A stretch of DNA of 64,000 nucleotides from Nodosilinea sp. P-1105 (GTDB lineage Bacteria > Cyanobacteriota > Cyanobacteriia > Phormidesmidales > Phormidesmidaceae). Numbering within the stretch: position 1 is the first letter of the stretch; the number at the start of each line of letters is the position of its first letter. The notes under the pieces were generated by a model that was given only the letters and a program-made list of their open reading frames with translations, was not told the DNA's origin and did not search any database. The DNA is taken from assembly GCF_012911975.1 (NCBI RefSeq), contig NZ_SMDQ01000011.1, positions 1 through 64,000 on the forward strand, read 5' to 3'. Shown piece by piece: positions 1 through 64,000 of the stretch. A program made the position numbers and the translations under genes.

Positions 1-147
1 ACTGGCCTCCGTTTCATCACCTCTGAAAGTATGCCGTCTTAATTCCTAATGTGACACTTCAAAGGGCGGAATGTGGGGTATAGCGGCCTGGACTGCGCTT
101 CTATAGGCTAATGCATTTGTCAGGTTAATTCATGGGTGGCTGTGACT

Positions 148-570
148 TCACGGGTCAGGGGCCAAGGCGTCATGGGGTTGGGTGGCAATGGCTAACTGCA
201 CTCCCTCTAGGGTTCTCAGTTGATCCATCACCGTGACAACCCGGCCATGGGGGACACTGGCATCAGCCCGAATTACCACCAAGCTCCCTTCAGTATCGGT
301 GATCAACGTCTGTACGGCTGCTAGCAGCTGGTTGTCGTCATAGGGGCGATCGCCAATCAGCACCTGGCCACTGGAATCGAGGGTGACCACCAGTCGCTGT
401 TGGGGCTGCCCCTCGGCCGTTTGTGCCCCTGGCAGGGTCACAGGCAACCCTTCGTTGCGGGTTAAAAACAGACTGGAAATAATAAAAAAGGCCAGCACCG
501 CAAACACCACATCAATCATCGGCACGATGTTGATGCTTGCAGGGGTTTCCGGTTCATCGGGCAAGCGCAT
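148..570 (-). CDS. exbD: ExbD/TolR-type biopolymer transport protein
   Basis: A 140-residue protein of the ExbD/TolR family, which couples proton flow through an ExbB/TolQ partner to outer-membrane transport or envelope work. Residues 13-38 form the single N-terminal membrane helix, starting with the family-typical NIVPMIDVVF, whose Asp is the proton-carrying position. A periplasmic domain follows (about 45-135), with the usual VVIRAD strand. Length is normal for the family. It sits 6 bp behind a small gene on the same strand, so the two are probably cotranscribed. No exbB lies within the window; a partner could be just outside the left edge or elsewhere. The family call is secure. The transported substrate cannot be told. 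Confidence 0.9.
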   Translation of the reverse strand: MRLPDEPETPASINIVPMIDVVFAVLAFFIISSLFLTRNEGLPVTLPGAQTAEGQPQQRLVVTLDSSGQVLIGDRPYDDNQLLAAVQTLITDTEGSLVVIRADASVPHGRVVTVMDQLRTLEGVQLAIATQPHDALAPDP

Positions 571-576
571 AGGGTT

Positions 577-801
577 TCACACTCGAATCGGCACCCACGC
601 CCCCTGTAAGACTTGGCCTTGGGCTAAGGCATGCTGCAAGCGATCGATCAGATCTAACTCTAGGGGGGTGAGGTTAGATTGTTCTTGAATGTTAGCAATA
701 ATCGTCTCTACCTCTGGGGCTAATTCTCCTAAGGATAGGGTCTGACCAATCAAGGCTTGAAGACAAGCCGAGCGGTACAGGGGGGGTAAGTCAGCCAACA
801 T
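577..801 (-). CDS. Small conserved-looking hypothetical protein upstream of exbD
   Basis: I do not recognise this gene. From the ATG at 801 it encodes about 74 residues, beginning MLADLPPLYR and predicted to be mainly helical, with no membrane segment or signal. A longer reading from a GTG at 894 would give 105 residues, but the added part looks less protein-like, so I prefer the ATG. It ends 6 bp before exbD, which suggests one operon and possibly a role with the ExbB/ExbD machinery; that role is inference from position only. Frame and codon use match its neighbours. Confidence 0.55.
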   Translation of the reverse strand: MLADLPPLYRSACLQALIGQTLSLGELAPEVETIIANIQEQSNLTPLELDLIDRLQHALAQGQVLQGAWVPIRV

Positions 802-923
802 AGCAATTACCGTAGTTTGGGGGGTACTGATGACTTCAGTCCTACGGCCTCCAGCCCGGAAACAGGCGGCCAGTTTTACAATAGGTCCATCCACATGGTG
901 CTTTGGTGAATCGTCCGATCAGC

Positions 924-1391
924 TTACGGCTTATCCTGGCCACGGGCCATGGCCAAAAGCCTGGCGGCCACCGCATCAGCCACAGGCATCACCGAGAGGC
1001 GGTTGCCCCGGCGCACCACCCACAGGTCCTCGGGCGTAAAGGCGGCTTTCATTTGGTCTAGGGTGATGCCGGGGGCAAAGGTTTCTTTGTAACCGACCGT
1101 CACTGTGTGCCAACGGGGCTGTTCTGGCGATGACTTAGGGTCATAGTAGGGACTGGCTGAGTCAAACTGGGTAGGGTCAACCACTTGGGTCTCGACCACA
1201 TCCATCAGGCCCACAATGCCAGGGGGTTTAGTGTTGGAATGGTAGAAAAAGGCTAAATCTCCCACCGCCATGCTGGTTAGAAAATTGCGCGCCTGATAGT
1301 TACGCACCCCATCCCAAAGCTCAGTGTTATCCCGCTTTAGGTCATCAATGCTGTATACATCGGGTTCAGACTTCATTAACCAGTAGGCCAT
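924..1391 (-). CDS. EVE domain-containing protein
   Basis: A protein of about 155 residues made of one EVE domain, a PUA-like fold that binds modified nucleobases in DNA or RNA. The start MAYWLMKSEPDVYSIDDL is the classic EVE opening, and the conserved WDGVRNYQARNF and FFYHSN blocks follow. I chose ATG 1391 because the family starts there; an upstream in-frame start adds 10 unrelated residues. The start lies inside the 3' end of tsaE (26-bp overlap), so translation is probably coupled to that tRNA-modification gene. A role in reading modified bases fits the family but the ligand is unknown. Confidence 0.88.
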   Translation of the reverse strand: MAYWLMKSEPDVYSIDDLKRDNTELWDGVRNYQARNFLTSMAVGDLAFFYHSNTKPPGIVGLMDVVETQVVDPTQFDSASPYYDPKSSPEQPRWHTVTVGYKETFAPGITLDQMKAAFTPEDLWVVRRGNRLSVMPVADAVAARLLAMARGQDKP

Positions 1392-1866
1392 GGTCCGGCA
1401 AGTTCTCCAGTAGGGTGACATGGTCAGGGGTGATGGCCACCAGGGTCGCTTGGCGGCCCCCTGCGGCAGTGTCGGTGAGGGTGATCTCTAGGGCATCGGG
1501 GGGAGGGGGCCACAGGCGATCGCCCCATTCAATCGCCACTAACCCAGGGGTGGTTTCCAGCGGATCCCAATAGCTATCGAGATAAAGGGAGACGGCTTCA
1601 GCTGGGCTAAGGCGATATAGGTCAACATGGTAGAGGGGAATGCGGCCTTCCAGGTACTCGTTCACTAGGGTAAAGGTGGGGCTGGCGATTGGCTCAACAA
1701 GGCCTAATCCGGCCCCAATACCCTGCACCAAGGTGGTTTTGCCTGCCCCCAGATCCCCCGACAGCAGCAAAATCATACCCGCTGGGCAGTGCTGACCCAG
1801 GGATTGGCCCAGGTTTTTCGTGGCCTGCGGATGGGGCAGATCGAGCCGGAATGTACAGGGGACCAT
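1366..1866 (-). CDS. tsaE: tRNA threonylcarbamoyladenosine biosynthesis ATPase TsaE
   Basis: TsaE (YjeE) is the ATPase that works with TsaB, TsaC and TsaD to make the t6A modification at A37 of ANN-decoding tRNAs. The Walker A motif SGDLGAGKTT lies near residue 36, followed by the family motifs SPTFTLVNEY and LYHVDLYRL, and then the IEWGDRL block. ATG 1866 (MVPCTFRLDL) gives about 166 residues, near the usual 150-160; an upstream in-frame start would add a 21-residue tail without homology signs. The gene overlaps the EVE gene downstream. The tsaB and tsaD partners are not in the window. Confidence 0.92.
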   Translation of the reverse strand: MVPCTFRLDLPHPQATKNLGQSLGQHCPAGMILLLSGDLGAGKTTLVQGIGAGLGLVEPIASPTFTLVNEYLEGRIPLYHVDLYRLSPAEAVSLYLDSYWDPLETTPGLVAIEWGDRLWPPPPDALEITLTDTAAGGRQATLVAITPDHVTLLENLPDHGLLVNEV

Positions 1867-2063
1867 GAAACCAGGAAAAGGGTAGATGACTGAGCGATCG
1901 CGATCAGGAGAGGCTGACCCGTCCGCCACCCTTGAGTAACCGTCATACTTTTGTTTACTTTATCGTTAATGGCTGTCGATGAATAACCATGAATAACCGC
2001 TCTCATTCGAGCTCTATGGCCCAGTCTAGCCTTTAAAGTCTCAGCGCTTAGCCCGCTACCACC

Positions 2064-2678
2064 ATGATCATCACCGTCGCCAGCTTCAAGGGAGGCGTAG
2101 GCAAAACCACCACAGCCATTCACCTGGCCGCCTTTTTGCAGGGCTGCGCTGAGACCCTATTGATCGATGCTGACCCTAATCGGTCTGCCTTAGCCTGGGC
2201 CAGTCGAGGAGACCTGCCCTTTCGGGTGGTGGATGAATGGCAAGCCACCGAGCCGCTCCGGCCCTATGGTCATGTGGTGATCGACACCCCAGCCCGGCCC
2301 ATGGCCGATGACCTGGTGCTGCTAGCCAATGCCTGTGACCTGCTGATTTTGCCCACCACCCCTGACATTTTGGCCCTGGATGCCCTGGCTCTGATGGTGC
2401 AATATCTAGTGAGCCAGCAGATCAAAACCTACAAAATTCTATTGACCGCCATTCCCCCTCGCCCCAGTAAAGCAGGGGAGGAAGTCAGGGCCATGTTAGC
2501 CAAGACCGATTTACCGGTACTGGAAGGAGGGATCCGTCGCTATGCGGCGTTTCAAAAAGCCGCCCAAGCCGGTCAAGTGATTTACAGCGTTAAAGACCCT
2601 AAGGCAGAAGCCGGTTGGCAGGACTATAAGGCTGTCGGCCAAGAAATCTTGGCCAGCAGTCAGAACGTCTCTCCGTAG
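2064..2678 (+). CDS. ParA/MinD-family ATPase without a ParB partner
   Basis: A 204-residue ATPase of the ParA/Soj/MinD superfamily. The deviant Walker A motif KGGVGKTT is at residues 9-16, with the signature first lysine, and the Walker A' segment LLIDADPN follows at about 37. These ATPases position plasmids, chromosomes or protein cargos by forming dynamic dimers on DNA or membrane. It stands alone, divergent from tsaE and convergent with the exported protein downstream, with no parB or parS-like repeats nearby. It is shorter than typical chromosomal ParA, like the small orphan ParA proteins that place cargo such as carboxysomes or chemoreceptor arrays. The cargo here is unknown. Confidence 0.85.
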   Translation: MIITVASFKGGVGKTTTAIHLAAFLQGCAETLLIDADPNRSALAWASRGDLPFRVVDEWQATEPLRPYGHVVIDTPARPMADDLVLLANACDLLILPTTPDILALDALALMVQYLVSQQIKTYKILLTAIPPRPSKAGEEVRAMLAKTDLPVLEGGIRRYAAFQKAAQAGQVIYSVKDPKAEAGWQDYKAVGQEILASSQNVSP

Positions 2679-2712
2679 ACCAAACGTAGGTGCCCATCTG
2701 GGCCGATGATGA

Positions 2713-3090
2713 TTAAAAGGGGTTAGGCTCGGCTGGCTCTGTTGCCTCGACATCAAGGGTGCCCGGGGATTGCTGACGCATTGCTTCCTGCTGCAAGCTG
2801 CGAAAGCGATCGGCTTCAGTGGTCATTCGTCCTTGGTTTTGACGACTAAAGTCAGATAAGCTGGTTTCATTCATCAGGACTGCCCGGTGCAGCAGATCCA
2901 TCGGATTGGATGATTCCCCAAACAGGCCACCGCCACGGCTATCACTGCTACCGAACCCGGTGTTGGTATCGACCACAGGAGCACGATTAGGATCGGTATC
3001 TGTAGCCAGGGCCGTTGGGGCAGCAGCTACAACCCCCAGAACGGCTAGGGAACCGGCCAAGGTTGGTAAAAGCTTGATTGGGTAAGCCAT
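2713..3090 (-). CDS. Small exported hypothetical protein
   Basis: Unrecognised protein of about 125 residues. From ATG 3090 it begins with a Sec-type signal peptide: lysine at position 5, a hydrophobic stretch, then a likely cleavage site after PTALA. The mature part is hydrophilic, rich in Gln, Glu, Ser and Pro, without cysteines or a known fold. The start is fixed by a good ribosome-binding site (GGAG, 7 nt upstream); an upstream in-frame start would run through a pair of direct repeats. It ends close to, and convergent with, the ParA gene. A periplasmic or cell-surface location is inferred from the signal peptide only. Confidence 0.6.
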   Translation of the reverse strand: MAYPIKLLPTLAGSLAVLGVVAAAPTALATDTDPNRAPVVDTNTGFGSSDSRGGGLFGESSNPMDLLHRAVLMNETSLSDFSRQNQGRMTTEADRFRSLQQEAMRQQSPGTLDVEATEPAEPNPF

Positions 3091-3101
3091 AGGAACACTC
3101 C

Positions 3102-3133
3102 GTGACACCATAAACATCTGTGACACCGTAAAC
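3102..3133. promoter_or_regulatory. Paired 14-bp direct repeats just upstream of a ribosome-binding site
   Basis: Two copies of GTGACACC(A/G)TAAAC, at 3102-3115 and 3120-3133, are spaced 18 bp apart start to start. They lie immediately upstream of the ribosome-binding site of the exported protein gene that starts at 3090. Direct repeats two helical turns apart are a common layout for response-regulator binding, but they could also act in the leader RNA. The function is inference. Confidence 0.4.
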
Positions 3134-3322
3134 AAAAGCGAAGATCTGCTTACAGAGATCTACTTTTCGAAGCATTTGCTAAACATGACTCAGATAGTTT
3201 GATGATATCTAAGTCAGGGGAAAGCTGCCAAGTGATCTAACGATATACCTCCCTGCTAACCCCGCAGCCCCCGACTATGACAGTTGATGTCGCCAAAATG
3301 TCGCCAAACATCAGCGCCAAGG

Positions 3323-4597
3323 CTATCCCATGACTCGATAGCCGATATCGCGACGGTAGTACATATTTTCAAAGCAGATATGATCAACGGCGGTGTAGGC
3401 ATTGGCGATCGCAGCTTTAAAGCTATCCCCGAGGCCAGTGACCCCCAGCACCCGGCCCCCATCTGAGACAATGGCGTTGCCCTGGCGGCGAGTGCCAGCC
3501 TGAAAGACCAGGGCGTCGGTGGCCGCGGCTTCTGCTAAGCCAAAAATCTCCATCCCCTTAGGGTACTTATCTGGGTATCCTTCGGCGGCCACCACAACGC
3601 AGGCGGCGGCCCCCGGTTTCCACTGCAAGGGGGGAAAGTCGGCCAGGCGCCCCTCAATGCAGGCCAGCATCACCTGGTGCAGCGGGGTTTCCAGCAGGGG
3701 CAGCACCGCCTGGGTCTCGGGATCGCCAAAGCGGCAGTTAAACTCCACCACATTGGGAACCCCTTCCGGTGAAATCATTAATCCGGCATAGAGAATTCCA
3801 CAGTAGTGGATGCCTCGATGCCCTAAGGTTGCGATCGCCGGTTCCAGCACTTGTCGCTGCACCTGGGTCATAATCTCGGGGGTCACCACCGGGGTTGGGG
3901 CATAGGCGCCCATGCCACCGGTATTAGGGCCTGTGTCCCCCTCCCCAATCGCCTTATGATCTTGAGCTGGCAGCAGGGGGCGAATGGTGGTGCCATCGGT
4001 AACCGCCAGCACTGACGCCTCTTGCCCAAGCAAAACATCTTCTACCACAACGGTCTGGCCCGCCACCCCAAACTTGCCACTAAAGGCCGCTTTCAATGCC
4101 TGGATGGCATCGTTGAGGGTGGTGGCCACTGTCACCCCTTTACCCGCTGCCAAACCATCGGCCTTAATTACAATTGGGGTCCCTCGCTGTTCCACGTAGG
4201 CTAGGGCTGGGTTCAGGTCAGTAAACACTTCCGCCCGGGCCGTAGGAATACCGGCTTCAACCATGAACGCCTTAGACCAGGCTTTGCTAGCCTCAATTTG
4301 GGCGCCTGCCTGGTTAGGGCCAAACACCTTTAAACCCTGCCCCTGCAAGTAGTCGGTAATGCCTGCGGCTAACGGTTGCTCTGGGCCAACCACCACCAGG
4401 GTAAAATTATTCACCAGGGCAAAACGAGCAATGCCCTGAAAGTCATCCAGGGTCATGGCCAGGTTCCGGCATTGGGGTAACGTCGCAGTGCCGCCATTAC
4501 CAGGGATGCACACCACCTCCGTCACATCCGCAGACTGCAACAGGCACCAGGCTAGGGTGTGTTCACGGCCACCATTGCCGATTACAAGAGCTTTCAC
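3323..4597 (-). CDS. purD: Phosphoribosylamine-glycine ligase
   Basis: PurD (GAR synthetase) joins glycine to 5-phosphoribosylamine with ATP, the second step of purine synthesis. The 424-residue length is standard. The N-terminal LVIGNGGREH motif, the ATP-grasp lid around IVIKADGLAAGKGV, and the signature FNCRFGDPETQ are all present. Translation appears to start at GTG 4597 (VKALVIGNGG, read as Met). The gene is monocistronic-looking, with a roughly 150-bp spacer after it on the same strand. Other purine genes in the window (purQ, purS) lie 15 kb away. Confidence 0.97.
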   Translation of the reverse strand: MKALVIGNGGREHTLAWCLLQSADVTEVVCIPGNGGTATLPQCRNLAMTLDDFQGIARFALVNNFTLVVVGPEQPLAAGITDYLQGQGLKVFGPNQAGAQIEASKAWSKAFMVEAGIPTARAEVFTDLNPALAYVEQRGTPIVIKADGLAAGKGVTVATTLNDAIQALKAAFSGKFGVAGQTVVVEDVLLGQEASVLAVTDGTTIRPLLPAQDHKAIGEGDTGPNTGGMGAYAPTPVVTPEIMTQVQRQVLEPAIATLGHRGIHYCGILYAGLMISPEGVPNVVEFNCRFGDPETQAVLPLLETPLHQVMLACIEGRLADFPPLQWKPGAAACVVVAAEGYPDKYPKGMEIFGLAEAAATDALVFQAGTRRQGNAIVSDGGRVLGVTGLGDSFKAAIANAYTAVDHICFENMYYRRDIGYRVMG

Positions 4598-4674
4598 AGG
4601 CTAAATTCTTAGGGGAAATCGTTACTACCATTCTCCCATGGTCTATCCCCCCCGACCAGAGGGATTTCGGCGGG

Positions 4675-5925
4675 TTATGGATTGCTGCTGCCTTGAATCT
4701 GTCGGGGTAGATGGACCGCAAAGGTGGTGCCCTGCCCCAGTTGGCTATCCACGGTAATCCTCCCTCCCATTAAGCTCACGAGGGAATGGATAATCGCTAA
4801 CCCAAGGCCAGTACCAGAATTACGACGACGGATAGTTTGGTCAATTTGACGGAACGCCTCGAAGATATGGGGTAGGTGGTCGGCATCAATGCCGACACCA
4901 GTATCGGCAACAGTTAACGTAATGGTGTCAGCATCTTTGGCGGTAACACTGATCCGAATGGCACCGCGATCGGTAAATTTAATCGCATTGGAGACTAAAT
5001 TCACCAACACCTGCCGCAGCCGGTGCTCGTCATTCACCACAATGGGGTTTTCTAGGGTCAGCTGAGTATCCAGGGTAAGCTGCTTCTCACTCGCTAGGGA
5101 CTGGAGATCAGACAGGGTCGCCATCACCAGGCGATGTAAATCAACGGGGGCAGGGGTTAGGCTGAGCCGTTGAGCTTCTAACTTGGAGAGGTCAAGAATA
5201 TCATTGACTAGGTTTAGCAAATTTTTACCGTTGGTAAAAATACGCTTGATCATTTCAGCCTGATAGTCGTTTAGTGGCCCTTTGGCCTGGGTGTCCAGAA
5301 TTTGCGAAAATCCCAGAATCGCATTCAAGGGGGTGCGCAATTCGTGGGACATGGTGGCCAAAAATTCCGACTTCACCCGGTAGGCCTCCAACAATTCTAA
5401 GTTTTGGTCTTGAATATATTGGCGCTGGCGTTCCAGTTCTTGATTTTGCAGCGTCAACAAAGCGTTCGTTTGGTGGAGCTTAGCTCGGGCTTCGGCCTCT
5501 CGCTGCTCGGCCTCGTAGACCCGCATCGCGTTGCGCAACAACGACGCCAGTCGGTCAGGGGAAACCCGAGGCTTGACCAAATAATCATTGGCCCCAGCTT
5601 TCATCAAATCGACAGCAATTTCTTCGTCCCCTTGCCCAGTCAGCACAATCAGCGGAATCGCCACCCCTTCCGATCGCAGTTGACGAATCAGCGATAAGCC
5701 ATCCTGTTCAGGTAAGCGATAGTCCAGAAAGACACAGTCATATCGTTGGGTACCCAACGCTTCCCGGGCCTTCTCGGCGTTCGTGACTTCAGTGATGGTG
5801 ACCTGTAAATCCGCTTGCTTCAGAGCACGACCAATCGCCATCCGATCGACTTCATCATCGTCCACCAACAAAATCGTTAGCTCCTTAGCCATGGCGGCGG
5901 CCCACCCTTTAGGAATTGCTTGCAT
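4675..5925 (-). CDS. Response regulator-histidine kinase hybrid
   Basis: A soluble protein of about 416 residues: an N-terminal receiver domain, a coiled-coil linker, then HisKA and HATPase_c domains. The receiver has the acidic pair in LLVDDDEVD, the phospho-acceptor Asp in FLDYRLPEQDG, and the Lys in YLVKPR. The kinase has the phospho-His in MSHELRTPLNAI, an N box at NLVSNAIKF and G boxes DTGVGI and GTGLGLAI. The start is ambiguous: ATG 5925 has AGGA nine bases upstream, while ATG 5892 (MAKELTILLV) is closer to the domain. It lies just downstream of a stand-alone response regulator (about 47-bp gap), so the two probably form one phosphorelay operon. The input signal is unknown. Confidence 0.93.
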   Translation of the reverse strand: MQAIPKGWAAAMAKELTILLVDDDEVDRMAIGRALKQADLQVTITEVTNAEKAREALGTQRYDCVFLDYRLPEQDGLSLIRQLRSEGVAIPLIVLTGQGDEEIAVDLMKAGANDYLVKPRVSPDRLASLLRNAMRVYEAEQREAEARAKLHQTNALLTLQNQELERQRQYIQDQNLELLEAYRVKSEFLATMSHELRTPLNAILGFSQILDTQAKGPLNDYQAEMIKRIFTNGKNLLNLVNDILDLSKLEAQRLSLTPAPVDLHRLVMATLSDLQSLASEKQLTLDTQLTLENPIVVNDEHRLRQVLVNLVSNAIKFTDRGAIRISVTAKDADTITLTVADTGVGIDADHLPHIFEAFRQIDQTIRRRNSGTGLGLAIIHSLVSLMGGRITVDSQLGQGTTFAVHLPRQIQGSSNP

Positions 5926-5972
5926 TGGCAATGGTCCTACCTATGGTAATCCAGGAGCTAGGGGTAAGTAAC

Positions 5973-6404
5973 TTAAGGAATTTCACACAGAGCCCAATAT
6001 TTGTTCAGGGCTGCCATCACCTCGGCAAAGTTGGTGAAGGTGACAGGTTTGAGAATATAACCAGCCACGTTCAACCGGTAAGCTTCCACCCGGTCTTGGT
6101 CCTCATCAGAAGTAGTCAACACAACCACTGGGGTGGCACTCAGCTCGTCATCTTGACGCAGCTCGTGTAAAAACTCAATGCCATTCATTTTCGGCATGTT
6201 GATGTCTAGCAAGATAATCCGCCGGTGGCCAGGAATGCGGTCATACCTATCATCGTTGCCTCGCAACATACTTAAGGCTTCCAGACCATTGTTGGCAACA
6301 TAGAGCGGGTTGGTGATGTTGCTGCGTTTAAAGGCTCGCTGGACGTTCATGACGTCCACTTCATCGTCCTCCACCAGCAAAACGTTAACAATCCGATCTT
6401 CCAT
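5973..6404 (-). CDS. Rcp1-like single-domain response regulator
   Basis: A 143-residue receiver domain with no output domain, resembling the cyanobacterial phytochrome response regulator Rcp1. Phosphorylation-site residues are all present: acidic residues in LLVEDDEVD, the acceptor Asp in LLDINMPKMNG, Thr in VVLTTS, and Lys in YILKPVTF. The start is well supported by GAGGAG five to seven bases before ATG 6404. It is the first gene of a pair with the hybrid kinase downstream, which may be its phosphodonor or acceptor. No phytochrome gene is in the window, so pairing with one would be guesswork. Confidence 0.92.
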   Translation of the reverse strand: MEDRIVNVLLVEDDEVDVMNVQRAFKRSNITNPLYVANNGLEALSMLRGNDDRYDRIPGHRRIILLDINMPKMNGIEFLHELRQDDELSATPVVVLTTSDEDQDRVEAYRLNVAGYILKPVTFTNFAEVMAALNKYWALCEIP

Positions 6405-6650
6405 AGGTGCTCCTCGGGTGACAGTCGGGCCAAGCCTGGAAACAGTTAACCTGACGCCGCCTAAGCGATAATTGTCGGTAGCCTGACTAACCCGGCATAA
6501 AGTTCACCGGTCACCTGTCCAGTGGCTTTACTGAGGCCCTAAAGCAGCCACAAACCATCCGCACTACCGATGATGAAACCTAAGGCTTAACTCAGCTTGA
6601 CAGTGATAATAATGAATACTTCTAATTCTATCGACATGAATTACGAGGTT

Positions 6651-7757
6651 CTATCTGTCTAAGGGAGGAAAACCTTGGCCTACCACCTGCAACCTAGGCA
6701 CTTGGGCGGTTAAGGCGTGAGCGTGTACCCCCGCCCGGTGGGCGGCAATCAGGCCAATAGCCTCTAGGTAAGAGGCCACTCGCACCACTGGCAAGCCAAG
6801 GGTAGCGGCGGGTACGTCCAGGGTCGTGGTATTGGCATCTACGGCGATCGCCTGGACGCCTGGACGGCTGAGGCTTAAGACGGCGCTCCCTCCCCAGGCA
6901 CTGGTGGGGGCAATAATGGCATCCACCTGATCGGCCCAAAGAGCCGTTCCCTGGGCGGTCGTCATGACAAACTGGGGGGCTCGGCTGAGCCCGGCTAGCA
7001 CACAGGGTAGGAAAGTATAGCCGATTTCCTCGGCCGCAGACTTAGGGGAAATTTTGGGATCTAAGGGCAATGGGCTGAGGGCAGGGGCATGGGCGCAGGG
7101 CACTTGGAAGGTGCGTACCACTAGATGGCTAATCACCGCTTCAGCCCCAGCGAGAGGATCCACCCCTTGGCCCTGGCGATAGTTTTGCAGAACCGTGTCA
7201 TCGGTGTCATCGGGAAAACGAGCCACCACAGCGATCGCCGTAGCGCCTGCGGCCAAAGCTTTCTCTACGGCCCGTAGCAAGGCGTCCGGCTGCTGGATAG
7301 TGCCCCAGGTGGCCCCCGACACGGCTGTACGTAGTGCTACCCCCAAAGGGGCGTCCGTGACCACATAATCGGTCAGATTTAACCCCAAGGTAGCCCGAGT
7401 AGCCTCAGCCGCTTGCAGGTGTCGCCAGCGCAGTTCGGTTTCAATGCCCTGGTCAAGAACTAGGCCGATGCGATTGCCATGGACCGGGCGTAACCCCCAC
7501 CGGCCAGCGGCAAACTGATCTAGACCATACCCTTCCACATAGAGCGCGTTGGCTACGGGCCAATATAGCTGAGCCCCATTCATCACGTTGGGATGGGTGA
7601 TCAGGGTGTCCACCACCGCAGCCAGCCCCCGAGCCACAGGTAGGGCATCCCCGGCATAGCCACCAATGGCGGCCCCAATGCCGGTGGGCACCACTAAAAC
7701 AGCCGTATAGGGACGGCGGTGGCACATATCCTGAACCATAGGTGAGCCAAACAGCAT
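6651..7757 (-). CDS. DUF3326 family protein
   Basis: A 368-residue protein of the DUF3326 family, widespread in cyanobacteria and plastids and of unknown function. It opens with VLVVPTGIGAAIGGYAGDALP, a glycine-rich stretch typical of the family; no membrane helix or signal is seen. Its start codon overlaps the stop of the preceding 60-residue gene (TAATG), so translation is coupled, which also fixes the start. The four genes from 8545 to 6651 run the same way with short gaps and include a ferredoxin. A redox or cofactor role would be inference from that context only. Confidence 0.8.
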   Translation of the reverse strand: MLFGSPMVQDMCHRRPYTAVLVVPTGIGAAIGGYAGDALPVARGLAAVVDTLITHPNVMNGAQLYWPVANALYVEGYGLDQFAAGRWGLRPVHGNRIGLVLDQGIETELRWRHLQAAEATRATLGLNLTDYVVTDAPLGVALRTAVSGATWGTIQQPDALLRAVEKALAAGATAIAVVARFPDDTDDTVLQNYRQGQGVDPLAGAEAVISHLVVRTFQVPCAHAPALSPLPLDPKISPKSAAEEIGYTFLPCVLAGLSRAPQFVMTTAQGTALWADQVDAIIAPTSAWGGSAVLSLSRPGVQAIAVDANTTTLDVPAATLGLPVVRVASYLEAIGLIAAHRAGVHAHALTAQVPRLQVVGQGFPPLDR

Positions 7758-7939
7758 TAAGACTGAACGGTGACTACAGCTTCCACCGTGGCCATACGGG
7801 AACCAGGGTCGACGTGGGTGATCGCCCAGCGCAGGGGATACCCCTGCTCAGCCAGGGCGGCTTCAACCCAGGCAACCAAGTCACCCTGGGCATCAACCAA
7901 GCTGATCTCCAGGGTGATGAACTGTGTGACTAGGGCCAT
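7757..7939 (-). CDS. 60-residue hypothetical protein coupled to the DUF3326 gene
   Basis: A short acidic protein of 60 residues, starting MALVTQFITLEISLVDAQGD. Its stop codon shares a base with the DUF3326 start, a strong sign that it is a real, translated gene. The predicted fold is alpha/beta (strand, helix AWVEAALAEQG, strand). I do not recognise a family. It lies 75 bp after the ferredoxin gene on the same strand. It may act as a partner subunit or chaperone for the DUF3326 protein; this is inference from coupling. Confidence 0.65.
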   Translation of the reverse strand: MALVTQFITLEISLVDAQGDLVAWVEAALAEQGYPLRWAITHVDPGSRMATVEAVVTVQS

Positions 7940-8013
7940 GGACCTACCGCCTTTGCTTCTACGTCAGTATGGCCAAGATATCGACTTTGCCCTGGGGCGT
8001 CCCTACGCTGGGA

Positions 8014-8331
8014 TTACCCTTGGCCAAATTGCTTTTGGTAGACAATATCTTCTTTCTCAGTTTCCACTTTCAGGTCAGAGCGGGGATAAGCCACACAAAG
8101 CAGGGCATACCCCTGGGCTTGCAGATCAGGGCTAACGCCCATACCGTCGGTTTGATCAACATTTCCTTCCAGTACTAGGGCCGCACAGGTGGTGCAAACC
8201 CCCGCACTGCAAGAAAACGGCAACTCTAACCCCGCCTCTTGGGCGGCGGTCAAAACAGTCTTATCGTCTGGAACAGTAATGGTATGGGTCTTGCCCTGAT
8301 GGTTAATCTCGACGGTGTAGCTGGTGGCCAT
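8014..8331 (-). CDS. Plant-type [2Fe-2S] ferredoxin, FdC-like
   Basis: A ferredoxin of about 105 residues. Cluster ligands are visible in CSAGVCTTC plus a later Cys in YALLCVAYP, the plant-type pattern C-x4-C-x2-C-xn-C. It differs from the main photosynthetic ferredoxin (petF, 15413-15712) by SAGVCTTC replacing RAGACSTC and by a C-terminal extension ending DIVYQKQFGQG. Such extensions recall the FdC group, low-potential or specialised electron carriers. I chose ATG 8331 (MATSYTVEI); an upstream in-frame start would add 22 residues with no ferredoxin character. It sits third from last in a same-strand run ending in DUF3326. Confidence 0.88.
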   Translation of the reverse strand: MATSYTVEINHQGKTHTITVPDDKTVLTAAQEAGLELPFSCSAGVCTTCAALVLEGNVDQTDGMGVSPDLQAQGYALLCVAYPRSDLKVETEKEDIVYQKQFGQG

Positions 8332-8371
8332 GGCAGGATGAAAACTCGATGTAAATCCAGCATTCAACCTA

Positions 8372-8545
8372 TCATCCTGCCGGGAAGGTGCGATCAAATT
8401 CTTCCAGCAAATCGTCGATTTCTTCTAAGGCCTGGTTCACATCAATCCGCAGGGTGCCCAGATCAGGCTGTTCCAACAGGCGAATCAGGGCTTCTCGTTT
8501 GGTTCTGATGGTCGTAATGCGATCGCGAATGACCTGTGCTTCCAT
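8372..8545 (-). CDS. 57-residue helical hypothetical protein
   Basis: A small, fully helical, charged protein from ATG 8545 (MEAQVIRDRITTIRTKREAL) to 8372. The composition, with heptad-like Leu and Ile, suggests a helical hairpin or coiled coil. Upstream in-frame extension to 8632 looks like non-coding sequence because it would overlap the divergent promoter of the DUF2854 gene. It is the first gene of the minus-strand run ferredoxin, 60-aa protein, DUF3326, with a 40-bp gap to the ferredoxin. I do not know the family. Confidence 0.6.
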   Translation of the reverse strand: MEAQVIRDRITTIRTKREALIRLLEQPDLGTLRIDVNQALEEIDDLLEEFDRTFPAG

Positions 8546-8680
8546 GGTTATGCTCACAACGCTTCTTTGACAGGATAAGCCAGTTGCCGCTGGTTTGCTG
8601 TCGTCTTCTAGAACTGGCCCTACCGTTCTCACCCCGAAGGGGGCATGATAAATAACAGTGACGTTCAGGCTAAAGACACC

Positions 8681-9256
8681 ATGTTAGGGCGAATCAATCT
8701 CAGTTTAGTGCTGCTGGGGGTGGGCGGTGTGCTCACGGTCGTTGGGTTTGTCGCCTACTTTCAGGATAATGCCACCCTGAACCTGGCCGGTTTTTTCTAC
8801 GGCATTCCCATTTTGCTGGGGGGGTTGGCCCTGCGAGCTGCGGAGTTAGAGCCCGCCCCCTATACCCAACCCACCCCCCCAGAAATACTTAACCTGCGGG
8901 CCACCCAGGCCACGCCCACCCAAAACCAGGTGCGGCAGGATGTGACCCGCTACCGCTATGGCCAGGAGGCCCATTTGGATGTGGCCTTACAAAAGCTTGG
9001 CCTTAGCCCCTCTGGAGAAGAATGCCCGGAGCTGACCGGGGTGCGAGAGATTGCCGTGGATGGCTGCTACGCCCTGGTGCTGGAGTTTGACTCGCCCACG
9101 GTGCCGCTCTCCACCTGGGTAGAGAAAAAAGCCAAAATCGAAACTTTCTTTGGCCCCAACATCCGCGCCGACCTCAATGCTCCCACCGAAAACCAGGTGG
9201 AACTCGCCCTGGTTACCCGTCTAACCCCCGCCCCCGCCACCCCCGTCGATGCTTAG
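8681..9256 (+). CDS. DUF2854 family membrane protein
   Basis: About 191 residues, DUF2854, a family shared by cyanobacteria and chloroplasts and of unknown function. Two membrane helices lie at the N terminus (LVLLGVGGVLTVVGFVAYF, then FFYGIPILLGGLAL), followed by a soluble domain of about 130 residues. I prefer ATG 8681 (MLGRINLSL), which matches how the family usually begins; ATG 8645 would add 12 polar residues and has a G-rich stretch too close to act as a good ribosome-binding site. It is divergent from the 57-aa gene. A thylakoid or plasma membrane location is inferred. Confidence 0.82.
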   Translation: MLGRINLSLVLLGVGGVLTVVGFVAYFQDNATLNLAGFFYGIPILLGGLALRAAELEPAPYTQPTPPEILNLRATQATPTQNQVRQDVTRYRYGQEAHLDVALQKLGLSPSGEECPELTGVREIAVDGCYALVLEFDSPTVPLSTWVEKKAKIETFFGPNIRADLNAPTENQVELALVTRLTPAPATPVDA

Positions 9257-9363
9257 GCCAACAGGTATGACCCCAGGGTCATGAGGCGCAAACGTTCATC
9301 ACCTGCCTCCGCTCATTAAATGCCGTGGGCTATACTAAAGCCAACCATTCTGGGGGTTTGGCT

Positions 9364-10140
9364 ATGGTTCGAGTGGATCAAAATCCTCCCGCTACCGGTG
9401 AAAGCATCGCCGACATCATTGAGCTGCCGCCGACTAACCTTTACAGTGATGAGCCCCCCTTGGAAACCGATTTCCATCGCGATCAGATTGATCTACTGAT
9501 TCGGCTACTAAAGCACTGGTGGCGCGAACGCCAAGACTTCTACATTTCCGGCAACCTAACGGTTTACTACAACACCCAACAACTAAAATCGCGGGACTTT
9601 CGTGGGCCAGATGTGTTTGTGGTACTGGGAACCGAAAAAAAAGACCGCCGTAGTTGGGCCATTTGGGATGAGGGTGGCAAATATCCCAATGTCGTGATTG
9701 AGTTGCTCTCGAGCTCCACCGCCAGGGTAGACAAGGGAGCCAAGAAAACCCTGTATCAGGATGTGTGGCGGCTACCCGAGTATTACTGGTTCCACCCCGA
9801 AACCCTAGAGTTTGCTGGGTTCCATCTTGTGGATGGGCGCTACGAAACGATCACGCCAGTGGAGGATGGACGCTTGCCCAGTGAGCAGCTAGGGTTACAG
9901 CTGGGAATTTATGACCGCCAGTTGCGCTGGTTTACGGCAGCAGGAGAGCTGATTCCCCTGCCGGAAGAGGTAGAACATCAGCGGGCAGAACAGGAACGCC
10001 AGCGGGCAGAACAGGAACGCCAGCGGGCAGAACAGGAACGCCAGCGGGCAGAACAGGAGCAGCAGGCCAGAGAGCGTTTAGAAGCTTACCTGCGATCGCA
10101 GGGCGTTGACCCTGACCAACTACCTGACGTGGGACCATGA
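9364..10140 (+). CDS. Uma2 family nuclease-fold protein with tandem-repeat tail
   Basis: About 258 residues of the Uma2 family, abundant in cyanobacteria and built on a PD-(D/E)XK nuclease fold. The putative catalytic acids are in GPDVFVVLG and VVIELLSSS, followed by a Lys in GAKKTLYQD. The C terminus carries four copies of a seven-residue unit (QRAEQER type), predicted as a long charged helix. ATG 9364 (MVRVDQNPP) is preferred; a GTG at 9325 could add 13 residues. Family members are often near mobile DNA and their biological role is unclear; nuclease activity is inferred from fold only. The gene is convergent with the BON-like gene, with a large palindrome between them. Confidence 0.85.
   Translation: MVRVDQNPPATGESIADIIELPPTNLYSDEPPLETDFHRDQIDLLIRLLKHWWRERQDFYISGNLTVYYNTQQLKSRDFRGPDVFVVLGTEKKDRRSWAIWDEGGKYPNVVIELLSSSTARVDKGAKKTLYQDVWRLPEYYWFHPETLEFAGFHLVDGRYETITPVEDGRLPSEQLGLQLGIYDRQLRWFTAAGELIPLPEEVEHQRAEQERQRAEQERQRAEQERQRAEQEQQARERLEAYLRSQGVDPDQLPDVGP
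9979..10062 (+). repeat. Four tandem 21-bp repeats inside the Uma2 gene
   Basis: Four in-frame copies of a 21-bp unit (CAGCGGGCAGAACAGGAACG plus C); the last copy has small changes. They encode QRAEQER repeats in the C-terminal helix. Copy number is likely to vary between strains by slippage. Confidence 0.95.
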
Positions 10141-10258
10141 GGCCCGTGCATCACAGCAGCGAGGTCTTCGGGGTTCTCTGCTGCGATCGCCTGGTTGCTG
10201 CTATCTTGTCCCTCTGGAACTCGTGACAAAACAAGTCTTTCAGATTGGCCAGTTCTGG

Positions 10259-10286
10259 CAGGTTAGGTGGCGCGCCACCCAACCTG
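10259..10286. terminator. 28-bp palindrome between convergent genes, likely bidirectional terminator
   Basis: CAGGTTAGGTGGCG followed directly by its near-perfect complement CGCCACCCAACCTG; one G-T pair breaks perfect symmetry. It lies between the converging Uma2 and BON-like genes, with a run of T residues (TATTTTTAG) just after it. This is the expected form and place of a bidirectional intrinsic terminator, although the AscI-like GGCGCGCC core leaves no loop, so it could also be a protein site. Confidence 0.55.
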
Positions 10287-10316
10287 CAGGATCCTATTTT
10301 TAGGCTTGACTCAACA

Positions 10317-10652
10317 CTAGCTATTGGGTTCAGTTTTAACAGCAGTGGCCCCGTCCACCGTCATGGCGATTTTCTTGGCCTGGTCTAACACCCCATTGGC
10401 ATCTGGGTTGTATTTCAGCACCACCGTTGATCCTGTTTGGGCCACCCAGAGCCCCACGTTATCAGCCATACCGGCATCATCAAAGGCCTTGGCCACCCGC
10501 TTAGCCAGACCACTCTCATCAAACTTGCCGTCTAACCCCACCTTGGCGGGTTCAATTTTGGCCGTAGTCGCTGCTTTCTTCACATCCACCTTAGGGGTGG
10601 CTTTTGCCTTCTCTTCTTCTTTTTTGCCAAACAGCTTGCCCAGGAAACCCAT
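10317..10652 (-). CDS. BON-domain-like small protein
   Basis: About 111 residues. A lysine- and alanine-rich N-terminal third (FGKKEEEKAKATPK) is followed by a domain of about 65 residues with the helix-strand pattern of a BON domain (ESGLAKRVAKAFDDAG, then VWVAQTG-like and VVLKY strands). BON domains are thought to bind membranes or phospholipids. ATG 10652 has GGAG seven bases upstream. There is no signal peptide or membrane helix, so it is probably cytosolic. The domain call rests on pattern, not on a search. Confidence 0.6.
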   Translation of the reverse strand: MGFLGKLFGKKEEEKAKATPKVDVKKAATTAKIEPAKVGLDGKFDESGLAKRVAKAFDDAGMADNVGLWVAQTGSTVVLKYNPDANGVLDQAKKIAMTVDGATAVKTEPNS

Positions 10653-10949
10653 CACGTTTCTCCCAATTAGGTTAAAGGTCGTCAGTCAAGACATCAAAAC
10701 CATACAAGCCCAGCCCAGGGTACCCCTGTGTCTAGACCTCCGGGACAGATCTCAGGGTTCTATTTTGGGATACCCCAACGTTCATAACTCCTGAACCCCA
10801 AGCCTGCTGGGAGCTTGACACATGGCACCAATACAATAGGCCAGCACCGTCGAGTAACGTACCAGGAAATCATAAAGGTTCAGTAAGACCAGGGCAGCAG
10901 TTGAGCCAGGGCGTTACCTGCGGCACAAGTCACCAACCCTTCCTGACAA

Positions 10950-10991
10950 CCTGATACCTGTCACCTGATACCTGTCACCTGATACCTGTCA
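10950..10991. repeat. Three tandem 14-bp repeats
   Basis: Three perfect copies of CCTGATACCTGTCA just downstream (18 bp) of the FAD oxidoreductase stop codon. Related CTGACACCTATCTCCTG sequence occurs at about 20200-20240, after purS. These look like short tandemly repeated sequences common in cyanobacterial intergenic DNA. The rest of the 10653-11009 gap shows nothing I can assign. Confidence 0.85.
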
Positions 10992-11009
10992 CCCTCCTAT
11001 CAGGCCGGA

Positions 11010-12968
11010 CTAGAAACTCAACCTTAGCCCCTGCTGCACCATGGTTTGCTGTAGCTGGCCCATGGTGCCGGCAGGCACAATACTGGGGGGATCGCTCACC
11101 GGGGCATCCGTGGCCATCAACCAGCTGGCTGTGACCCCCGCAGCCGCCCCCGCTTGCCATTCGCCATAGTGAATTCGAGTAGACGCATTGGCAATATGGG
11201 TAGCTGCCATCGCTTTGCCGCCAATCAACAGATTATCCACCCCTTGGGGGATCAAGCTTTCAAGCGGAATTTGAATTGGGCGGACCCGGGGTTCTTGGGC
11301 TGGGGCACTGACCGCATCCCCAGAGGGTCCCCAATTGCGGTATCGGCAGCCGTGGATGTCGATAGCGTAGTGGGTAGTGCCCACGCTGGTGGGAGCAAAG
11401 TTGCGCTGCTCAGGAAAGTCATAGCGCAGATCGTTTTCCCGCAGCATAAACGCGTCCTGGCCATAGGCAGTACGACCTAAAATCCGTCGCCCCTCTCGAA
11501 AGTAGGGCACCATGCTTAGCCCAGACAGAGTACCCATCGGGCTGTCAGAGCCGTATAGATACGTCAGCGGGTAATCGGCGGAGGACTGGGTTTCCAGCAA
11601 CCAACGGGCAAACATCAGGGCATGTTCTTCAGCAAATTTCAAGGCCGACTGAGACAAGCCCCCCATCCAGTTTTGGTACTGGCCTGAAGCCGCCAGCTCA
11701 TGGTGCTTCAAAACCAGAGGCGGATCCATCCAGTTCCAATCATTGCCCCGGGTCCAGTTGATCATGGAAATATCCCCCCGAGCTGGAGCGCCAGTGTAGG
11801 GATTGTTGCGGGTTTGGCTGACAATGCGGCGATAGTGGAACACGCTCTTGCCACTAAAGAACGGAAAGCCCTCCAGGTCAAACACGGATTGGTGTTCGTG
11901 TAACCCATAGGTGGTCCTCAGTCGCGACAGGGCGGCTAGACTATCGCCACCATCGTCGTGGATAGCCAGACCAAAGGTGTAGGTAAAGGCCTGGGTGCAA
12001 TCGGGGTTATCAAAGGCGGCGGCATTCGGTTCGCCAGTGGTTTCCCGAGATTCAGACCCCAGGCGGTAGGGCACCTGGGCCCAGGCCACCAGCTCCCCGG
12101 TATCGGTGGCATCGATCACCACCATCGACTGTCCTGGGGGTGGCTGTAGCTTCACCGGAGACTTGTCGAAGTTGTCGGTCGGCGACCAGCTATACCAGTC
12201 AGCCAGCTCAGCAGACAGTCGCCCTTTAGGATAGTAGTTGGGATCTCGGGGGGTGCGTTGAACCCCATAGACAGCGGTAATGTGGCGCCCAGTGACATCA
12301 AATTCAGCCCCTTTGAAAGCGGTCATAGTAGCCCAACGACTATCTGGGGAGGCCTGATGGGCTGATTGCAACAGTTGCTCTGAAGCGGCAGCACCAGCGA
12401 TCGGTGAGAAGCAGAGCCCGCCCACCCAGCAGCTGTTCAGGTCGGCTACGGTGCGAGAGCTACCGCCTGGGCTCCAGGCTGGTAATGGCACCGGCTGCTG
12501 CTTGATCAGTTGGCGAAAGCGCAGCCAGCTAGGGGAAAAGCTATTGCTCAGACGCATGCGCAGGGACTCGTCTAAGGCCGATACCCCCTGGGCACTGATT
12601 TGTCCCCCCAGCCAGGGGGCAACCTCGATTAAACAGGTCTGGGCACCGCCAGCCATAGCATGGGCGGCAGCGGCGATCCCCCCAAGGGAACCTCCGACTA
12701 CTACCACCTGGCAGTCCCAAACATCGACCGTAGCAGGGATGGGGTTGAGCTGGGGACGACCATTCAAGGCCAGGGGCTGGGGCAGCCGTGCCCCTCTGAC
12801 CACTGGCTCTAGATGGGTATTGTTGCTACCCTGGGATACTTCGGATGCAGAGTCAGAGGCGGTCAGACCCACCAAGGCCCCAAATGCAAACATGCCTGCC
12901 GCCAAGATAGAGAGTTGCTTGGCCTGATGCGATCGCCGTTTGCCTTTCACAATCTGTTTACGTTTCAC
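11010..12968 (-). CDS. Exported FAD-dependent oxidoreductase
   Basis: About 652 residues. An N-terminal Lys/Arg-rich stretch and one hydrophobic helix (SILAAGMFAFGALVGLTA) form a signal or anchor. A Rossmann dinucleotide-binding motif follows in VVVGGSLGGIAAAAHAM, then a second FAD motif (VVIDATDTGELVAW) and a C-terminal FAD segment (NLLIGGKAMAATHIANAS). This is the FAD_oxidored type (FAD-dependent oxidoreductases of unknown substrate, secreted or surface). The likely start is GTG 12968, nine bases after GGAG; an earlier GTG at 13013 is possible. It is divergent from the DNA-binding gene at 13117. The substrate is unknown. Confidence 0.82.
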   Translation of the reverse strand: MKRKQIVKGKRRSHQAKQLSILAAGMFAFGALVGLTASDSASEVSQGSNNTHLEPVVRGARLPQPLALNGRPQLNPIPATVDVWDCQVVVVGGSLGGIAAAAHAMAGGAQTCLIEVAPWLGGQISAQGVSALDESLRMRLSNSFSPSWLRFRQLIKQQPVPLPAWSPGGSSRTVADLNSCWVGGLCFSPIAGAAASEQLLQSAHQASPDSRWATMTAFKGAEFDVTGRHITAVYGVQRTPRDPNYYPKGRLSAELADWYSWSPTDNFDKSPVKLQPPPGQSMVVIDATDTGELVAWAQVPYRLGSESRETTGEPNAAAFDNPDCTQAFTYTFGLAIHDDGGDSLAALSRLRTTYGLHEHQSVFDLEGFPFFSGKSVFHYRRIVSQTRNNPYTGAPARGDISMINWTRGNDWNWMDPPLVLKHHELAASGQYQNWMGGLSQSALKFAEEHALMFARWLLETQSSADYPLTYLYGSDSPMGTLSGLSMVPYFREGRRILGRTAYGQDAFMLRENDLRYDFPEQRNFAPTSVGTTHYAIDIHGCRYRNWGPSGDAVSAPAQEPRVRPIQIPLESLIPQGVDNLLIGGKAMAATHIANASTRIHYGEWQAGAAAGVTASWLMATDAPVSDPPSIVPAGTMGQLQQTMVQQGLRLSF

Positions 12969-13116
12969 CAATGATGTCTCCCCATCCCCCAATCTGTGCC
13001 ACGGTTGTAGCACAGATAGCTAAACCCTAAGCACCTTTTTAGCCAGTCTTGTCTTTGGCCCCAAGGGGTGACTGCAAACCTGATAAAGTAGCCAGAGGAC
13101 TCCATCCCCTGCTGAC

Positions 13117-13533
13117 ATGAATACCGATTTTATTGCCCCTGGCCCAGGGGAATCCTTGTTATCGTCGTTCTCGGGTGCTCCAGGTGAGGTGTCTGCAGAC
13201 GGAACGACGAACCGGTTGAACATTGAGGATGTGCAGCGATATCTCAATCGGTCCCGGGCATCGGTCTATCGCTATGCTAATACGGATCCCGAACTGCTCA
13301 ACCCGCCCTACGATCCCAAGAAATTGAATCCAGAGATCCGTCGTGATAAAGATGACCCTTTGGAATTTCACCCCCAGGAAGTCAGACGGTTTGCGGAGGA
13401 GGTCTTGGGCTTAAACCCGACGATTCAGGTGCAGCCTTCGGAAGAAACCGTGACTCAAACGTTAATGCGGCAAATTTTGCATGAGCTTCAAGCGATTCAT
13501 CATTTGCTGCAGGCCCAGCAGGATAAATCCTGA
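13117..13533 (+). CDS. Small helix-turn-helix DNA-binding protein
   Basis: A 138-residue protein with a central MerR/excisionase-like helix-turn-helix (NIEDVQRYLNRSRASVYRYA, residues about 35-54), then a wing-like proline-rich segment and an EFHPQEVRRFAEEVLG helix. The C-terminal 30 residues are a leucine-rich helix likely to dimerise (ILHELQAIHHLLQAQQ). No recombinase is adjacent, so I favour a transcription factor over an excisionase. It could act on the divergent FAD oxidoreductase gene. The fold call is from pattern; the target is unknown. Confidence 0.65.
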   Translation: MNTDFIAPGPGESLLSSFSGAPGEVSADGTTNRLNIEDVQRYLNRSRASVYRYANTDPELLNPPYDPKKLNPEIRRDKDDPLEFHPQEVRRFAEEVLGLNPTIQVQPSEETVTQTLMRQILHELQAIHHLLQAQQDKS

Positions 13534-14065
13534 CAGGCAAGGTGTCCCACAGGTACAGGGCCCATGGCAAAGATGGGATCACCGTCTCCTGCCTAAGGTT
13601 TCCTGCTCTCGGGTCGGCAAACCGTCATCCCCATCCCCTGGCCGGGAATGCTAGTATAGATGGCTAATTGGTTGTGATTATGGTCGCGGGCTAGACGGTT
13701 ACAGGGGCTACTGTTCCCCAAGCAACGGAATGACTTGGTTAAGAGAGTGGCTACTTTGTGATTTGTCTAACGATTTATTTTTGAAGGATCTTTAAGATTG
13801 TCTGAGAAAGTACCCATGACAAATTGATGTAATTCCTATACCAGCCTCGACGGGCAGTTCCGCTTTTCGCAAAAAGCCCTGCTTGTCGCCAAACAACTAC
13901 TCGTAGGCTGGTTTTGATCTGTACCCTAAGCCCCATGGCCCCTAAGCGAACGCCAACGTACGCTTAGATCGATCGTTCTTAGCCATTGTGGCTTTCCAGG
14001 CGCAGGGTTTGATCACCTGCTGGTGCCAACACTGCGTTTCTTGCTGCTTTCAGACACTTCACTGT
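13534..14065. other. 532-bp intergenic region holding nested hairpins
   Basis: No credible protein gene. It contains a G-C-rich start, an A/T-rich middle, and a strongly folded segment at 13840-13967 (listed separately). A TATAGA-like -10 element lies near 13655, but I see no matching -35. The small membrane protein gene begins at 14066, so part of this could be its leader RNA. Confidence 0.5.
13840..13967 (+). ncRNA. Candidate structured RNA (nested hairpins)
   Basis: Three stems nest inside one another: ACCAGCCT (13840) with AGGCTGGT (13905); CGACGGGCAG (13848) with CTGCTTGTCG (13879), fully paired if G-U is allowed; and GCTTTT (13862) with AAAAGC (13872) around a CGCA loop. The outer stem ends in TTTT, as terminators do. 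A second hairpin, CTAAGCG/CGCTTAG, follows at 13942-13967. This could be a small RNA, a leader-RNA regulator or an elaborate terminator. Orientation is inferred from the T-run. It matches no RNA family I recognise. Confidence 0.4.
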
Positions 14066-14254
14066 ATGGATTCTGCCAGTCAACCTGATACCCCTGGAGG
14101 GGAACCTCCGAGTAAACTGTCCAGTCTGCTAGGTCTGGCGATCGCGATTCTGACCCTGACCTTACCGCTCTTTATGGTGGCTCATTTCTCGACGGTCACC
14201 GGCGTTACCCCGGATCCAGTCTTGTTTACGACGCCCACCCCTGATCGACGATAG
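14066..14254 (+). CDS. Small single-helix membrane protein
   Basis: 62 residues from ATG 14066 (MDSASQPDTPGGEPP). A polar, proline-rich N terminus is followed by one membrane helix (LLGLAIAILTLTLPLFMVAHF) and a short tail ending TPTPDRR. A longer reading from 13988 adds a Cys-rich segment that looks like non-coding sequence. It lies 68 bp before ppa on the same strand. Small one-helix proteins are common in cyanobacterial photosynthetic complexes, but I recognise no family. Confidence 0.5.
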   Translation: MDSASQPDTPGGEPPSKLSSLLGLAIAILTLTLPLFMVAHFSTVTGVTPDPVLFTTPTPDRR

Positions 14255-14322
14255 GGAATAATTCCTGAAAAAGGGGTCACTGCCCCGTAAAATACTCAAG
14301 TCTTTTCCATTGGAGTAGCGTT

Positions 14323-14832
14323 GTGGATTTATCCCGTATTCCTGCCCAACCAGAACCTGGGCTGATCAATGTGCTGGTCGAGATCCCGGCTGGCAGCAAA
14401 AACAAGTACGAGTTTGACAAAGACTTAAATGCCTTCATCCTCGACCGGGTGCTATTTTCTTCGGTGCATTACCCCTATGACTATGGCTTTGTGCCCAACA
14501 CCCTGGCCGACGATGGCGATCCCCTCGACGGTATGGTGCTGATGGATCAGCCCACATTCCCGGGTTGTGTGATTGCGGCTCGCCCCATCGGTATGCTGGA
14601 AATGATCGACGGCGGCGATCGCGATGAAAAGATCCTTTGCGTGCCGGCCGAAGATCCCCGCTATGCCGAGGTGAAATCCCTGGATGACGTCGCGCCCCAT
14701 CGGCTGGATGAAATTGCAGAGTTCTTTCGCTCTTACAAAAACTTAGAGAAGAAAGTCACCGAAATTTTGGGTTGGCAAAACGTCGATAAGGTGAAAGCCT
14801 TGGTTGACCAATGCGTGGCGGCAGCCAAGTAG
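14323..14832 (+). CDS. ppa: Inorganic pyrophosphatase
   Basis: A 169-residue family I soluble pyrophosphatase, which hydrolyses PPi to drive biosynthesis. The signature [11 protein letters not shown], with its metal-binding aspartates, is at about 64-74, and YDYGFVPNT precedes it. The start is GTG 14323 (read [10 protein letters not shown]), supported by TTGGAG seven bases upstream. Length and sequence are standard for cyanobacteria. The gene probably has its own promoter. Confidence 0.97.
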
Positions 14833-14934
14833 CCCGAGACCGTTGAGAACAGTTGAGTGGGCAACGTCCACTCGCTCAACCGATTCCTATCATTAGACTT
14901 GTGAAAATTTGACTCAAGTCCATAAAAATCAAGG

Positions 14935-14968
14935 GAGGCATTCGTTGACTTGAATGCCTCCCTAATTG
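14935..14968. terminator. Likely ppa terminator hairpin
   Basis: GGGAGGCATTC (14933-14943) and its complement GAATGCCTCCC (14953-14963) form an 11-bp stem with a short loop, followed by TAATTG. It lies about 100 bp after the ppa stop. A T-run is weak, so the call is moderate. Confidence 0.5.
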
Positions 14969-15084
14969 AGCTATTTCAGAGTTTGTTAGCTAGTCAGCCC
15001 CTCACTGTTACCCCAGCCAAAGAGCAAGCGCAAGTTTCAATTGCTCAAAATGCTTACTAACTGAGTGAGTATTAACCTTAACCC

Positions 15085-15241
15085 CTAGTTGACTGACAAA
15101 TCTTGTTTCCCCTCATCCCCCAACCCCTTCTCCCACAAGGGGCGAAGGGGAGCCGGAAAAGTAGCTTGATTTTCAAAGTCCCTCTCCCGCTCTGGGAGAG
15201 GGATTTAGGGTGAGGGCTATACACTTTTGTCAGTCAATCAG
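15085..15241. mobile_element. MITE-like element with terminal inverted repeats and 9-bp target duplication
   Basis: 157 bp. The left end CTAGTTGACTGACAAA and the inverted right end CTGATTGACTGACAAA match at 14 of 16 positions. Directly outside both ends is the same 9-bp sequence CCTTAACCC (15076-15084 and 15242-15250), the signature of transposase-mediated insertion. The interior holds two hairpins made of CCCCTTCTCCC/GGGGCGAAGGGG-type and CCTCTCCC/GGGAGAGG sequences, a pattern familiar from cyanobacterial intergenic repeats. There is no coding capacity, so it must be moved by a transposase encoded elsewhere. A 9-bp duplication fits families such as IS4 or IS256; the parent is unknown. Confidence 0.85.
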
Positions 15242-15412
15242 CCTTAACCCTCTAACAAGGGCGCTAAGGGATAACTAGTGCTCTTACCAAGCCATAACCA
15301 AACTTGCTATGGCTGAAGACAAACTAATTTAAAGATCTTCGAAAACGGTCGCAGCCCATTGAGCTATAGTCCAAAAAACCTAGTTTTCGGATACGTTCTC
15401 GAATGCGTGTTC

Positions 15413-15712
15413 TTAGTAAAGCTCTTCTTCTTGGTGAGTAATGATGGTGCAGTCAGAGGTGGGATAGGCCACACAGGTCAACACATACCCAGCCCCAATT
15501 TGATCATCATCTAAGAAAGACTGATCAGACTGATCAACACTGCCAGCCGTGATTTTACCGGCACAGGTAGAACAAGCGCCAGCACGGCAGGAGTAGGGCA
15601 AATCTAAGCCTTGCTCTTCAGCAGCGTCCAGAATATAGGTATCATCTTCAACTTCGATAGTTTGATTTAGACCTTCTGACTCGTTGACCAGCGTAACTTT
15701 GTAGCTTGCCAT
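15413..15712 (-). CDS. petF: Photosynthetic [2Fe-2S] ferredoxin
   Basis: A 99-residue plant-type ferredoxin that carries electrons from photosystem I to FNR, nitrogen assimilation and thioredoxin reduction. The canonical cluster motif CRAGACSTC and the later Cys in [11 protein letters not shown] are present, and it ends HQEEELY, as main ferredoxins do. The start [12 protein letters not shown] is standard. The upstream region is long (over 300 bp to the next gene) and includes a TATAAG -10-like element on the minus strand at about 15908, which would give a leader of roughly 190 nt. Confidence 0.96.
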
Positions 15713-16081
15713 GATGCTATCCTCTCATCAAATACACATTGATCTCGATCTACAGAATTTCCCTGGAATAGCGTTCCCAAGGCTTGTTCTAGATAGACCG
15801 GCCACATTTCTGATACTACGGGAAAACCTGAAGACTGTCTTGTATTTTTCCGGCCTGGTTGAACGGGATTCGTAATCAAACTCATAAGTTACTGATTGGT
15901 TTACTTATACCCTATGTCGGGTTTTACCTTTCGATAGAGGTGATCGCAGTGTGATCCCCTCAAACTAAAGGGCCACCTACTTCAAGGCAGCCCTTTATTG
16001 GGGATTTTCAAGGGTTTCTATAGGGTGTACGGTGCAAGGAAAAACCGTAAACCGCAAACCGTAAACCGCGAGCATGACAAC
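15713..16081. promoter_or_regulatory. petF upstream region with possible promoter and heptamer repeats
   Basis: Minus-strand TATAAG near 15908 may be the petF -10. The stretch 15960-16020 contains GGGCCACC/GGCAGCCC-type inverted sequence. At 16044-16071 four 7-bp units of ACCGTAA/ACCGCAA type are in tandem, a typical cyanobacterial short tandem repeat; related sequence occurs at about 50015-50075. Confidence 0.45.
16044..16071. repeat. Tandem heptamer repeat (ACCGYAA)
   Basis: Four consecutive 7-bp units: ACCGTAA, ACCGCAA, ACCGTAA, ACCGCGA. Short tandemly repeated heptamers of this kind are well known in filamentous cyanobacteria. A related inverted set (CTACGGTTCACGG and TTAAACCGTGAACC) lies between the AAA gene and tRNA-Ser near 50015-50075. 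Confidence 0.85.
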
Positions 16082-16249
16082 CTAAGAGGCCTTACGGCTG
16101 CTTTCTGCCAGTTGTAGGCTAAATTCGGCCTGGGTCAAGGTGGCCGCAATTTGACAGGCGGCCTCGGGAGATAAGGTGGGCTGGCTTTCGGCTAAAAAGT
16201 CGAGATAGCCTCGGAAGGTACTGATGATAATCTGCTTGTTTTGTAGCAT
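16082..16249 (-). CDS. 55-residue conserved-looking small protein
   Basis: A short gene read from ATG 16249 (MLQNKQIIISTFRGYLDFLA) to TAG at 16082. It has a clear ribosome-binding site (GAGG, six bases upstream) and amphipathic helices throughout, with no membrane segment. The sequence looks protein-like: it contains PEAACQIAATLTQAEFSLQL, with balanced composition and the same codon preference as neighbours. It stands between fabI and petF on the same strand, 62 bp after fabI, so it may be cotranscribed with fabI. The family is not recognised. Confidence 0.6.
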   Translation of the reverse strand: MLQNKQIIISTFRGYLDFLAESQPTLSPEAACQIAATLTQAEFSLQLAESSRKAS

Positions 16250-16311
16250 GTCATCCTCTAACCGTTACCATTCAATGCTGCAGGAAAACTATCGGATAGG
16301 CTTAGCATGCC

Positions 16312-17088
16312 CTACATTCCCATAATGCAATACCCAGAATCGACATAAAGAATTTGCCCGGTCATGCCGCTCGACAGGTCGCTACATAGAAAAGCGGCGG
16401 TATTGCCCACTTCAGTTTGGGTGACGGTACGTTTTAGGGGAGCTACGGCTTCCACATGGTGAATCATGTCTAAAATGCCGCCCACCGCTGAAGAGGCCAG
16501 GGTACGGATAGGCCCGGCAGAAATGCCATTCACCCGAATGTTATGGGCACCCAGTTCTGAGGCTAGATAACGTACGTTCATTTCCAAGGCCGATTTGGCA
16601 ATGCCCATGACGTTGTAGTTAGGTACAACCCGTGCGCCCCCTAAATAGGTCAGGGTGACAATGCTGCCGCCATCGGTCATTAGAGGCTTGGCGCCTCGGG
16701 CCAGGGTAATTAATGAATAGGCACTGACATCAAGGGCAAGCTGGAAGCCCTGTCGGGAGGTGTTACTAAAGTCGCCAGCCAGATCATCCCGATTGGCAAA
16801 GGCGAGGCAGTGAATCAGGATATCGAGCTTGCCCCATTCTTGCTGAATGGTGTCGAAGACGGCCTGAACCTGGGTTTCGTCTTGCACATTGCAGGGCAAA
16901 AACAGGCTGGGACTGAGGGGCTCCACCAGGGTTTTTACTTTGCTTTCCATCTTCCCTTTTTCGTCGGGCAAATAGGTGACCCCCAGGGTGGCTCCAGCCT
17001 GATGCAGTTGCTGGGCAATGCCCCAGGCGATCGATCGATTGTTGGCAATGCCCGTTACAAGGGCCTTTTTCCCAGTCAGGTCTAGCAT
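16312..17088 (-). CDS. fabI: Enoyl-[acyl-carrier-protein] reductase (NADH)
   Basis: A 258-residue short-chain dehydrogenase of the FabI type, which completes each cycle of fatty-acid elongation by reducing enoyl-ACP. The FabI cofactor motif GIANNRSIAWGIA is at 13-25 and the catalytic Tyr-x6-Lys is in YNVMGIAKSALE. The C terminus SSGMTGQILYVDSGY is typical. Translation begins at ATG 17088. It is divergent from hisA; the 113 bp between them must hold both promoters. Confidence 0.97.
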   Translation of the reverse strand: MLDLTGKKALVTGIANNRSIAWGIAQQLHQAGATLGVTYLPDEKGKMESKVKTLVEPLSPSLFLPCNVQDETQVQAVFDTIQQEWGKLDILIHCLAFANRDDLAGDFSNTSRQGFQLALDVSAYSLITLARGAKPLMTDGGSIVTLTYLGGARVVPNYNVMGIAKSALEMNVRYLASELGAHNIRVNGISAGPIRTLASSAVGGILDMIHHVEAVAPLKRTVTQTEVGNTAAFLCSDLSSGMTGQILYVDSGYCIMGM

Positions 17089-17201
17089 GATTCTCGCTGA
17101 TGATTCGCATTTAGGAGTCTACGGGAATTTGGTACCGGTGAATAGGGGATAGCTCGATAGAATGGATAGGTTGAAAACGAACGCTGTGCTTCTTGCGACC
17201 T

Positions 17202-17975
17202 ATGGACGTTATCCCCGCAATCGATTTGCTTGATGGGCGTTGTGTTCGCCTCTATCAGGGCGACTACGCTCAGTCCCAGGTGTTTGACGATAACCCGGTG
17301 GCGGTGGCTCGACAATGGGTTGACCAGGGGGCAACCCGCCTGCATTTGGTTGACCTGGATGGGGCGAAGTCTGGCCAGCCCGAAAACTGGCAGGCGATTG
17401 AGGCGATCGTGCGGGCGGTGGATGTGCCGGTGCAGGTGGGGGGAGGCTTACGCGATCGCGATCGAGTGGCAGATTTATTTTCCTTGGGGGTGCGCTATGC
17501 CATTCTGGGTACCGCAGCTGTGGACAACCCGAACCTAGTTAGCGACCTCAGCCAAGCGTTCCCCGGTCAAATCATCGTAGGGATCGATGCTCGGGATGGA
17601 AAAGTCGCCACCCGAGGCTGGCTGGAAACCTCTGAGGTGGAAGCCATTGCCCTAGCCCAACAGATGAAGCAACGGGGCGCTGCGGCTGTGATCTACACCG
17701 ATATTCAGCGGGATGGTACCCTCAAAGGCCCCAATATTGAGGCCCTACGGGCCATGGCAGAGGCGGTTTCCATGCCAGTAATCGCCTCTGGGGGGGTAGG
17801 TGCCCTACGAGACCTGTTGAGGCTGCTGCCCCTGGAAGCTCAAGGAGTGGCCGGGGTGATTGTGGGGCGGGCCCTATACACCGGCGATGTGAGTTTGCCA
17901 GAAGCAGTACGGGCGATTGGCAACGGTCGCTGGCAAGATGTGCCCCCATCCCTTGGCGGATCGGCGTTTGCTTAA
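17202..17975 (+). CDS. hisA: Phosphoribosylformimino-5-aminoimidazole carboxamide ribotide isomerase
   Basis: HisA, a 257-residue TIM barrel that performs the Amadori isomerisation in histidine biosynthesis. The N-terminal catalytic Asp is in [15 protein letters not shown] and the second is in [15 protein letters not shown]; phosphate-binding glycines ([14 protein letters not shown]) follow. ATG 17202 is the natural start; a TTG nine bases earlier is in frame. Its TAA stop overlaps the stop of the convergent EamA transporter within TTAA. Confidence 0.97.
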
Positions 17976-18922
17976 GCCTGCCCTGGCTGGGATCGTTCTT
18001 GGCTGAGGGCAACGATGCTAATAACCACCAGTACCATACCCACCATCTGTCGCAGTTGAAGACTCTCTTGCAGCAGAATCCAGGCGATCGCCACAGTAAA
18101 CACCGGGTTACTGACGGCCACAATGGACATAGAAGCAGCCCGCACCAGATGAATGCCGATGTTATAGAACAGTTGACCCAGTAGGGTCAACCCTGCGGTC
18201 ACCAGGCTCAGCAGCCAGAGTAAACCCCACTGACCAGGCGGTACATCGATCTGGATGACCAGTAAGCTGAGGGTCGATAGCAACGCCATCACACTAAAGT
18301 TGATCAGGGTGAAGGGAACAGGGTGGATCTGCCGGAAGCAAATTTGAGCCAAAACCCCCTGGAGCGAATAGGCCACACTGGCCCCCAGGGCGGCCCCAAC
18401 CCCCAGCCACATGGCGTTATCGGTGGACCCCACAAAGCTTGGTACCACCAAGATACTGCCGCAAAGAACACCAGCGGTGACGCCAAGCCGCAGCCGGGTG
18501 GGGCGACTGCCAAATACCCACCAAGATAATAGGCCAGTAATCACAGGGTGCATAAAGAAAAGCACCGTGGCCACCCCGGCTGGAATGCTGGCGATCGCAA
18601 TGAAGAGCAACGCCAGGGCTAGATACAAAAAGCTACTGCTAATCAGTGACAGCTTTAGGGTGCGCCGCTGGGAGGGCTGGGTCAACTGACGCAGAGCCTT
18701 GGTGGTAGAGGGATATAACCGGTAAGACAGCAACACCACCGCTGGTAAAATCAGCAGCGATCGCATCTGGAGCACCAAGAGGGAGTTAGCCAGGGTAGGG
18801 GGGATAAACCCACCCCAGTCGACTTGTCCTAATAGGTTACTTTCTGAAAAAATGACGCGCACGACAACATTTTGCAGGGCCAGGCAAAGTGAACCCAAGA
18901 TCACAATCAGAAATCCCTGCAC
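17972..18922 (-). CDS. EamA/DMT-family membrane transporter
   Basis: 316 residues with ten predicted membrane helices in two homologous halves, the EamA repeat layout of drug/metabolite transporters. The first half contains [20 protein letters not shown] and the second [20 protein letters not shown], both family hallmarks. The start is GTG 18922. Convergent with hisA, sharing overlapping stop codons with no terminator space. The substrate cannot be predicted; some family members export amino acids or purines. Confidence 0.85.
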
Positions 18923-19050
18923 ACCCTCGCTCCCAAATGAATTGCTATGACCAGCATAAACAAGCTCTAGGGGGCTGGGAACGGCAATTTGTCATTTTTC
19001 CCTGGCTAAGAAGAGATAGTAGATTTCCTTCGGGTGAAATATCATCGTCG

Positions 19051-19122
19051 GGATTCCCCCTGTCCCCCTTAACAAAGGGGGTGCAAGCGCATAACTTAGA
19101 CAGCTACAATCTGGGGGAATCC
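19051..19122. repeat. Inverted-repeat element with nested hairpin
   Basis: GGATTCCCCC (19051) is matched by GGGGGAATCC (19113). Inside lies a second hairpin, CCCCCTT AACA AAGGGGG. This is the form of a common cyanobacterial intergenic repeat. It sits in the spacer between the EamA gene and purQ, and could serve as a terminator. Confidence 0.75.
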
Positions 19123-19175
19123 AGAACTCGGCCAAGGCGTACCTCACTCAATCGGGAATCGCTACATAGCCGCAG

Positions 19176-19871
19176 TTAGGCCGCCGCCAGAGTCTTGAGG
19201 AGCCCTTGAAACATAGGCAGGCCATCTGTGCCGCCAACAAGCGCATCAGCAGCCCGTTCGGGGTGAGGCATCAGCCCCAGCACATTGCCCTGGCGGTTAC
19301 AGATGCCAGCAATGTTATGGAGCGACCCATTGGGGTTTTGAGATGGATCGACAAGGCCGTCCGGGCCACAGTAGCGAAAGACAATCTGATCATGGGCTTC
19401 TAGGTCCGCCAGGGTGGCGTCGTCGGCATAGTAGCAGCCTTCCCCATGGGCAATGGGCAGGGTAATCACCTGGTGGGGATCATAGCCCTGGGTCCAAACT
19501 AAGTCGGTACGCTCTACCCGCAGAGGTACGCGATCGCAGATAAACCGCATATCCCGATTACGCATCAGCGCCCCAGGCAGCAACCCCATCTCGGTCAAAA
19601 TTTGAAAGCCGTTGCAGATGCCCAGTACAGGCTTGCCCTGGTTAGCGTGCTCGACGGTAGCTTGCATAGCAGGAGAAAACCGGGCGATCGCCCCACACCG
19701 CAGATAGTCCCCATAGCTAAACCCCCCAGGCACCACCACCACATCGATATCGTCCAGGTCGCTGTCCTCGTGCCAGACCATGCGGGTAGGCTGCTGTAAG
19801 ATATCGCGGGTCACATAGGCCACGTCGCGATCGCAGTTAGCACCAGGGAAGACAATGATACCGAATTTCAT
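19176..19871 (-). CDS. purQ: Phosphoribosylformylglycinamidine synthase subunit PurQ (glutaminase)
   Basis: A 231-residue class I glutamine amidotransferase that supplies ammonia to PurL for FGAM formation. The nucleophile Cys is in GICNGFQIL and the His/Glu of the triad in MPHPERAAD. The start MKFGIIVFPGANCDRD is standard. No ribosome-binding site is visible before ATG 19871; instead, G/T-rich repeat DNA (19880-20150) separates it from purS upstream. In many cyanobacteria purS and purQ are close together, so the repeats have widened this gap. Confidence 0.96.
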   Translation of the reverse strand: MKFGIIVFPGANCDRDVAYVTRDILQQPTRMVWHEDSDLDDIDVVVVPGGFSYGDYLRCGAIARFSPAMQATVEHANQGKPVLGICNGFQILTEMGLLPGALMRNRDMRFICDRVPLRVERTDLVWTQGYDPHQVITLPIAHGEGCYYADDATLADLEAHDQIVFRYCGPDGLVDPSQNPNGSLHNIAGICNRQGNVLGLMPHPERAADALVGGTDGLPMFQGLLKTLAAA

Positions 19872-20254
19872 GGGAGGGAGTGGGGGAGTGATGGGGTGGG
19901 GGAGGTGGATGGGTGGATGGGTAGGGAGGTGGAGTGATGAGGAGGTGGGGGAGATGGGGAAGGTGGGGACGTAGGGGCGGACCGATGTGTCCGCCCTGGG
20001 GGGAATGGTAACGGGGGTAGATGGGTGGATGGGTGGATGGGTTGGGGAAGGTGCGGACCGATGTGTCCGCCCTGGGGGGAATGGTAATGGGGGGATTCGG
20101 AGGAGGCGGGGACGTAGGGACGAACCTGGGTGTCCGCCCTGGGGAGGGATTCAGTCTCAGCATCCCCTCCTGGGAGGGGCAGGGGTGGGTTATCTAGCCT
20201 GACACCTATCTCCTGTCTCCTGACACCTATCTCCTGTCCCCTATCCCCTACCCC
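19872..20254. repeat. Repeat-filled spacer between purS and purQ
   Basis: The 383 bp hold three copies of a palindromic repeat (GGGCGGACCGATGTGTCCGC core) at about 19971-20011, 20050-20087 and 20114-20152. They also hold low-complexity GGTGGATGGGTGGATGGG tracts and CTGACACCTATCTCCTG repeats near 20200. No gene or promoter is evident. Inverted relatives lie at 26077-26330. Confidence 0.85.
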
Positions 20255-20515
20255 TCAAGCCGCAGCCAAGGCTTGCAGTTCAAACCGATAGTTTTCAATC
20301 ACCGGGTTAGCCAGGAGTTGATCGCACATGCGATCGAGTTGCTGGGTAGCGGCGGCTTCGGTATCTGCTTGCAGGGTGAGTTCGATGTATTTACCAATGC
20401 GCACCTGGTCCACATTGTCGTAACCCATGTGGGCCAGGCCAGATTGCACGGCGGTCCCGGCTGGGTCTAATACAGACGGGCGCAGGGTGACGTAGATGCG
20501 AGCACTATAGTGGGG
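20255..20515 (-). CDS. purS: Phosphoribosylformylglycinamidine synthase subunit PurS
   Basis: PurS is the small bridging subunit of the PurLQS complex. From GTG 20515 it is 86 residues, in the family's range of 80-90, beginning PHYSARIYVTLRPSVLDPAG, the typical N terminus; GGAG lies six bases upstream. An ATG at 20551 would add 12 residues not found in the family. The motif GTAVQSGLAHMG is diagnostic. It precedes purQ on the same strand, with a repeat-rich spacer between. It is divergent from zur. Confidence 0.94.
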   Translation of the reverse strand, partial: PHYSARIYVTLRPSVLDPAGTAVQSGLAHMGYDNVDQVRIGKYIELTLQADTEAAATQQLDRMCDQLLANPVIENYRFELQALAAA

Positions 20516-20571
20516 CACAGCGAGCTCCAGCTGGGGGTAGAAAACCAGCATAAATCAATAACCTCATCATC

Positions 20572-20586
20572 CTACCGTATCGGTAG
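20572..20586. promoter_or_regulatory. Perfect palindrome in the purS-zur promoter region, possible operator
   Basis: CTACCG TAT CGGTAG is a perfect 15-bp inverted repeat between the divergent purS and zur genes. A TAAAAT-like -10 element (about 20591) lies directly after it, so it covers the -35 to -15 region of a zur promoter, a good place for repression. It differs from the usual Zur box (TGATAATNATTATCA type), so the binding protein is uncertain. Confidence 0.4.
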
Positions 20587-20620
20587 ATTGATAAAATGGA
20601 AGCAAATCGAGTGATCCAGC

Positions 20621-21028
20621 ATGGTGCGACGAACCCGCAATCAAGACAAAATTTTGACAGCCTTAAAAGGGCAAGATCAGCCAATCTCTGCCCAAGAGCT
20701 GTATATGCAGCTGCGGCAAGCGGGCCATTCTATGGGGCTAGCCACAGTGTATCGCTCCCTGGATGCTTTGAAATTAGAGGGAGCGGTGCAAATGCGCACA
20801 TTGCCCTCGGGGGAGTCAGTTTACAGCCTGCCCCAGGAAGATCGCCATCACCTCACCTGCTTGCAGTGCGGCAATACCATTGCCATTGACGAATGCCCGG
20901 TGCACGACCTAGAACGTCAGCTTAACCAGGCCCATAAGTTCAAGATTTTCTATCACACCCTAGAGTTTTTTGGCCTTTGCCCCCAGTGTCAGGGCCAGAT
21001 GGCCGTAGTGGAGTCATCTGTGACTTAG
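20621..21028 (+). CDS. zur: Zinc uptake regulator Zur (Fur family, FurB-like)
   Basis: A 135-residue Fur-family repressor. The N-terminal winged helix includes SMGLATVYRSLDALKLEGAVQ and the C terminus has two CxxC zinc sites, CLQCG and CPQCQ. The recognition helix (GLATVYRSLDAL) and the HHLTCLQCG and FKIFYHTLEFFGLC segments closely match cyanobacterial Zur (FurB of Anabaena) as I remember it. It should repress zinc-import genes when zinc is ample. The start is ATG 20621. No zinc transporter is adjacent, so its regulon is elsewhere. Confidence 0.85.
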   Translation: MVRRTRNQDKILTALKGQDQPISAQELYMQLRQAGHSMGLATVYRSLDALKLEGAVQMRTLPSGESVYSLPQEDRHHLTCLQCGNTIAIDECPVHDLERQLNQAHKFKIFYHTLEFFGLCPQCQGQMAVVESSVT

Positions 21029-22641
<1,613 letters not shown>

Positions 22642-22669
22642 GCATCTTCTAAAAAGTTGGCTCCCCAGT

Positions 22670-22687
22670 GGTGGGCACCTGCCCACC
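22670..22687. repeat. GTGGGCA-type palindrome
   Basis: GGTGGGCA CC TGCCCACC, 29 bp after eno. It belongs to a family of GGTGGGCA/TGCCCACC palindromes found also at 29806, 35595 and, more diverged, 57041. It may help end eno transcription. Confidence 0.75.
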
Positions 22688-22815
22688 GTCGACTGGATTT
22701 CCGAGCTATAAAGCCATTTGGCAATGGCTCAGGCAGAAGTGCCAAGTCGAGGTAGAGTACAAAACGGTATAAAGGATATATACAAGGACGCGAGCATTAA
22801 GCTGATCATAGAGTC

Positions 22816-23352
22816 GTGGCCATTTATCTTTCTTCACATCATCACGACGCCATGGTGGCGGCCGCAGTAGACGCCTATCCCCAGGAATGCTGCGGCTTAA
22901 TCCTTGGGCAACGGGAGTTGGATAACAATCGCTGCGATCATCCCCAACCGGAGGACGACGATCGCCAAGTCCTAGACATCGTCCCGGTGGCCAATGCCTG
23001 GGAGCCCTCGCTGCTGGACGATACCGACCCCAGTGGTACAGCTGAAGCAGGCCATGGGCGGCGCGATCGCTACTGGATTGACCCTACCGTAATGCTGGGG
23101 GTACAAAAGTCTGCGCGGCAGCAGCAGCTAGAGATTATCGGCATTTACCATTCTCACCCGGACCATCCAGCGGTACCCTCAGAATGCGATCGCACCCTAG
23201 CCTGGCCCATCTACTCCTACGTCATTCTCTCAGTACAGCTAGGCACCGTTGCCGATCTAACCAGTTGGCGACTTGGCCCCCAGCAGCAATTTCAGCCCGA
23301 GCCCGTGAAAATCATCGGCACATCTGCCAACAACAGCCCATTCTTGTCCTAA
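22816..23352 (+). CDS. JAMM/MPN+ metallopeptidase (M67 family)
   Basis: A 178-residue zinc peptidase of the Mov34/JAB1/PAD1 type. The metal site is HSHPDHPAVPSECD (H-x-H ... S-x2-D) with the upstream catalytic Glu in YPQECCGLILG. Bacterial members trim the C terminus of ubiquitin-like sulfur carriers to expose Gly-Gly, or remove them. It starts at GTG 22816 and lies 76 bp before a MoeB-type activating enzyme, which supports a joint sulfur-carrier pathway. A middle insertion (about residues 38-75, rich in Asp) is longer than in minimal family members. Confidence 0.87.
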   Translation: MAIYLSSHHHDAMVAAAVDAYPQECCGLILGQRELDNNRCDHPQPEDDDRQVLDIVPVANAWEPSLLDDTDPSGTAEAGHGRRDRYWIDPTVMLGVQKSARQQQLEIIGIYHSHPDHPAVPSECDRTLAWPIYSYVILSVQLGTVADLTSWRLGPQQQFQPEPVKIIGTSANNSPFLS

Positions 23353-23428
23353 GCTGAAGAGATGTGTGATTTCGGTATTGCCCCGTACCGTTTCCGTTTG
23401 CACTCATCACATTTCCGCCCTGGAGACC

Positions 23429-24601
23429 ATGCTCAACCCTAACCTAGACGACATCCAACTCACCAAAGAGGAGTACGAGCGCTACTCCCGCCACATTATT
23501 TTGCCGGAAGTGGGCCTAGACGGGCAGAAGAAGCTCAAAGCCGCCAGTGTGCTCTGTGTGGGCACGGGTGGGTTGGGCTCTCCGCTGCTGCTGTACCTGG
23601 CCGCCGCTGGCATTGGCCGCATCGGCATTGTTGACTTTGATCTGGTCGATCAATCCAACCTGCATCGCCAGGTGATCCACAGCGAGTCGTGGGTTGGCAA
23701 GCCCAAGATTGAGTCCGCCAAAGGCCGCATCCTGGAAATCAACCCCCACTGCCAGGTGGATCTCTACGAAACCCGGCTCAACGCCGATAACGCCCTCGAT
23801 ATCTTCAAAGACTACGATGTGGTGGTGGATGGCACCGACAACTTCCCGACTCGTTACCTGGTCAACGATGCCTGCGTGCTGCTGAATAAGCCCAACGTCT
23901 ACGGCTCGATCTTTCGGTTTGAAGGCCAGGCCACCGTCTTCAACTACCAGGATGGCCCCAACTACCGCGATCTATACCCCGAGCCCCCACCGCCGGGGCT
24001 GGTCCCCTCCTGTGCCGAGGGCGGCGTGCTAGGGGTACTGCCGGGGATCATTGGCGTGATCCAGGCAAACGAAACCATCAAGGTGATTTTGGGGGTGGGT
24101 AATACCCTTAGCGGTCGGCTGCTGCTCTACAACGCCCTGGATATGACTTTCCGGGAACTGAAGCTACGGCCTAACCCGGTGCGTCCCGTGATCGATAAGT
24201 TGATTGACTACGACATGTTCTGCGGCATTCCCCAGGCCCAGGAAGAAGCCCAAAAGGCCCTGGCTGAGATTCCTGAAATGACGGTCACCGAACTGAAGCA
24301 GGTGCTAGACCAGGGCGACAAGGATGTGCTGCTGCTGGATGTCCGTAACCCCAATGAATATGAGATTGCCAAAATTCCTGGGTCGGTGCTGGTACCCCTG
24401 CCCGATATTGAAAATGGCGATGGGGTGGATCAGGTGAAAAACCTGGTCAATGGCCACAAGCTGATTGTCCACTGCAAGATGGGCGGTCGTTCGGCCAAGG
24501 CTCTGGGTATCCTCAAGCAGCACGGCATTGCAGGCACCAATGTCAAAGGCGGCATCACCGCCTGGAGCAAAGAGGTAGATCCCTCAGTACCGGAATACTA
24601 A
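23429..24601 (+). CDS. moeB: MoeB/ThiF-type activating enzyme with C-terminal rhodanese domain
   Basis: 390 residues from ATG 23429 (MLNPNLDDIQLTKEEYERYS). The N-terminal E1-like domain has the ATP loop GTGGLGSPLL, and the candidate catalytic Cys is in VPSCAEGGVLGV. The C-terminal third is a rhodanese domain with the active Cys loop CKMGGRS. Such fused enzymes adenylate and then thiolate the C terminus of MoaD/ThiS-like carriers for molybdopterin, thiamine or cysteine synthesis. A linked JAMM peptidase is upstream; no carrier gene is adjacent. A strong terminator follows at 24638. Confidence 0.93.
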   Translation: MLNPNLDDIQLTKEEYERYSRHIILPEVGLDGQKKLKAASVLCVGTGGLGSPLLLYLAAAGIGRIGIVDFDLVDQSNLHRQVIHSESWVGKPKIESAKGRILEINPHCQVDLYETRLNADNALDIFKDYDVVVDGTDNFPTRYLVNDACVLLNKPNVYGSIFRFEGQATVFNYQDGPNYRDLYPEPPPPGLVPSCAEGGVLGVLPGIIGVIQANETIKVILGVGNTLSGRLLLYNALDMTFRELKLRPNPVRPVIDKLIDYDMFCGIPQAQEEAQKALAEIPEMTVTELKQVLDQGDKDVLLLDVRNPNEYEIAKIPGSVLVPLPDIENGDGVDQVKNLVNGHKLIVHCKMGGRSAKALGILKQHGIAGTNVKGGITAWSKEVDPSVPEY

Positions 24602-24637
24602 GCCGGTCCAGGTCAGGGTTAACCCCCAGACCCCGTT

Positions 24638-24665
24638 GCCCTGATGGAAATGTTTCCATCAGGGC
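24638..24665. terminator. Strong intrinsic terminator after the MoeB-type gene
   Basis: GCCCTGATGGAAA and TTTCCATCAGGGC form a perfect 13-bp stem with a 2-base loop, 37 bp after the stop codon. A T-containing stretch (ATTCTGTTTAA) follows. Symmetry lets it also act on the opposite strand. Confidence 0.8.
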
Positions 24666-24730
24666 ATTCTGTTTAAAGGCTCGGCCCTCAGCTCAGACCT
24701 GCCATCCGCTAAACTTGAAGTACCGGGTAT

Positions 24731-25201
24731 ATGACTGCTTGGCTCAACTTTTTATCTCTGATTCCAGCTACGGTCCTGACACTGCTGCTGATCAGCATTG
24801 CCTTTCTGCGTTTCTACAATGAACAAGATTTCACCTTCCTCGGACTCATCGCCAACCCCCGCATCTGGAGCAACCTGTGGTGAGCTTGTCGAATCCACCG
24901 GCTCACCATGGCGGCCTTCGTGGCTGCGGTTGCTAATTTCGGCGTTGAGTGGGACCGTCGAAACCGAGAGGCAAACCGCCTGGCTGAAGCAGCACAACGC
25001 CGAATTGAGGAAGAGCAACGCCGGGTTGAGGAAGAGCAACGCCGAGTTGAGGAACAAGAACAAGCAACTCGCCGAGCTGCAGTCGAAGTTGAACGAGATC
25101 TTGCACTCTTAAGCTATCTGGTTGCTCCCTCTGCCGAAAATCAGCGCAAGCTGGGCCTGGTATTAGCAGTTTTGGATGACTACCGCAACGCCCTCAGTTG
25201 A
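24731..25201 (+). pseudogene. Membrane/coiled-coil protein gene split by a 27-bp palindromic insertion
   Basis: The frame begins at ATG 24731 (MTAWLNFLSLIPATVLTLLL), crosses an N-terminal membrane helix, and reaches ANPRIWSNLW at TGA 24881. In the same frame it resumes at ATG 24908 with MAAFVAAVANFGVEWDRRNR, followed by a charged coiled coil (RRIEEEQRRVEEEQRR) and a C-terminal helix to 25201. The break is exactly 27 bp of a hairpin-forming sequence carrying the TGA. Removing it restores one continuous protein of about 147 residues. The second part lacks a ribosome-binding site. The gene is either broken or makes two peptides. Function unknown. Confidence 0.7.
24881..24907. repeat. 27-bp palindromic insertion carrying an in-frame stop
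   Basis: The insertion begins TGAGCTTGTCGAA and ends CCGGCTCACC. With flanking bases TGG on the left and ATGG on the right, it folds as GGTGAGC / GCTCACC around a 15-nt loop. The arm TTCGACAAGCTCA (reverse strand) is a motif I recall as dispersed in many bacterial genomes. A degenerate relative may lie at 35333 (ACTTGTCGAAGTA). Confidence 0.7.
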
Positions 25202-25362
25202 TCGGGATAGGAGAAGCACTATAGACCAGGTCCAGACAGACCAGGTCCAGACCTGGAGTTTTCCCAGGCAAATCTCCAGGTTTAGGACTTGGATTTGGTT
25301 TAGTCCGTTATTTCCCAGGCTTGTTATCATCAAGCACGGGTTCCTTGAGGGAGGATGGACGA

Positions 25363-25944
25363 ATGGTGGCGTGGTTTAGCCGAAGTGTCGGACTGGGGAT
25401 TGTGACCCTGGGGTTGCTGGCCCCCCCTGCGATCGCATTACCAGGGCAGTCGGTGCGAGTTGTCGAGACCTGGATACGTAATAACCCAACCCTGCGGCCT
25501 CGCCCCAACGAACGTTTGACCATTAATCGGGTGGCGGCACCGGGCCAGCGGTTTATCTTTCAGGCGTCTGTGTTTCCAGTCACGGGGGTACAACCCGATG
25601 TTAACCGCCGCACCATTCGCACCGAGCGATTTACCTTTGTCGATCACGCTAATCCGATTACCAGCGATCGCCTGGAAGAGTCCCTGCGGCTGATCTATGG
25701 TCCTGAGGTGTTCAACGACTATCGCCAGGCAGAAGAGTTGTTTCGCTATCCCCTGCGGGCTGGCACGGCGGCCACCGAGAATCCCAACCTGCGGCTGCGC
25801 GGCCATGTGCGGCAGGGGGAACAATTTGCCTACTGGCAAGAACTGGCCTACGACCAGGAAGGCAACGCCTATCTGGGTCGGATGGCGGTGCTGCTGAAAG
25901 CGGATCTGCCGCTGCTACAGGCCCACCTGATCGGTGACGAATGA
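25363..25944 (+). CDS. Exported hypothetical protein
   Basis: 193 residues from ATG 25363, supported by GAGG eight bases upstream. A signal peptide is clear: MVAWFSRSVGLGIVTLGLLA, then a cleavage site after AIALP. The mature domain is alpha/beta, with no cysteines. I do not recognise it. It contains RTIRTERFTFVDHANP and the tyrosine-rich segments RLIYGPEVFNDYRQ and FAYWQELAYDQEG. It is probably periplasmic or secreted. It is followed by a repeat-rich spacer. Confidence 0.65.
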   Translation: MVAWFSRSVGLGIVTLGLLAPPAIALPGQSVRVVETWIRNNPTLRPRPNERLTINRVAAPGQRFIFQASVFPVTGVQPDVNRRTIRTERFTFVDHANPITSDRLEESLRLIYGPEVFNDYRQAEELFRYPLRAGTAATENPNLRLRGHVRQGEQFAYWQELAYDQEGNAYLGRMAVLLKADLPLLQAHLIGDE

Positions 25945-26325
25945 ATCTACACCCCAATCGTGGGTTACGGCGGTGACTCAGGTGACCTGCGATCGCCCTA
26001 ACCCCGCCCACCTAACCCACGCTACGACTTCAAAATATCCTGCGGGGAGGGCAAAGCCTTCCAAAATCTAAAATTCCCCTCCGCTCCCATTCCTCGCTAG
26101 GGCGGACACATAGGTCCGCCCCTACGCCACCTTCCCTACCCTCCGGGAAGCCGCTCCGTGTCTACACCTGATCCCCTACCGGTGCATTGCGGCCTCAGGT
26201 TGACCGCCGATACCCAGACTCTGGCCGCTAATGCACCCTACGGCTTCAATTCAAAACCCAAAACCTAAAATCTAAAATTCCCCTCCGTTCCCATTCATTG
26301 CCAGGACGGACACACAGGTCCGCCC
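25945..26325. repeat. Repeat-rich spacer with two palindromic repeat copies
   Basis: 381 bp without a gene. Two copies of a direct repeat (ATCTAAAATTCCCCTCCG onward, ending GGTCCGCCCCTAC) lie at about 26067-26125 and 26269-26328. Each contains the palindrome GGCGGACACATAGGTCCGCC or a close variant, the inverse of the repeats between purS and purQ. The second copy runs into the 3' end of the next gene. Confidence 0.85.
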
Positions 26326-27276
26326 CTACCCATCCACCCATCCACTCCCCCACCCCTTCACCTCCACCTCCCCCAACACCCACTGCTGCAGTAACCCATT
26401 CACCTGCTCGGGCACCTCATCATGGGGGCAGTGGCCCGCTTGCAGGTAGTGTTCTGTCAAACTTGGGTAATACTGGCGAAACAGCTTTCCTTTTGCTCGG
26501 CAGTTCATCCAGGGGTCCCCGTCTCCCCAGAGCATCAGTAGGGGACAGGTGAGCTTTTGCAGCAGGGCATCCACGGTTTCCCCCTGGCGGGATTTAAACA
26601 CCGAGGCAAACACCTTAGCGGCCCCTGGATCACAGGCCGGGCGGCGGATATCCTCCACCAATTGGTCGGTAATCGCCGATTTGTCTAAATACACTTGGCT
26701 CAAGGTGCGGCGGATAACCGTTGGCTGACGCACGTACTGGAACAGCAGCCAACTGGGCAGGGGTTGCAGCATCAGAGACTGCACCAGCTTGGCGATGGGG
26801 GTTAGCCGTTTCGGCGGGGGTTGGCCAGTGGCGGCTTCGGAAAAGGGACCGGCACTGTTCAGTAGTACCAATCCGGCCACAGCATCGGGATGGTTAGCGG
26901 CCACGCACAACGCCGCATACCCCCCCAGGGAGTTACCCGCCAGCACCGCTGGTTGGCCGATGACCTCGCTAATAAAGTCATGGAGTTGGGCTTGCCAGAG
27001 GCTGCCACTGTAGTCCCAGGCAGGTTTAGCCGATCGGCCAAACCCCAGCAGATCGATCGCCCATACCTGAAAGTCGGCCTGCAACCCTTGAATATTTTTA
27101 CGCCAGTGGTCGGTCGAGGCGCCAAAGCCGTGGATCAATAGTAGCGGCGGGCGATCCTCCCTGATCTCGCCAGCCCGTACATAGTGAATGGCTTGATCGC
27201 GCCAGGTCCAGTAGGTTTCGGCGGGGTTGGTATCGGCGGACAAGGAGTGGGAAACGGCTGCGGCCATGGGTGTCAT
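26326..27276 (-). CDS. Alpha/beta hydrolase
   Basis: 316 residues, alpha/beta hydrolase fold. The oxyanion motif LLIHGFGASTDHW is at about 47-59, the nucleophile elbow is GNSLGGYAA (Ser about 114), an acid lies in LLMLWGDGDPWM, and the catalytic His is in LQAGHCPHDEVPEQV. The family is common in cyanobacteria and chloroplasts (esterase, pheophytinase or haloperoxidase-like); the substrate is unknown. The last residues (VEVKGWGSGWVDG) are encoded by repeat DNA, so the original C terminus was probably altered by a repeat insertion. Divergent from the next gene. Confidence 0.9.
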   Translation of the reverse strand: MTPMAAAVSHSLSADTNPAETYWTWRDQAIHYVRAGEIREDRPPLLLIHGFGASTDHWRKNIQGLQADFQVWAIDLLGFGRSAKPAWDYSGSLWQAQLHDFISEVIGQPAVLAGNSLGGYAALCVAANHPDAVAGLVLLNSAGPFSEAATGQPPPKRLTPIAKLVQSLMLQPLPSWLLFQYVRQPTVIRRTLSQVYLDKSAITDQLVEDIRRPACDPGAAKVFASVFKSRQGETVDALLQKLTCPLLMLWGDGDPWMNCRAKGKLFRQYYPSLTEHYLQAGHCPHDEVPEQVNGLLQQWVLGEVEVKGWGSGWVDG

Positions 27277-27379
27277 TCAGGCTTGTTAACAAATATTAAT
27301 AACCATGGTAGCGAATCGTAAGATGACAAATCGGCCAAGACCAGGCATTGTTTCAAAGGAAGCTCTTGGGTCTACTGCC

Positions 27380-28870
27380 ATGGCTGCGCTATCTCGTTCC
27401 CGTAAATCCTCTGATCGCCGCGAATTTTCTAAGTATGAAGCCCGAACTAACCGGTCACGCACGTCTCGCATCTTTGAGAGTGTGATGGCCCTAGCGGCTC
27501 TGCTAAATCTGATTTTAGTGATCGGCGATTTAAGCTACATTCCCCTGCGGGATTTGTACCTGCGGTTTCTGCCCGATTTGACCACCTGGTATGGGGAAAC
27601 CTTTAAGGGCATTGAGCCCCATCGGTTTACCACCCATTACCTAGATACCGTCGATGAATTGGAAGACCAGGTAGCCCAGACCGGCATTACCTCCCCTGAA
27701 GCTCAGCTGATTCTGGAGGACTTGCAGCAGCAGAGCGTTGAAATGATTGCCGAAAATCCATTTCAAGTGGCTAATAAGTCAGGGGCGCTGGAGCGGATAA
27801 AAAATGAAATGCGCGATCGCATGGACGTTGACTCTGCCTCGGAAGCTATGACCGAATTTTGGAGTTTCGAGCACCTGAGCGAAGCTGGCTTTCCGGGAGA
27901 GATTGCCTTTTTCAACAACGACGTCAGACCCCTGATCGAGACTAACTTTTTCCGCAACATTGGCCTCCATGGTGGCTTTGTGGATGTTTTCTGGCGCATT
28001 GACATCTGGTTTAACCTGCTATTTGGCCTAGAGTTGCTGGCCCGTAGCTTCTACCTCGATCGCCGTTACAAAAACTTTACTTGGCGGGATGCCATCCTCT
28101 GGCGTTGGTACGACCTGCTGTTGATTTTTCCCTTCAGCGCCCTGCGATTACCCTGGCTGGCGCTGCTGCGCGTCGTACCGGTGATTATCCGCATTAACCA
28201 GTCCAACATCATCAACCTGGACCCCGTTAAAAACCGCATTAGCCGCTTTGTCATGAGCCAGGTGGCCGTAGAAATTACTGAGGTGGTGGTGCTGCGCATG
28301 ATTGACCAAATGCAGTCCCTGGTACGAGATGGCACCCTGACCCAAAGCCTACTGCGTACCAATGACCGACGCTACATCGATGTCAGCGGTGTTAATGACC
28401 TGGAAGTGCTCTCTCAGCGACTGGTGGCCCTGGCCATCTACAACGTCATCCCCCAGGTGAAACCCGAAGTCGATGCCCTGCTCAAGCACAGCATCCGCCA
28501 GGCCTTTGACCAGGCACCGGGTTACAAAGGATTCCGACAGCTGCCAGGCATTAGCGACCTATCGGATCAAGTGGCTCAGCGAGTGGTGGCCCAACTCTCG
28601 GCTAACGCCTACGGCATCATTAAAGGCAGCATGGATGACGATACCGGCCGCGATCTCACCCAAAACCTGATGCAAAAATTGACGGAAACGTTCAAAACTC
28701 AGATTAAGGAAAACGAAAATATCGAAGAGCTAGAGGCGTTGGTCGTGAACTTTTTAGAGGAGTTCAAGCTGAACTATGTGAAGCGGCTGGCGGCGGCAGA
28801 TGTGGATCGCTTGATTGAAGAGCGTTATCAAATCTATAACGTCACCCAGCAGACGTTAGGAGACAACTAA
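27380..28870 (+). CDS. Large membrane-anchored protein of unknown function
   Basis: About 496 residues from ATG 27380; ATG 27305 is also in frame and would add 25 basic residues but leaves only 28 bp to the divergent hydrolase gene. One membrane helix near the N terminus (VMALAALLNLILVIGDLSY) is followed by an acidic soluble part, then two to three further helices (IWFNLLFGLELLARSFY, LLLIFPFSALRLPWLALLRVV) resembling an ion-channel voltage-sensor edge. The C-terminal half is long, helical and soluble. I recall similar conserved proteins in cyanobacteria without a known role. Confidence 0.6.
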   Translation: MAALSRSRKSSDRREFSKYEARTNRSRTSRIFESVMALAALLNLILVIGDLSYIPLRDLYLRFLPDLTTWYGETFKGIEPHRFTTHYLDTVDELEDQVAQTGITSPEAQLILEDLQQQSVEMIAENPFQVANKSGALERIKNEMRDRMDVDSASEAMTEFWSFEHLSEAGFPGEIAFFNNDVRPLIETNFFRNIGLHGGFVDVFWRIDIWFNLLFGLELLARSFYLDRRYKNFTWRDAILWRWYDLLLIFPFSALRLPWLALLRVVPVIIRINQSNIINLDPVKNRISRFVMSQVAVEITEVVVLRMIDQMQSLVRDGTLTQSLLRTNDRRYIDVSGVNDLEVLSQRLVALAIYNVIPQVKPEVDALLKHSIRQAFDQAPGYKGFRQLPGISDLSDQVAQRVVAQLSANAYGIIKGSMDDDTGRDLTQNLMQKLTETFKTQIKENENIEELEALVVNFLEEFKLNYVKRLAAADVDRLIEERYQIYNVTQQTLGDN

Positions 28871-28945
28871 GCAACACCCTACCCGACCGGGGTATTGACA
28901 GGGCATTTGAGCCGGATATGCTGGCTTTAAGTAGAGGATTTTGCC

Positions 28946-29770
28946 ATGAAAATAACCGTAACGTTACTTGGCCTGGCGGTGGGGATTGCAGCCATGGGCG
29001 GTTTTCCAGGACCGCGATCGCCGTTACCGCTGGCCCTAGCCACAGCCCAGGCGGCTGAAGGCTCCTTTAGTGGCACCTTCACAGGCCAGGTTGGCAACAC
29101 CCAAGCCGTGGTCGACCTCGATCGCGACGACGATGAAATCTACGGGGAAATTTTGGCAGACGGCTATCTCTATCTGTTGATCGCCACCAAGGTGGGGCAG
29201 GGGATGGCCCAGGGAGAAGTGTACGATCCCCAAACAGATAGCACCATGCCCGCCGAAATCACCCAGCAGGGCGACCAGTTGAGCATTACCCTCATGGCCA
29301 ACGGTCAGCCGGTGGCCTTTCAATTTACTCGTGGCACCGCAGCCCCCAGTGCCGCAACCCCCAGTGCCGCAACCCCCAGTGCCGCAACCCCCAGTGCGGC
29401 GGTCAGCCCGGGACCAGCCGCGGCCGTACCCGAGGGTGGCCGAGACGGGGCACTGGTGGGGGTTTGGTCATATCAAGATGTGATGACTGGTGGGGGCATG
29501 TCCGTGGCGACGGTGCTCTACATGCAGGTTGGTGCCGATGGTCGCTATCGCTATGGCGACGCCCGAACCATGGCCAGTGGGGCTGATTTTGGCGGGGATA
29601 CGGGTACTGGCGGGGCCACCACCGGGGCCTGGCGCACCGAAAACAACGTGATTTATGTGCAACAGGATGGAGCCGCCCAGTGGACCCCCTATGCCCGGTA
29701 CGAAGTATCGGGAAATCGGCTTTTGCTGATGTTCAATGATGGCTCTCGACAACTGTGGTACCGGCAATAG
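28946..29770 (+). CDS. Exported protein with Ala-Pro-Ser linker repeats
   Basis: 274 residues. A signal peptide leads to cleavage near ATAQAAE. The first domain (about 40-130) is all-beta (SFSGTFTGQVGNTQ). A linker with four APSAAT-type units follows, encoded by tandem 15-bp repeats (29341-29400), then a second beta domain (ALVGVWSYQDVMTGG) ending LWYRQ. Such two-domain secreted beta proteins are common in cyanobacteria but unnamed. Its last 24 bp are duplicated at 29832-29855. Confidence 0.65.
   Translation: MKITVTLLGLAVGIAAMGGFPGPRSPLPLALATAQAAEGSFSGTFTGQVGNTQAVVDLDRDDDEIYGEILADGYLYLLIATKVGQGMAQGEVYDPQTDSTMPAEITQQGDQLSITLMANGQPVAFQFTRGTAAPSAATPSAATPSAATPSAAVSPGPAAAVPEGGRDGALVGVWSYQDVMTGGGMSVATVLYMQVGADGRYRYGDARTMASGADFGGDTGTGGATTGAWRTENNVIYVQQDGAAQWTPYARYEVSGNRLLLMFNDGSRQLWYRQ
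29341..29400 (+). repeat. Tandem 15-bp repeats encoding the Ala-Pro linker
   Basis: Four units of CCCAGTGCCGCAACC type, in frame, encoding (T/A)PSAA. They form a flexible linker between the two beta domains and are likely to vary in number. Confidence 0.85.
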
Positions 29771-29855
29771 GATTTAGGTGACTTTTAGGAAACTTTCTGC
29801 CAAGTGGTGGGCAATGCCCACCCTACAAGAGCTGTGGTATCGGCAATAGGACTTA
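29753..29855. repeat. 24-bp direct duplication flanking a palindrome
   Basis: The 3' end of the exported protein gene (29753-29776, CTGTGGTACCGGCAATAG plus 6) recurs at 29832-29855 with two base changes; both encode LWYRQ-stop. Between them is a 55-bp segment with GGTGGGCAATGCCCACC (29806-29822), a member of a dispersed palindrome family. The second copy also contributes the TAA stop codon of the RDD gene on the other strand. Confidence 0.8.
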
Positions 29856-30644
29856 ATGAAGGCGATCGCGCTGTTGCTGATAGGCCCAATAGAGGGCTTC
29901 AAGGAAAGTGTCGGTGGTCATTTCTGTGGGGAGGGTCTCTAGCTCCACCTGCGCCTTAAACCGTCGGGCCAGTTGGTCACTGACCTGGGCTCTTGCCTTG
30001 GGGCTCATGGCCGAGCGCCGCTGCAAGAACTCGCGGATGGTGGCCAAGTCATCGGGGGACAGCTGCGCCAGGTTGATCACCCCCAGTAGGTCTTTGCCGA
30101 TCATCTGGGAGCGTTCGGGTATACCAATTTGGCCTCGGGTGTTGGGGTCTACCTGCACCACCACGGTTCCTGCCAGCCTATCCCCCAGGCGTTTTTCAGT
30201 TTTGCTCAGCAAAATGCAGAAGAAGCCAATAAAGAAGCTGTCGTCAACCGGTCGCAACAGCGATCGCAGGGTGGCCTGGGGCAATCGCTCCGGCTGGCCA
30301 TTATCCCGAATCACCCGGATTTTGGTGTAACGTTTGCCAGGGGTTTGGCCGTACCAGGCCGTCTCAAACCCAACAAAATAGCCCACATACAGGGCAAAGG
30401 CGAAGACCCCGTAAAGGGCCGTCAACCACAAGCCTACCGTCTCGCTGGCGGCCCCCAGGGTGGCTGGGTTAGCCAGCAGCTGCACCAGCAGAAAACTGTA
30501 CAGTAGGGTCAGCCCTAGCAACCCTAGCCCCAGGCAGACGTAATCGATCACCAACGCCACCGCTCGGCTGCCAATGCCCGCCAGCACAAACTCCAATTCC
30601 ACACTTTCGGGGGTGCGAATGGTGACTGTGTTAAATAATGCCAT
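29853..30644 (-). CDS. RDD-family membrane protein
   Basis: 263 residues from ATG 30644 (MALFNTVTIRTPESVELEFV). The RDD domain has the characteristic Arg in IGSRAVALVIDYV and then an Asp-Arg region in GDRLAGTVVV, with four membrane helices. The C-terminal 100 residues are soluble and helical. RDD proteins are poorly understood; some act in ion or proton exchange. A same-strand membrane protein (30772-31737) lies upstream and the SpoIIM-family gene beyond is divergent, a grouping seen in other bacteria. An earlier in-frame start at 30731 would add 29 residues without support. Confidence 0.85.
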   Translation of the reverse strand: MALFNTVTIRTPESVELEFVLAGIGSRAVALVIDYVCLGLGLLGLTLLYSFLLVQLLANPATLGAASETVGLWLTALYGVFAFALYVGYFVGFETAWYGQTPGKRYTKIRVIRDNGQPERLPQATLRSLLRPVDDSFFIGFFCILLSKTEKRLGDRLAGTVVVQVDPNTRGQIGIPERSQMIGKDLLGVINLAQLSPDDLATIREFLQRRSAMSPKARAQVSDQLARRFKAQVELETLPTEMTTDTFLEALYWAYQQQRDRLH

Positions 30645-30771
30645 CCCGGTTCCAGGCCCTTGCTTTAGGTGTCCTGCCGTGGGCTGGCTGTAGGGTATCC
30701 CTAGCAGTACCGTAGTCCACCCCCCCGGCAAACGTGATTTTATGTCTAAGCTGCCCCATCTCTCCCCATCC

Positions 30772-31737
30772 CTAGTTAGATGAATGGCGCAGTTCTAGGT
30801 CCAGTCCTTCACGCCGGCTGCGTAAATCGTAGTACAGCACCCCCTTAACCGCCTGCCAGAGGGGTAACACAAAAATGCTGCCCACCAGGCTAAGCACCAG
30901 TCCCAATGCCGTAGCGATCGCAGAGAAAGCCGTATTTCCCGGCAAAAGCTCAATCAAAAGGGTAGGGATATAGTTAGTCACCATCACAATCGGAATCTGA
31001 ATTAAAAAGGTGGCTAAAAACACCACCTGAATTCTCACCACCGAGCCGCTGGTCAGGTCCCAGCTGCGGCCCATACTGCCACCAGCGTCTTGATTGGGTT
31101 CAATTGCCAGCACCACCTCCGCAATAAACAGCCGAGCGGCGATCCAAATCAGACTAATCAATAAAATGGCTCCCCCCAACATCAGCCCTAGCAAGACCCC
31201 CACAACGCCCCCCACGGCCTCATTAATCAGGGCGGACAAGATACCAGCGGTTAAAAAGCCTAGCGCCCCGCCAGCAATCAAGGCGGCCAAGGTACCGATG
31301 AGATAAGCGGCCATATAGGCGAGCAACAGCACCACCCCCAGCAGCAAAAACTGTCCTAATTTAGGGGCCACTTGACGCCGGGCCTGTAACGAGACTTCCG
31401 GTTGATCTAGCAAATCGCGAAACGATAGGCGACCAATCACGCTAGAGAGCATGTAATACTTAGCGGAGCCATACAGCAGTGGCAAAAAGCCGATCGCCGC
31501 CCCCAGCAAGCCGCCTAAAACCCCCAGCAGCTCGCCACCAACGGCTGTGAGCAATCCAGCAAACAGAACAATCGATAGCATCAGCCCAATCACGCCCCCG
31601 ATTAACCAAACCATGGCCAGGGCCGCCAGTTGGAAAAAGGTTTGGAAGCGATCGCGGTACAGGCGAATGCCAGCACTGACGACATCGCCAGGGTTGAGGG
31701 GGCCGAGCTGACTGCCCGGACTGGTGGATGGGGTCAT
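30772..31737 (-). CDS. Polytopic membrane protein next to RDD and SpoIIM genes
   Basis: 321 residues with about six to eight glycine- and alanine-rich membrane helices. The N terminus LGPLNPGDVVSAGIRLYRDRF and the C terminus VLYYDLRSRREGLDLEL resemble the glycerophosphodiester phosphodiesterase membrane-domain or DUF975/YciC group, which scaffold membranes without known catalysis. GGAG lies nine bases before ATG 31737. It is 127 bp upstream of the RDD gene on the same strand and divergent from SpoIIM. Function unknown. Confidence 0.7.
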   Translation of the reverse strand: MTPSTSPGSQLGPLNPGDVVSAGIRLYRDRFQTFFQLAALAMVWLIGGVIGLMLSIVLFAGLLTAVGGELLGVLGGLLGAAIGFLPLLYGSAKYYMLSSVIGRLSFRDLLDQPEVSLQARRQVAPKLGQFLLLGVVLLLAYMAAYLIGTLAALIAGGALGFLTAGILSALINEAVGGVVGVLLGLMLGGAILLISLIWIAARLFIAEVVLAIEPNQDAGGSMGRSWDLTSGSVVRIQVVFLATFLIQIPIVMVTNYIPTLLIELLPGNTAFSAIATALGLVLSLVGSIFVLPLWQAVKGVLYYDLRSRREGLDLELRHSSN

Positions 31738-31828
31738 GGGTACAGTCTCCTAATACATTGGTCGAGTAACCGGTAGCCATCGATTTCGAGAGTAGCCTAC
31801 ACTTCAGTCAAGCCGAACCATTTTCCCG

Positions 31829-32839
31829 ATGTACTTCATGAATATTCAGCGTTGGATGGCTCGCCGTGAGCCCACCTGGCGGCAATTTGAGACCCTACTC
31901 AGCCAAGCCGAAACGCGAGGGCTGCCCACTTTGTCCAGCCATCAGGTGCGGCAGATGGCCAGCCTGTACCGCTCGGTATCTGCGGATTTAGCCCGGGCCA
32001 AAAGTCACGGGGTGGGGCCAGCGGTGGTCAAAGACCTGCAACATCTGACCAGCCGGGGCTATAGCCAAATTTACCAGGGGTCGCGACGGCAAGAATGGCA
32101 AGCCCTGTGGGATTTTTGTAGCTACGGGTTTCCCGAAACCATCCGGCAAACTTGGGGCTATATTGCCGTCGCCACCCTCCTGTTTGGGCTTGGAGGCGGT
32201 ATCGGCTGGTGGTATGCCTGGCAAGACCCCAGCTTTATGAGCCTAGTTCTGGGGCAAGGGTTTGTGGAAGAGGTGAAAACCAGTCAAGAACTCTGGACCG
32301 TCTCGATCATGGGCATGGAACCGGTGGCCTCTAGCGGCATCATGATCAACAACATCACGGTGGCCCTGCGGACCATCGTTGGTGGGGTGACAATGGTGAT
32401 GCCCCAAGCCCCCTGGTTGATGCCGCCTGGGGTCTTCACCATTTTTGTGTTGGTGATGAATGGGCTGATGATCGGCTGTGTGGGGGTGTTAGTGGCCCAA
32501 GCCAATTTGGCCTACGATCTCTGGGCTTTTGTGTTTCCCCACGGAGCCCTAGAGCTACCGGCTATTTTTATCGCTGGCGGGGCCGGATTACTCCTGGCTA
32601 AAGGCATCTTGCTGCCTGGGGTCTACCGTCGCCGGGATGCCCTAGGAGTCTATGGTTTACAAGCGGCCAAGCTCCTATATGGCTTAATTCCTATGCTGGT
32701 GATTGCCGGTCTAATCGAAGGCTTCTTTTCACCCCAAACCTGGATACCGAATCCGTTGAAGTATGCCGTGGGTATAGCCCTGTTGATAGCCCTCGGGCTC
32801 TACTGTGGTCGCCAGCGCCCAGCCTTAAAATTGGACTAG
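31829..32839 (+). CDS. SpoIIM-family (DUF95) membrane protein
   Basis: 336 residues. The soluble N-terminal part has the family start MNIQRWMARREPTWRQFETLL and the conserved ADLARAKSHG block. Then come five to six membrane helices with the DUF95 segments ASSGIMINNITVALRTIVGG and FPHGALELPAIFIAGGAG. SpoIIM proteins act in cell-wall remodelling during Bacillus sporulation; in non-spore-formers the role is unclear. Its place beside RDD and a second membrane protein repeats a module seen in many bacteria with DUF58 and MoxR genes, which are absent here. Confidence 0.9.
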   Translation: MYFMNIQRWMARREPTWRQFETLLSQAETRGLPTLSSHQVRQMASLYRSVSADLARAKSHGVGPAVVKDLQHLTSRGYSQIYQGSRRQEWQALWDFCSYGFPETIRQTWGYIAVATLLFGLGGGIGWWYAWQDPSFMSLVLGQGFVEEVKTSQELWTVSIMGMEPVASSGIMINNITVALRTIVGGVTMVMPQAPWLMPPGVFTIFVLVMNGLMIGCVGVLVAQANLAYDLWAFVFPHGALELPAIFIAGGAGLLLAKGILLPGVYRRRDALGVYGLQAAKLLYGLIPMLVIAGLIEGFFSPQTWIPNPLKYAVGIALLIALGLYCGRQRPALKLD

Positions 32840-32911
32840 GGGCCATGGCACTTTTGCCCCTGCTGACTACAATAGGGTCTGTACCTATGGTTGGGTCTTG
32901 CCTGTTGCCCC

Positions 32912-35173
32912 ATGACGCCTCCAAATCCTCCCCAGCCCCGCAACACCTTTGTGAAGACAGTGACCCAAGTGGTCCAGGCGGTTCAGGCCAAGGTTGACTT
33001 TGGCCAACTGGCCGTGAAGCCAGGTGCCCGTACCGCCGAACTTCAGGTGACGGCCCAGGGCAAACAGGCCACCTATCCCCTGCTGGGGGAGCACTACATT
33101 CTGGGCCGCAGTTCCTCCCAGTGCGACATTGTTGCCCCCAGTCCGATTGTCAGCCAGGTGCACGCCACTCTAACTCGCGACACCAACCGTCCAGGCCAGC
33201 CATTTGTGCTCAAGGACCGCAGCTCCACCAACGGTATTTATCGGGATAAAAAGCGGATCACCAAAACCGTGATGAATCACGGGGATGTGTATACCCTGGG
33301 GCCAGCAGAACTAGCCGATGCGGTCACTCTGCGCTATTTAGATCCACCCCCTTGGCATGTTAAAACCGCCCGCTACACCCTCTATGGCTTTACCGGCCTG
33401 TCGCTCTTAATCGGTGCCTGGATCGTCGGCATTGAGTGGCCCAAGATTCCGGTGCGGCCTTTGCCCGATTCCGTTCAGGGGCCGGTGATGATCTATGCCC
33501 AGGAAAATGGTGAAACAATTCCTCTGCGGGAACAGCGCACCCAAGCCCATTTGGAACTGCGCCGCATGGGGGACTTTTCCCCCTATGTGTCCAAGGCGGT
33601 GATTGCCTCAGAAGATACCCGCTATTACTGGCACCTGGGAGTTGACCCCATTGGTATTGCCCGGGCTTCATTCATCAACCTGCAAGGGGGCACCATCCGC
33701 CAGGGGGGCAGTACCCTGACCCAGCAGCTGGCCCGCAGTGTTTACCGGGAGTATGTGGGGACGGAAGATTCTGCGGGACGCAAGCTGCGGGAAGCGATCG
33801 TGGCCTTAAAGCTGGAGACGTTCTATAGCAAGAACCACATCCTGCTCACCTATCTCAACCGGGTGTACCTGGGGGAAAATCTCTACGGGTTTGAGGATGC
33901 GGCCCAGTTTTACTTCGACAAACCCGCCCGCGACCTCACCCTGTCAGAAGCCGCCACTCTGGTCGGAATTTTGCCCGGGCCGAATGCCTTTAACCCGGTA
34001 CAAAACTATGACGCCGCTGTGTTTTACCGCAACCGGGTGCTAGACCGCATGGTGGCCCTGGGGATGGTCACCCAGGAGGAAGCTCGCCGGGCTCGGCGAT
34101 CGCGGATTGAGATCAGCCCTGACGCCATCGAGCAATTACAGAGCACCCGAGCTCCCTACTTCTATAGCTACATCTTTCAGGAGCTGGAGGCTGTGCTGGG
34201 TACCTCCCTGGCCCGGGAAGGCAACTTTCTGGTGGAGACAGGCCTGGACCTGAACCTGCAACGGGCAGCAGAGTCCGCCCTAGCCCAGGACGTGGCGACC
34301 CGGGGGGCTACCCTGGGCTATTCCCAGGGAGCGGTGGTAACCCTCGATACCGCCAGTGGCGAAATCCGAGCCATGGTGGGCGGGGTCAACTACGAGACCA
34401 GTCAGTTCAACCGGGCCTCCCAGGCTCTGCGCCAGCCCGGGTCTACCTTTAAGCTCTTTGCCTTTGGGGCCGCCCTAGAAGACGGTATTCCCCCCAGTCG
34501 CGCCTTTGGCTGCGACTCGATGGTGTGGAATGGGCAGCGGTTTGCGGGCTGTCGCTCTGGGTCAGCACCGCTGGATATGTACGCCGGTATGGCCCGCTCA
34601 GAAAATGTGGTGGCCCTGCGCATTGCCCAGGCGGCTGGTCTGCGGGATGTGATTCAGGTGGCCCAGCGCCTGGGAATCGAGTCGCGGCTGGTGGCGTCCC
34701 CAGGGCTGGTGCTGGGGGAAAGTGAAGTCACCCCCCTGGAAATTACCGGCTCCTTTGCGGCGGTGGCTAACAATGGGGTATGGAACCGGCCCCATGGCAT
34801 CGTGCGGGTGCTGGATAGCAGTGATTGCAGCGATCGCGAAGATTTGAGCACCTGTCGCGTTGTTTACGAGTTCGGCCAGGCGGGGGATGCCGACCGCCAG
34901 GTGATGGAGCCTGGCATTGCCAACACCCTAACCAGTCTGTTGCAAGGGGTGGTACAGGGGGGCACCGGGCGCAATGCCTTTTTGGGTCTGGGGGAGTCCG
35001 GTAAAACCGGCACCACCGACGACAACCGCGACCTCTGGTTTGTCGGTTCGGTGCCCGGTCGGGGGCTGACCACTGGGGTCTGGCTGGGCAATGATGACAA
35101 TTCCCCCACCCGGGGCAGCAGTGGCCAGGCGGCAACTGTTTGGGGCGATTACATGCGGCAGGTGACCCGTTAA
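32912..35173 (+). CDS. Class A penicillin-binding protein with N-terminal FHA domain
   Basis: About 753 residues from ATG 32912; a GTG/ATG at 32891 could add seven. Order: FHA domain (about 50-130; YILGRSSSQCDI and RSSTNGIYRDKK motifs), a membrane helix (TLYGFTGLSLLIGAWIVGI), glycosyltransferase 51 (catalytic Glu in ASEDTRYYWH; GGSTLTQQLARSVY), and a transpeptidase (SxxK in PGSTFKLF, SxN in RSEN, KTG in SGKTGTTDD). It builds peptidoglycan, and FHA presumably reads Ser/Thr phosphorylation. FHA-PBP fusions occur in cyanobacteria. Confidence 0.95.
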   Translation: MTPPNPPQPRNTFVKTVTQVVQAVQAKVDFGQLAVKPGARTAELQVTAQGKQATYPLLGEHYILGRSSSQCDIVAPSPIVSQVHATLTRDTNRPGQPFVLKDRSSTNGIYRDKKRITKTVMNHGDVYTLGPAELADAVTLRYLDPPPWHVKTARYTLYGFTGLSLLIGAWIVGIEWPKIPVRPLPDSVQGPVMIYAQENGETIPLREQRTQAHLELRRMGDFSPYVSKAVIASEDTRYYWHLGVDPIGIARASFINLQGGTIRQGGSTLTQQLARSVYREYVGTEDSAGRKLREAIVALKLETFYSKNHILLTYLNRVYLGENLYGFEDAAQFYFDKPARDLTLSEAATLVGILPGPNAFNPVQNYDAAVFYRNRVLDRMVALGMVTQEEARRARRSRIEISPDAIEQLQSTRAPYFYSYIFQELEAVLGTSLAREGNFLVETGLDLNLQRAAESALAQDVATRGATLGYSQGAVVTLDTASGEIRAMVGGVNYETSQFNRASQALRQPGSTFKLFAFGAALEDGIPPSRAFGCDSMVWNGQRFAGCRSGSAPLDMYAGMARSENVVALRIAQAAGLRDVIQVAQRLGIESRLVASPGLVLGESEVTPLEITGSFAAVANNGVWNRPHGIVRVLDSSDCSDREDLSTCRVVYEFGQAGDADRQVMEPGIANTLTSLLQGVVQGGTGRNAFLGLGESGKTGTTDDNRDLWFVGSVPGRGLTTGVWLGNDDNSPTRGSSGQAATVWGDYMRQVTR

Positions 35174-35191
35174 CGGCACCAGGCCAGGCGA

Positions 35192-35506
35192 AGTGCAGCG
35201 TCAAGACTTGAATTTAGGGTTTCCAGATGTAGAGATTTGGTGGCATCAAGGTCCGAAATCCCCTCCTTTGGAGGCCTGTGCTGTATAGCCTGCGGCATGG
35301 CTTCGCTAGCGTGTAGCGGCCCCGGAGGGGCAACTTGTCGAAGTAGGTAGGGGTGGGTCAAGCAAGCCCGAAGGGACCCACCCCGCCCTCCGGGCACCCT
35401 TCCGTGGGAGGGGATGAAAGATCCTGATGTGTTGAAGCGACCTCCCTGAGGATTAAAAGGCTTTTGCAAAGCACTTGCCCTAATTTTTAGTCTTGACAGA
35501 CCACTA
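35192..35506. mobile_element. Second MITE-like element with 20-bp inverted ends
   Basis: GTCAAGACTTGAATTTAGGG (35200-35219) and, inverted, GTCAAGACTAAAAATTAGGG (35478-35497) match at 17 of 20 positions. Weaker similarity continues outward to about AGTG on the left and CACT on the right. The right end reads CTAGTGGTCTGTCAAG when inverted; a matching end CTAGTGGTCTGTCA stands alone near 49970. The interior (about 258 bp) contains ATCCCCTCC/GGGAGGGGAT inverted pieces and no protein gene. Target duplication is not clear. Confidence 0.6.
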
Positions 35507-35594
35507 GAACACTGGTGCAGATCCCAGCGGGTGACTAATGGCGATGCCCTTCGATAGAGCAGGAAGAAACCCGGTGACGGCGGTTCCTGGGGTT

Positions 35595-35611
35595 GGTGGG
35601 CAGAGCCCACC
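35595..35611. repeat. GGTGGGCA-type palindrome
   Basis: GGTGGGC AGA GCCCACC followed by CTACGATCGG. Same family as 22670 and 29806. Confidence 0.75.
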
Positions 35612-35622
35612 CTACGATCGGA

Positions 35623-35728
35623 GCCGTGTTTCTTAGGAGGGTTCTGTCCTGGGGTGCCCCGAAACCCATGGCCAATCAGCCTAAGAACCCTGGGATCTTG
35701 ACAGACCGTACCGATGCGCTAGGCAGGG
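35623..35728 (+). repeat. Copy A of a 107-bp dispersed repeat
   Basis: Runs from GCCGTGTTTC to GGCAGGGTC. It matches copy B (39784-39893, inverted) in blocks such as GGGTTCTG, TGCCCCGAAA, CATGGCCAATCAG and CTGGGATCTTGACA. The stop codon of the cupin gene (35719-35721) lies inside its right end. Confidence 0.75.
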
Positions 35729-36087
35729 TCGTAAACAGTTTCATCCGCCTGGCGCCAGGCGGGATCCACGATGCAGATAAACACCAACGGTTCTGTGCCG
35801 GTATTGTGAATGTATTGGCGGGCATTGGGGGGAATGTAGACCGCATCCCCTGGGTGGACCGGGTGGTGCTCCTCGCCAATGTGCATTTCTCCCTGGCCGG
35901 ACAGAATGTAATATACCTCTGAGGTGGTTAAGGCATGGGGGGTGGATACTTGCCCCACAGGCACCGTGGCGTGGGCCAGACTGTAGCGGAGGGCGATCGC
36001 CTGCTTATCCGGGTGCAATAGTTCCCGCAGCTGGGTGCCGTCTCCAGCGGTAAACTCAGGGCAGTTGCGTAGTTGGCGAATCAGCAT
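35719..36087 (-). CDS. Cupin-domain protein
   Basis: A 122-residue single cupin barrel. Metal-ligand motif one is partly present (YILSGQGEMHIGEEHHPV, His and Glu) and motif two is seen in PPNARQYIHNTG. Such small cupins bind sugars, act as isomerases or sense small molecules. It overlaps by 32 bp the end of the upstream GGDEF-EAL gene, so translation is likely coupled. Its stop lies within a repeat copy. No substrate can be inferred. Confidence 0.85.
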   Translation of the reverse strand: MLIRQLRNCPEFTAGDGTQLRELLHPDKQAIALRYSLAHATVPVGQVSTPHALTTSEVYYILSGQGEMHIGEEHHPVHPGDAVYIPPNARQYIHNTGTEPLVFICIVDPAWRQADETVYDPA

Positions 36088-37843
36088 AGGGGGTAGCCGA
36101 GTTTTGGAGGGTGGAAACGCTGGGGCTAGGCTGGACCGCTAGGGGATGGCCCAGGCGCTCTACCAGCATAGCCTCAATGGCATCCGGGGCTAAGGGCCTG
36201 GAGAAGAGATAGCCCTGACCCAGCTCACACCGCAGGGCCTTCAATTGAGCGTAGTGTTTAGAGGTTTCAATGCCTTCTGCCACCACATCCAGACCCAAAT
36301 TCCAGGCTAAGCGCACCACCGACTGTAGAATTTCTAGCTTCTCAAAGTCCTGATCGGCATTTTCGATAAACGATCGATCAATTTTCAAGCAGTCAAACGG
36401 AAAGCGATGCAAATAGCTTAAAGAGGAGTAACCTGTGCCAAAGTCGTCCACCAAAAGTTGAATCCCCATAGCCTTGAGTTGGTGGAGGATGGTGATAATG
36501 GTATCAGAGTTATCGATCAGAACACCTTCTGTGATTTCAATTTTCAGGCGATGGGGATCAAACCCAGTGCGGCTCAAAATTTCCCCTACGTTTTGAACCA
36601 GATTGGGCTGGGTAAATTGCTTGCTTGACATGTTCACACTGACGGTAAAGGCGGCCATGGCCGGATACTTGCTCGTCCAGATTTGCATTTGGCGGCAAGC
36701 TTCCTCCAGGACCCACCAGCCCAGGGGAATAATTAACCCGGTCTCTTCAGCGATAGGAATGAAGTCAACTGGGGGTAACAGGCCACGGGTAGGGTGCTGC
36801 CAGCGCACCAGGGCTTCAAAGCCGGTGATGGTTTGGTTACTGATGGTCACAATCGGTTGATAATGCAACCGCAATTCCCCTTTGGTCAGTGCCTGTCTCA
36901 GGCCAATTTCCAGTTGTAGCCGTTGGTCTTGCTGAATCTGCAAGGAGCTGTCAAAGATATGCCAGCCCTGGGTGGGCATGTCTTTAATTTGATACATCGC
37001 TGTATCCGCATCCCGCAGCCAGAGGTCAGGACTGTCGTAGTTTCCTGGTCCTAGGGCAATGCCAATGCTGGCATCGATGTAAACATCCTGGGCTTGCAAC
37101 TGAAATGGCTGAGTTACCACCGACCGTAGTTGTTCGGCTATGGCAATGGCGCTAGAACCCGTAGGAATATCTTCAATTAAGACAGCAAACTCATCTCCTC
37201 CCAGCCGAGCCAGGGTATCTTCAGGTCGTAGAGCTGCCCTCAGGCGGCTACCCAACTCAATCAGCAATTGATTGCCAACCCCATGGCCCAGGTTGTCGTT
37301 CACCACCTTAAAGCGATCTAAATCAATAAACAGCAGGGCCATTAAGAGGCCGGGGTGCTCTTGGGCCCGGGCTAGGGCGTGACTAACCCGGTCTAAAAAT
37401 AGCGATCGGTTGGGTAATCCGGTCAGTTCATCGTGGAAAGCCTGCTTCAGCAGCGCCGCCTCCCGGTGTTTGTAGGGAGAGATGTCCTGGATGGTCAGTA
37501 CGATCCCGCCTGCGGGCTGACCCGGCGCAGGCCCGCCACTAACGGCAACCCACCGGGGGTTCTGATGGTCGCCATCGACTAAGATCAGCTCTTCTGCTTG
37601 TAAAACCTGCCCAGCCTGTAGCCGTTCCAGGGGCGTTTCTGAGGCGTTTAGTGGCCGCAAGTGGTGATCGAGCCATTGTCTCTGAGCATCGCCAGAGCTG
37701 CGCCAATTTTCCCCTAAGGGATCGCCAAAAATGACGTTTGCTCTTGCATTACTAAAGCAAACGTACCCTTCTGCATCGATCACAAGCACAGCTTCATGCA
37801 GACCGTCTAAGATCGATCGATAGATCTGTGGGGATAGGGGCAT
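36056..37843 (-). CDS. PAS-GGDEF-EAL cyclic-di-GMP enzyme
   Basis: 595 residues, soluble. A PAS domain (about 5-125) is followed by GGDEF (the intact motif RLGGDEFAVL at about 215) and EAL (FEALVRWQHP, with catalytic motifs IKIEITEG-like and VDDFGTGYSS). Both catalytic motifs look whole, so it may make and break c-di-GMP, with switching by PAS input. The C terminus extends about 25 residues past EAL. It is divergent from an MFS transporter and is followed by an overlapping cupin gene. Confidence 0.95.
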   Translation of the reverse strand: MPLSPQIYRSILDGLHEAVLVIDAEGYVCFSNARANVIFGDPLGENWRSSGDAQRQWLDHHLRPLNASETPLERLQAGQVLQAEELILVDGDHQNPRWVAVSGGPAPGQPAGGIVLTIQDISPYKHREAALLKQAFHDELTGLPNRSLFLDRVSHALARAQEHPGLLMALLFIDLDRFKVVNDNLGHGVGNQLLIELGSRLRAALRPEDTLARLGGDEFAVLIEDIPTGSSAIAIAEQLRSVVTQPFQLQAQDVYIDASIGIALGPGNYDSPDLWLRDADTAMYQIKDMPTQGWHIFDSSLQIQQDQRLQLEIGLRQALTKGELRLHYQPIVTISNQTITGFEALVRWQHPTRGLLPPVDFIPIAEETGLIIPLGWWVLEEACRQMQIWTSKYPAMAAFTVSVNMSSKQFTQPNLVQNVGEILSRTGFDPHRLKIEITEGVLIDNSDTIITILHQLKAMGIQLLVDDFGTGYSSLSYLHRFPFDCLKIDRSFIENADQDFEKLEILQSVVRLAWNLGLDVVAEGIETSKHYAQLKALRCELGQGYLFSRPLAPDAIEAMLVERLGHPLAVQPSPSVSTLQNSATPYADSPTTQLP

Positions 37844-37966
37844 AGCGTAAGCCTGGCAAGGGGTACGGTAAGGCTAGCAGGGATATAAGCTGATATCAAT
37901 CCGGGTCGCAGCCCCAAGGTAAGATCCATGGGACTGCCAGCAGCGTCAGTCTAGTGTGCCCTGGGC

Positions 37967-39691
37967 GTGCTCAAAAACCCCTTGGTCCAGGCTTTGATGA
38001 CCTTTGGGCTGTCCTTTGGGCCATTGGTGCCAGTCTTTTCGTACGGTGTTGTGCCTACTATGACCAAGTCGCATACCTTCTGGGAGACATGGGGTGGGCC
38101 CCTGGGACTATGTCTGACCTTGTTTATGCTGTCTTACACCATTGGGGTGGTGCAGCCAGTGATGCCGCCCCTGGTGCGGGAATTTAACTCTAGCGTTGGC
38201 TATGTGCAGTCGGCTTTGGTATTGATGTCGTTGGTTACCGCCTCGTTTATTCCCACCACTGAAAACCTGAGTCGGCGGCTGGGGCGTCGCCCCCTGCTGG
38301 GCATAGCCCTGCTATTGTATGCCCTGGGTCTATTGGTGATGATCCTCAGCCCCAATATCGGCATCTTTACCCTGGGCTTAGCAGGGCTGACGGGGCTAGG
38401 GGCGGCGGTGCTGGTCAGCACCCCGGTGGCGATGATGGATGGGTTGTACCAGAATGAGGGAGCCCGTAAATATGGTCTGGTAGCTCTGGCGATCGCTGGT
38501 ATATTGGGTTCCCTCACTGGCTCCATCCTCGGCGGGGTTATGGCCTTTGACTTTAGCTGGCGTTGGGCCTTTGCCTTTGAACTGGCGTTAATTCCCGCGA
38601 TCTGGTATCTCGTGCGACGGGTGGTAGTGCCCACCCCTGTTACCACCCAGGGTATTGACTGGGTGGGTGGTCTGCTGTCAGTGGTAGGGTTTGGCTTCAC
38701 CCTGGTGGGACTTAGTCTGGCGGCTGAGTTGGGCTGGTGGCAACCCAGGGCCGATCCCCAGACGTTAGCCTTTTTCCTGGCCCCGTTTGGCATTTCCATT
38801 GCCCCGGTCTTAATCGCCTCTGGGCTCATTTGTATCGGTCTACTGATCTTTTGGGAGCGGCAGCGATCGCGTCAGGGCTACCCACCGCTGCTGCGGCTGG
38901 GGGTATTTAACCGGCGGATCTATACGATCGGGCTGACGATCGGCACCCTGCACACCATGGCTACAGTGGGGGTGCAGTTTAATCTGTTTCAGTTTATTCC
39001 AGCGGTCGTGGGGCTGAACCCGGTGCAAACGGCGATCGCCGTCATCCCCTTTACCCTGACGCAACTGGTGGTATTGCTGGTGCTAGCCAAGCGACGGCCC
39101 CAGTTTCCCCCCCGCTATTTGTTGCAATTAGGCTTGCTGATTAAGAGTATTGGCATCGCCCTGCTAATGGCGGCGGTGCGGCCGCCGGTCACCAGCCTCG
39201 GCCTGCTACCCTCCCTGGTCGTGATGGGCCTGGGTACAGGACTCTTTGGCACCTACATTACCTCCCTCACTTTTGCAGACACCTCTGAAGCTGAACGAGC
39301 CGAGGCCAGAGGGGTATACCGGCCTTTTCAAAACCTGGGTGCTTCCCTGGGGCGGGGGATTTTAGGCACCGTTTTAGTGGGTACAGTGTCGATGAAAATT
39401 GTGGATGGCGTTGTGGCTGATTTAGGGGAATCCATTGACCCTTTAGTACGCCGTGAGGCTATTCGGGCGTTATTAGTAGCCATTCAAACCCTTCGTCGCA
39501 GTGAGCGCCAGGAGCTATTTGCCGAGCTGCCCGAGCGGGTTCAGCCCGTCCTCAACAGTATTTTGCAAACCGCCGCCACAGAAGCGATGCAGCTTACCCT
39601 GGGGGTTATTTTGGGACTGTGTCTACTGTGTCTGGGGTTATCCTGCTTGTTGCCCAAGACCGTCAGAACGCTAGAGGCCCCGATTGAGTAG
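37967..39691 (+). CDS. MFS transporter, 14-helix drug-exporter type
   Basis: 574 residues with about 14 predicted membrane helices and a short C-terminal tail, matching the DHA2 drug:H+ antiporter layout. The loop motif RRLGRRPLLGIA between helices 2 and 3 is the MFS signature. A large soluble piece lies before the last helix (VVADLGESIDPLVRREAIRA). The likely start is GTG 37967; in-frame ATG codons at 38000 and 38060 exist. Export substrate unknown. It has a promoter region shared with the divergent c-di-GMP gene. Confidence 0.85.
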   Translation: MLKNPLVQALMTFGLSFGPLVPVFSYGVVPTMTKSHTFWETWGGPLGLCLTLFMLSYTIGVVQPVMPPLVREFNSSVGYVQSALVLMSLVTASFIPTTENLSRRLGRRPLLGIALLLYALGLLVMILSPNIGIFTLGLAGLTGLGAAVLVSTPVAMMDGLYQNEGARKYGLVALAIAGILGSLTGSILGGVMAFDFSWRWAFAFELALIPAIWYLVRRVVVPTPVTTQGIDWVGGLLSVVGFGFTLVGLSLAAELGWWQPRADPQTLAFFLAPFGISIAPVLIASGLICIGLLIFWERQRSRQGYPPLLRLGVFNRRIYTIGLTIGTLHTMATVGVQFNLFQFIPAVVGLNPVQTAIAVIPFTLTQLVVLLVLAKRRPQFPPRYLLQLGLLIKSIGIALLMAAVRPPVTSLGLLPSLVVMGLGTGLFGTYITSLTFADTSEAERAEARGVYRPFQNLGASLGRGILGTVLVGTVSMKIVDGVVADLGESIDPLVRREAIRALLVAIQTLRRSERQELFAELPERVQPVLNSILQTAATEAMQLTLGVILGLCLLCLGLSCLLPKTVRTLEAPIE

Positions 39692-39783
39692 ATCTAATTC
39701 AGTTTCTGTAGGACGGTAAAGTCAGCTAGACTTCTGGAAATTCAGGGGAGGATGATGAAGCTTAACCTAAGCGGCTGCCCCTA

Positions 39784-39893
39784 ACCTTGCCTTTAGAGCA
39801 TTGGTACAGGATGTCAAGATCCCAGGTTTTTTTGGACTGATTGGCCATGACTTTCGGGGCAACCCAGGGCAGAACCCAGGGATCTGTACCGGC
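39784..39893 (-). repeat. Copy B of the 107-bp repeat, inverted relative to copy A
   Basis: Read on the minus strand, it matches copy A along its length: CGCCGGTACAG start, GGGTTCTGCCCTGGG, TTGCCCCGAAAGTCATGGCC, then CTGGGATCTTGACATCC. A and B thus bracket the cupin, GGDEF-EAL and MFS genes as inverted repeats. The rest of the 39692-39959 gap shows nothing further. Confidence 0.75.
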
Positions 39894-39959
39894 GTTCTCG
39901 GTACGTTGAGCCGCCCAGCTTGACCAGACAAGTCTAACCATTCACGTGATAGGTCACCC

Positions 39960-42900
39960 ATGGCAGAATCCTTTCTCGACCAATTTTGGCACCTGGTAAG
40001 GGGGGCCCTGAGCCTGGATCCTGATATCTTTGCCGATCTGGCCACCTTTGCCTATGGGGTCTGGATTGCACTCCTGGTGCTGCTTCTGGCTGGTTTGTCG
40101 GAGGCCATTGGCCAGAGCATTGTGTTGTTTGTTAACCGGGTAAAGCCCTTTCGCTTCGCCCTCAGCCTGGTCACCTCTGCCTTGATTTTTGCGGCCACTT
40201 ACCTGTTTTGGGTGGTTAGCATCTGGGGGGTGGTGGAGTTTTTGTTCGCCATTGACACGTCCATCCCTCAATTAGCGATGGCCCTGGCCCTCTGCTACGC
40301 CCCGATGATGCTGGAATTTCTGGTGGCGTTGCCCTACTTTGGCCTGCCGATTTCGGTGTTGCTATCGATCTGGACCTTGCTGGCCATTTTTGTCGGCCTA
40401 GAATCTAGTCTGGGCCTGACCTCCTGGCAGGCCATGGTCACCGCCGGGCTGGGTTGGTTGGTGTTGCAGCTGGGCCAACGCACCATTGGTCGCCCTCTGA
40501 CGGTACTAGCTCAATGGTTGCAGACGCAATCGGCTGGGTTGCCCTTGGTGACGAATCGGGCCGAACTAAAGGAGTTGCTGGATGCTGCTAGCCACCCTAG
40601 CCGCTCAGCGGCTGACATCCTCTGGTTAGAGGAGGGGGTCAATCAGCCCCAGGTCGCCTCGGCCCGGCGGATTTATCGTTGGATTGCCTTTGCCTTTTTA
40701 GGCTTTGTGGGGTTGGGGATGGTCGCCAGTTCCCGGCAGGGGGTGGCGATCTGGCTGCAGGCGCTGGACGAAACCACCAAACTGATCGTTGACTTGGTCA
40801 CGATTACCCTTCTAGCTGCTGGGGTGGCGGTTCTGCTGACTCCCCTTGAGTCGCTGAGTTGGTGGGCTGGTTGGCAGAGGGAACAGCCGATCAATCCCGG
40901 GGTGCCGGTTCGTCCGCCTGAGGAGGACACAGCCATTAGTCGCTACGTCACCTATTTAGATGGCATTAACCAGGGCAGCTATGACTATTTGCCAGAGGTC
41001 GAGCGATTCTTGGCTGGTCTGGGTGAGCTGCTGCCCGCTGACATCCTGCTGGTTAAAGGCATCATTCCCTACTCGGTGAGTAACCGCAGGCTGGCCACAG
41101 GTAACCCCTTTGCCTGGGTCTGGCGGTTGGTCGATACCCTTAGAGCCGCAGTGCCACAGCTGCCGTTTGGCTTTATCGTTAATATCCGCAATATTGTCGC
41201 GGTGATGGTTTCTGCCGATGCCCGCTATGGGCCGATCCAAAATCGAGGGCTGGCCCAGGTGCTTTACGATAGTCTGCTGTACTACGGCTACCAACCCGGC
41301 AGCGGCACCCCGATCACCCTGATTGGCTTTAGCGGCGGCGGTCAAATGTCCATGGGCTCGGCTCGCTATCTGGTCCAGGCAACCAAAGCTCCCATTGAGG
41401 TGATTTCCATTTCCGGGGTGATCAGCGGCAACACTGGGGCAATGCAGACAGAGCGGGTGTATCATCTGGTGGGCGATCGCGACCTAGTGGCTAAGTCGGC
41501 AAGTTGGTACTTTCCGGCTCGCTGGCCCATCGCCCTGTTATCAAGTTGGAATATGGCCAAACGCCGGGGTCGGATTCTGACCGTATCCCTGGGGGACGTG
41601 GGCCACAGCGGCAAGACTGGTCCGATGGCAGCGGAGGCATGGCTGCCTGATGGCCGCAGCCACTTGCAGCAAACCGTCGACGTTGTCGCTGGCATTTTTC
41701 TTCAGGATTGGGCTCGCACCGGGTTAGATCGGCACCAATTTTTTCGCCCTAGCAACTACGAGCTTTACCTGGCTGCCCCCTTCAACCGGCCCGAGTATTA
41801 CCCGGTGGGGCCAAGGCCCAACCCTGATCTATACCAACCGCTGGAGGCCTGGCTGGGGCGGCTAATTCTGCCAGATTCTGCGGGGGTATTGCCGCGATCG
41901 CCAGTGCAGATCGAAATTCACCATGCCCCGCTGGCCTATGAGCATCTTGTGGGCCGCACCATGGCCTTGCAATGGAGTGCTGATCCGACCGTACAGGCCT
42001 ACGTCAAGCTGGTGACCATGGATGTGGCCTTCGCCGAACAGGTGCAGGTCAGCCGCCGCCAGGGGGTCGTCCATCCTGATCGCATCAACCACTGGCCCCA
42101 GGTGGACCCGCTGGAATCCATCGCTGGCGCTCACCCCATCGACGATGTGATGGTGCAGTTGCCGGAGCCGGTGCAGGTGTTGGGTGACCAAGACGCCCCT
42201 ACCCTGGTGATTCAGGCTGACCCGATCCACATCTCCGGGCGCTATTATGGCCTGGTACAAATCCTGGAACCCGTGGGGGACGATCGCTTCCGGGTGCGTC
42301 ACTACAGCAAAGTGACAGGCCAGTTTGATGGCCCCGAGGAGGTGGTCTATGCCCCGGCGGTGCAGCCCAACCGAGATGATATTTACCAGTCCACCACCCG
42401 CCAGATCGAGCGATCCCCCCTGAATTCAGGGGGCTGGTACATCTATGGTGCCCTGAATAGCGATGGGGAGTTTGTGGTGCAGGCGATCGCCCCGTACCAC
42501 CTGTTTGATCTGACGGCAGATCGGGTAGTGACTGGCTCAAAAGCCACCCTCCGCTACCTCAAGGCCGACTACTGGCGAGACACCCGTCAGCAAAAGGGCC
42601 AGGTGGTTAACGCCCTGCTTTTACCAGACCTGGACCCCCAAGCCCTGGGAATTCCCAAGCCTGACGACCTCTGGCAGGAGGGCGATCGCGCCCTAGTGAT
42701 GGAAGTCTATGGCGGGGTAGGCGGCCCCAAACAGGAACCCGGCGTGATTGCCGGTACGTACTTTGGCCATTTCTCCTTTGGGGTGGCCCACGTCATCCAG
42801 GAGCCCTTGACGGACAAACGGCGGTTCGCCATCGACTACCGGCAGATTTTCACCCACAGCCCCGAGGCGGTGATTGCCGGATCTGTAGGCTGGACCCGGT

Positions 42901-43565
42901 TCATGGGCGATCGCCAGTTTGGCCGGGTGGGCTTTCGCCCTGTGGCCCATGTGTTGATCAAGTTTCCGCCGTTCACCACAGACTACGACTTCGATGGAGT
43001 CACCTTTTCCCCCATGCAGCGGCTGATTCGCGAGCTAGACGTGATGGCCGCCCGCTACCGCGTTGGCGATGGCACTGGCACCACCTCCGTCAGCCCGGTC
43101 AACTCCTGTGTGCAGGACTCGGTGCAAGCCCTGACCACCGCCCTCAACCGCATGTTGGCCGAATTTCAGCTGAATCCCCTGATGCTCAAGTGGCTGCGCG
43201 AACATCCCGACCACGAGCAAACCCAACGGTTCTGGTTACTCAAAGACCTGTTGACATCCCTAGAAGCCAGCCTCATGCCCCCCGCCTTTGCCCGCTCAGA
43301 CTGGCGCACCGGGGAACTGACCCTGGGCCGCTTCGTGGGAGAAACCCCCGTGCAAACCCTGGTGGATGCCCTGGCCAGCTGGCGGTCAGTTTTCCCCCGC
43401 CTGGCCCATGACATTATGGCGATGATTTTTCTGCAGCTGGGAGCCACCGTCTGGATTATCCGGGCTAATCAAATCGGGGGCGACGATCCCGACATTGAGC
43501 CCGTTGCCCCCACGGACTTTGGCTTTTGGGTACCTGGGGTTAAGCGGGCTCGGCGATTGGGGTGA
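39960..43565 (+). CDS. Giant membrane protein with internal alpha/beta-hydrolase-like triad
   Basis: 1201 residues, unrecognised as a whole. The N-terminal third has about seven membrane helices in two groups (residues 35-165 and 235-300). A soluble part then carries a serine-hydrolase-like layout: Ser458 in LIGFSGGGQMS, Asp506/508 in LVGDRDLV and His549 in LGDVGHSGKTG, suggesting an alpha/beta hydrolase. The final 600 residues are a soluble beta-rich region, with VIAGTYFGHFSFGVAHVIQ, and a C-terminal helix. Similar 'CAAX protease' annotated proteins exist in cyanobacteria. Activity and substrate are unknown. Confidence 0.75.
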   Translation: MAESFLDQFWHLVRGALSLDPDIFADLATFAYGVWIALLVLLLAGLSEAIGQSIVLFVNRVKPFRFALSLVTSALIFAATYLFWVVSIWGVVEFLFAIDTSIPQLAMALALCYAPMMLEFLVALPYFGLPISVLLSIWTLLAIFVGLESSLGLTSWQAMVTAGLGWLVLQLGQRTIGRPLTVLAQWLQTQSAGLPLVTNRAELKELLDAASHPSRSAADILWLEEGVNQPQVASARRIYRWIAFAFLGFVGLGMVASSRQGVAIWLQALDETTKLIVDLVTITLLAAGVAVLLTPLESLSWWAGWQREQPINPGVPVRPPEEDTAISRYVTYLDGINQGSYDYLPEVERFLAGLGELLPADILLVKGIIPYSVSNRRLATGNPFAWVWRLVDTLRAAVPQLPFGFIVNIRNIVAVMVSADARYGPIQNRGLAQVLYDSLLYYGYQPGSGTPITLIGFSGGGQMSMGSARYLVQATKAPIEVISISGVISGNTGAMQTERVYHLVGDRDLVAKSASWYFPARWPIALLSSWNMAKRRGRILTVSLGDVGHSGKTGPMAAEAWLPDGRSHLQQTVDVVAGIFLQDWARTGLDRHQFFRPSNYELYLAAPFNRPEYYPVGPRPNPDLYQPLEAWLGRLILPDSAGVLPRSPVQIEIHHAPLAYEHLVGRTMALQWSADPTVQAYVKLVTMDVAFAEQVQVSRRQGVVHPDRINHWPQVDPLESIAGAHPIDDVMVQLPEPVQVLGDQDAPTLVIQADPIHISGRYYGLVQILEPVGDDRFRVRHYSKVTGQFDGPEEVVYAPAVQPNRDDIYQSTTRQIERSPLNSGGWYIYGALNSDGEFVVQAIAPYHLFDLTADRVVTGSKATLRYLKADYWRDTRQQKGQVVNALLLPDLDPQALGIPKPDDLWQEGDRALVMEVYGGVGGPKQEPGVIAGTYFGHFSFGVAHVIQEPLTDKRRFAIDYRQIFTHSPEAVIAGSVGWTRFMGDRQFGRVGFRPVAHVLIKFPPFTTDYDFDGVTFSPMQRLIRELDVMAARYRVGDGTGTTSVSPVNSCVQDSVQALTTALNRMLAEFQLNPLMLKWLREHPDHEQTQRFWLLKDLLTSLEASLMPPAFARSDWRTGELTLGRFVGETPVQTLVDALASWRSVFPRLAHDIMAMIFLQLGATVWIIRANQIGGDDPDIEPVAPTDFGFWVPGVKRARRLG

Positions 43566-43593
43566 TGGGGTGATGGGGGTGGTGGTGGAGAGC

Positions 43594-44001
43594 CTATGGG
43601 TCAGCCCGGAGACTTGAATCCAGGCTATTCCAGTGCAATAGCTGCGACACATAGGCCGAAAGGGTGATGGGGTTAAAGGGCTTGGGGATGGTGCCAGCAA
43701 AGCCCATCTGGTGCAACTCTGGCAGCGTAAACCAATTGGCCCGGTTCGTGATTAGCACAAGGGGTACAGCCAGCGATACCGAGTACTGCTTCAGCTGTTC
43801 AATAAACACTAGGGCATCGGCTTCTGGAGCTGAGGCATCCACCAAAATTGCATCGGGATGGACTAAGCCACATAACCCGATCCCTTCCTGGATGGACGTA
43901 GAGGCCGTCACTCTCCAACCACCCAGCTCTCGCAAACAAGCACTCAGCACTTCACGAATGCTCGGCTCATGCTCAATTAACAGAATAGACTTAGGGGCCA
44001 T
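43594..44001 (-). CDS. Single-domain response regulator
   Basis: A 135-residue receiver-like protein. The acidic pocket is reduced (EHE in LLIEHEPSI), while the acceptor Asp (ILVDASAPEAD), Thr (VLITNRAN) and Lys (IPKPFNP) are present. It is downstream, on the same strand, of the giant kinase (44197-48171) and of a broken regulator, so it may be the remaining partner of that kinase. The changed pocket may lower metal binding. Confidence 0.85.
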   Translation of the reverse strand: MAPKSILLIEHEPSIREVLSACLRELGGWRVTASTSIQEGIGLCGLVHPDAILVDASAPEADALVFIEQLKQYSVSLAVPLVLITNRANWFTLPELHQMGFAGTIPKPFNPITLSAYVSQLLHWNSLDSSLRADP

Positions 44002-44147
44002 AGCATTATGGCAATTAGAATATTTATTTTAAACCATAGCGTTCAAATATATGAAACTGATGAGAGGCCATAAACTTTGGGATCGAAAGCCGTTGCCGTC
44101 GGACCGAGGACAACGGCTGGCCTCTTGATCGACCTTTATAACGACCT

Positions 44148-44204
44148 TTATAACGACCAACCCAATAAATCAGCATCATCCACAATTAACACTCGCTTAG
44201 TCAT
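44148..44204 (-). pseudogene. Remnant N-terminus of a response regulator coupled to the giant kinase
   Basis: The frame from ATG 44204 reads MTKRVLIVDDADLLGWSL and then TAA at 44148. The first 12 residues (RVLIVDDAD) are the canonical start of a receiver domain, and the ATG overlaps the kinase stop codon, the usual layout for a cognate regulator. Right after it the sequence turns into two copies of GGTCGTTATAAA and non-coding DNA, so the rest of the gene is lost. The next regulator at 43594-44001 is separate. Confidence 0.65.
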
Positions 44205-47200
44205 TGGCGTCATCCAGGTGCTCCACGATGGGCAATGTCATGTAAAAAGTGCTGCCTTCCCCTAATAGACTGTCTACCCAGACATGGCCCTGATGCTGCT
44301 GCACAATCCGCTTACAGATGGCTAACCCTAGGCCAGTGCCCCCTTTTTTGCGAGCGTCGGACACATCCACCTGGTGAAACTGCTCAAAAATAGTGTCTAG
44401 CTTATCCGCTGGGATACCCCGCCCCTGATCTTTAACCGAGATCAGCACGTGGGGGGCGTGGGCGTGGGGCACGGGTAGGTGCAAGCCAGTCGCTGTGATC
44501 GCTGCCGTTAACCAGACGGTGTCCCCCGGTTCTGAGAACTTAATGGCGTTGCTGAGTAAGTTTGTCAGGGCCTGGACAATGGCATCAGGGGCGACGAGCA
44601 CCACAGCCTGGCAGATAGTGACCTGTAGCCTCACTGCAAACTGGTCGGCCAGGGGCTGCACCACTTCGACCGCTTGGTGTAGCACATCTGTCAAGGGCCA
44701 GGGTTCTATGGGCAGCTGCACCTGACCAGACTCCAGCCGCTCAAAACTCAAAATGTCATCCACCAGCCGTACTAGCCGTTTGCTGTTGTTGATGGCGATG
44801 CGTAACATGGCGTTGGACTTCTCAGGATTGCGATCGTAGATGCCTGCCCCCAGCAGGGCTAAGGCTCCTTCAATCGACGTGATGGGGGTGCGCAGTTCGT
44901 GGCTGACAATGGAGATGAACTCGTCTTTCAGGCGTTCGACTTGCAGGCGATCGCGGATATCTTGAACATGACCCACCACATAGAGGGGCTGGCCCTGGTC
45001 ATCGTCGATTAACGAGGCATTGACCACCACCGGTATGCGTTCACCCTGCTTGGTAACGTAGTGTTTTTTGACCTCAAACGTGTCAATGTCTCCCGCTAGC
45101 ATCTGCTGAAAAATAGCCAGTTCAGCCTCGATGTCTGGGGGGTGGGTCACCTCTGCAAAGTGGCGGCCTAGCAACTCGGCTTCGCTGTAACCGAGCAAGC
45201 TACAGTAGCGGCTATTGGCCCGCAAAAACCGTCCCTCCACCGACACGATGGAGACGCCAATTGGGGCATCGTCAAAGGCACTGCGAAAGAGCTGCTCACT
45301 GGCCTTGAGGGCGGCTTCCGCCTGCTTCATGCGGGTAATATCGAGTTCTACCCCATACCAAATGGTGCGGCCATCCTCCAGACGACGAGGGATAGAGCGC
45401 ACCGTTGACCATTGAATCTCTCCCCAGGTTGTGCGTTTGCGCATTTCCATCTCAAACTGGGAGAGATTGTCTAGAGACTCCTGGTTAAGCGCCTGGAGCC
45501 GGACTCGATCTTCTTCAATGATTAGGTCTAGCAGCGCATTAAAATCATTGACCACCACCTCAGGGGTTAAGCCCACCACCTGCTCAATACCGGCGCTGAT
45601 GTAAGAGAAATTAAAGCCTTTACCCGGCTCATGGATAAATTGGTAGACAAACCCTTTGGGCAGGTTATCCCCCACGGCCCGCAGCAGGGTTTCTTGCTCT
45701 TGCAAGCGGGCTTCCGCTTGTTTGCGCTCGGCCAATTCGGCTTGCAACTGCTGATATAGGCTGGCCTGGTAAATGGCGATCGCCAGTTGATTGGCAATCC
45801 GCTGCAATAGCTGAGCCTCTGACCCTTGCCACTGGCGGTAGTCGGCACAGGCATGGACGATCAGCAGCCCCCACACCCTTGAAGCACCACTCTCTTGAAT
45901 CTGCACAATGGGGGCAACCACCTTGGACTTGACCCCGATCTGGGTCATAAAGTCGACCAGGCAGTCAGCCCAGGGATCCAGGGCAACGTCTGGCACAATG
46001 CGTGGGTGGCCCTGGCAATAATGCTCGTAGCAGGCCTCCGGGAAGTGTTCGTCTTCCCATTGAGTGGTGGTGGTAACAGGGTAAGCAGGGTTGACGGCTT
46101 CTTGAATCACCTGGCCGACCCCTTCTGCGGTGAGGCGAAAGATCAAGGTGCGATCGGCTTGCAGGGTCTGTTGCACCGCCTTCACCGTAGTCGCCAAAAT
46201 GTCGTCCAGGTTCAAGGACTGACGGATCGTTTGGGTGATATCGGCCAGGAGCCGCTCCTCTTCCGCCTGAGCCCGTAGGGAGTCCTCCAGCCGTTTGCGT
46301 TCGGTCACATCATCAGCAAAACCGATGAATTGGAGTGGTTGCCCAGCCTCATCCAGACTCAAAAAGATTTCGGCTGAGACCCAACGAATCGTGCCATCGG
46401 GCCTGAAAATGCGATACTCCCGGTGCGCCCCATGGCTGATCTCCTGCTCTTGCAGGGAGGCCAGAACCATGGGGCGGTCCTCAGGATGAATAGGATCCAA
46501 CCAAGATTCTGGGTTGTCATAGAGGCTCTGGCAGGAGCGACCCCAGATTTTCTCGTAGCCAGGGCTGATGTAAAGATACTGACCCGACTGGGCACAGCGG
46601 ACAAAAAAGAGCTGATTGATATAATTAGCCACCTGCTGAAAGCGCTCTTCGCTTTCTCGTAGGGTAGCCTCGGCCCGCCGTCGAGCCGTTATGTCCTCTA
46701 CATTCCCGACATAGCGTATGATATGACCATCGACATCAAAAATGGGAAAAGCCTGCGATCGCAGATAGCGCAACCCCTGCTCTGGGTGCAGCAGGCGATA
46801 TTCCTGGTCGAAGTGATATCCCTGATATTTTGCCTTCAGAGCCTGGGTAATTCGGGGCCGATCCTCTGGGTGCAGGCGTTCCAACCAATGATCTGGGGGC
46901 CGATGGGCAAAGGCTGGGGTAGGGCCAAACAAGGCTTCGTAGACCGGGTTGACGTAGGAATAGGCCTGCAAGTCTGTCTCGTAGACAAAAAAGCCTTCCT
47001 GGACCGTTTCAGCCAGTTGGCGAAACCGGGCTTCGCTCTGGCGCAGGGCCGCATCCGCCTGCTTGTAGTTGTCAATGTCGACCACGACCCCGTGCCAGGC
47101 CACCTCCCCATTCGGGCGACATTCGGGCTGGGAGTGGGCATGCACCCACTTGATTTGCCCCGAAGGGGTGATAATCCGGAACTGATAGGAAAAGGGGCTG

Positions 47201-48171
47201 AGGTGGTCTTCGCTTTCGGCGTCGGCGGCCAGATACCCGGCTCGGTCGTCAGGATGAATCAGATCCATCACTGTACTGGGATCCTGCATCACCTGCTCCA
47301 CGGTGATTTCGCCGATGCCTTCCACCGCAGAACTCAGATATTCAAACCAGACCCGCTTGCCCTGGGGTCCTGGGGCTTCCACCAGGGTGTAGATCATACT
47401 GGGGGACACCTGGCTGTATTGCTGTAGCCATTTTTCGGTCTGGCGCAGCTGGGCTTCCGCTTGTTTGCGATCGCTAATATCCCGATGGATCACAATCACA
47501 CAGTCTTGCCCATCCAGGGCGCAAACCTCAGCAGACAGCAGGGCTGTTTTCACCTGCCCCGACTGGGTGCGTAGGGGCACTTCCTGGTTCCGGATGTGAC
47601 CTTGCTGCTGCAAGGCATTGATGTAAGTCTGCCGGTCCTCAGGGTTAGCCCACAGGTTTAGGTTCAGGGAGGTGCGGCCAATTATCTCGTGGCGATCGCG
47701 GCCAAAGAACGCCAGCAGACTATCGTTTACCTCCAGCAGGCGACCGTCAGGGAAACTGGCGATCGCCATGGGGTCAGGGCTGTTGCGAAACACCGTGGCA
47801 AACTTTTTTTCTGAAGTGGCTAAATCTTGGTGAGTCTGCTGGAAAGACAGCTGCAGCTGGTTAGCCATCTGGTTGAACGATCGGGCTAATGTATTCAGCT
47901 CTGCGATCGGACTGTTCGTCGGCAAACGCTGATCCAACCGGCCCTGGGCTAGGGCCTGACTGGCTTGGCTCAGCCACCGCAGCCGCAACGCTAAGGCCTG
48001 GGCCATCCACAGACCACACCCCAGGGCCGCCACTATAATTGCCAGGTCGGCAATCAGATTCCGGGTCGAAAAGGTAAGTAAGCTGACCGCCCCAACCGCC
48101 AGCACCACCAGGGGAGTCGCGATCGCCCAACGCAACGGAATCTCAATGACCGGTGGACGAACCTGAGCCAT
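44197..48171 (-). CDS. Multi-PAS/GAF sensor histidine kinase
   Basis: 1324 residues. Two N-terminal membrane helices (WAIATPLVVLAVGAVSLL, LAIIVAALGCGLWMAQ) and a HAMP segment are followed by four PAS domains (about 120, 250, 380 and 505), a GAF domain (about 640-800), two more PAS domains (about 830 and 955), then HisKA (VSHELRTPITSIE) and HATPase_c (NLLSNAIKF, GTGLGLAI). The GAF domain lacks the CH dyad of bilin-binding phytochrome relatives, so it probably does not bind chromophore. It is followed by a truncated regulator. Multiple inputs are likely; no signal can be named. Confidence 0.95.
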   Translation of the reverse strand: MAQVRPPVIEIPLRWAIATPLVVLAVGAVSLLTFSTRNLIADLAIIVAALGCGLWMAQALALRLRWLSQASQALAQGRLDQRLPTNSPIAELNTLARSFNQMANQLQLSFQQTHQDLATSEKKFATVFRNSPDPMAIASFPDGRLLEVNDSLLAFFGRDRHEIIGRTSLNLNLWANPEDRQTYINALQQQGHIRNQEVPLRTQSGQVKTALLSAEVCALDGQDCVIVIHRDISDRKQAEAQLRQTEKWLQQYSQVSPSMIYTLVEAPGPQGKRVWFEYLSSAVEGIGEITVEQVMQDPSTVMDLIHPDDRAGYLAADAESEDHLSPFSYQFRIITPSGQIKWVHAHSQPECRPNGEVAWHGVVVDIDNYKQADAALRQSEARFRQLAETVQEGFFVYETDLQAYSYVNPVYEALFGPTPAFAHRPPDHWLERLHPEDRPRITQALKAKYQGYHFDQEYRLLHPEQGLRYLRSQAFPIFDVDGHIIRYVGNVEDITARRRAEATLRESEERFQQVANYINQLFFVRCAQSGQYLYISPGYEKIWGRSCQSLYDNPESWLDPIHPEDRPMVLASLQEQEISHGAHREYRIFRPDGTIRWVSAEIFLSLDEAGQPLQFIGFADDVTERKRLEDSLRAQAEEERLLADITQTIRQSLNLDDILATTVKAVQQTLQADRTLIFRLTAEGVGQVIQEAVNPAYPVTTTTQWEDEHFPEACYEHYCQGHPRIVPDVALDPWADCLVDFMTQIGVKSKVVAPIVQIQESGASRVWGLLIVHACADYRQWQGSEAQLLQRIANQLAIAIYQASLYQQLQAELAERKQAEARLQEQETLLRAVGDNLPKGFVYQFIHEPGKGFNFSYISAGIEQVVGLTPEVVVNDFNALLDLIIEEDRVRLQALNQESLDNLSQFEMEMRKRTTWGEIQWSTVRSIPRRLEDGRTIWYGVELDITRMKQAEAALKASEQLFRSAFDDAPIGVSIVSVEGRFLRANSRYCSLLGYSEAELLGRHFAEVTHPPDIEAELAIFQQMLAGDIDTFEVKKHYVTKQGERIPVVVNASLIDDDQGQPLYVVGHVQDIRDRLQVERLKDEFISIVSHELRTPITSIEGALALLGAGIYDRNPEKSNAMLRIAINNSKRLVRLVDDILSFERLESGQVQLPIEPWPLTDVLHQAVEVVQPLADQFAVRLQVTICQAVVLVAPDAIVQALTNLLSNAIKFSEPGDTVWLTAAITATGLHLPVPHAHAPHVLISVKDQGRGIPADKLDTIFEQFHQVDVSDARKKGGTGLGLAICKRIVQQHQGHVWVDSLLGEGSTFYMTLPIVEHLDDAND

Positions 48172-48390
48172 GGTCTAACAGCAATATGGAGCCCGAACTA
48201 CAAACCCTGGTTGGGGGTGCCCCCAACCGACGTCAAGACAGTTTTCCTGAAGATTCTAACCCTTAGCGGTTCCAGGCGTGTATCCATAGCCAGACAGGAT
48301 GAAGTTAAAGCAGAACTGGAGTGGCGGGCATGGCTGCGATCGTTAAAGTAAGCTTGAGACTGCAGCCTATCACCTGCGGTTCCTCAAGCG

Positions 48391-49941
48391 ATGCCCAAAT
48401 GGTTTAACACCGCTGGCCCCTGCCAGGCCGATATCCACTACATGCTATCTCCGCTAAAACGCCTGCCCAACCTGGAGCGGTTAGTGGCCCAGCGGGGCTA
48501 CTTCGTAATCCATGCCCCTCGGCAGACGGGCAAAACCACGGCCATGCTCACCCTGGCTCAGCAGTTAACAGAGAGTGGACAATACAGTGCCATTATGGTG
48601 TCTGCCGAAGTGGGTGCCGCCTTCCCCCATGATCCAGGCACGGCAGAAGCGGCCATCCTGAGCGACTGGCGGCAAGCGGCCCAATTTCGCTTACCCCCAG
48701 AGTTACAACCGCCCCCCTGGCCCCGGACCGTTCCGGGCCAACAAATTGGGGCGGCGCTGAGCACATGGGCCAAACTCTCCCCTCGTCCTCTGGTTGTCTT
48801 GATTGACGAAATCGATTCCTTGGGTGATCAGACGTTAATTTCGGTGCTGCGTCAGTTACGCTCTGGTTATCCCAACCGCCCCGCTGGGTTTCCCCAATCC
48901 GTAGCCCTGATCGGGGTCAGGGATGTGCGCGACTACAAAGTTGCCGCTGGAGGTAGTACCCGCCTCAATACCTCCAGCCCCTTCAATATTAAGGTTGAGT
49001 CCCTTACCCTGGGCAACTTTTCGCAGGCAGATGTCGCTGCACTCTATCAGCAACACACGGCAGAAACCGGACAGGTCTTTTCTGTGGAGGCCATACACAG
49101 GGCCTTTGACCTCACCCAAGGGCAACCGTGGTTGGTGAATGCGTTAGCTCGCCAAATTGTAGAGGTTATTGTCCCTAACCTCAGTGAAAAGATTACCCCT
49201 GACCATGTGAACATCGCTAAAGAAATTCTGATTCAACGGCAAGACACGCATCTGGATAGTCTGGCCAGTCTTCTACGGGAAGACCGGGTTAAAGCGATTA
49301 TTGAACCGCTTCTGGCAGGGCAAGAGCTAGGCAATGTGCCCGCCGATGATGTGCAATTTTTGCTAGATCTAGGCCTCTGCCGCCACAGTCCCCAAGGCGG
49401 ACTGCAGGTGGCCAACCCTATCTATCGGGAAGTATTGCCTCGGGTTTTGAGTCAAACCCCCGAGGCCTCTTTGCCGCAGATTACCCCTAGTTGGTTGCAC
49501 TCAGATGGCACCCTCGCCCCTGATAAATTGCTGCAGGCTTTTCTGAGCTTCTGGCGCCAGCATGGGCAACCCCTGCTGAAGAGTGCGCCCTACCACGAGA
49601 TTGCCCCCCACCTGGTACTGATGGCTTTTTTACATCGTGTGATCAACGGTGGTGGCACCCTGGAGCGAGAATATGCCATCGGCTCTGACCGGATGGATTT
49701 GTGCCTGCGCTATGGCGATGTCACCCTGGGCATGGAACTGAAGGTGTGGCGAGCAGGGCGACCGGACCCCAAGCAAGCAGGTCTGGGGCAGTTAGACCGT
49801 TACCTGAGCGGGTTGGGGCTTAGTAGCGGTTGGTTGGTGATTTTTGACCAGCGACCGGGACAGCCTCCTATCGCCAAGCGCACCACCACAGAGCAGGCCC
49901 AAACAGCCAGTGGACGAGCCGTTACAGTCATTCGGGGGTGA
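48391..49941 (+). CDS. AAA ATPase with C-terminal PD-(D/E)XK nuclease-like domain
   Basis: 516 residues. The N-terminal ATPase has a Walker A motif APRQTGKTTA and Walker B VVLIDEIDSL. The C terminus (about 415-500) has a PD-(D/E)XK-like core: DRMDLCLRYG, then MELKVWR, then a helix QLDRYLSGLG. This matches the AAA-ATPase plus nuclease-superfamily group (often labelled DUF1703/PF08011), common in cyanobacteria and Bacteroidetes and suspected of roles in mobile-element biology or defence. It stands alone near a single MITE-like end. Whether it cleaves DNA is unknown. Confidence 0.85.
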   Translation: MPKWFNTAGPCQADIHYMLSPLKRLPNLERLVAQRGYFVIHAPRQTGKTTAMLTLAQQLTESGQYSAIMVSAEVGAAFPHDPGTAEAAILSDWRQAAQFRLPPELQPPPWPRTVPGQQIGAALSTWAKLSPRPLVVLIDEIDSLGDQTLISVLRQLRSGYPNRPAGFPQSVALIGVRDVRDYKVAAGGSTRLNTSSPFNIKVESLTLGNFSQADVAALYQQHTAETGQVFSVEAIHRAFDLTQGQPWLVNALARQIVEVIVPNLSEKITPDHVNIAKEILIQRQDTHLDSLASLLREDRVKAIIEPLLAGQELGNVPADDVQFLLDLGLCRHSPQGGLQVANPIYREVLPRVLSQTPEASLPQITPSWLHSDGTLAPDKLLQAFLSFWRQHGQPLLKSAPYHEIAPHLVLMAFLHRVINGGGTLEREYAIGSDRMDLCLRYGDVTLGMELKVWRAGRPDPKQAGLGQLDRYLSGLGLSSGWLVIFDQRPGQPPIAKRTTTEQAQTASGRAVTVIRG

Positions 49942-50104
49942 GTCGCGCTTTTTATGCCAAAGGTCTAGTGGTCTGTCATGCCAGTCGTGACGAGTTAACA
50001 GGGTCTGAGGTGCAAGGTCTACGGTTCACGGTCTACGGCTCGCCTTAAACCGCGTACCTTAAACCGTGAACCCTGTCAGCCCAGCATTTTTAAAAAGCCT
50101 AAAA
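49942..50104. repeat. Spacer with MITE end and heptamer-type repeats
   Basis: CTAGTGGTCTGTCA at about 49970 matches the end of the MITE-like element at 35506. It is followed by CTACGGTTCACGG and TTAAACCGTGAACC units (50015-50075), inverted to one another and related to the ACCGTAA heptamers at 16044. No gene. Confidence 0.65.
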
Positions 50105-50191
50105 CGGAGAGGGAGGGATTCGAACCCTCGGTGGGTGTGACCCCACAACAGATTTCGAGTCTGCCGCATTCAACCACTCTGCCACCTCTCC
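50105..50191 (-). tRNA. tRNA-Ser (anticodon CGA)
   Basis: On the minus strand, an 87-nt tRNA with acceptor GGAGAGG pairing with CCTCTCC, discriminator G, a T arm with GGTTCGAATCC, and an anticodon loop CTCGAAA (CGA) on the stem GCAGA/TCTGT. The long variable arm (TGTGGGGTCACACCCACC) is type II, as in tRNA-Ser. It decodes UCG. CCA is not encoded. It probably has a promoter in the 154 bp before TldD/PmbA. Confidence 0.95.
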
Positions 50192-50345
50192 AGGTGTGAA
50201 TTTATATTACCCCCGATTGGCCCCAGGGGGGAGGGGTGCAGTGGCGATGGCTGGATCGATATCAGGATTGAGCCTTCCCAGGGGGACGACCATCCGCGAA
50301 GATAGATGCAGGTTTCACCCATTTTTATCTTGCCGCTGAGCCCCT

Positions 50346-51650
50346 ATGGAGTCCTGCCTACCCGACGATTTGCTAGCTGAACAGTTGCTTGACCTGGCGC
50401 TAAAGCATGGGGCAGAGGCGGCGGAGGTGCTGCAATCGCGATCGCAGTCGCATCCGGTGTTTTTTGAAGCTAACCGCCTCAAACAGCTAGAAAGTTCTGC
50501 CGCAGCCGGTACCGCCCTACGCCTATGGGTCAACAATCGTCCTGGTCTGGCGGTGGCCTATGGCCATGTGCCAGCGGAGGCCATTGTGGCCAAAGCGCTA
50601 GCCATCAGCGCCCTCAACGATCCAGAACCAACTGAACTGACGACAGGGGGGCGCCACCATTACCCCGATATGGGGCAGGCGGTTACCGTCGAGCAGTTGA
50701 TTACCTGGGGAAACGAGATCCGCGATCGCATCTGTAGAGCCTATCCCGACAGCATCTGTGGGGTCGATTTAGAGTGCGATCTGGAAACCACCCGCATTCT
50801 CAACAGCCACGGACTGGACTGCTACTACAGCGATACTACTCTCAGCGCCTACGGCTCCGCAGAATGGATTCGAGGGGATGACTTTCTCTGCGTCAGCGAT
50901 GGCCAGACCCAACGGGATCGCTTAGATAGCCAGCGCCTGGCGGATCAAATTCTGCAACGGCTAGGGTGGGCGGAAACAACGACGGTGGTTAACACCGGCC
51001 GCATGCCCGTGATTTTTACCGCTAAAGCCGCAGATATGTTGTGGAGCACCCTGCAGTCTGCCCTCAGTGGCAAACGAGTCTTGGAAGGATCGTCCCCCTG
51101 GAGTGATGGTCTAGGGGAACAGATGACCGCTGCCGCCATTACCCTCTACCAAGACCCTGAGGTCGGCCCCTTTAGCTGCCCCTTTGACGACGAGGGCACC
51201 CCCACCGAACCCCTGACGTTCATTGAAAATGGGGTGGTGCAGCTGTTTTACTGCGATCGCACCGTGGGTCGCGACCTGGGTGGCAAATCCACCGGCAATG
51301 GGTTTCGTCCTGGCCTCGGCAGTTACCCTACCCCCAGTCTTTACAACACGTTGATCAAACCTGGCGATCGCTCCCTGGACCAACTGATCGCCAGCGTGGA
51401 CGAAGGCATTTTGGTGGATCAAATTTTGGGGGGTGGGGCTGGCATCTCCGGCGACTTTTCCATCAATATTGACCTGGGGTACCGTATCCGCCGCGGGCAG
51501 TTGGTGGGGCGCATCAAAGACACGATGGTGGCGGGCAATGTCTATGCCGCGCTCAAACACCAGATGGAACTGGGCAATGACGCCGACTGGAATGGGTCCT
51601 GTTATACCCCCTCGGTGTTGGTGGATGGCTTGTCAGTGACCAGCGGATAG
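50346..51650 (+). CDS. TldD/PmbA family metalloprotease-like protein
   Basis: 434 residues, TldD/PmbA family. In Escherichia coli, TldD and PmbA together degrade small peptides such as the CcdA antitoxin and process microcin. It aligns better with the PmbA (TldE) member, since it has the N-terminal EQLLDLALKHGAEAAEVLQ block and late GGGAGISGDFS and VGRIKDTMVAGNVYAALK motifs. The TldD zinc motif HExxxH is not seen, which also fits PmbA. A TldD partner is not in the window. It is 6 bp before the aminotransferase gene, so the two are cotranscribed. Confidence 0.85.
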   Translation: MESCLPDDLLAEQLLDLALKHGAEAAEVLQSRSQSHPVFFEANRLKQLESSAAAGTALRLWVNNRPGLAVAYGHVPAEAIVAKALAISALNDPEPTELTTGGRHHYPDMGQAVTVEQLITWGNEIRDRICRAYPDSICGVDLECDLETTRILNSHGLDCYYSDTTLSAYGSAEWIRGDDFLCVSDGQTQRDRLDSQRLADQILQRLGWAETTTVVNTGRMPVIFTAKAADMLWSTLQSALSGKRVLEGSSPWSDGLGEQMTAAAITLYQDPEVGPFSCPFDDEGTPTEPLTFIENGVVQLFYCDRTVGRDLGGKSTGNGFRPGLGSYPTPSLYNTLIKPGDRSLDQLIASVDEGILVDQILGGGAGISGDFSINIDLGYRIRRGQLVGRIKDTMVAGNVYAALKHQMELGNDADWNGSCYTPSVLVDGLSVTSG

Positions 51651-51656
51651 GTAATT

Positions 51657-52481
51657 ATGCCCTATTGGTTTAACGGTCACCTGCACCCTGGCGATCGGAT
51701 AGATCTAGGGATTCACGACCCTGCCTTTCTCTATGGGGCTACGGTGTTCACCACCCTGCGGGTTTACGACCAAAGCCTAGACCACCCCTTAACCCAGTGG
51801 TCAGCCCACCAGCATCGGTTACAGCAGACCTTAACCGACTTCCATTGGCCAGCCCCAGACTGGGCCCAGGTGCGGCGCGGGGCAGAGCACCTCAAGCGTA
51901 ACTATCCGGTGCTACGCATCGCTTGCTTGCCAGATAGCCGCGAGTTGATCACGGGACGGCCCCTGCCGACCCACCTGGCTACCCGCCAAACTAAAGGTAT
52001 TACCGCCTGGGTAGCCCAATCTGGCCCCTATCACAGGGGGTTACCCCAGTACAAAACCGGCAACTATTTAGGCAGTTGGCTGGCGTTGCAAGCCGCCCAA
52101 GCCCAAGCGGCCAAAGAAGCGATCCTGGTGAATAACGCGGGTGATTGGCTAGAAACCAGCACCGGCAACCTGTGGGGATGGGCCAGGGGGCAATGGTGGA
52201 CTCCCCCCTGGCAGGCTGGCCTCTTACCCGGTATTGCTCGCCAGCAAGTGCTTGATCACTTCCATCGGCTGGGTATACCTGTGCACACCCAGCCCTGGAC
52301 CCGGCCTCTGATCCCCACCCTAGAGGTTCTGGCCTATACCAACGGCGTGGTGCAGGTCGTCCCGATACACACAGTCTTAGAAGATCAGAGTAGACTGGAA
52401 TTTGACCCCCAACATTCTTGTTTGGGAGAACTAAGGGCCGTATTTCAGTGGCCCAACCCAAGAAAACTGAAAGATCAATAG
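51657..52481 (+). CDS. Class IV aminotransferase (PabC-like)
   Basis: 274 residues of the branched-chain aminotransferase/ADC lyase fold, PLP-dependent. The PLP Lys is in QYKTGNYLGSWLAL and the family NLWG motif follows ETSTGNLWGW. It could be aminodeoxychorismate lyase (PabC, folate synthesis) because of its length and PabC-like NNAGDWLETSTGN block; a D-amino-acid transaminase is an alternative. It begins 6 bp after the TldD/PmbA gene. Confidence 0.8.
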   Translation: MPYWFNGHLHPGDRIDLGIHDPAFLYGATVFTTLRVYDQSLDHPLTQWSAHQHRLQQTLTDFHWPAPDWAQVRRGAEHLKRNYPVLRIACLPDSRELITGRPLPTHLATRQTKGITAWVAQSGPYHRGLPQYKTGNYLGSWLALQAAQAQAAKEAILVNNAGDWLETSTGNLWGWARGQWWTPPWQAGLLPGIARQQVLDHFHRLGIPVHTQPWTRPLIPTLEVLAYTNGVVQVVPIHTVLEDQSRLEFDPQHSCLGELRAVFQWPNPRKLKDQ

Positions 52482-52665
52482 CCCATTCCAACGGATCGCG
52501 TTAACATAAATTAATATCCTTCTAATTAAACGATTTTTCCTGGCCCAGATTCAACTATTTCCAGCTTCCTCAGGGAAACAGCAATAGTCTCTCTAGGCTT
52601 GTCCGATCAAAATCGATCTTTAGATTCACATTTCAGTTCTAGATGTTAGTGGAGGCATTACCCCG

Positions 52666-54507
52666 GTGAACAAACGGTGGAGAAATGCAGGTCTGTACGC
52701 CTTGCTCGTAGTCGTGGTCATTGCTCTGGCCACAGCCATTTTTGATGGCTCTGGTCAGGAAACCCAAACCTGGCGCTACAGCAAGTTTTTAGACGCTGTA
52801 CAAAACAACCAAATTGAGCGGGTCAATATCAGTGCCGATCGCACCCGCGCCCGCTTTACCGATCCTGAAGGCAACGGTCAGGTGATAGTCAACCTGCCCA
52901 ATGACCAGGAGCTCATCAACACCCTGGAAACCAATAATGTTGACATTGTGGTGTTGCCCCAAAGCGACGACAGCGTTTGGGTGCGCGCCTTCAGCACCCT
53001 GTTAATTCCCGTGTTGCTGCTGGGGGTGCTGTTCTTTGTGTTGCGGCGGGCCCAGAGTGGTCCCGGCAGCCAGGCCATGAACTTTGGTAAATCTAAAGCG
53101 CGGGTACAAATGGAGCCCCAGACTCAGGTCACTTTTGGCGATGTGGCTGGCATTGAACAAGCCAAGCTAGAGCTGACCGAAGTGGTGGACTTCCTCAAAA
53201 ATGCCGACCGCTTTACCGCTGTTGGGGCCAAAATTCCCAAAGGGGTGCTGCTGGTAGGGCCTCCAGGGACCGGTAAGACCCTGCTAGCTAAAGCTGTGGC
53301 TGGGGAAGCTGGGGTACCCTTTTTCTCCATCTCCGGTTCCGAGTTTGTGGAAATGTTTGTCGGGGTTGGGGCCTCCCGGGTGCGTGACCTGTTTGAGCAG
53401 GCCAAAGCTAATGCCCCTTGTATCGTGTTCATCGACGAGATCGACGCTGTCGGGCGTCAACGGGGTGCTGGCTTAGGTGGCGGTAACGACGAGCGGGAGC
53501 AAACCCTGAACCAATTGCTGACCGAAATGGACGGCTTCGAGGGTAACACCGGCATTATTATCATTGCTGCCACCAACCGCCCCGATGTGTTGGATGCGGC
53601 CCTGCTGCGTCCTGGACGTTTTGACCGCCAGGTGGTGGTGGATCGGCCCGACTATGCTGGTCGTCTGGAAATTCTCAACGTCCATTCCCGGGGCAAAACC
53701 TTTGCCAAAGACGTGGACTTGCAGAAGATTGCCCGGCGTACCCCTGGCTTTACTGGGGCAGACCTGTCTAACCTGCTGAATGAGGCGGCAATTCTGGCGG
53801 CCCGTCGCAATCTCACCGAAATTTCTATGGATGAGGTGAACGACGCCATTGACCGGGTGCTGGCTGGTCCCGAGAAGAAAGATCGGGTGATGAGCGAGAA
53901 GCGCAAAGAGCTAGTGGCCTATCATGAAGCGGGTCACGCTCTGGTGGGTGCATTGATGCCCGACTACGACCCAGTGCAGAAAATCAGCATCATTCCCCGG
54001 GGACGAGCCGGTGGGTTAACCTGGTTCACCCCCAGCGAAGATCGCTTAGAGTCTGGCTTGTACTCCCGCTCCTACCTGCAAAATCAGATGGCTGTGGCTT
54101 TGGGTGGCCGAATTGCGGAAGAAATTATCTTCGGCGAAGAGGAAGTCACCACCGGCGCCTCCAACGACTTGCAGCAGGTGGCTCGTGTTGCCCGGCAAAT
54201 GGTGACTCGCTTTGGTATGAGCGACCGGTTGGGACCTGTGGCCCTGGGTCGTCAGCAGGGCAATATGTTTCTGGGCCGCGACATTGCCTCTGAGCGTGAT
54301 TTCTCGGAAAGCACAGCCGCCACCATTGACGCTGAAGTCCGTTCTCTGGTGGATGAGGCGTATCGGCGGGCCAAAGAGGTGCTGACCGGTAATCGTCACA
54401 TTCTTGACCAATTGGCTAACATGCTGGTGGACAAGGAAACGGTTGATTCTGAAGAGTTGCAGCAGCTGCTGACCACCAATGAAGTGCGCATGGCCACCAT
54501 CGCCTAA
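52666..54507 (+). CDS. ftsH: ATP-dependent zinc metalloprotease FtsH
   Basis: 613 residues, the membrane-bound AAA protease that removes damaged membrane proteins, including photosystem II D1. Start GTG 52666. Two membrane helices flank a periplasmic/lumenal loop ([19 protein letters not shown] and [18 protein letters not shown]). Walker A GPPGTGKT, Walker [12 protein letters not shown], and the zinc site HEAGH are intact. Cyanobacteria have four FtsH proteins; this one resembles the thylakoid type, but I cannot fix the paralogue. A repeat copy begins 4 bp after its stop. Confidence 0.97.
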
Positions 54508-54510
54508 AGC

Positions 54511-54620
54511 GCCGGTACAGTTCCCAGGGTTCTGCCCTGGGATGGCCCAAAGTTCATGGTCCATGAGATCAAGAATCCTCAGAGCTTGAGATCTCGACAT
54601 CCTGCACTGAGGTTCTAGGT
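54511..54620 (+). repeat. Copy C of the 107-bp dispersed repeat
   Basis: Begins GCCGGTACAG, then CCCAGGGTTCTGCCCTGGG (a perfect 7-bp hairpin here), then ATGGCCCAAAGTTCATGG, and later GAGATCTCGACATCCTGCAC. It is most like copy B in its first half and is more diverged after that. It starts within 4 bp of the ftsH stop codon, as if it were part of the 3' end. Confidence 0.6.
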
Positions 54621-54656
54621 AATAGCTGTCAAGCAAACTAATAACTACCAATTAAA

Positions 54657-54684
54657 GGGATGCCCTAAACAGGGTGTCCCTTTT
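54657..54684 (+). terminator. Intrinsic terminator after ftsH
   Basis: GGGATGCCCT AAAC AGGGTGTCCC followed by TTTTGTG. The stem is complete if G-U pairs are counted, and the T-run is correct for the plus strand. It is 150 bp after the ftsH stop and convergent with the PRC-barrel gene. Confidence 0.75.
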
Positions 54685-54716
54685 GTGTTTGCTCCCAGTG
54701 GTTATCCCACCTTCCC

Positions 54717-55373
54717 TTACTCTTGTGCTGAATCATCAGTATTAGGGGACTCCCCTTTAACTTTATGGGCTAAATCCTGGGCGCCTTTCTGCAAATCCGC
54801 CAAATCTTGCTTGGTACGCTCGTAGTCGGCTTGAATAAAGTCACTGGCTTGGGTGAGTTTAGCCCCTAGGCCTGGGGTGTATTGTTGGGGGGCTTCAACG
54901 GCGGATTCCAGCACAATGACTCGCTTTTCACCCACACTGGAAATGGCAATCGGGGCAAAGATGTAGGTGCCCTCCATCAGCCCCTTCCACCCGTGGGGGG
55001 TAAACAGGTAGCCAGTAACTCGGCCAGACTCCAGCTCGAAGAGTAAATCGGTGACCTTACCCACCGTGTTGCCGTGGTCGGTCAAAATCTCGAAACCAAT
55101 GGGCGCTTCGGTCATGTCAGGGGAACTTGCCTGGGGGCTGTCGGCCACCCGGACCAAGATACTATCCTTACCAATCGCCTCGATTTGATCCCAGCTAAAG
55201 GCTCGCTTTGTGGTACCTAAAAAACCTGACTTGCAAACTAGCCCTGTGACTCGCTGTGCCTGAGCGTCTACCAACAGTTGAGTTGTTTGACCCAACTCTT
55301 CCACAGTTTGGCGATTCAGGACCGGACGCTTGAGCAGTGTGCTAAAAGCTAAGGTTTGAGCAGCGGTAGACAT
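54717..55373 (-). CDS. PRC-barrel domain protein
   Basis: About 218 residues from ATG 55373 (MSTAAQTLAFSTLLKRPVLN). Two PRC-barrel repeats: 8-80 (RPVLNRQTVEELGQTTQLLVD) and 100-165 (PIGFEILTDHGNTVGKVTDLLFEL). The C terminus is a charged helix. PRC barrels bind RNA (RimM) or act in photosystem assembly (reaction-centre H subunit); the exact role here is unknown. An upstream in-frame start at 55412 is less likely. Divergent from the coiled-coil gene. Confidence 0.85.
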   Translation of the reverse strand: MSTAAQTLAFSTLLKRPVLNRQTVEELGQTTQLLVDAQAQRVTGLVCKSGFLGTTKRAFSWDQIEAIGKDSILVRVADSPQASSPDMTEAPIGFEILTDHGNTVGKVTDLLFELESGRVTGYLFTPHGWKGLMEGTYIFAPIAISSVGEKRVIVLESAVEAPQQYTPGLGAKLTQASDFIQADYERTKQDLADLQKGAQDLAHKVKGESPNTDDSAQE

Positions 55374-55649
55374 GGTCAAAGACTCCCAGAACCAATACTT
55401 AACGATTGACACCTTAATTCTAGTGCCGTGGAATCAGGTTTACCGCGATCGCCCATCTGGGTCGGCAGGGGTAAACCGACGCAGATGGGCTCCAGGCCTG
55501 TCCAGGTGTTCAAGAAGCTTTAAGCCACCAGCCAGGCTTGCGGCCAGCACTTCTATACTAAAAGGTAAGAGGGTTTCATCTACCGTTGATACTCGACCCT
55601 CGGCAGGGCTACTGCTCATTTCCCCAATTAGTTCACTGAGGTATCCACC

Positions 55650-55937
55650 ATGGAAGACCGATCGACATCCCAAGGAAAGATGGAAGCCCAGCTTCAGGAA
55701 TGGGGGGCCAAGCTAGACGACATGCAGGCTAAGGCCAATCAAGTCAGTGCGGATAAAAAAGCAGACCTGGATCAGCAAATTGCGGCCTTAAGGGCTAAGC
55801 GCGATGCTATGCAGCAAAGACTGTCTGACCTGACCGCCGCCAGCGATGATGCCTGGCAAAGTGTGAAAGTGGGGCTGCAAGACGCTTGGCACGATCTGAG
55901 GGTGGCTTTTGAAGAAGCGGCCTCTAAGTTTAAGTGA
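55650..55937 (+). CDS. Small coiled-coil protein
   Basis: 95 residues, almost entirely helical and charged: KLDDMQAKANQVSADKKADL, RAKRDAMQQRLSDLTAAS, ending LRVAFEEAASKFK. Ala-rich heptads suggest an apolipoprotein-like or coiled-coil helix bundle. No signal or membrane segment. A TATACT -10 element lies at 55554. I know similar short proteins in cyanobacteria but no assigned role. Confidence 0.65.
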   Translation: MEDRSTSQGKMEAQLQEWGAKLDDMQAKANQVSADKKADLDQQIAALRAKRDAMQQRLSDLTAASDDAWQSVKVGLQDAWHDLRVAFEEAASKFK

Positions 55938-56185
55938 CCTTGTTTAAGTGACCTTTGGTGAGTGCCGCTCGGCAGCAATAACTTCCCTATTTGCCAAAGC
56001 GGGAACCTTTGTGTACCCGGTCTCTCCTGCCACCCTTCTGCCTTGCTGTACTCATGCCCCCTATTTGGCCTGAAGCCCCCACCCCAGGGTATGGCTGCAA
56101 AGCTGGGCTGAGTGCTTCTTCTGGGTAAGCTATGGTTCTCGTGGTAATTTCAAGGTAGTTTTTGTCTGACTAAGGGAGCGGCACC

Positions 56186-56518
56186 ATGAGATTGTTTTTA
56201 ATCCTGGCCTTGCTGATTGCGATCGCAGCCGTGATCTTTTCCTTTCAAAACTCGGTGCCGATCATGGTCCATATCGCCATTTGGAACTTTGAGGCTTCCC
56301 TAGCCCTGGTGCTGCTGAGTACTCTGGCCATCGGTATTTTGATTGGCATTCTGGTGTCGTTGCCTAGCGCGGTGCGTAGAACCATGGAAATTTCCAAGGA
56401 TGAGCGCTACATTGAACAGCTGAAGGCCGATCTGAATCAACAATTAGACATTGTCAGCCAGCAGCAAAAGCGGATTGCCAATCTGGAAAAGCACCTTAAC
56501 TCAGGCAATGAGGTGTGA
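56186..56518 (+). CDS. LapA-family membrane protein
   Basis: 110 residues. Two closely spaced membrane helices (LFLILALLIAIAAVIFSFQN and LALVLLSTLAIGILIGILVS) and a C-terminal coiled-coil tail (LNQQLDIVSQQQKRIANLE). It is the LapA (DUF1049) family, linked to lipopolysaccharide assembly in other bacteria. The ribosome-binding site GGAG is good (seven bases). It leads into the DUF3119 gene. Confidence 0.88.
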   Translation: MRLFLILALLIAIAAVIFSFQNSVPIMVHIAIWNFEASLALVLLSTLAIGILIGILVSLPSAVRRTMEISKDERYIEQLKADLNQQLDIVSQQQKRIANLEKHLNSGNEV

Positions 56519-56607
56519 CACCGTTAGCCCCAAGCCCGTCCTCAGGCCTCTGGTCAGCCCGGCATATCTTCTATACTTTAGGTAATCCTCTACCGAAGCC
56601 AGACACC

Positions 56608-56997
56608 GTGACCTCACCTCCTACTGCTGCTGTCACCGACCTAGCCCCCAGCTATCGCATTCCCCTAGCGATTATGGTGCTAGCTCTGCCGTTATTGTGG
56701 CTGAACCTGTGGCTAGGCGCCGTGGTCGGTGCATTTGGGGTGTTTTTGATGGTGCAAACCCTAACCCTGACCTTGCGGTTTACCGACAGTGCCCTGGATA
56801 TCTATCGCCGCGATACGCTAATTCGTCAGTTTCCCTATGCCGAGTGGCAATACTGGCAAATTTTTTGGCCACCCGTGCCGATTTTGTTTTACTTTCGCGA
56901 GGTGAAAAGCATTCACTTTTTGCCGATTATTTTTAACCCCAGCCAGTTGCGCACTTGTCTAGAAACCCATTGTCCTAACCCTCCAGAGTTGGCTTAG
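56608..56997 (+). CDS. DUF3119 family membrane protein
   Basis: About 129 residues from GTG 56608 (VTSPPTAAVTDLAPSYRIPL). Two membrane helices (IMVLALPLLWLNLWLGAVVG) and a soluble domain with REVKSIHFLPIIFNP. DUF3119 is found in cyanobacteria and plastids with unknown function. An alternative start, GTG 56515, overlaps the lapA stop but adds a Pro/Ser stretch with little support; a TATACT -10-like element lies between (about 56571). Next to DUF3086, its common neighbour. Confidence 0.75.
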   Translation: MTSPPTAAVTDLAPSYRIPLAIMVLALPLLWLNLWLGAVVGAFGVFLMVQTLTLTLRFTDSALDIYRRDTLIRQFPYAEWQYWQIFWPPVPILFYFREVKSIHFLPIIFNPSQLRTCLETHCPNPPELA

Positions 56998-57040
56998 GCG
57001 ATCTCTAGGAAAGATTTTCCCTTGATGTAGCTCGATACCT

Positions 57041-57066
57041 GATGGGCAAGCAAGCTTTGCCCATCC
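57041..57066. repeat. GATGGGCAAG-type palindrome
   Basis: GATGGGCAAGCAAGCTTTGCCCATC then CTACGGGGG. It is a diverged member of the GGTGGGCA palindrome family, between DUF3119 and DUF3086. Confidence 0.65.
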
Positions 57067-57205
57067 TACGGGGGTATTTTGTTATCCAGAGATTGCCTTA
57101 GTAAACGGTCAACCTAAGGATGACAAGTTAGTGGGGACAAGCCGCGTAGGCGTTAACTTGAGTGCTCATCTGATAGGCTGACAACAGACACCTCAAGAAA
57201 TATCC

Positions 57206-58336
57206 ATGACATCAGATGAGTTTGCTAAACCAGGGTCCGGAACCGAGGACGATGTCTTTCAACCCGCTGAGCCCGATCGCCCCTCTGATTCACTGACATC
57301 AGGCAGCAGCGATCCATCGGCGCTCAAGTCTGACTGGAGTACTCGCATAGATGCCCTGAAGCAACAAGAATCAGACTTGAAGCGTAGCATTGCTGACTTA
57401 CAGACAGCCTATAACCGGTTGACTCAAGACCAGTTCAAAAAAATTCAGACTGACATTAGCCGTATGGTGCAACAGGGTACCGCTGAACTGGAACAGCGTA
57501 AGCGTATCCTACAACTGGATATTGAAAAACTGGAACGACGGCAAGAGCGCATCCAGGCCGAAATGAAAACCACCTTTGCCGGAGCCTCCCAAGATTTGGC
57601 CGTGCGGGTGCAGGGGTTCAAAGACTACCTGGTGGGTAGCCTGCAAGACTTAGCCGTAGCCGCTGAACAGTTAGACATCGCCCCACGGGAATCGTCCTCC
57701 CCCAGTGCTGTCACCCCAGAGTCTGACGTAGCTCCTCGCCGGGGTGCAGCCCGTTCAGAATCCCCTGCTGCTGGAGACCCAGGGTTCGCCGCCAATACCT
57801 TCCAAGACCAAGCCGACCGGGTTCGTAGCCTGCTAGATCAGTACCGCATGCGACCCGACTACTATGGGCCGGTCTGGCAATTGCGGCGCACCTTCGAGCC
57901 GATCCATGCCGAGCGGGTGTCCAACTGGTTCTTTGCCCAGGGGGGCCGAGGGGCGGTTAAAAGCATGGGCAGCCGCTTGCAGAATGTGCTGGTCGCCTCT
58001 GCGGCCCTATCGATTCTCCACACTCTGTATGGCAATCGCCTGCGCACGCTGGTGCTATCTAACAGTCCTGAACGCTTGGGAGAATGGCGGCGCGGATTGC
58101 AAGACTGCCTGGGCATTTCCCGGGCCGACTTTGGTACGGGCCAAGGGGTGATGCTGTTTGATGCCCCGGAACCTTTGGCCCAGCGGGCTGAACGGGTGAC
58201 CTCTGAAGGGGGATTACCGTTTATTCTGGTGGATGAAGCCGAGTCGGTGATTAGCTTGGCTCTGCTACAGTTCCCTCTGTGGTTGGCGTTTGCCCCCGAC
58301 CCGATGAACCCAGTCACCGACTACGACTTTTACTAA
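57206..58336 (+). CDS. DUF3086 family protein
   Basis: 376 residues. A disordered, acidic N terminus (1-45) is followed by a long coiled coil (about 48-130, LKQQESDLKRSIADLQTAYN), a linker, and a C-terminal globular domain (about 205-376; YYGPVWQLRRTFEPIHAERV, then a Rossmann-like alternation). DUF3086 is specific to cyanobacteria; DUF3119 is often its neighbour, and plsY sometimes is too. Role unknown. Start ATG 57206. Confidence 0.85.
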   Translation: MTSDEFAKPGSGTEDDVFQPAEPDRPSDSLTSGSSDPSALKSDWSTRIDALKQQESDLKRSIADLQTAYNRLTQDQFKKIQTDISRMVQQGTAELEQRKRILQLDIEKLERRQERIQAEMKTTFAGASQDLAVRVQGFKDYLVGSLQDLAVAAEQLDIAPRESSSPSAVTPESDVAPRRGAARSESPAAGDPGFAANTFQDQADRVRSLLDQYRMRPDYYGPVWQLRRTFEPIHAERVSNWFFAQGGRGAVKSMGSRLQNVLVASAALSILHTLYGNRLRTLVLSNSPERLGEWRRGLQDCLGISRADFGTGQGVMLFDAPEPLAQRAERVTSEGGLPFILVDEAESVISLALLQFPLWLAFAPDPMNPVTDYDFY

Positions 58337-58339
58337 GCG

Positions 58340-60013
58340 TTAATCCAGGGCGGCTAAGATTGAAATCTCAAACCCTTGAAGCCGCTGAGGGGATTTGAGC
58401 TTGTCGCCCGTTTGGCGACGATTGGACAGCAACACCTGCCAATCGTCGTAGGGAATGGGATCGTTAGTGGTCAGCTCTTTTTCCTCAGAAAAATTAATCA
58501 GGACTAGAACCGTTTGCTGATTCGTTTGGCGCAGGTAGGCCAGATGTTCGTAGGGGTAGTGAATTAAACTCCGCCAACTGCCCCGGTGTAAGGCTTCATT
58601 CTGCCGATGCACTTGAATAAGTTGGCGATAGAAATGCCAGATAGAATCCTGATCTTGCGACTGGGCCGCAACATTAAGGGTTTTAAAGTTGTCGTTGACA
58701 GGCAAATAGGGCTGAACATCTTGGCCAAAGCTAAAACCTGCCTGGGGAGAGTCGTCCCACTGCATCGGGGTGCGGGTGCCATCCCGGGAGGGGATCACCT
58801 CGCCGTCAATGTTGCCGATCACCACTTTGTCTTTCGCCATTTCTGGGGGAATATCTTCATGGTTAACCATGCCAATTTCTTCCCCGTAATAAAGAATGGG
58901 AGTGCCCCGCACGGTCAGCAGTAAGGTGGCAGCGGCTTTCGCGATCGCCTCAGAGTCGATACATAGGCTGCAATCAATCCAGCGGGATAAATGGCGGGGC
59001 AGGTCGTGATTATCAAAGAAATAGGCGGGCCAAGCCTCTGGCGGGGTCATCAACTCTTTCTTTTCAATTTCCCGCTGAATATAACCGGGATACCAAGGGC
59101 TAAAGGCAAACTCAAAGGTGAGGGGTAAGTGTAGTTCGTTATTGTCAACACCGTGGAAAATAATCGAGTCATATAAGCGACTATCAATGAAGGTTTCGCC
59201 AATCAAGACTCGCTCGTCATACTCTTCCAACACAGCCCGCATTTCTTGGATGATGTAGTGGTTTTCTGGCAGATTTTTGTTGTAAAGGTGGTACTGGTTA
59301 TTGTAATCTTTGCGATCAGTCGCTTCGAACTTGATCGGATTGTCACGAAAGAGTTCATCTTTACTATAAGTACTGGAGGCATCCAGTCGAAACCCATCCA
59401 CGCCCAAGTCCAGCCAGAATCGCATCATGTCATAGACAGCCTTTCGCACCTCTGGATGACGCCAGTTAAGGTCAGGTTGGTTAGCGTTAAACGTGTGGTA
59501 ATAATACTGCTGACGGTCTTCGTTAAACGTCCACCCTGGCCCGCCAAAGTAGGCTATCCAGTTGTTTGGTTCGCCACCACCTGGGGCCGGATCAAGCCAC
59601 AAGTACCAGTCCTCTTTAGGGTTATCTCGACTACGACTTGACTCAATAAACCAAGAATGTTGGTTGGATGTGTGGTTAACCACCAAATCTAGAATAATTT
59701 TAATATTACGCCCATGGGCTTCGCTGACTAGTTGCTTAAAGTCATCAAGGCAGCCAAAGGTGGGGCAAATGTCGTAGTAGTCGCTGACGTCATAGCCGTT
59801 GTCTACCATGGGGGATTGGTAGATGGGGGAGAGCCAGATGGCGTCTACGCCGAGGGATGACTTGCTATTTGGGTTGCCATCATTGAGATAATCCAACCGC
59901 CGGATAATCCCTTGCAAATCCCCCAGACCATCACCGTTACTGTCGGCAAACGTGAGAGGATAAATTTGATAAATCACGCCATGCTGCCACCAGCCAGGCT
60001 CTCGAAATTCCAT
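58340..60013 (-). CDS. GH13 alpha-glucosidase or trehalose synthase-like enzyme
   Basis: 557 residues, glycoside hydrolase family 13. The four conserved regions are visible: DLVVNHTS, GFRLDASS (nucleophile Asp), LIGETFID (acid/base Glu), and FFDNHDLPR (transition-state Asp). The N terminus WWQHGVIYQIYPLTFAD and DGNGDGLGDLQGI-like loop match oligo-1,6-glucosidase/alpha-glucosidase. It may act on maltose, sucrose or trehalose; a glycogen-related function is plausible. It is convergent with DUF3086, 3 bp from its stop codon. Confidence 0.9.
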   Translation of the reverse strand: MEFREPGWWQHGVIYQIYPLTFADSNGDGLGDLQGIIRRLDYLNDGNPNSKSSLGVDAIWLSPIYQSPMVDNGYDVSDYYDICPTFGCLDDFKQLVSEAHGRNIKIILDLVVNHTSNQHSWFIESSRSRDNPKEDWYLWLDPAPGGGEPNNWIAYFGGPGWTFNEDRQQYYYHTFNANQPDLNWRHPEVRKAVYDMMRFWLDLGVDGFRLDASSTYSKDELFRDNPIKFEATDRKDYNNQYHLYNKNLPENHYIIQEMRAVLEEYDERVLIGETFIDSRLYDSIIFHGVDNNELHLPLTFEFAFSPWYPGYIQREIEKKELMTPPEAWPAYFFDNHDLPRHLSRWIDCSLCIDSEAIAKAAATLLLTVRGTPILYYGEEIGMVNHEDIPPEMAKDKVVIGNIDGEVIPSRDGTRTPMQWDDSPQAGFSFGQDVQPYLPVNDNFKTLNVAAQSQDQDSIWHFYRQLIQVHRQNEALHRGSWRSLIHYPYEHLAYLRQTNQQTVLVLINFSEEKELTTNDPIPYDDWQVLLSNRRQTGDKLKSPQRLQGFEISILAALD

Positions 60014-60180
60014 AGACTTACCGCAAATCTGCTGTCTCAGCTTAGAGGTGACCAGGGAACACTGACATCATCTAAAGGGCAGAAATGGCTTGGTACTGCC
60101 TCGCAAAAGTATGACCATCGTTGCTGAGGGGGACAGGTGACAGGGGACAGGAAGGGTTGGCCGACTTATGCCGTAGAGTA

Positions 60181-61821
60181 TTAGTTAAGGGCCGTGGATA
60201 GATTGCTGACTGCCCGCTCCAGGCGAGCCAGGGCACGGTTATAGTCCAGCACGGCACTGACCAGGTTGCCCTGGGCTTCTGTCAGCTCTCGGGTGGCACT
60301 GGTTACATCCAGCTGGGTGCCGACACCCGCATTAAACCGTAGATTAGCCAACTCCAGAGCTTCCCTGGCTTGATTCTCAGCAGCTCGGGCCGTGTCGATG
60401 TTCGCCTGGTTAGCAATCAAGGTATAGTAGGCCTCTTCAACTTCTACACGGATGTCGTTACGGGAGCTAGCGTAGTCTAACTCGCTGGTCTGAATGTCCA
60501 GATCACTCTGGGTGGCTCGGGCTCTGGCGGCACCGCCATCAAATAACTGCCAAGTAAACTGGGCTCCCAGGGAGAACCCATCATCCACAGAGGAAGACAC
60601 CCCAGCCGGGGAAGTGAGCTGGCTTTGCAGCCCATACTGGGCAAATACCCCAAGATTAGGCCGAATTTGGGCCAGCTGTAGCTGTCGCTGAGATTCATTA
60701 AACTCTCGCTCCACCAAAGCTTGTTCTAGCTCAGCCCGATTTTGAAAAGCGAGCACAATGCTTTCTTCTAGGGAGAGGGGCCAACTGCCAGCAATTTCCA
60801 CCGCCAGGGTTGTGATGTCGATAGTGGGAGGCACATTCAGCCGTCGGGCTAACTGGCGCTGGGAAATTTGCCGTTGGCTGGTGGCCTGGGTAAGGGACTG
60901 GCGGGCATTTGCTAGCTGCACCTCAGCTTGCAACACATCGAAACGAGTCCCTACTCCTACCTCTTCTCGCAGTTGGGTGTCGCGGAGGTTGCGTTCCGCT
61001 TCCGCTAAGAAACCCTGGTTAATCCGAATCTGTTCGATCGCTTCTTGCACCGCGTAATAGTCATTGATGGTTGCTAGGCGCAGCTCTTCACGGGTTTGCT
61101 CAACGGCCAACTCTGCCAACCGGACTTGGTCTTCTGCAGATCGAATGCTCGCCGATCGCGCCCCAGATATCCCCAGGTCATACTCAGCCCTAACATTGGC
61201 CCCTAGGCGGGTGCTAGTGCCCCCCCCACCGCCGACCCCTGGCCCCTGGCCTGAAAAACCCTGGTTGCTAGTTTCCAAGTTGCTATTCAGGCTGGCGGTC
61301 GGCAAAAGGGCGGCTCTTTCCGCCTGTAGTCCGGCTTGACTGCGTTCCAGCTGCAATAGGGCGGTACGTAAGGTCTCACTGTTGCGAAAGGCCAACTCAA
61401 TCGCTGTTTCCAGGGAAATGGGCTGGGTGCCGATAATTTCTACTTCTGCTGGGGTGGTGGGGGTCAGCAACGGGTTAGGGTCAGGATTGAGTGAGTCAGG
61501 TGGGGTGTCAAACCCTTCCTCGGTGGGGCGATCGGATTGGGGAATAGCGACTTCAGGCCGAGGTTGTGCCGGTGGGGTGGGGGAGGGGGCATCGGCCGGA
61601 TCATCTTCCAAGGGAATTGCTGCTTCGCCGGGTTCTAGGGATAGGGCGGCTTGTGGCGACCGATCAGCCGCTGGGACTACGGTTGTGTCTACCGCTGTGG
61701 GGTTGTCATCGTCGGCCGATGCTTCAGTGGCAGCCATTAAGGGCAGCGGTGTCCAAGCTGCAACAACCCCTAATCCTAAGGACAGCAGGCAGCAACAATA
61801 TGAGTTCAGCATAAGTCCCAT
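60181..61821 (-). CDS. TolC-family outer membrane efflux protein
   Basis: 546 residues. A signal peptide (LGLGVVAAWTPLPLMA) is followed by a proline- and Asp-rich linker of about 100 residues, then two outer-membrane-efflux-protein repeats (about 130-330 and 340-540): LETAIELAFRNSETLRTALL and EESIVLAFQNRAELEQALV. TolC forms the trimeric channel for multidrug and protein export. It has no adjacent inner-membrane or adaptor genes, as usual in cyanobacteria. About 194 bp of non-coding DNA upstream hold its promoter. Confidence 0.92.
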   Translation of the reverse strand: MGLMLNSYCCCLLSLGLGVVAAWTPLPLMAATEASADDDNPTAVDTTVVPAADRSPQAALSLEPGEAAIPLEDDPADAPSPTPPAQPRPEVAIPQSDRPTEEGFDTPPDSLNPDPNPLLTPTTPAEVEIIGTQPISLETAIELAFRNSETLRTALLQLERSQAGLQAERAALLPTASLNSNLETSNQGFSGQGPGVGGGGGTSTRLGANVRAEYDLGISGARSASIRSAEDQVRLAELAVEQTREELRLATINDYYAVQEAIEQIRINQGFLAEAERNLRDTQLREEVGVGTRFDVLQAEVQLANARQSLTQATSQRQISQRQLARRLNVPPTIDITTLAVEIAGSWPLSLEESIVLAFQNRAELEQALVEREFNESQRQLQLAQIRPNLGVFAQYGLQSQLTSPAGVSSSVDDGFSLGAQFTWQLFDGGAARARATQSDLDIQTSELDYASSRNDIRVEVEEAYYTLIANQANIDTARAAENQAREALELANLRFNAGVGTQLDVTSATRELTEAQGNLVSAVLDYNRALARLERAVSNLSTALN

Positions 61822-62015
61822 GTAGTTTATTGAAGTTTTTTGACTTCAGTCTCCTAGCATATCGGGATCTGGCATGACTTGAGCCACCCTAGCCAAGATT
61901 CGTGCCGATAGACCGATAGATCAGTTAAGGCCCGACCAGTAACGCTAGGCCAGACTGGTTATAGCATACTAAACCGTTTAGTTCAAAATTTGTTTACCCT
62001 AAGAATCGGCCCGAG

Positions 62016-63425
62016 TTAAGACGGGGTCCAGTAGCCTGCCGCTGGCTGTAGGTCTGCGTAGGCGGGCCGTGGCATGTGCCCAAGGCAACCCTTGATCAGC
62101 GCATCGGTGTCATCCACCGGCAAAATCGGGCAATGCAGTTTTTGACTTACCTCAGCAATACTCATGTCATCTAGAAACAGGGTCTCAGCCGGGTCGCCAG
62201 AATCACTGGGCTTGAGCATGACGGCGGGCAACAGTAGCAAATCACCCAGGTGCCGGTTTTGTAGCCCCTGGACTAGATCATGGCCGGTGAGTAGCCCGGT
62301 GACGGTCATGGCCCGCCCCCAATAGTCACTGGCCAGAGGGGCTAAATGAACCGTCAGTCCATTCACCTGGTTCAGGCGATCGCATAGGGGTTGAAAGGCA
62401 TGTTCCACCGCATTGCCCACGAGCCAGGTCAGGGTGCGTGGCGGGTCAACAGCGGCGGGCAGGTAAGCGTCGGCGGCGACTTCAAATTGTTGGATGAACT
62501 GACGAATGGAGCCGACCCCATTGCCCAACTGGGGATAGTCTTCGTAGTGGCTCTCGGGGGGCACAGGCTGTTTTGCCAACAGGAACCATTCGTCGGCCAG
62601 CCAGGCGAAGGTAGTACCAAACCGCTGGCGAAACTCGGCTTGCAGGGCTTGCACCTGGGTAATCACCTGTCGCGCATCAGCCTGGCTAACCGGGGTCAGT
62701 TCGTCGTCGGCAGGCCGAAACCGGGTCAACCCCACGGGCACCACCGCCGCCGAAGCCACCGCTGGGGTATCCCCCTGGTGGAAACGGGCTAGATCCCGTA
62801 GGGTTGTTTCCAGGTGATCGCCATCGTTGATGCCGGGACAAACCACCACCTGGGCATGAACTTGCAACCGCTGGGTCTGGAACCAGGCCAGTTGGTCTAG
62901 GATTTGTCCGGCCCTGGGGTTTTTGAGCAGGCGCGATCGCACCTCAGGTTCGGTGGCATGGACAGAGACATACAACGGCGATAGCCGCAATTGGGCAATG
63001 CGTTCCCATTCTTGGGGCAGTAGGTTGGTCAGGGTGAGATAGCTGCCATAGAGGAAGCTGAGGCGATAGTCGTCGTCTTTGAGGTAGAGGGTGTTGCGCT
63101 TGCCCGGGGGTTGCTGGTCGATAAAGCAAAAGGGACAGGCATTGTTGCACTGGATCAGGCCATCAAACAGGGCGGTGTCAAACTCTAAGCCCAAGTCATC
63201 GTCGATGTCTTTTTCAATCTCGACCCGGTGGGTTTTGCCCTGGCGGTCTAATACGTCCAGGGTTAAGTCTTCATCGGCGCAGAGAAAGCGGTAATCAATC
63301 AAATCTCGGGGACGCTGGCCGTTGATGGACACCAGGGCATCTCCTGGTTCAAAGCCCACCTCGGCGGCAATGGAGTCGGGGAGTACAGCGGTGATGCGGG
63401 CGGGACGGATGGCCTGGGTGCCCAT
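62016..63425 (-). CDS. TIGR03279-type radical SAM protein (PDZ and DUF512)
   Basis: 469 residues. An N-terminal PDZ-like fold (VGFEPGDALVSINGQRPRDL) is followed by a radical-SAM core with the Cys cluster CNNACPFCFID (C-x3-C-x2-C) and a C-terminal DUF512 domain ending with YADLQPAAGYW. This is the cyanobacterial family described as a putative FeS oxidoreductase (TIGR03279). Reaction unknown. It is the first of a same-strand pair with uppP upstream (42-bp gap). Confidence 0.92.
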   Translation of the reverse strand: MGTQAIRPARITAVLPDSIAAEVGFEPGDALVSINGQRPRDLIDYRFLCADEDLTLDVLDRQGKTHRVEIEKDIDDDLGLEFDTALFDGLIQCNNACPFCFIDQQPPGKRNTLYLKDDDYRLSFLYGSYLTLTNLLPQEWERIAQLRLSPLYVSVHATEPEVRSRLLKNPRAGQILDQLAWFQTQRLQVHAQVVVCPGINDGDHLETTLRDLARFHQGDTPAVASAAVVPVGLTRFRPADDELTPVSQADARQVITQVQALQAEFRQRFGTTFAWLADEWFLLAKQPVPPESHYEDYPQLGNGVGSIRQFIQQFEVAADAYLPAAVDPPRTLTWLVGNAVEHAFQPLCDRLNQVNGLTVHLAPLASDYWGRAMTVTGLLTGHDLVQGLQNRHLGDLLLLPAVMLKPSDSGDPAETLFLDDMSIAEVSQKLHCPILPVDDTDALIKGCLGHMPRPAYADLQPAAGYWTPS

Positions 63426-63467
63426 GGGCGCAATGGTTGAACGTCTGCTTTTCCATATTAGGGGGTA

Positions 63468-64000
63468 TTAAAGATTCGGCGTGTGGCCCATGGCGATCGC
63501 CGTTAAAATCACCACCCCAAAGGCCAGTCGGTACCAGACAAATACCCAGGTGGTATGGCGTTTCAAAAAGCCAATCAGCCAGACAATCGAAAGATAAGAG
63601 GAAATCACGGTGGCGATCAGGCCGACAGAGAGGGGTAGCCAGCCAATGGTTTCAGTACCCGCGTCAAAAAAGTCTTTAAATTCCACCACCCCGGCCAGGG
63701 TAATGGCTGGAATCCCCATTAAAAAGGAGAAACGAGCTGCGGTAGAGCGCTCTAGTCCCATGAATAGCCCGGCCGTCAATGTGGCCCCAGCCCGTGACAC
63801 CCCAGGAATAATCGCCAGGGCCTGGCCTAGCCCCATGGTGATGCCATCGTGCATTTTCAGAGACTCAAAGTTGCGGATGCGGGAACCCACCATTTCAGCT
63901 ACCCCAAGCAACCCGGCCATCACAATTGAGACAATAGCAATGGTGGCACTGCTGCGCAAAAACGAGTTGTCAAAGTCAGGGATAAATACTTTGACAAAAA
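63468..64000 (-). CDS. uppP: Undecaprenyl-diphosphatase, 3' part (cut by window end)
   Basis: UppP/BacA recycles undecaprenyl pyrophosphate for peptidoglycan synthesis. The visible portion, about 177 residues and open at the right edge of the window, includes the active-site motif IPGVSRAGATLTAGLFMGL (PGxSRSxxT type) and at least five membrane helices, ending YRLAFGVVILTAIAMGHTPNL. The 5' part lies beyond the window. It precedes the TIGR03279 gene on the same strand. Confidence 0.95.
   Translation of the reverse strand, partial: FVKVFIPDFDNSFLRSSATIAIVSIVMAGLLGVAEMVGSRIRNFESLKMHDGITMGLGQALAIIPGVSRAGATLTAGLFMGLERSTAARFSFLMGIPAITLAGVVEFKDFFDAGTETIGWLPLSVGLIATVISSYLSIVWLIGFLKRHTTWVFVWYRLAFGVVILTAIAMGHTPNL

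Follow-up and report, generated by a model that had tools for sequence, protein, structure and literature searches.

Sequence of the locus and the question it raises

A gene for a small membrane protein with a coiled coil, on the forward strand at positions 24731–25201, is divided into two reading frames, and it raises the question of what divides it and how the dividing sequence came to lie there. The window (the whole 64-kb stretch of DNA that was analysed) is the start of C13, one of the 195 contigs of a 6.0-Mb genome. By ORF translation, a first frame of 50 amino acids (24731–24883, forward strand) ends at an in-frame TGA (24881–24883), and a second frame of 97 amino acids (24908–25201, forward strand), which is in the same phase, starts with ATG at a codon that is GTG in 32 of 37 family members. 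A Pfam scan of the gene returned nothing above the family cut-offs.

A 24-bp insert carrying TGA interrupts the gene in frame

The original prediction described a frame that continues on both sides of a palindromic insertion, and we found that both halves indeed match single-frame proteins of relatives. The C-terminal half was matched in 30 of 57 genomes and the N-terminal half in 27, and in many of the matches the two halves are joined in a single frame (191 amino acids in G025 and 170 in G020, for instance); homologue alignment, which had been proposed as a check, thus revealed that single-frame versions without the insert exist among relatives. The gene is part of a multi-copy family, copies of which lie near one another (9–11 matches on contig C1 of G014, and 5–7 on C1 of G054).

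The alignment also redefined the insert. A length of 27 bp and a position of 24881–24907 had been proposed; the in-frame, TGA-carrying palindrome is present, but it measures 24 bp, with four equivalent placements (a 3-nt slide, from 24873–24896 to 24876–24899) that span 24873–24899 of the forward strand. The junction in homologues reads TGG AGC AAC CGA CTC ACC GTG (WSN-RLT-V), and that in the window reads AAC CTG TGG TGA GCT TGT CGA ATC CAC CGG CTC ACC ATG. Because relatives keep RLT, with a native junction of WSN/RLTVAA, CGGCTCACC is gene sequence and the earlier boundaries are wrong. As a consequence, half of the GGTGAGC/GCTCACC hairpin once ascribed to the insert is host sequence; the insert's own stem here is GTGG/CCAC. 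Removal of 27 bp was also expected to join the flanks as LWMAAFV, a reading that occurs in none of the 37 junctions compared. Together, these results confirm an in-frame interruption of the gene by a palindrome that carries a TGA, at corrected boundaries. The stop is formed by the first three bases of TGAGCTTGTCGAA (24881–24893, forward strand), the core of a hairpin family.

The insertion site is empty in nearly all homologues compared

Among 37 distinct family junctions, the site is empty in 35 and filled only in the C13 gene and in a paralogue on contig C68, which carries the identical 24 bp at the identical codon. Two synteny markers on the forward strand, moeB upstream (23366–24601) and a gene without an NCBIfam match downstream (25321–25944), adjoin the homologue in G004, G016, G020, G022 and G025. 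The syntenic junction is empty in G004, G016, G020 and G025 and has been lost in G022; intact single frames are found in G004 (with another in-frame insert), G020 and G025, and the G016 homologue is broken through other changes. A 22-base probe, searched with up to three mismatches in 57 genomes, matched exactly in the C13 and C68 genes and found one site with two to three mismatches in each of three genomes, which is at chance level because the reversed control has two such sites.

The occupation of an identical codon in two paralogues is not predicted by random hopping. We weighed whether short gene conversion brought the insert from the C68 paralogue, or carried it the other way, such that one hop would serve both. 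The two genes share 44 identical bp around the insert and are only 0.64–0.79 identical just outside it, and both have the codon CGG, which occurs in 3 of 37 family members. However, only about 20 bp of the 44-bp run is gene sequence, from a conserved stretch, and its identity could be chance; two independent insertions at one favoured site are the alternative. We put the chance of conversion at about even and, between conversion and double insertion, lean towards conversion. The original prediction of a recent hop of a tiny palindromic element thus agrees with the empty sites and with the filled and empty pairs described below as far as the hop is concerned, while "recent" is only partly supported, because a diverged paralogue has the same insert at the same codon.

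The C68 gene (L061) is damaged further by a third small palindrome, TAAGTCTGGCGACAGGCTTCGCCA, which follows CGTCGAA, adds a net 23 bp and shifts the frame. A second tiny palindrome, GTAGGGCGAAGCCCGTGCGCAGC, is found within this gene family, in frame and always at the same site, in L061, L062 and L064 (contigs C68, C130 and C148) and in L007 (G004); it adds a net 21 bp without a stop, is read as VGRSPCAAW or VGRSPCEAW, differs by one letter in G004, and starts with GTAG, like REPs.

The insert belongs to a widely dispersed hairpin family

For TTCGACAAGCTCA, the motif that the original prediction had called widespread, the genome has 39 occurrences (reversed control, 0), the same count as for exact host copies of the 13-mer TGAGCTTGTCGAA. 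Also within the window are 61 copies of GCGATCGC, where about one would be expected; this is the HIP1 signature, common among cyanobacteria (accessible text of PMC4390886).

Similar hairpins were found in metagenome-assembled genomes (MAGs) of several phyla, on viral contigs and on proteobacterial plasmids. The 21-mer GGTGAGCTTGTCGAAYCCACC has exact matches in 16 further stretches, from genomes of several phyla, and in 7 of the 16 it is preceded by CCTGT, as here, two of these seven being mutually homologous. The recurrence of the insert's sequence is not chance; since all 16 foreign records are MAGs, some of the apparent spread among phyla could be an artefact of mis-binning. A 33-nt form is present at 162 places in 34 plasmid records, from Moraxella, Sphingobium, Comamonas, Sphingomonas, Polaromonas and Methylotuvimicrobium, and plasmids carrying it are a possible vehicle between phyla. 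Close copies of this form occur on plasmids of Moraxella osloensis and Sphingobium, and in the 25 records shown no listed gene lies beneath the match, the gene table being incomplete.

The core of the family, TGAGC-(2–3 nt)-GTCGAA, is nearly fixed. With the loop left free, a filtered pattern found 25 host places with two-base loops (TT 21, CT 2, GT 1, AG 1; control, 2) and 39 with three-base loops, 37 of them purine-N-A (control, 0). Twelve foreign genomes, all MAGs and chosen by holding one 21-mer, were surveyed for the core via 12 of the 16 21-mer loci (L104, L106, L108 and L114 omitted). The core occupies 400 places in G067, an Anaerolineales MAG (control, 9), and 93 in G062, a Phycisphaerae MAG (control, 3). 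Among the places listed (100 of the 400 in G067, 50 of the 93 in G062), two-base loops end in T in 36 of 39 (G067) and 28 of 30 (G062), and three-base loops are purine-N-A in 31 of 61 and 14 of 20; the three-base-loop rule is looser in G067 and G062 than in the host. In 14 genomes of the genus, filtered patterns gave counts of 21, 14, 6, 1 and 1 and nine zeros; among eight genomes of other families, two had a count of 1 and six had none, the control giving one match, and these single matches outside the genus are at control level. These patterns, which end in H and D, under-count, seeing 21 of 39 copies in the host's own genome.

Several arrangements of the copies were seen. Three-base-loop copies are often paired back to back in inverted orientation, 29 nt apart and REPIN-like (G000:C13:83799–83857, with similar pairs on other contigs). 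The 13-mer also forms short tandem arrays with periods of 32 bp (L065: 1036, 1068, 1100) and 40 bp (L066: 1026, 1066, 1106), and at loci of the own genome some CCTGTGCTG...TGTCGAAGTAGG units are interrupted by other palindromic pieces, so that small repeats are nested.

The stems covary. With G-T pairs and one bulge allowed, the stem reaches 3 pairs or more in 86 of the 101 distinct copies, and the mean best stem across the 101 is 3.74, as against 1.71 with shuffled partners (top of 2000 shuffles, 2.25). The result is similar when each distinct inner flank is entered once (63 rows; 2.11 against 1.27; top of 5000 shuffles, 1.63) and on viral contigs (89 rows; 2.56 against 0.92; top of 1000 shuffles, 1.36), where at least 120 rows were listed and 80 loci used, and where there is some conservation 5' of the hairpin, such as C at -10 and G at -4. 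The gene's own copy folds weakly, no better than shuffled sequence (-1.7 kcal/mol, z 0.05), and folding is strong for a 33-nt copy, CCGTTCGCCC...GGGTGAACGG (-9.8, z -4.5). We draw the core as a T-A pair, tandem G.A/A.G, a G-C pair, one unpaired T and a C-G pair that closes the loop of 2–3 nt; this tip is not reproduced by the energy model. Among hairpin loops, the CTTG loop and the C(GNA)G triloop are known for unusual stability.

Filled and empty sites argue for mobility

Filled and empty pairs were sought in host stretches that cover part of the genome. At site A, CCCCTCCTGGGAGGGGCAGGGGTGGG is empty in one copy and filled in five by exactly CCTGTGCTGAGCTTGTCGAAGTA, 23 bp; the placement is unambiguous, ends 3 nt past the core and shows no duplication. 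At site D, GTAGCGGCCCCGGAGGGGCAACTTGTCGAAG is empty in three copies and filled in one (L074) by 24 bp; here and in the C13 gene the same 3-nt end is possible, each with three other placements. A further site, B (GGGAGAGG...), was dropped as proof of insertion, the observed empty copies being two letters different.

We also asked what may have moved the hairpins. The host has seven Y1_Tnp matches, six of them above the cut-off, and the core was found near none of the seven loci (flanks up to 1.5 kb). Elsewhere, seven of the eight other genomes searched have Y1 loci, 26 in all, and 5 of these have the core, which is not above density (3 against 1.7 expected in G067, P 0.24; 2 against 0.58 in G062, P 0.12). 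From these counts, linkage of the hairpins to Y1 transposases was rejected.

A different explanation is that the core hairpins are immobile, being RNA or DNA sites (such as a protein-binding hairpin) that formed in place and have been kept by selection. Selection would account for the near-invariance of the core: 8 single-mismatch variants (stem of at least 4), all at position 6, were found against 196 exact cores, although this survey drew on loci preselected for the exact 13-mer. The exact 23- and 24-bp filled and empty pairs argue against such sites, as do the copies that lie in genes in several phases, the patchy counts among genomes, and nine loci in which Rfam found no match at the gathering threshold. 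We consider formation in place improbable.

The family resembles, and departs from, known repeats

REP elements are palindromes of 20–50 nt, in high copy, with imperfect stems, unpaired bases and a strand-specific hairpin (accessible text of PMC8266576 and PMC6006769), and they can insert within genes with the frame kept; in-frame palindromes are known (accessible text of PMC3733652 and PMC6006769). The host resembles REP/RAYT-TnpAREP systems in its many dispersed palindromic copies, 39 exact and 39 at three-base-loop places. Unlike REPs, the family has no conserved GTAG/GTGG 5' foot: the upstream bases vary (GTCC, TGCCC, GTGC, GTGG), and the GTGG at the gene's own copy is part of the stem. 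Whereas a search rule in the accessible text of PMC6006769 calls for a basal stem of 7–20 pairs, only 58 of 101 copies have at least 4 pairs and 14 of 101 at least 6; the 33-nt form, with 10–11 pairs, brings some copies within that range. The invariant tip, the short stems and the lack of a linked Y1 gene flanked by the repeat are further differences.

CGTC-tagged REPs, as described in the accessible text of PMC3733652, are small palindromes found in several phyla and within genes, without association with a transposase gene. The present family is like them in each of these respects, but the insert has neither the CGTC tag nor their 8–9 bp stem. TGAGC, GTCGAA and TTCGAC are absent from the accessible text of PMC3733652 and PMC6006769, the consensus sequences of the former being given in figures.

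MITEs differ in that there is no target-site duplication at site A, the sole unambiguous pair; this result rests on one site because the 3-nt slide at site D and in the C13 gene could be a 3-bp duplication. Rickettsia palindromic elements are in-frame inserts in genes, with most of their frames open. The present family shares with them insertion inside genes, here and elsewhere, with both flanks in frame, and differs in sequence and size, in having met a closed frame here and in its spread across phyla (the Rickettsia elements are mentioned in the accessible text of PMC3733652). Very small mobile repeats in cyanobacterial genomes are reportedly the subject of a 2008 paper by Elhai; the likeness to those small dispersed repeats goes by its title. 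Literature searches with the 13-mer, related 11–13-mers, six peptides and broader words returned nothing describing the core, judged by title and with most subscription papers outside their scope. The family works like REP and Rickettsia-type elements, yet fails most of the REP tests made.

Effect of the insert on the gene

If the insert is a mobile hairpin, then its arrival may have inactivated the gene or left it working as two parts. Pairwise dN/dS of the split halves (N-terminal, 0.06–0.12; C-terminal, 0.12–0.30) is low, as it is among intact homologues (0.04–0.14 and 0.14–0.58), whose values it matches or slightly undercuts, so that relaxed selection after the split is not detectable by pairwise dN/dS, a whole-branch average that is blind to recent loss. 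The split is recent or tolerated.

The original prediction had also raised a split into two peptides. Under this explanation, the first frame would make a one-helix peptide and the rest would be re-initiated at the ATG at 24908. The low dN/dS of both halves fits a working split gene, and so does the codon directly after RLT, where this gene alone of the 37 has ATG in place of the usual GTG; this ATG would favour re-initiation, as a weak indication from one change. Against it, a recent loss would be invisible to the whole-branch average, a ribosome-binding motif was not seen by eye just 5' of 24908, and the C68 copy is broken further. We find a working split gene unlikely. A programmed stop, or recoding of the TGA to give a regulated full-length protein, is compatible with the frame being open on both sides; the stop, however, is limited to two paralogues of one genome, lies in a repeat found in many contexts and phases, and belongs to the element core, resulting from phase. 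We regard recoding, which the original prediction had offered as an option, as scarcely credible.

Copies within other genes

Elsewhere, the element is read in frame as part of proteins. A domain scan of eight proteins placed it within the matched domain in three: an inositol monophosphatase (L113; domain 3–260, element 78–85), an SDR protein (L105; domain 8–206, element 54–61; L106 is a near twin) and a Gfo/Idh/MocA protein (L114; C-terminal domain 134–263, element 194–201). It lies outside the matched domains in L107, L111, L102 and L115, and L108 has no matched domain. In the best PDB homologues, the gap near the element is 13 residues in three pieces (L113), 7 (SDR) and 12 (Gfo), and in the second-ranked templates it is the same 13 (L113) and only 3 (SDR), with none of that size for Gfo. 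These gaps fit 8 codons poorly; it is the open frames and the domains that make the in-frame reading clear.

The six frames of the 24-mer read TCGELVES, PVVSLSN, LW(stop)ACRI, GFDKLTTG, DSTSSPQ and IRQAHHR, one with a stop and five open. As the unit is 24 bp long with one closed frame of six, many copies in genes could pass as in-frame additions; the phase of the interrupted gene is that of the single closed frame. In mechanical reading frames of L143 and L145, PFDYAQDK, LSLSKG and VPSIVEG resemble translated relatives of the hairpin, and peptides like these may appear in predicted protein sets.

A putative mobile hairpin and its meaning

On the sequence evidence, we consider it likely that a putative mobile, REP-like hairpin hopped into the gene. 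A 24-bp copy (about 8 nt, TGAGCTTGTCGAA and 3 nt) would have entered between codon 48 (Asn) and the next Arg codon, leaving the frame unchanged, and would there have met its closed frame, such that the protein ends after 50 residues. From its likeness to substrates of TnpAREP (accessible text of PMC8266576 and PMC6006769), we infer that folded single-stranded DNA is the form in which the unit moves. The tip, with the T-A, tandem G.A/A.G, G-C, unpaired T, C-G and small loop drawn above, would be recognised in trans by an enzyme encoded away from the copies. The gene would have been cut in two, most likely becoming a pseudogene in a multi-copy family and possibly giving two peptides.

More broadly, and tentatively, at somewhat less than an even chance, we propose that the insert represents a class of minimal mobile hairpins that is pan-bacterial and as yet undescribed. 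Its members would be 23–24 nt long, with the conserved tip TGAGC-(loop)-GTCGAA and arbitrary self-complementary stems; a widespread enzyme encoded away from the copies would move them in trans as single-stranded DNA, and they would be carried between phyla on plasmids and add in-frame peptides to proteins. If mobile, they would rank with the smallest mobile DNA units that we know of, crossing phyla and editing proteins in frame, and the fixed tip with free stems would offer a direct handle on the moving enzyme. Such hairpins may explain the recurring peptides GELVE, GFDKLT, STSSP and VVSLSNP in predicted proteins, as well as some seemingly split genes.
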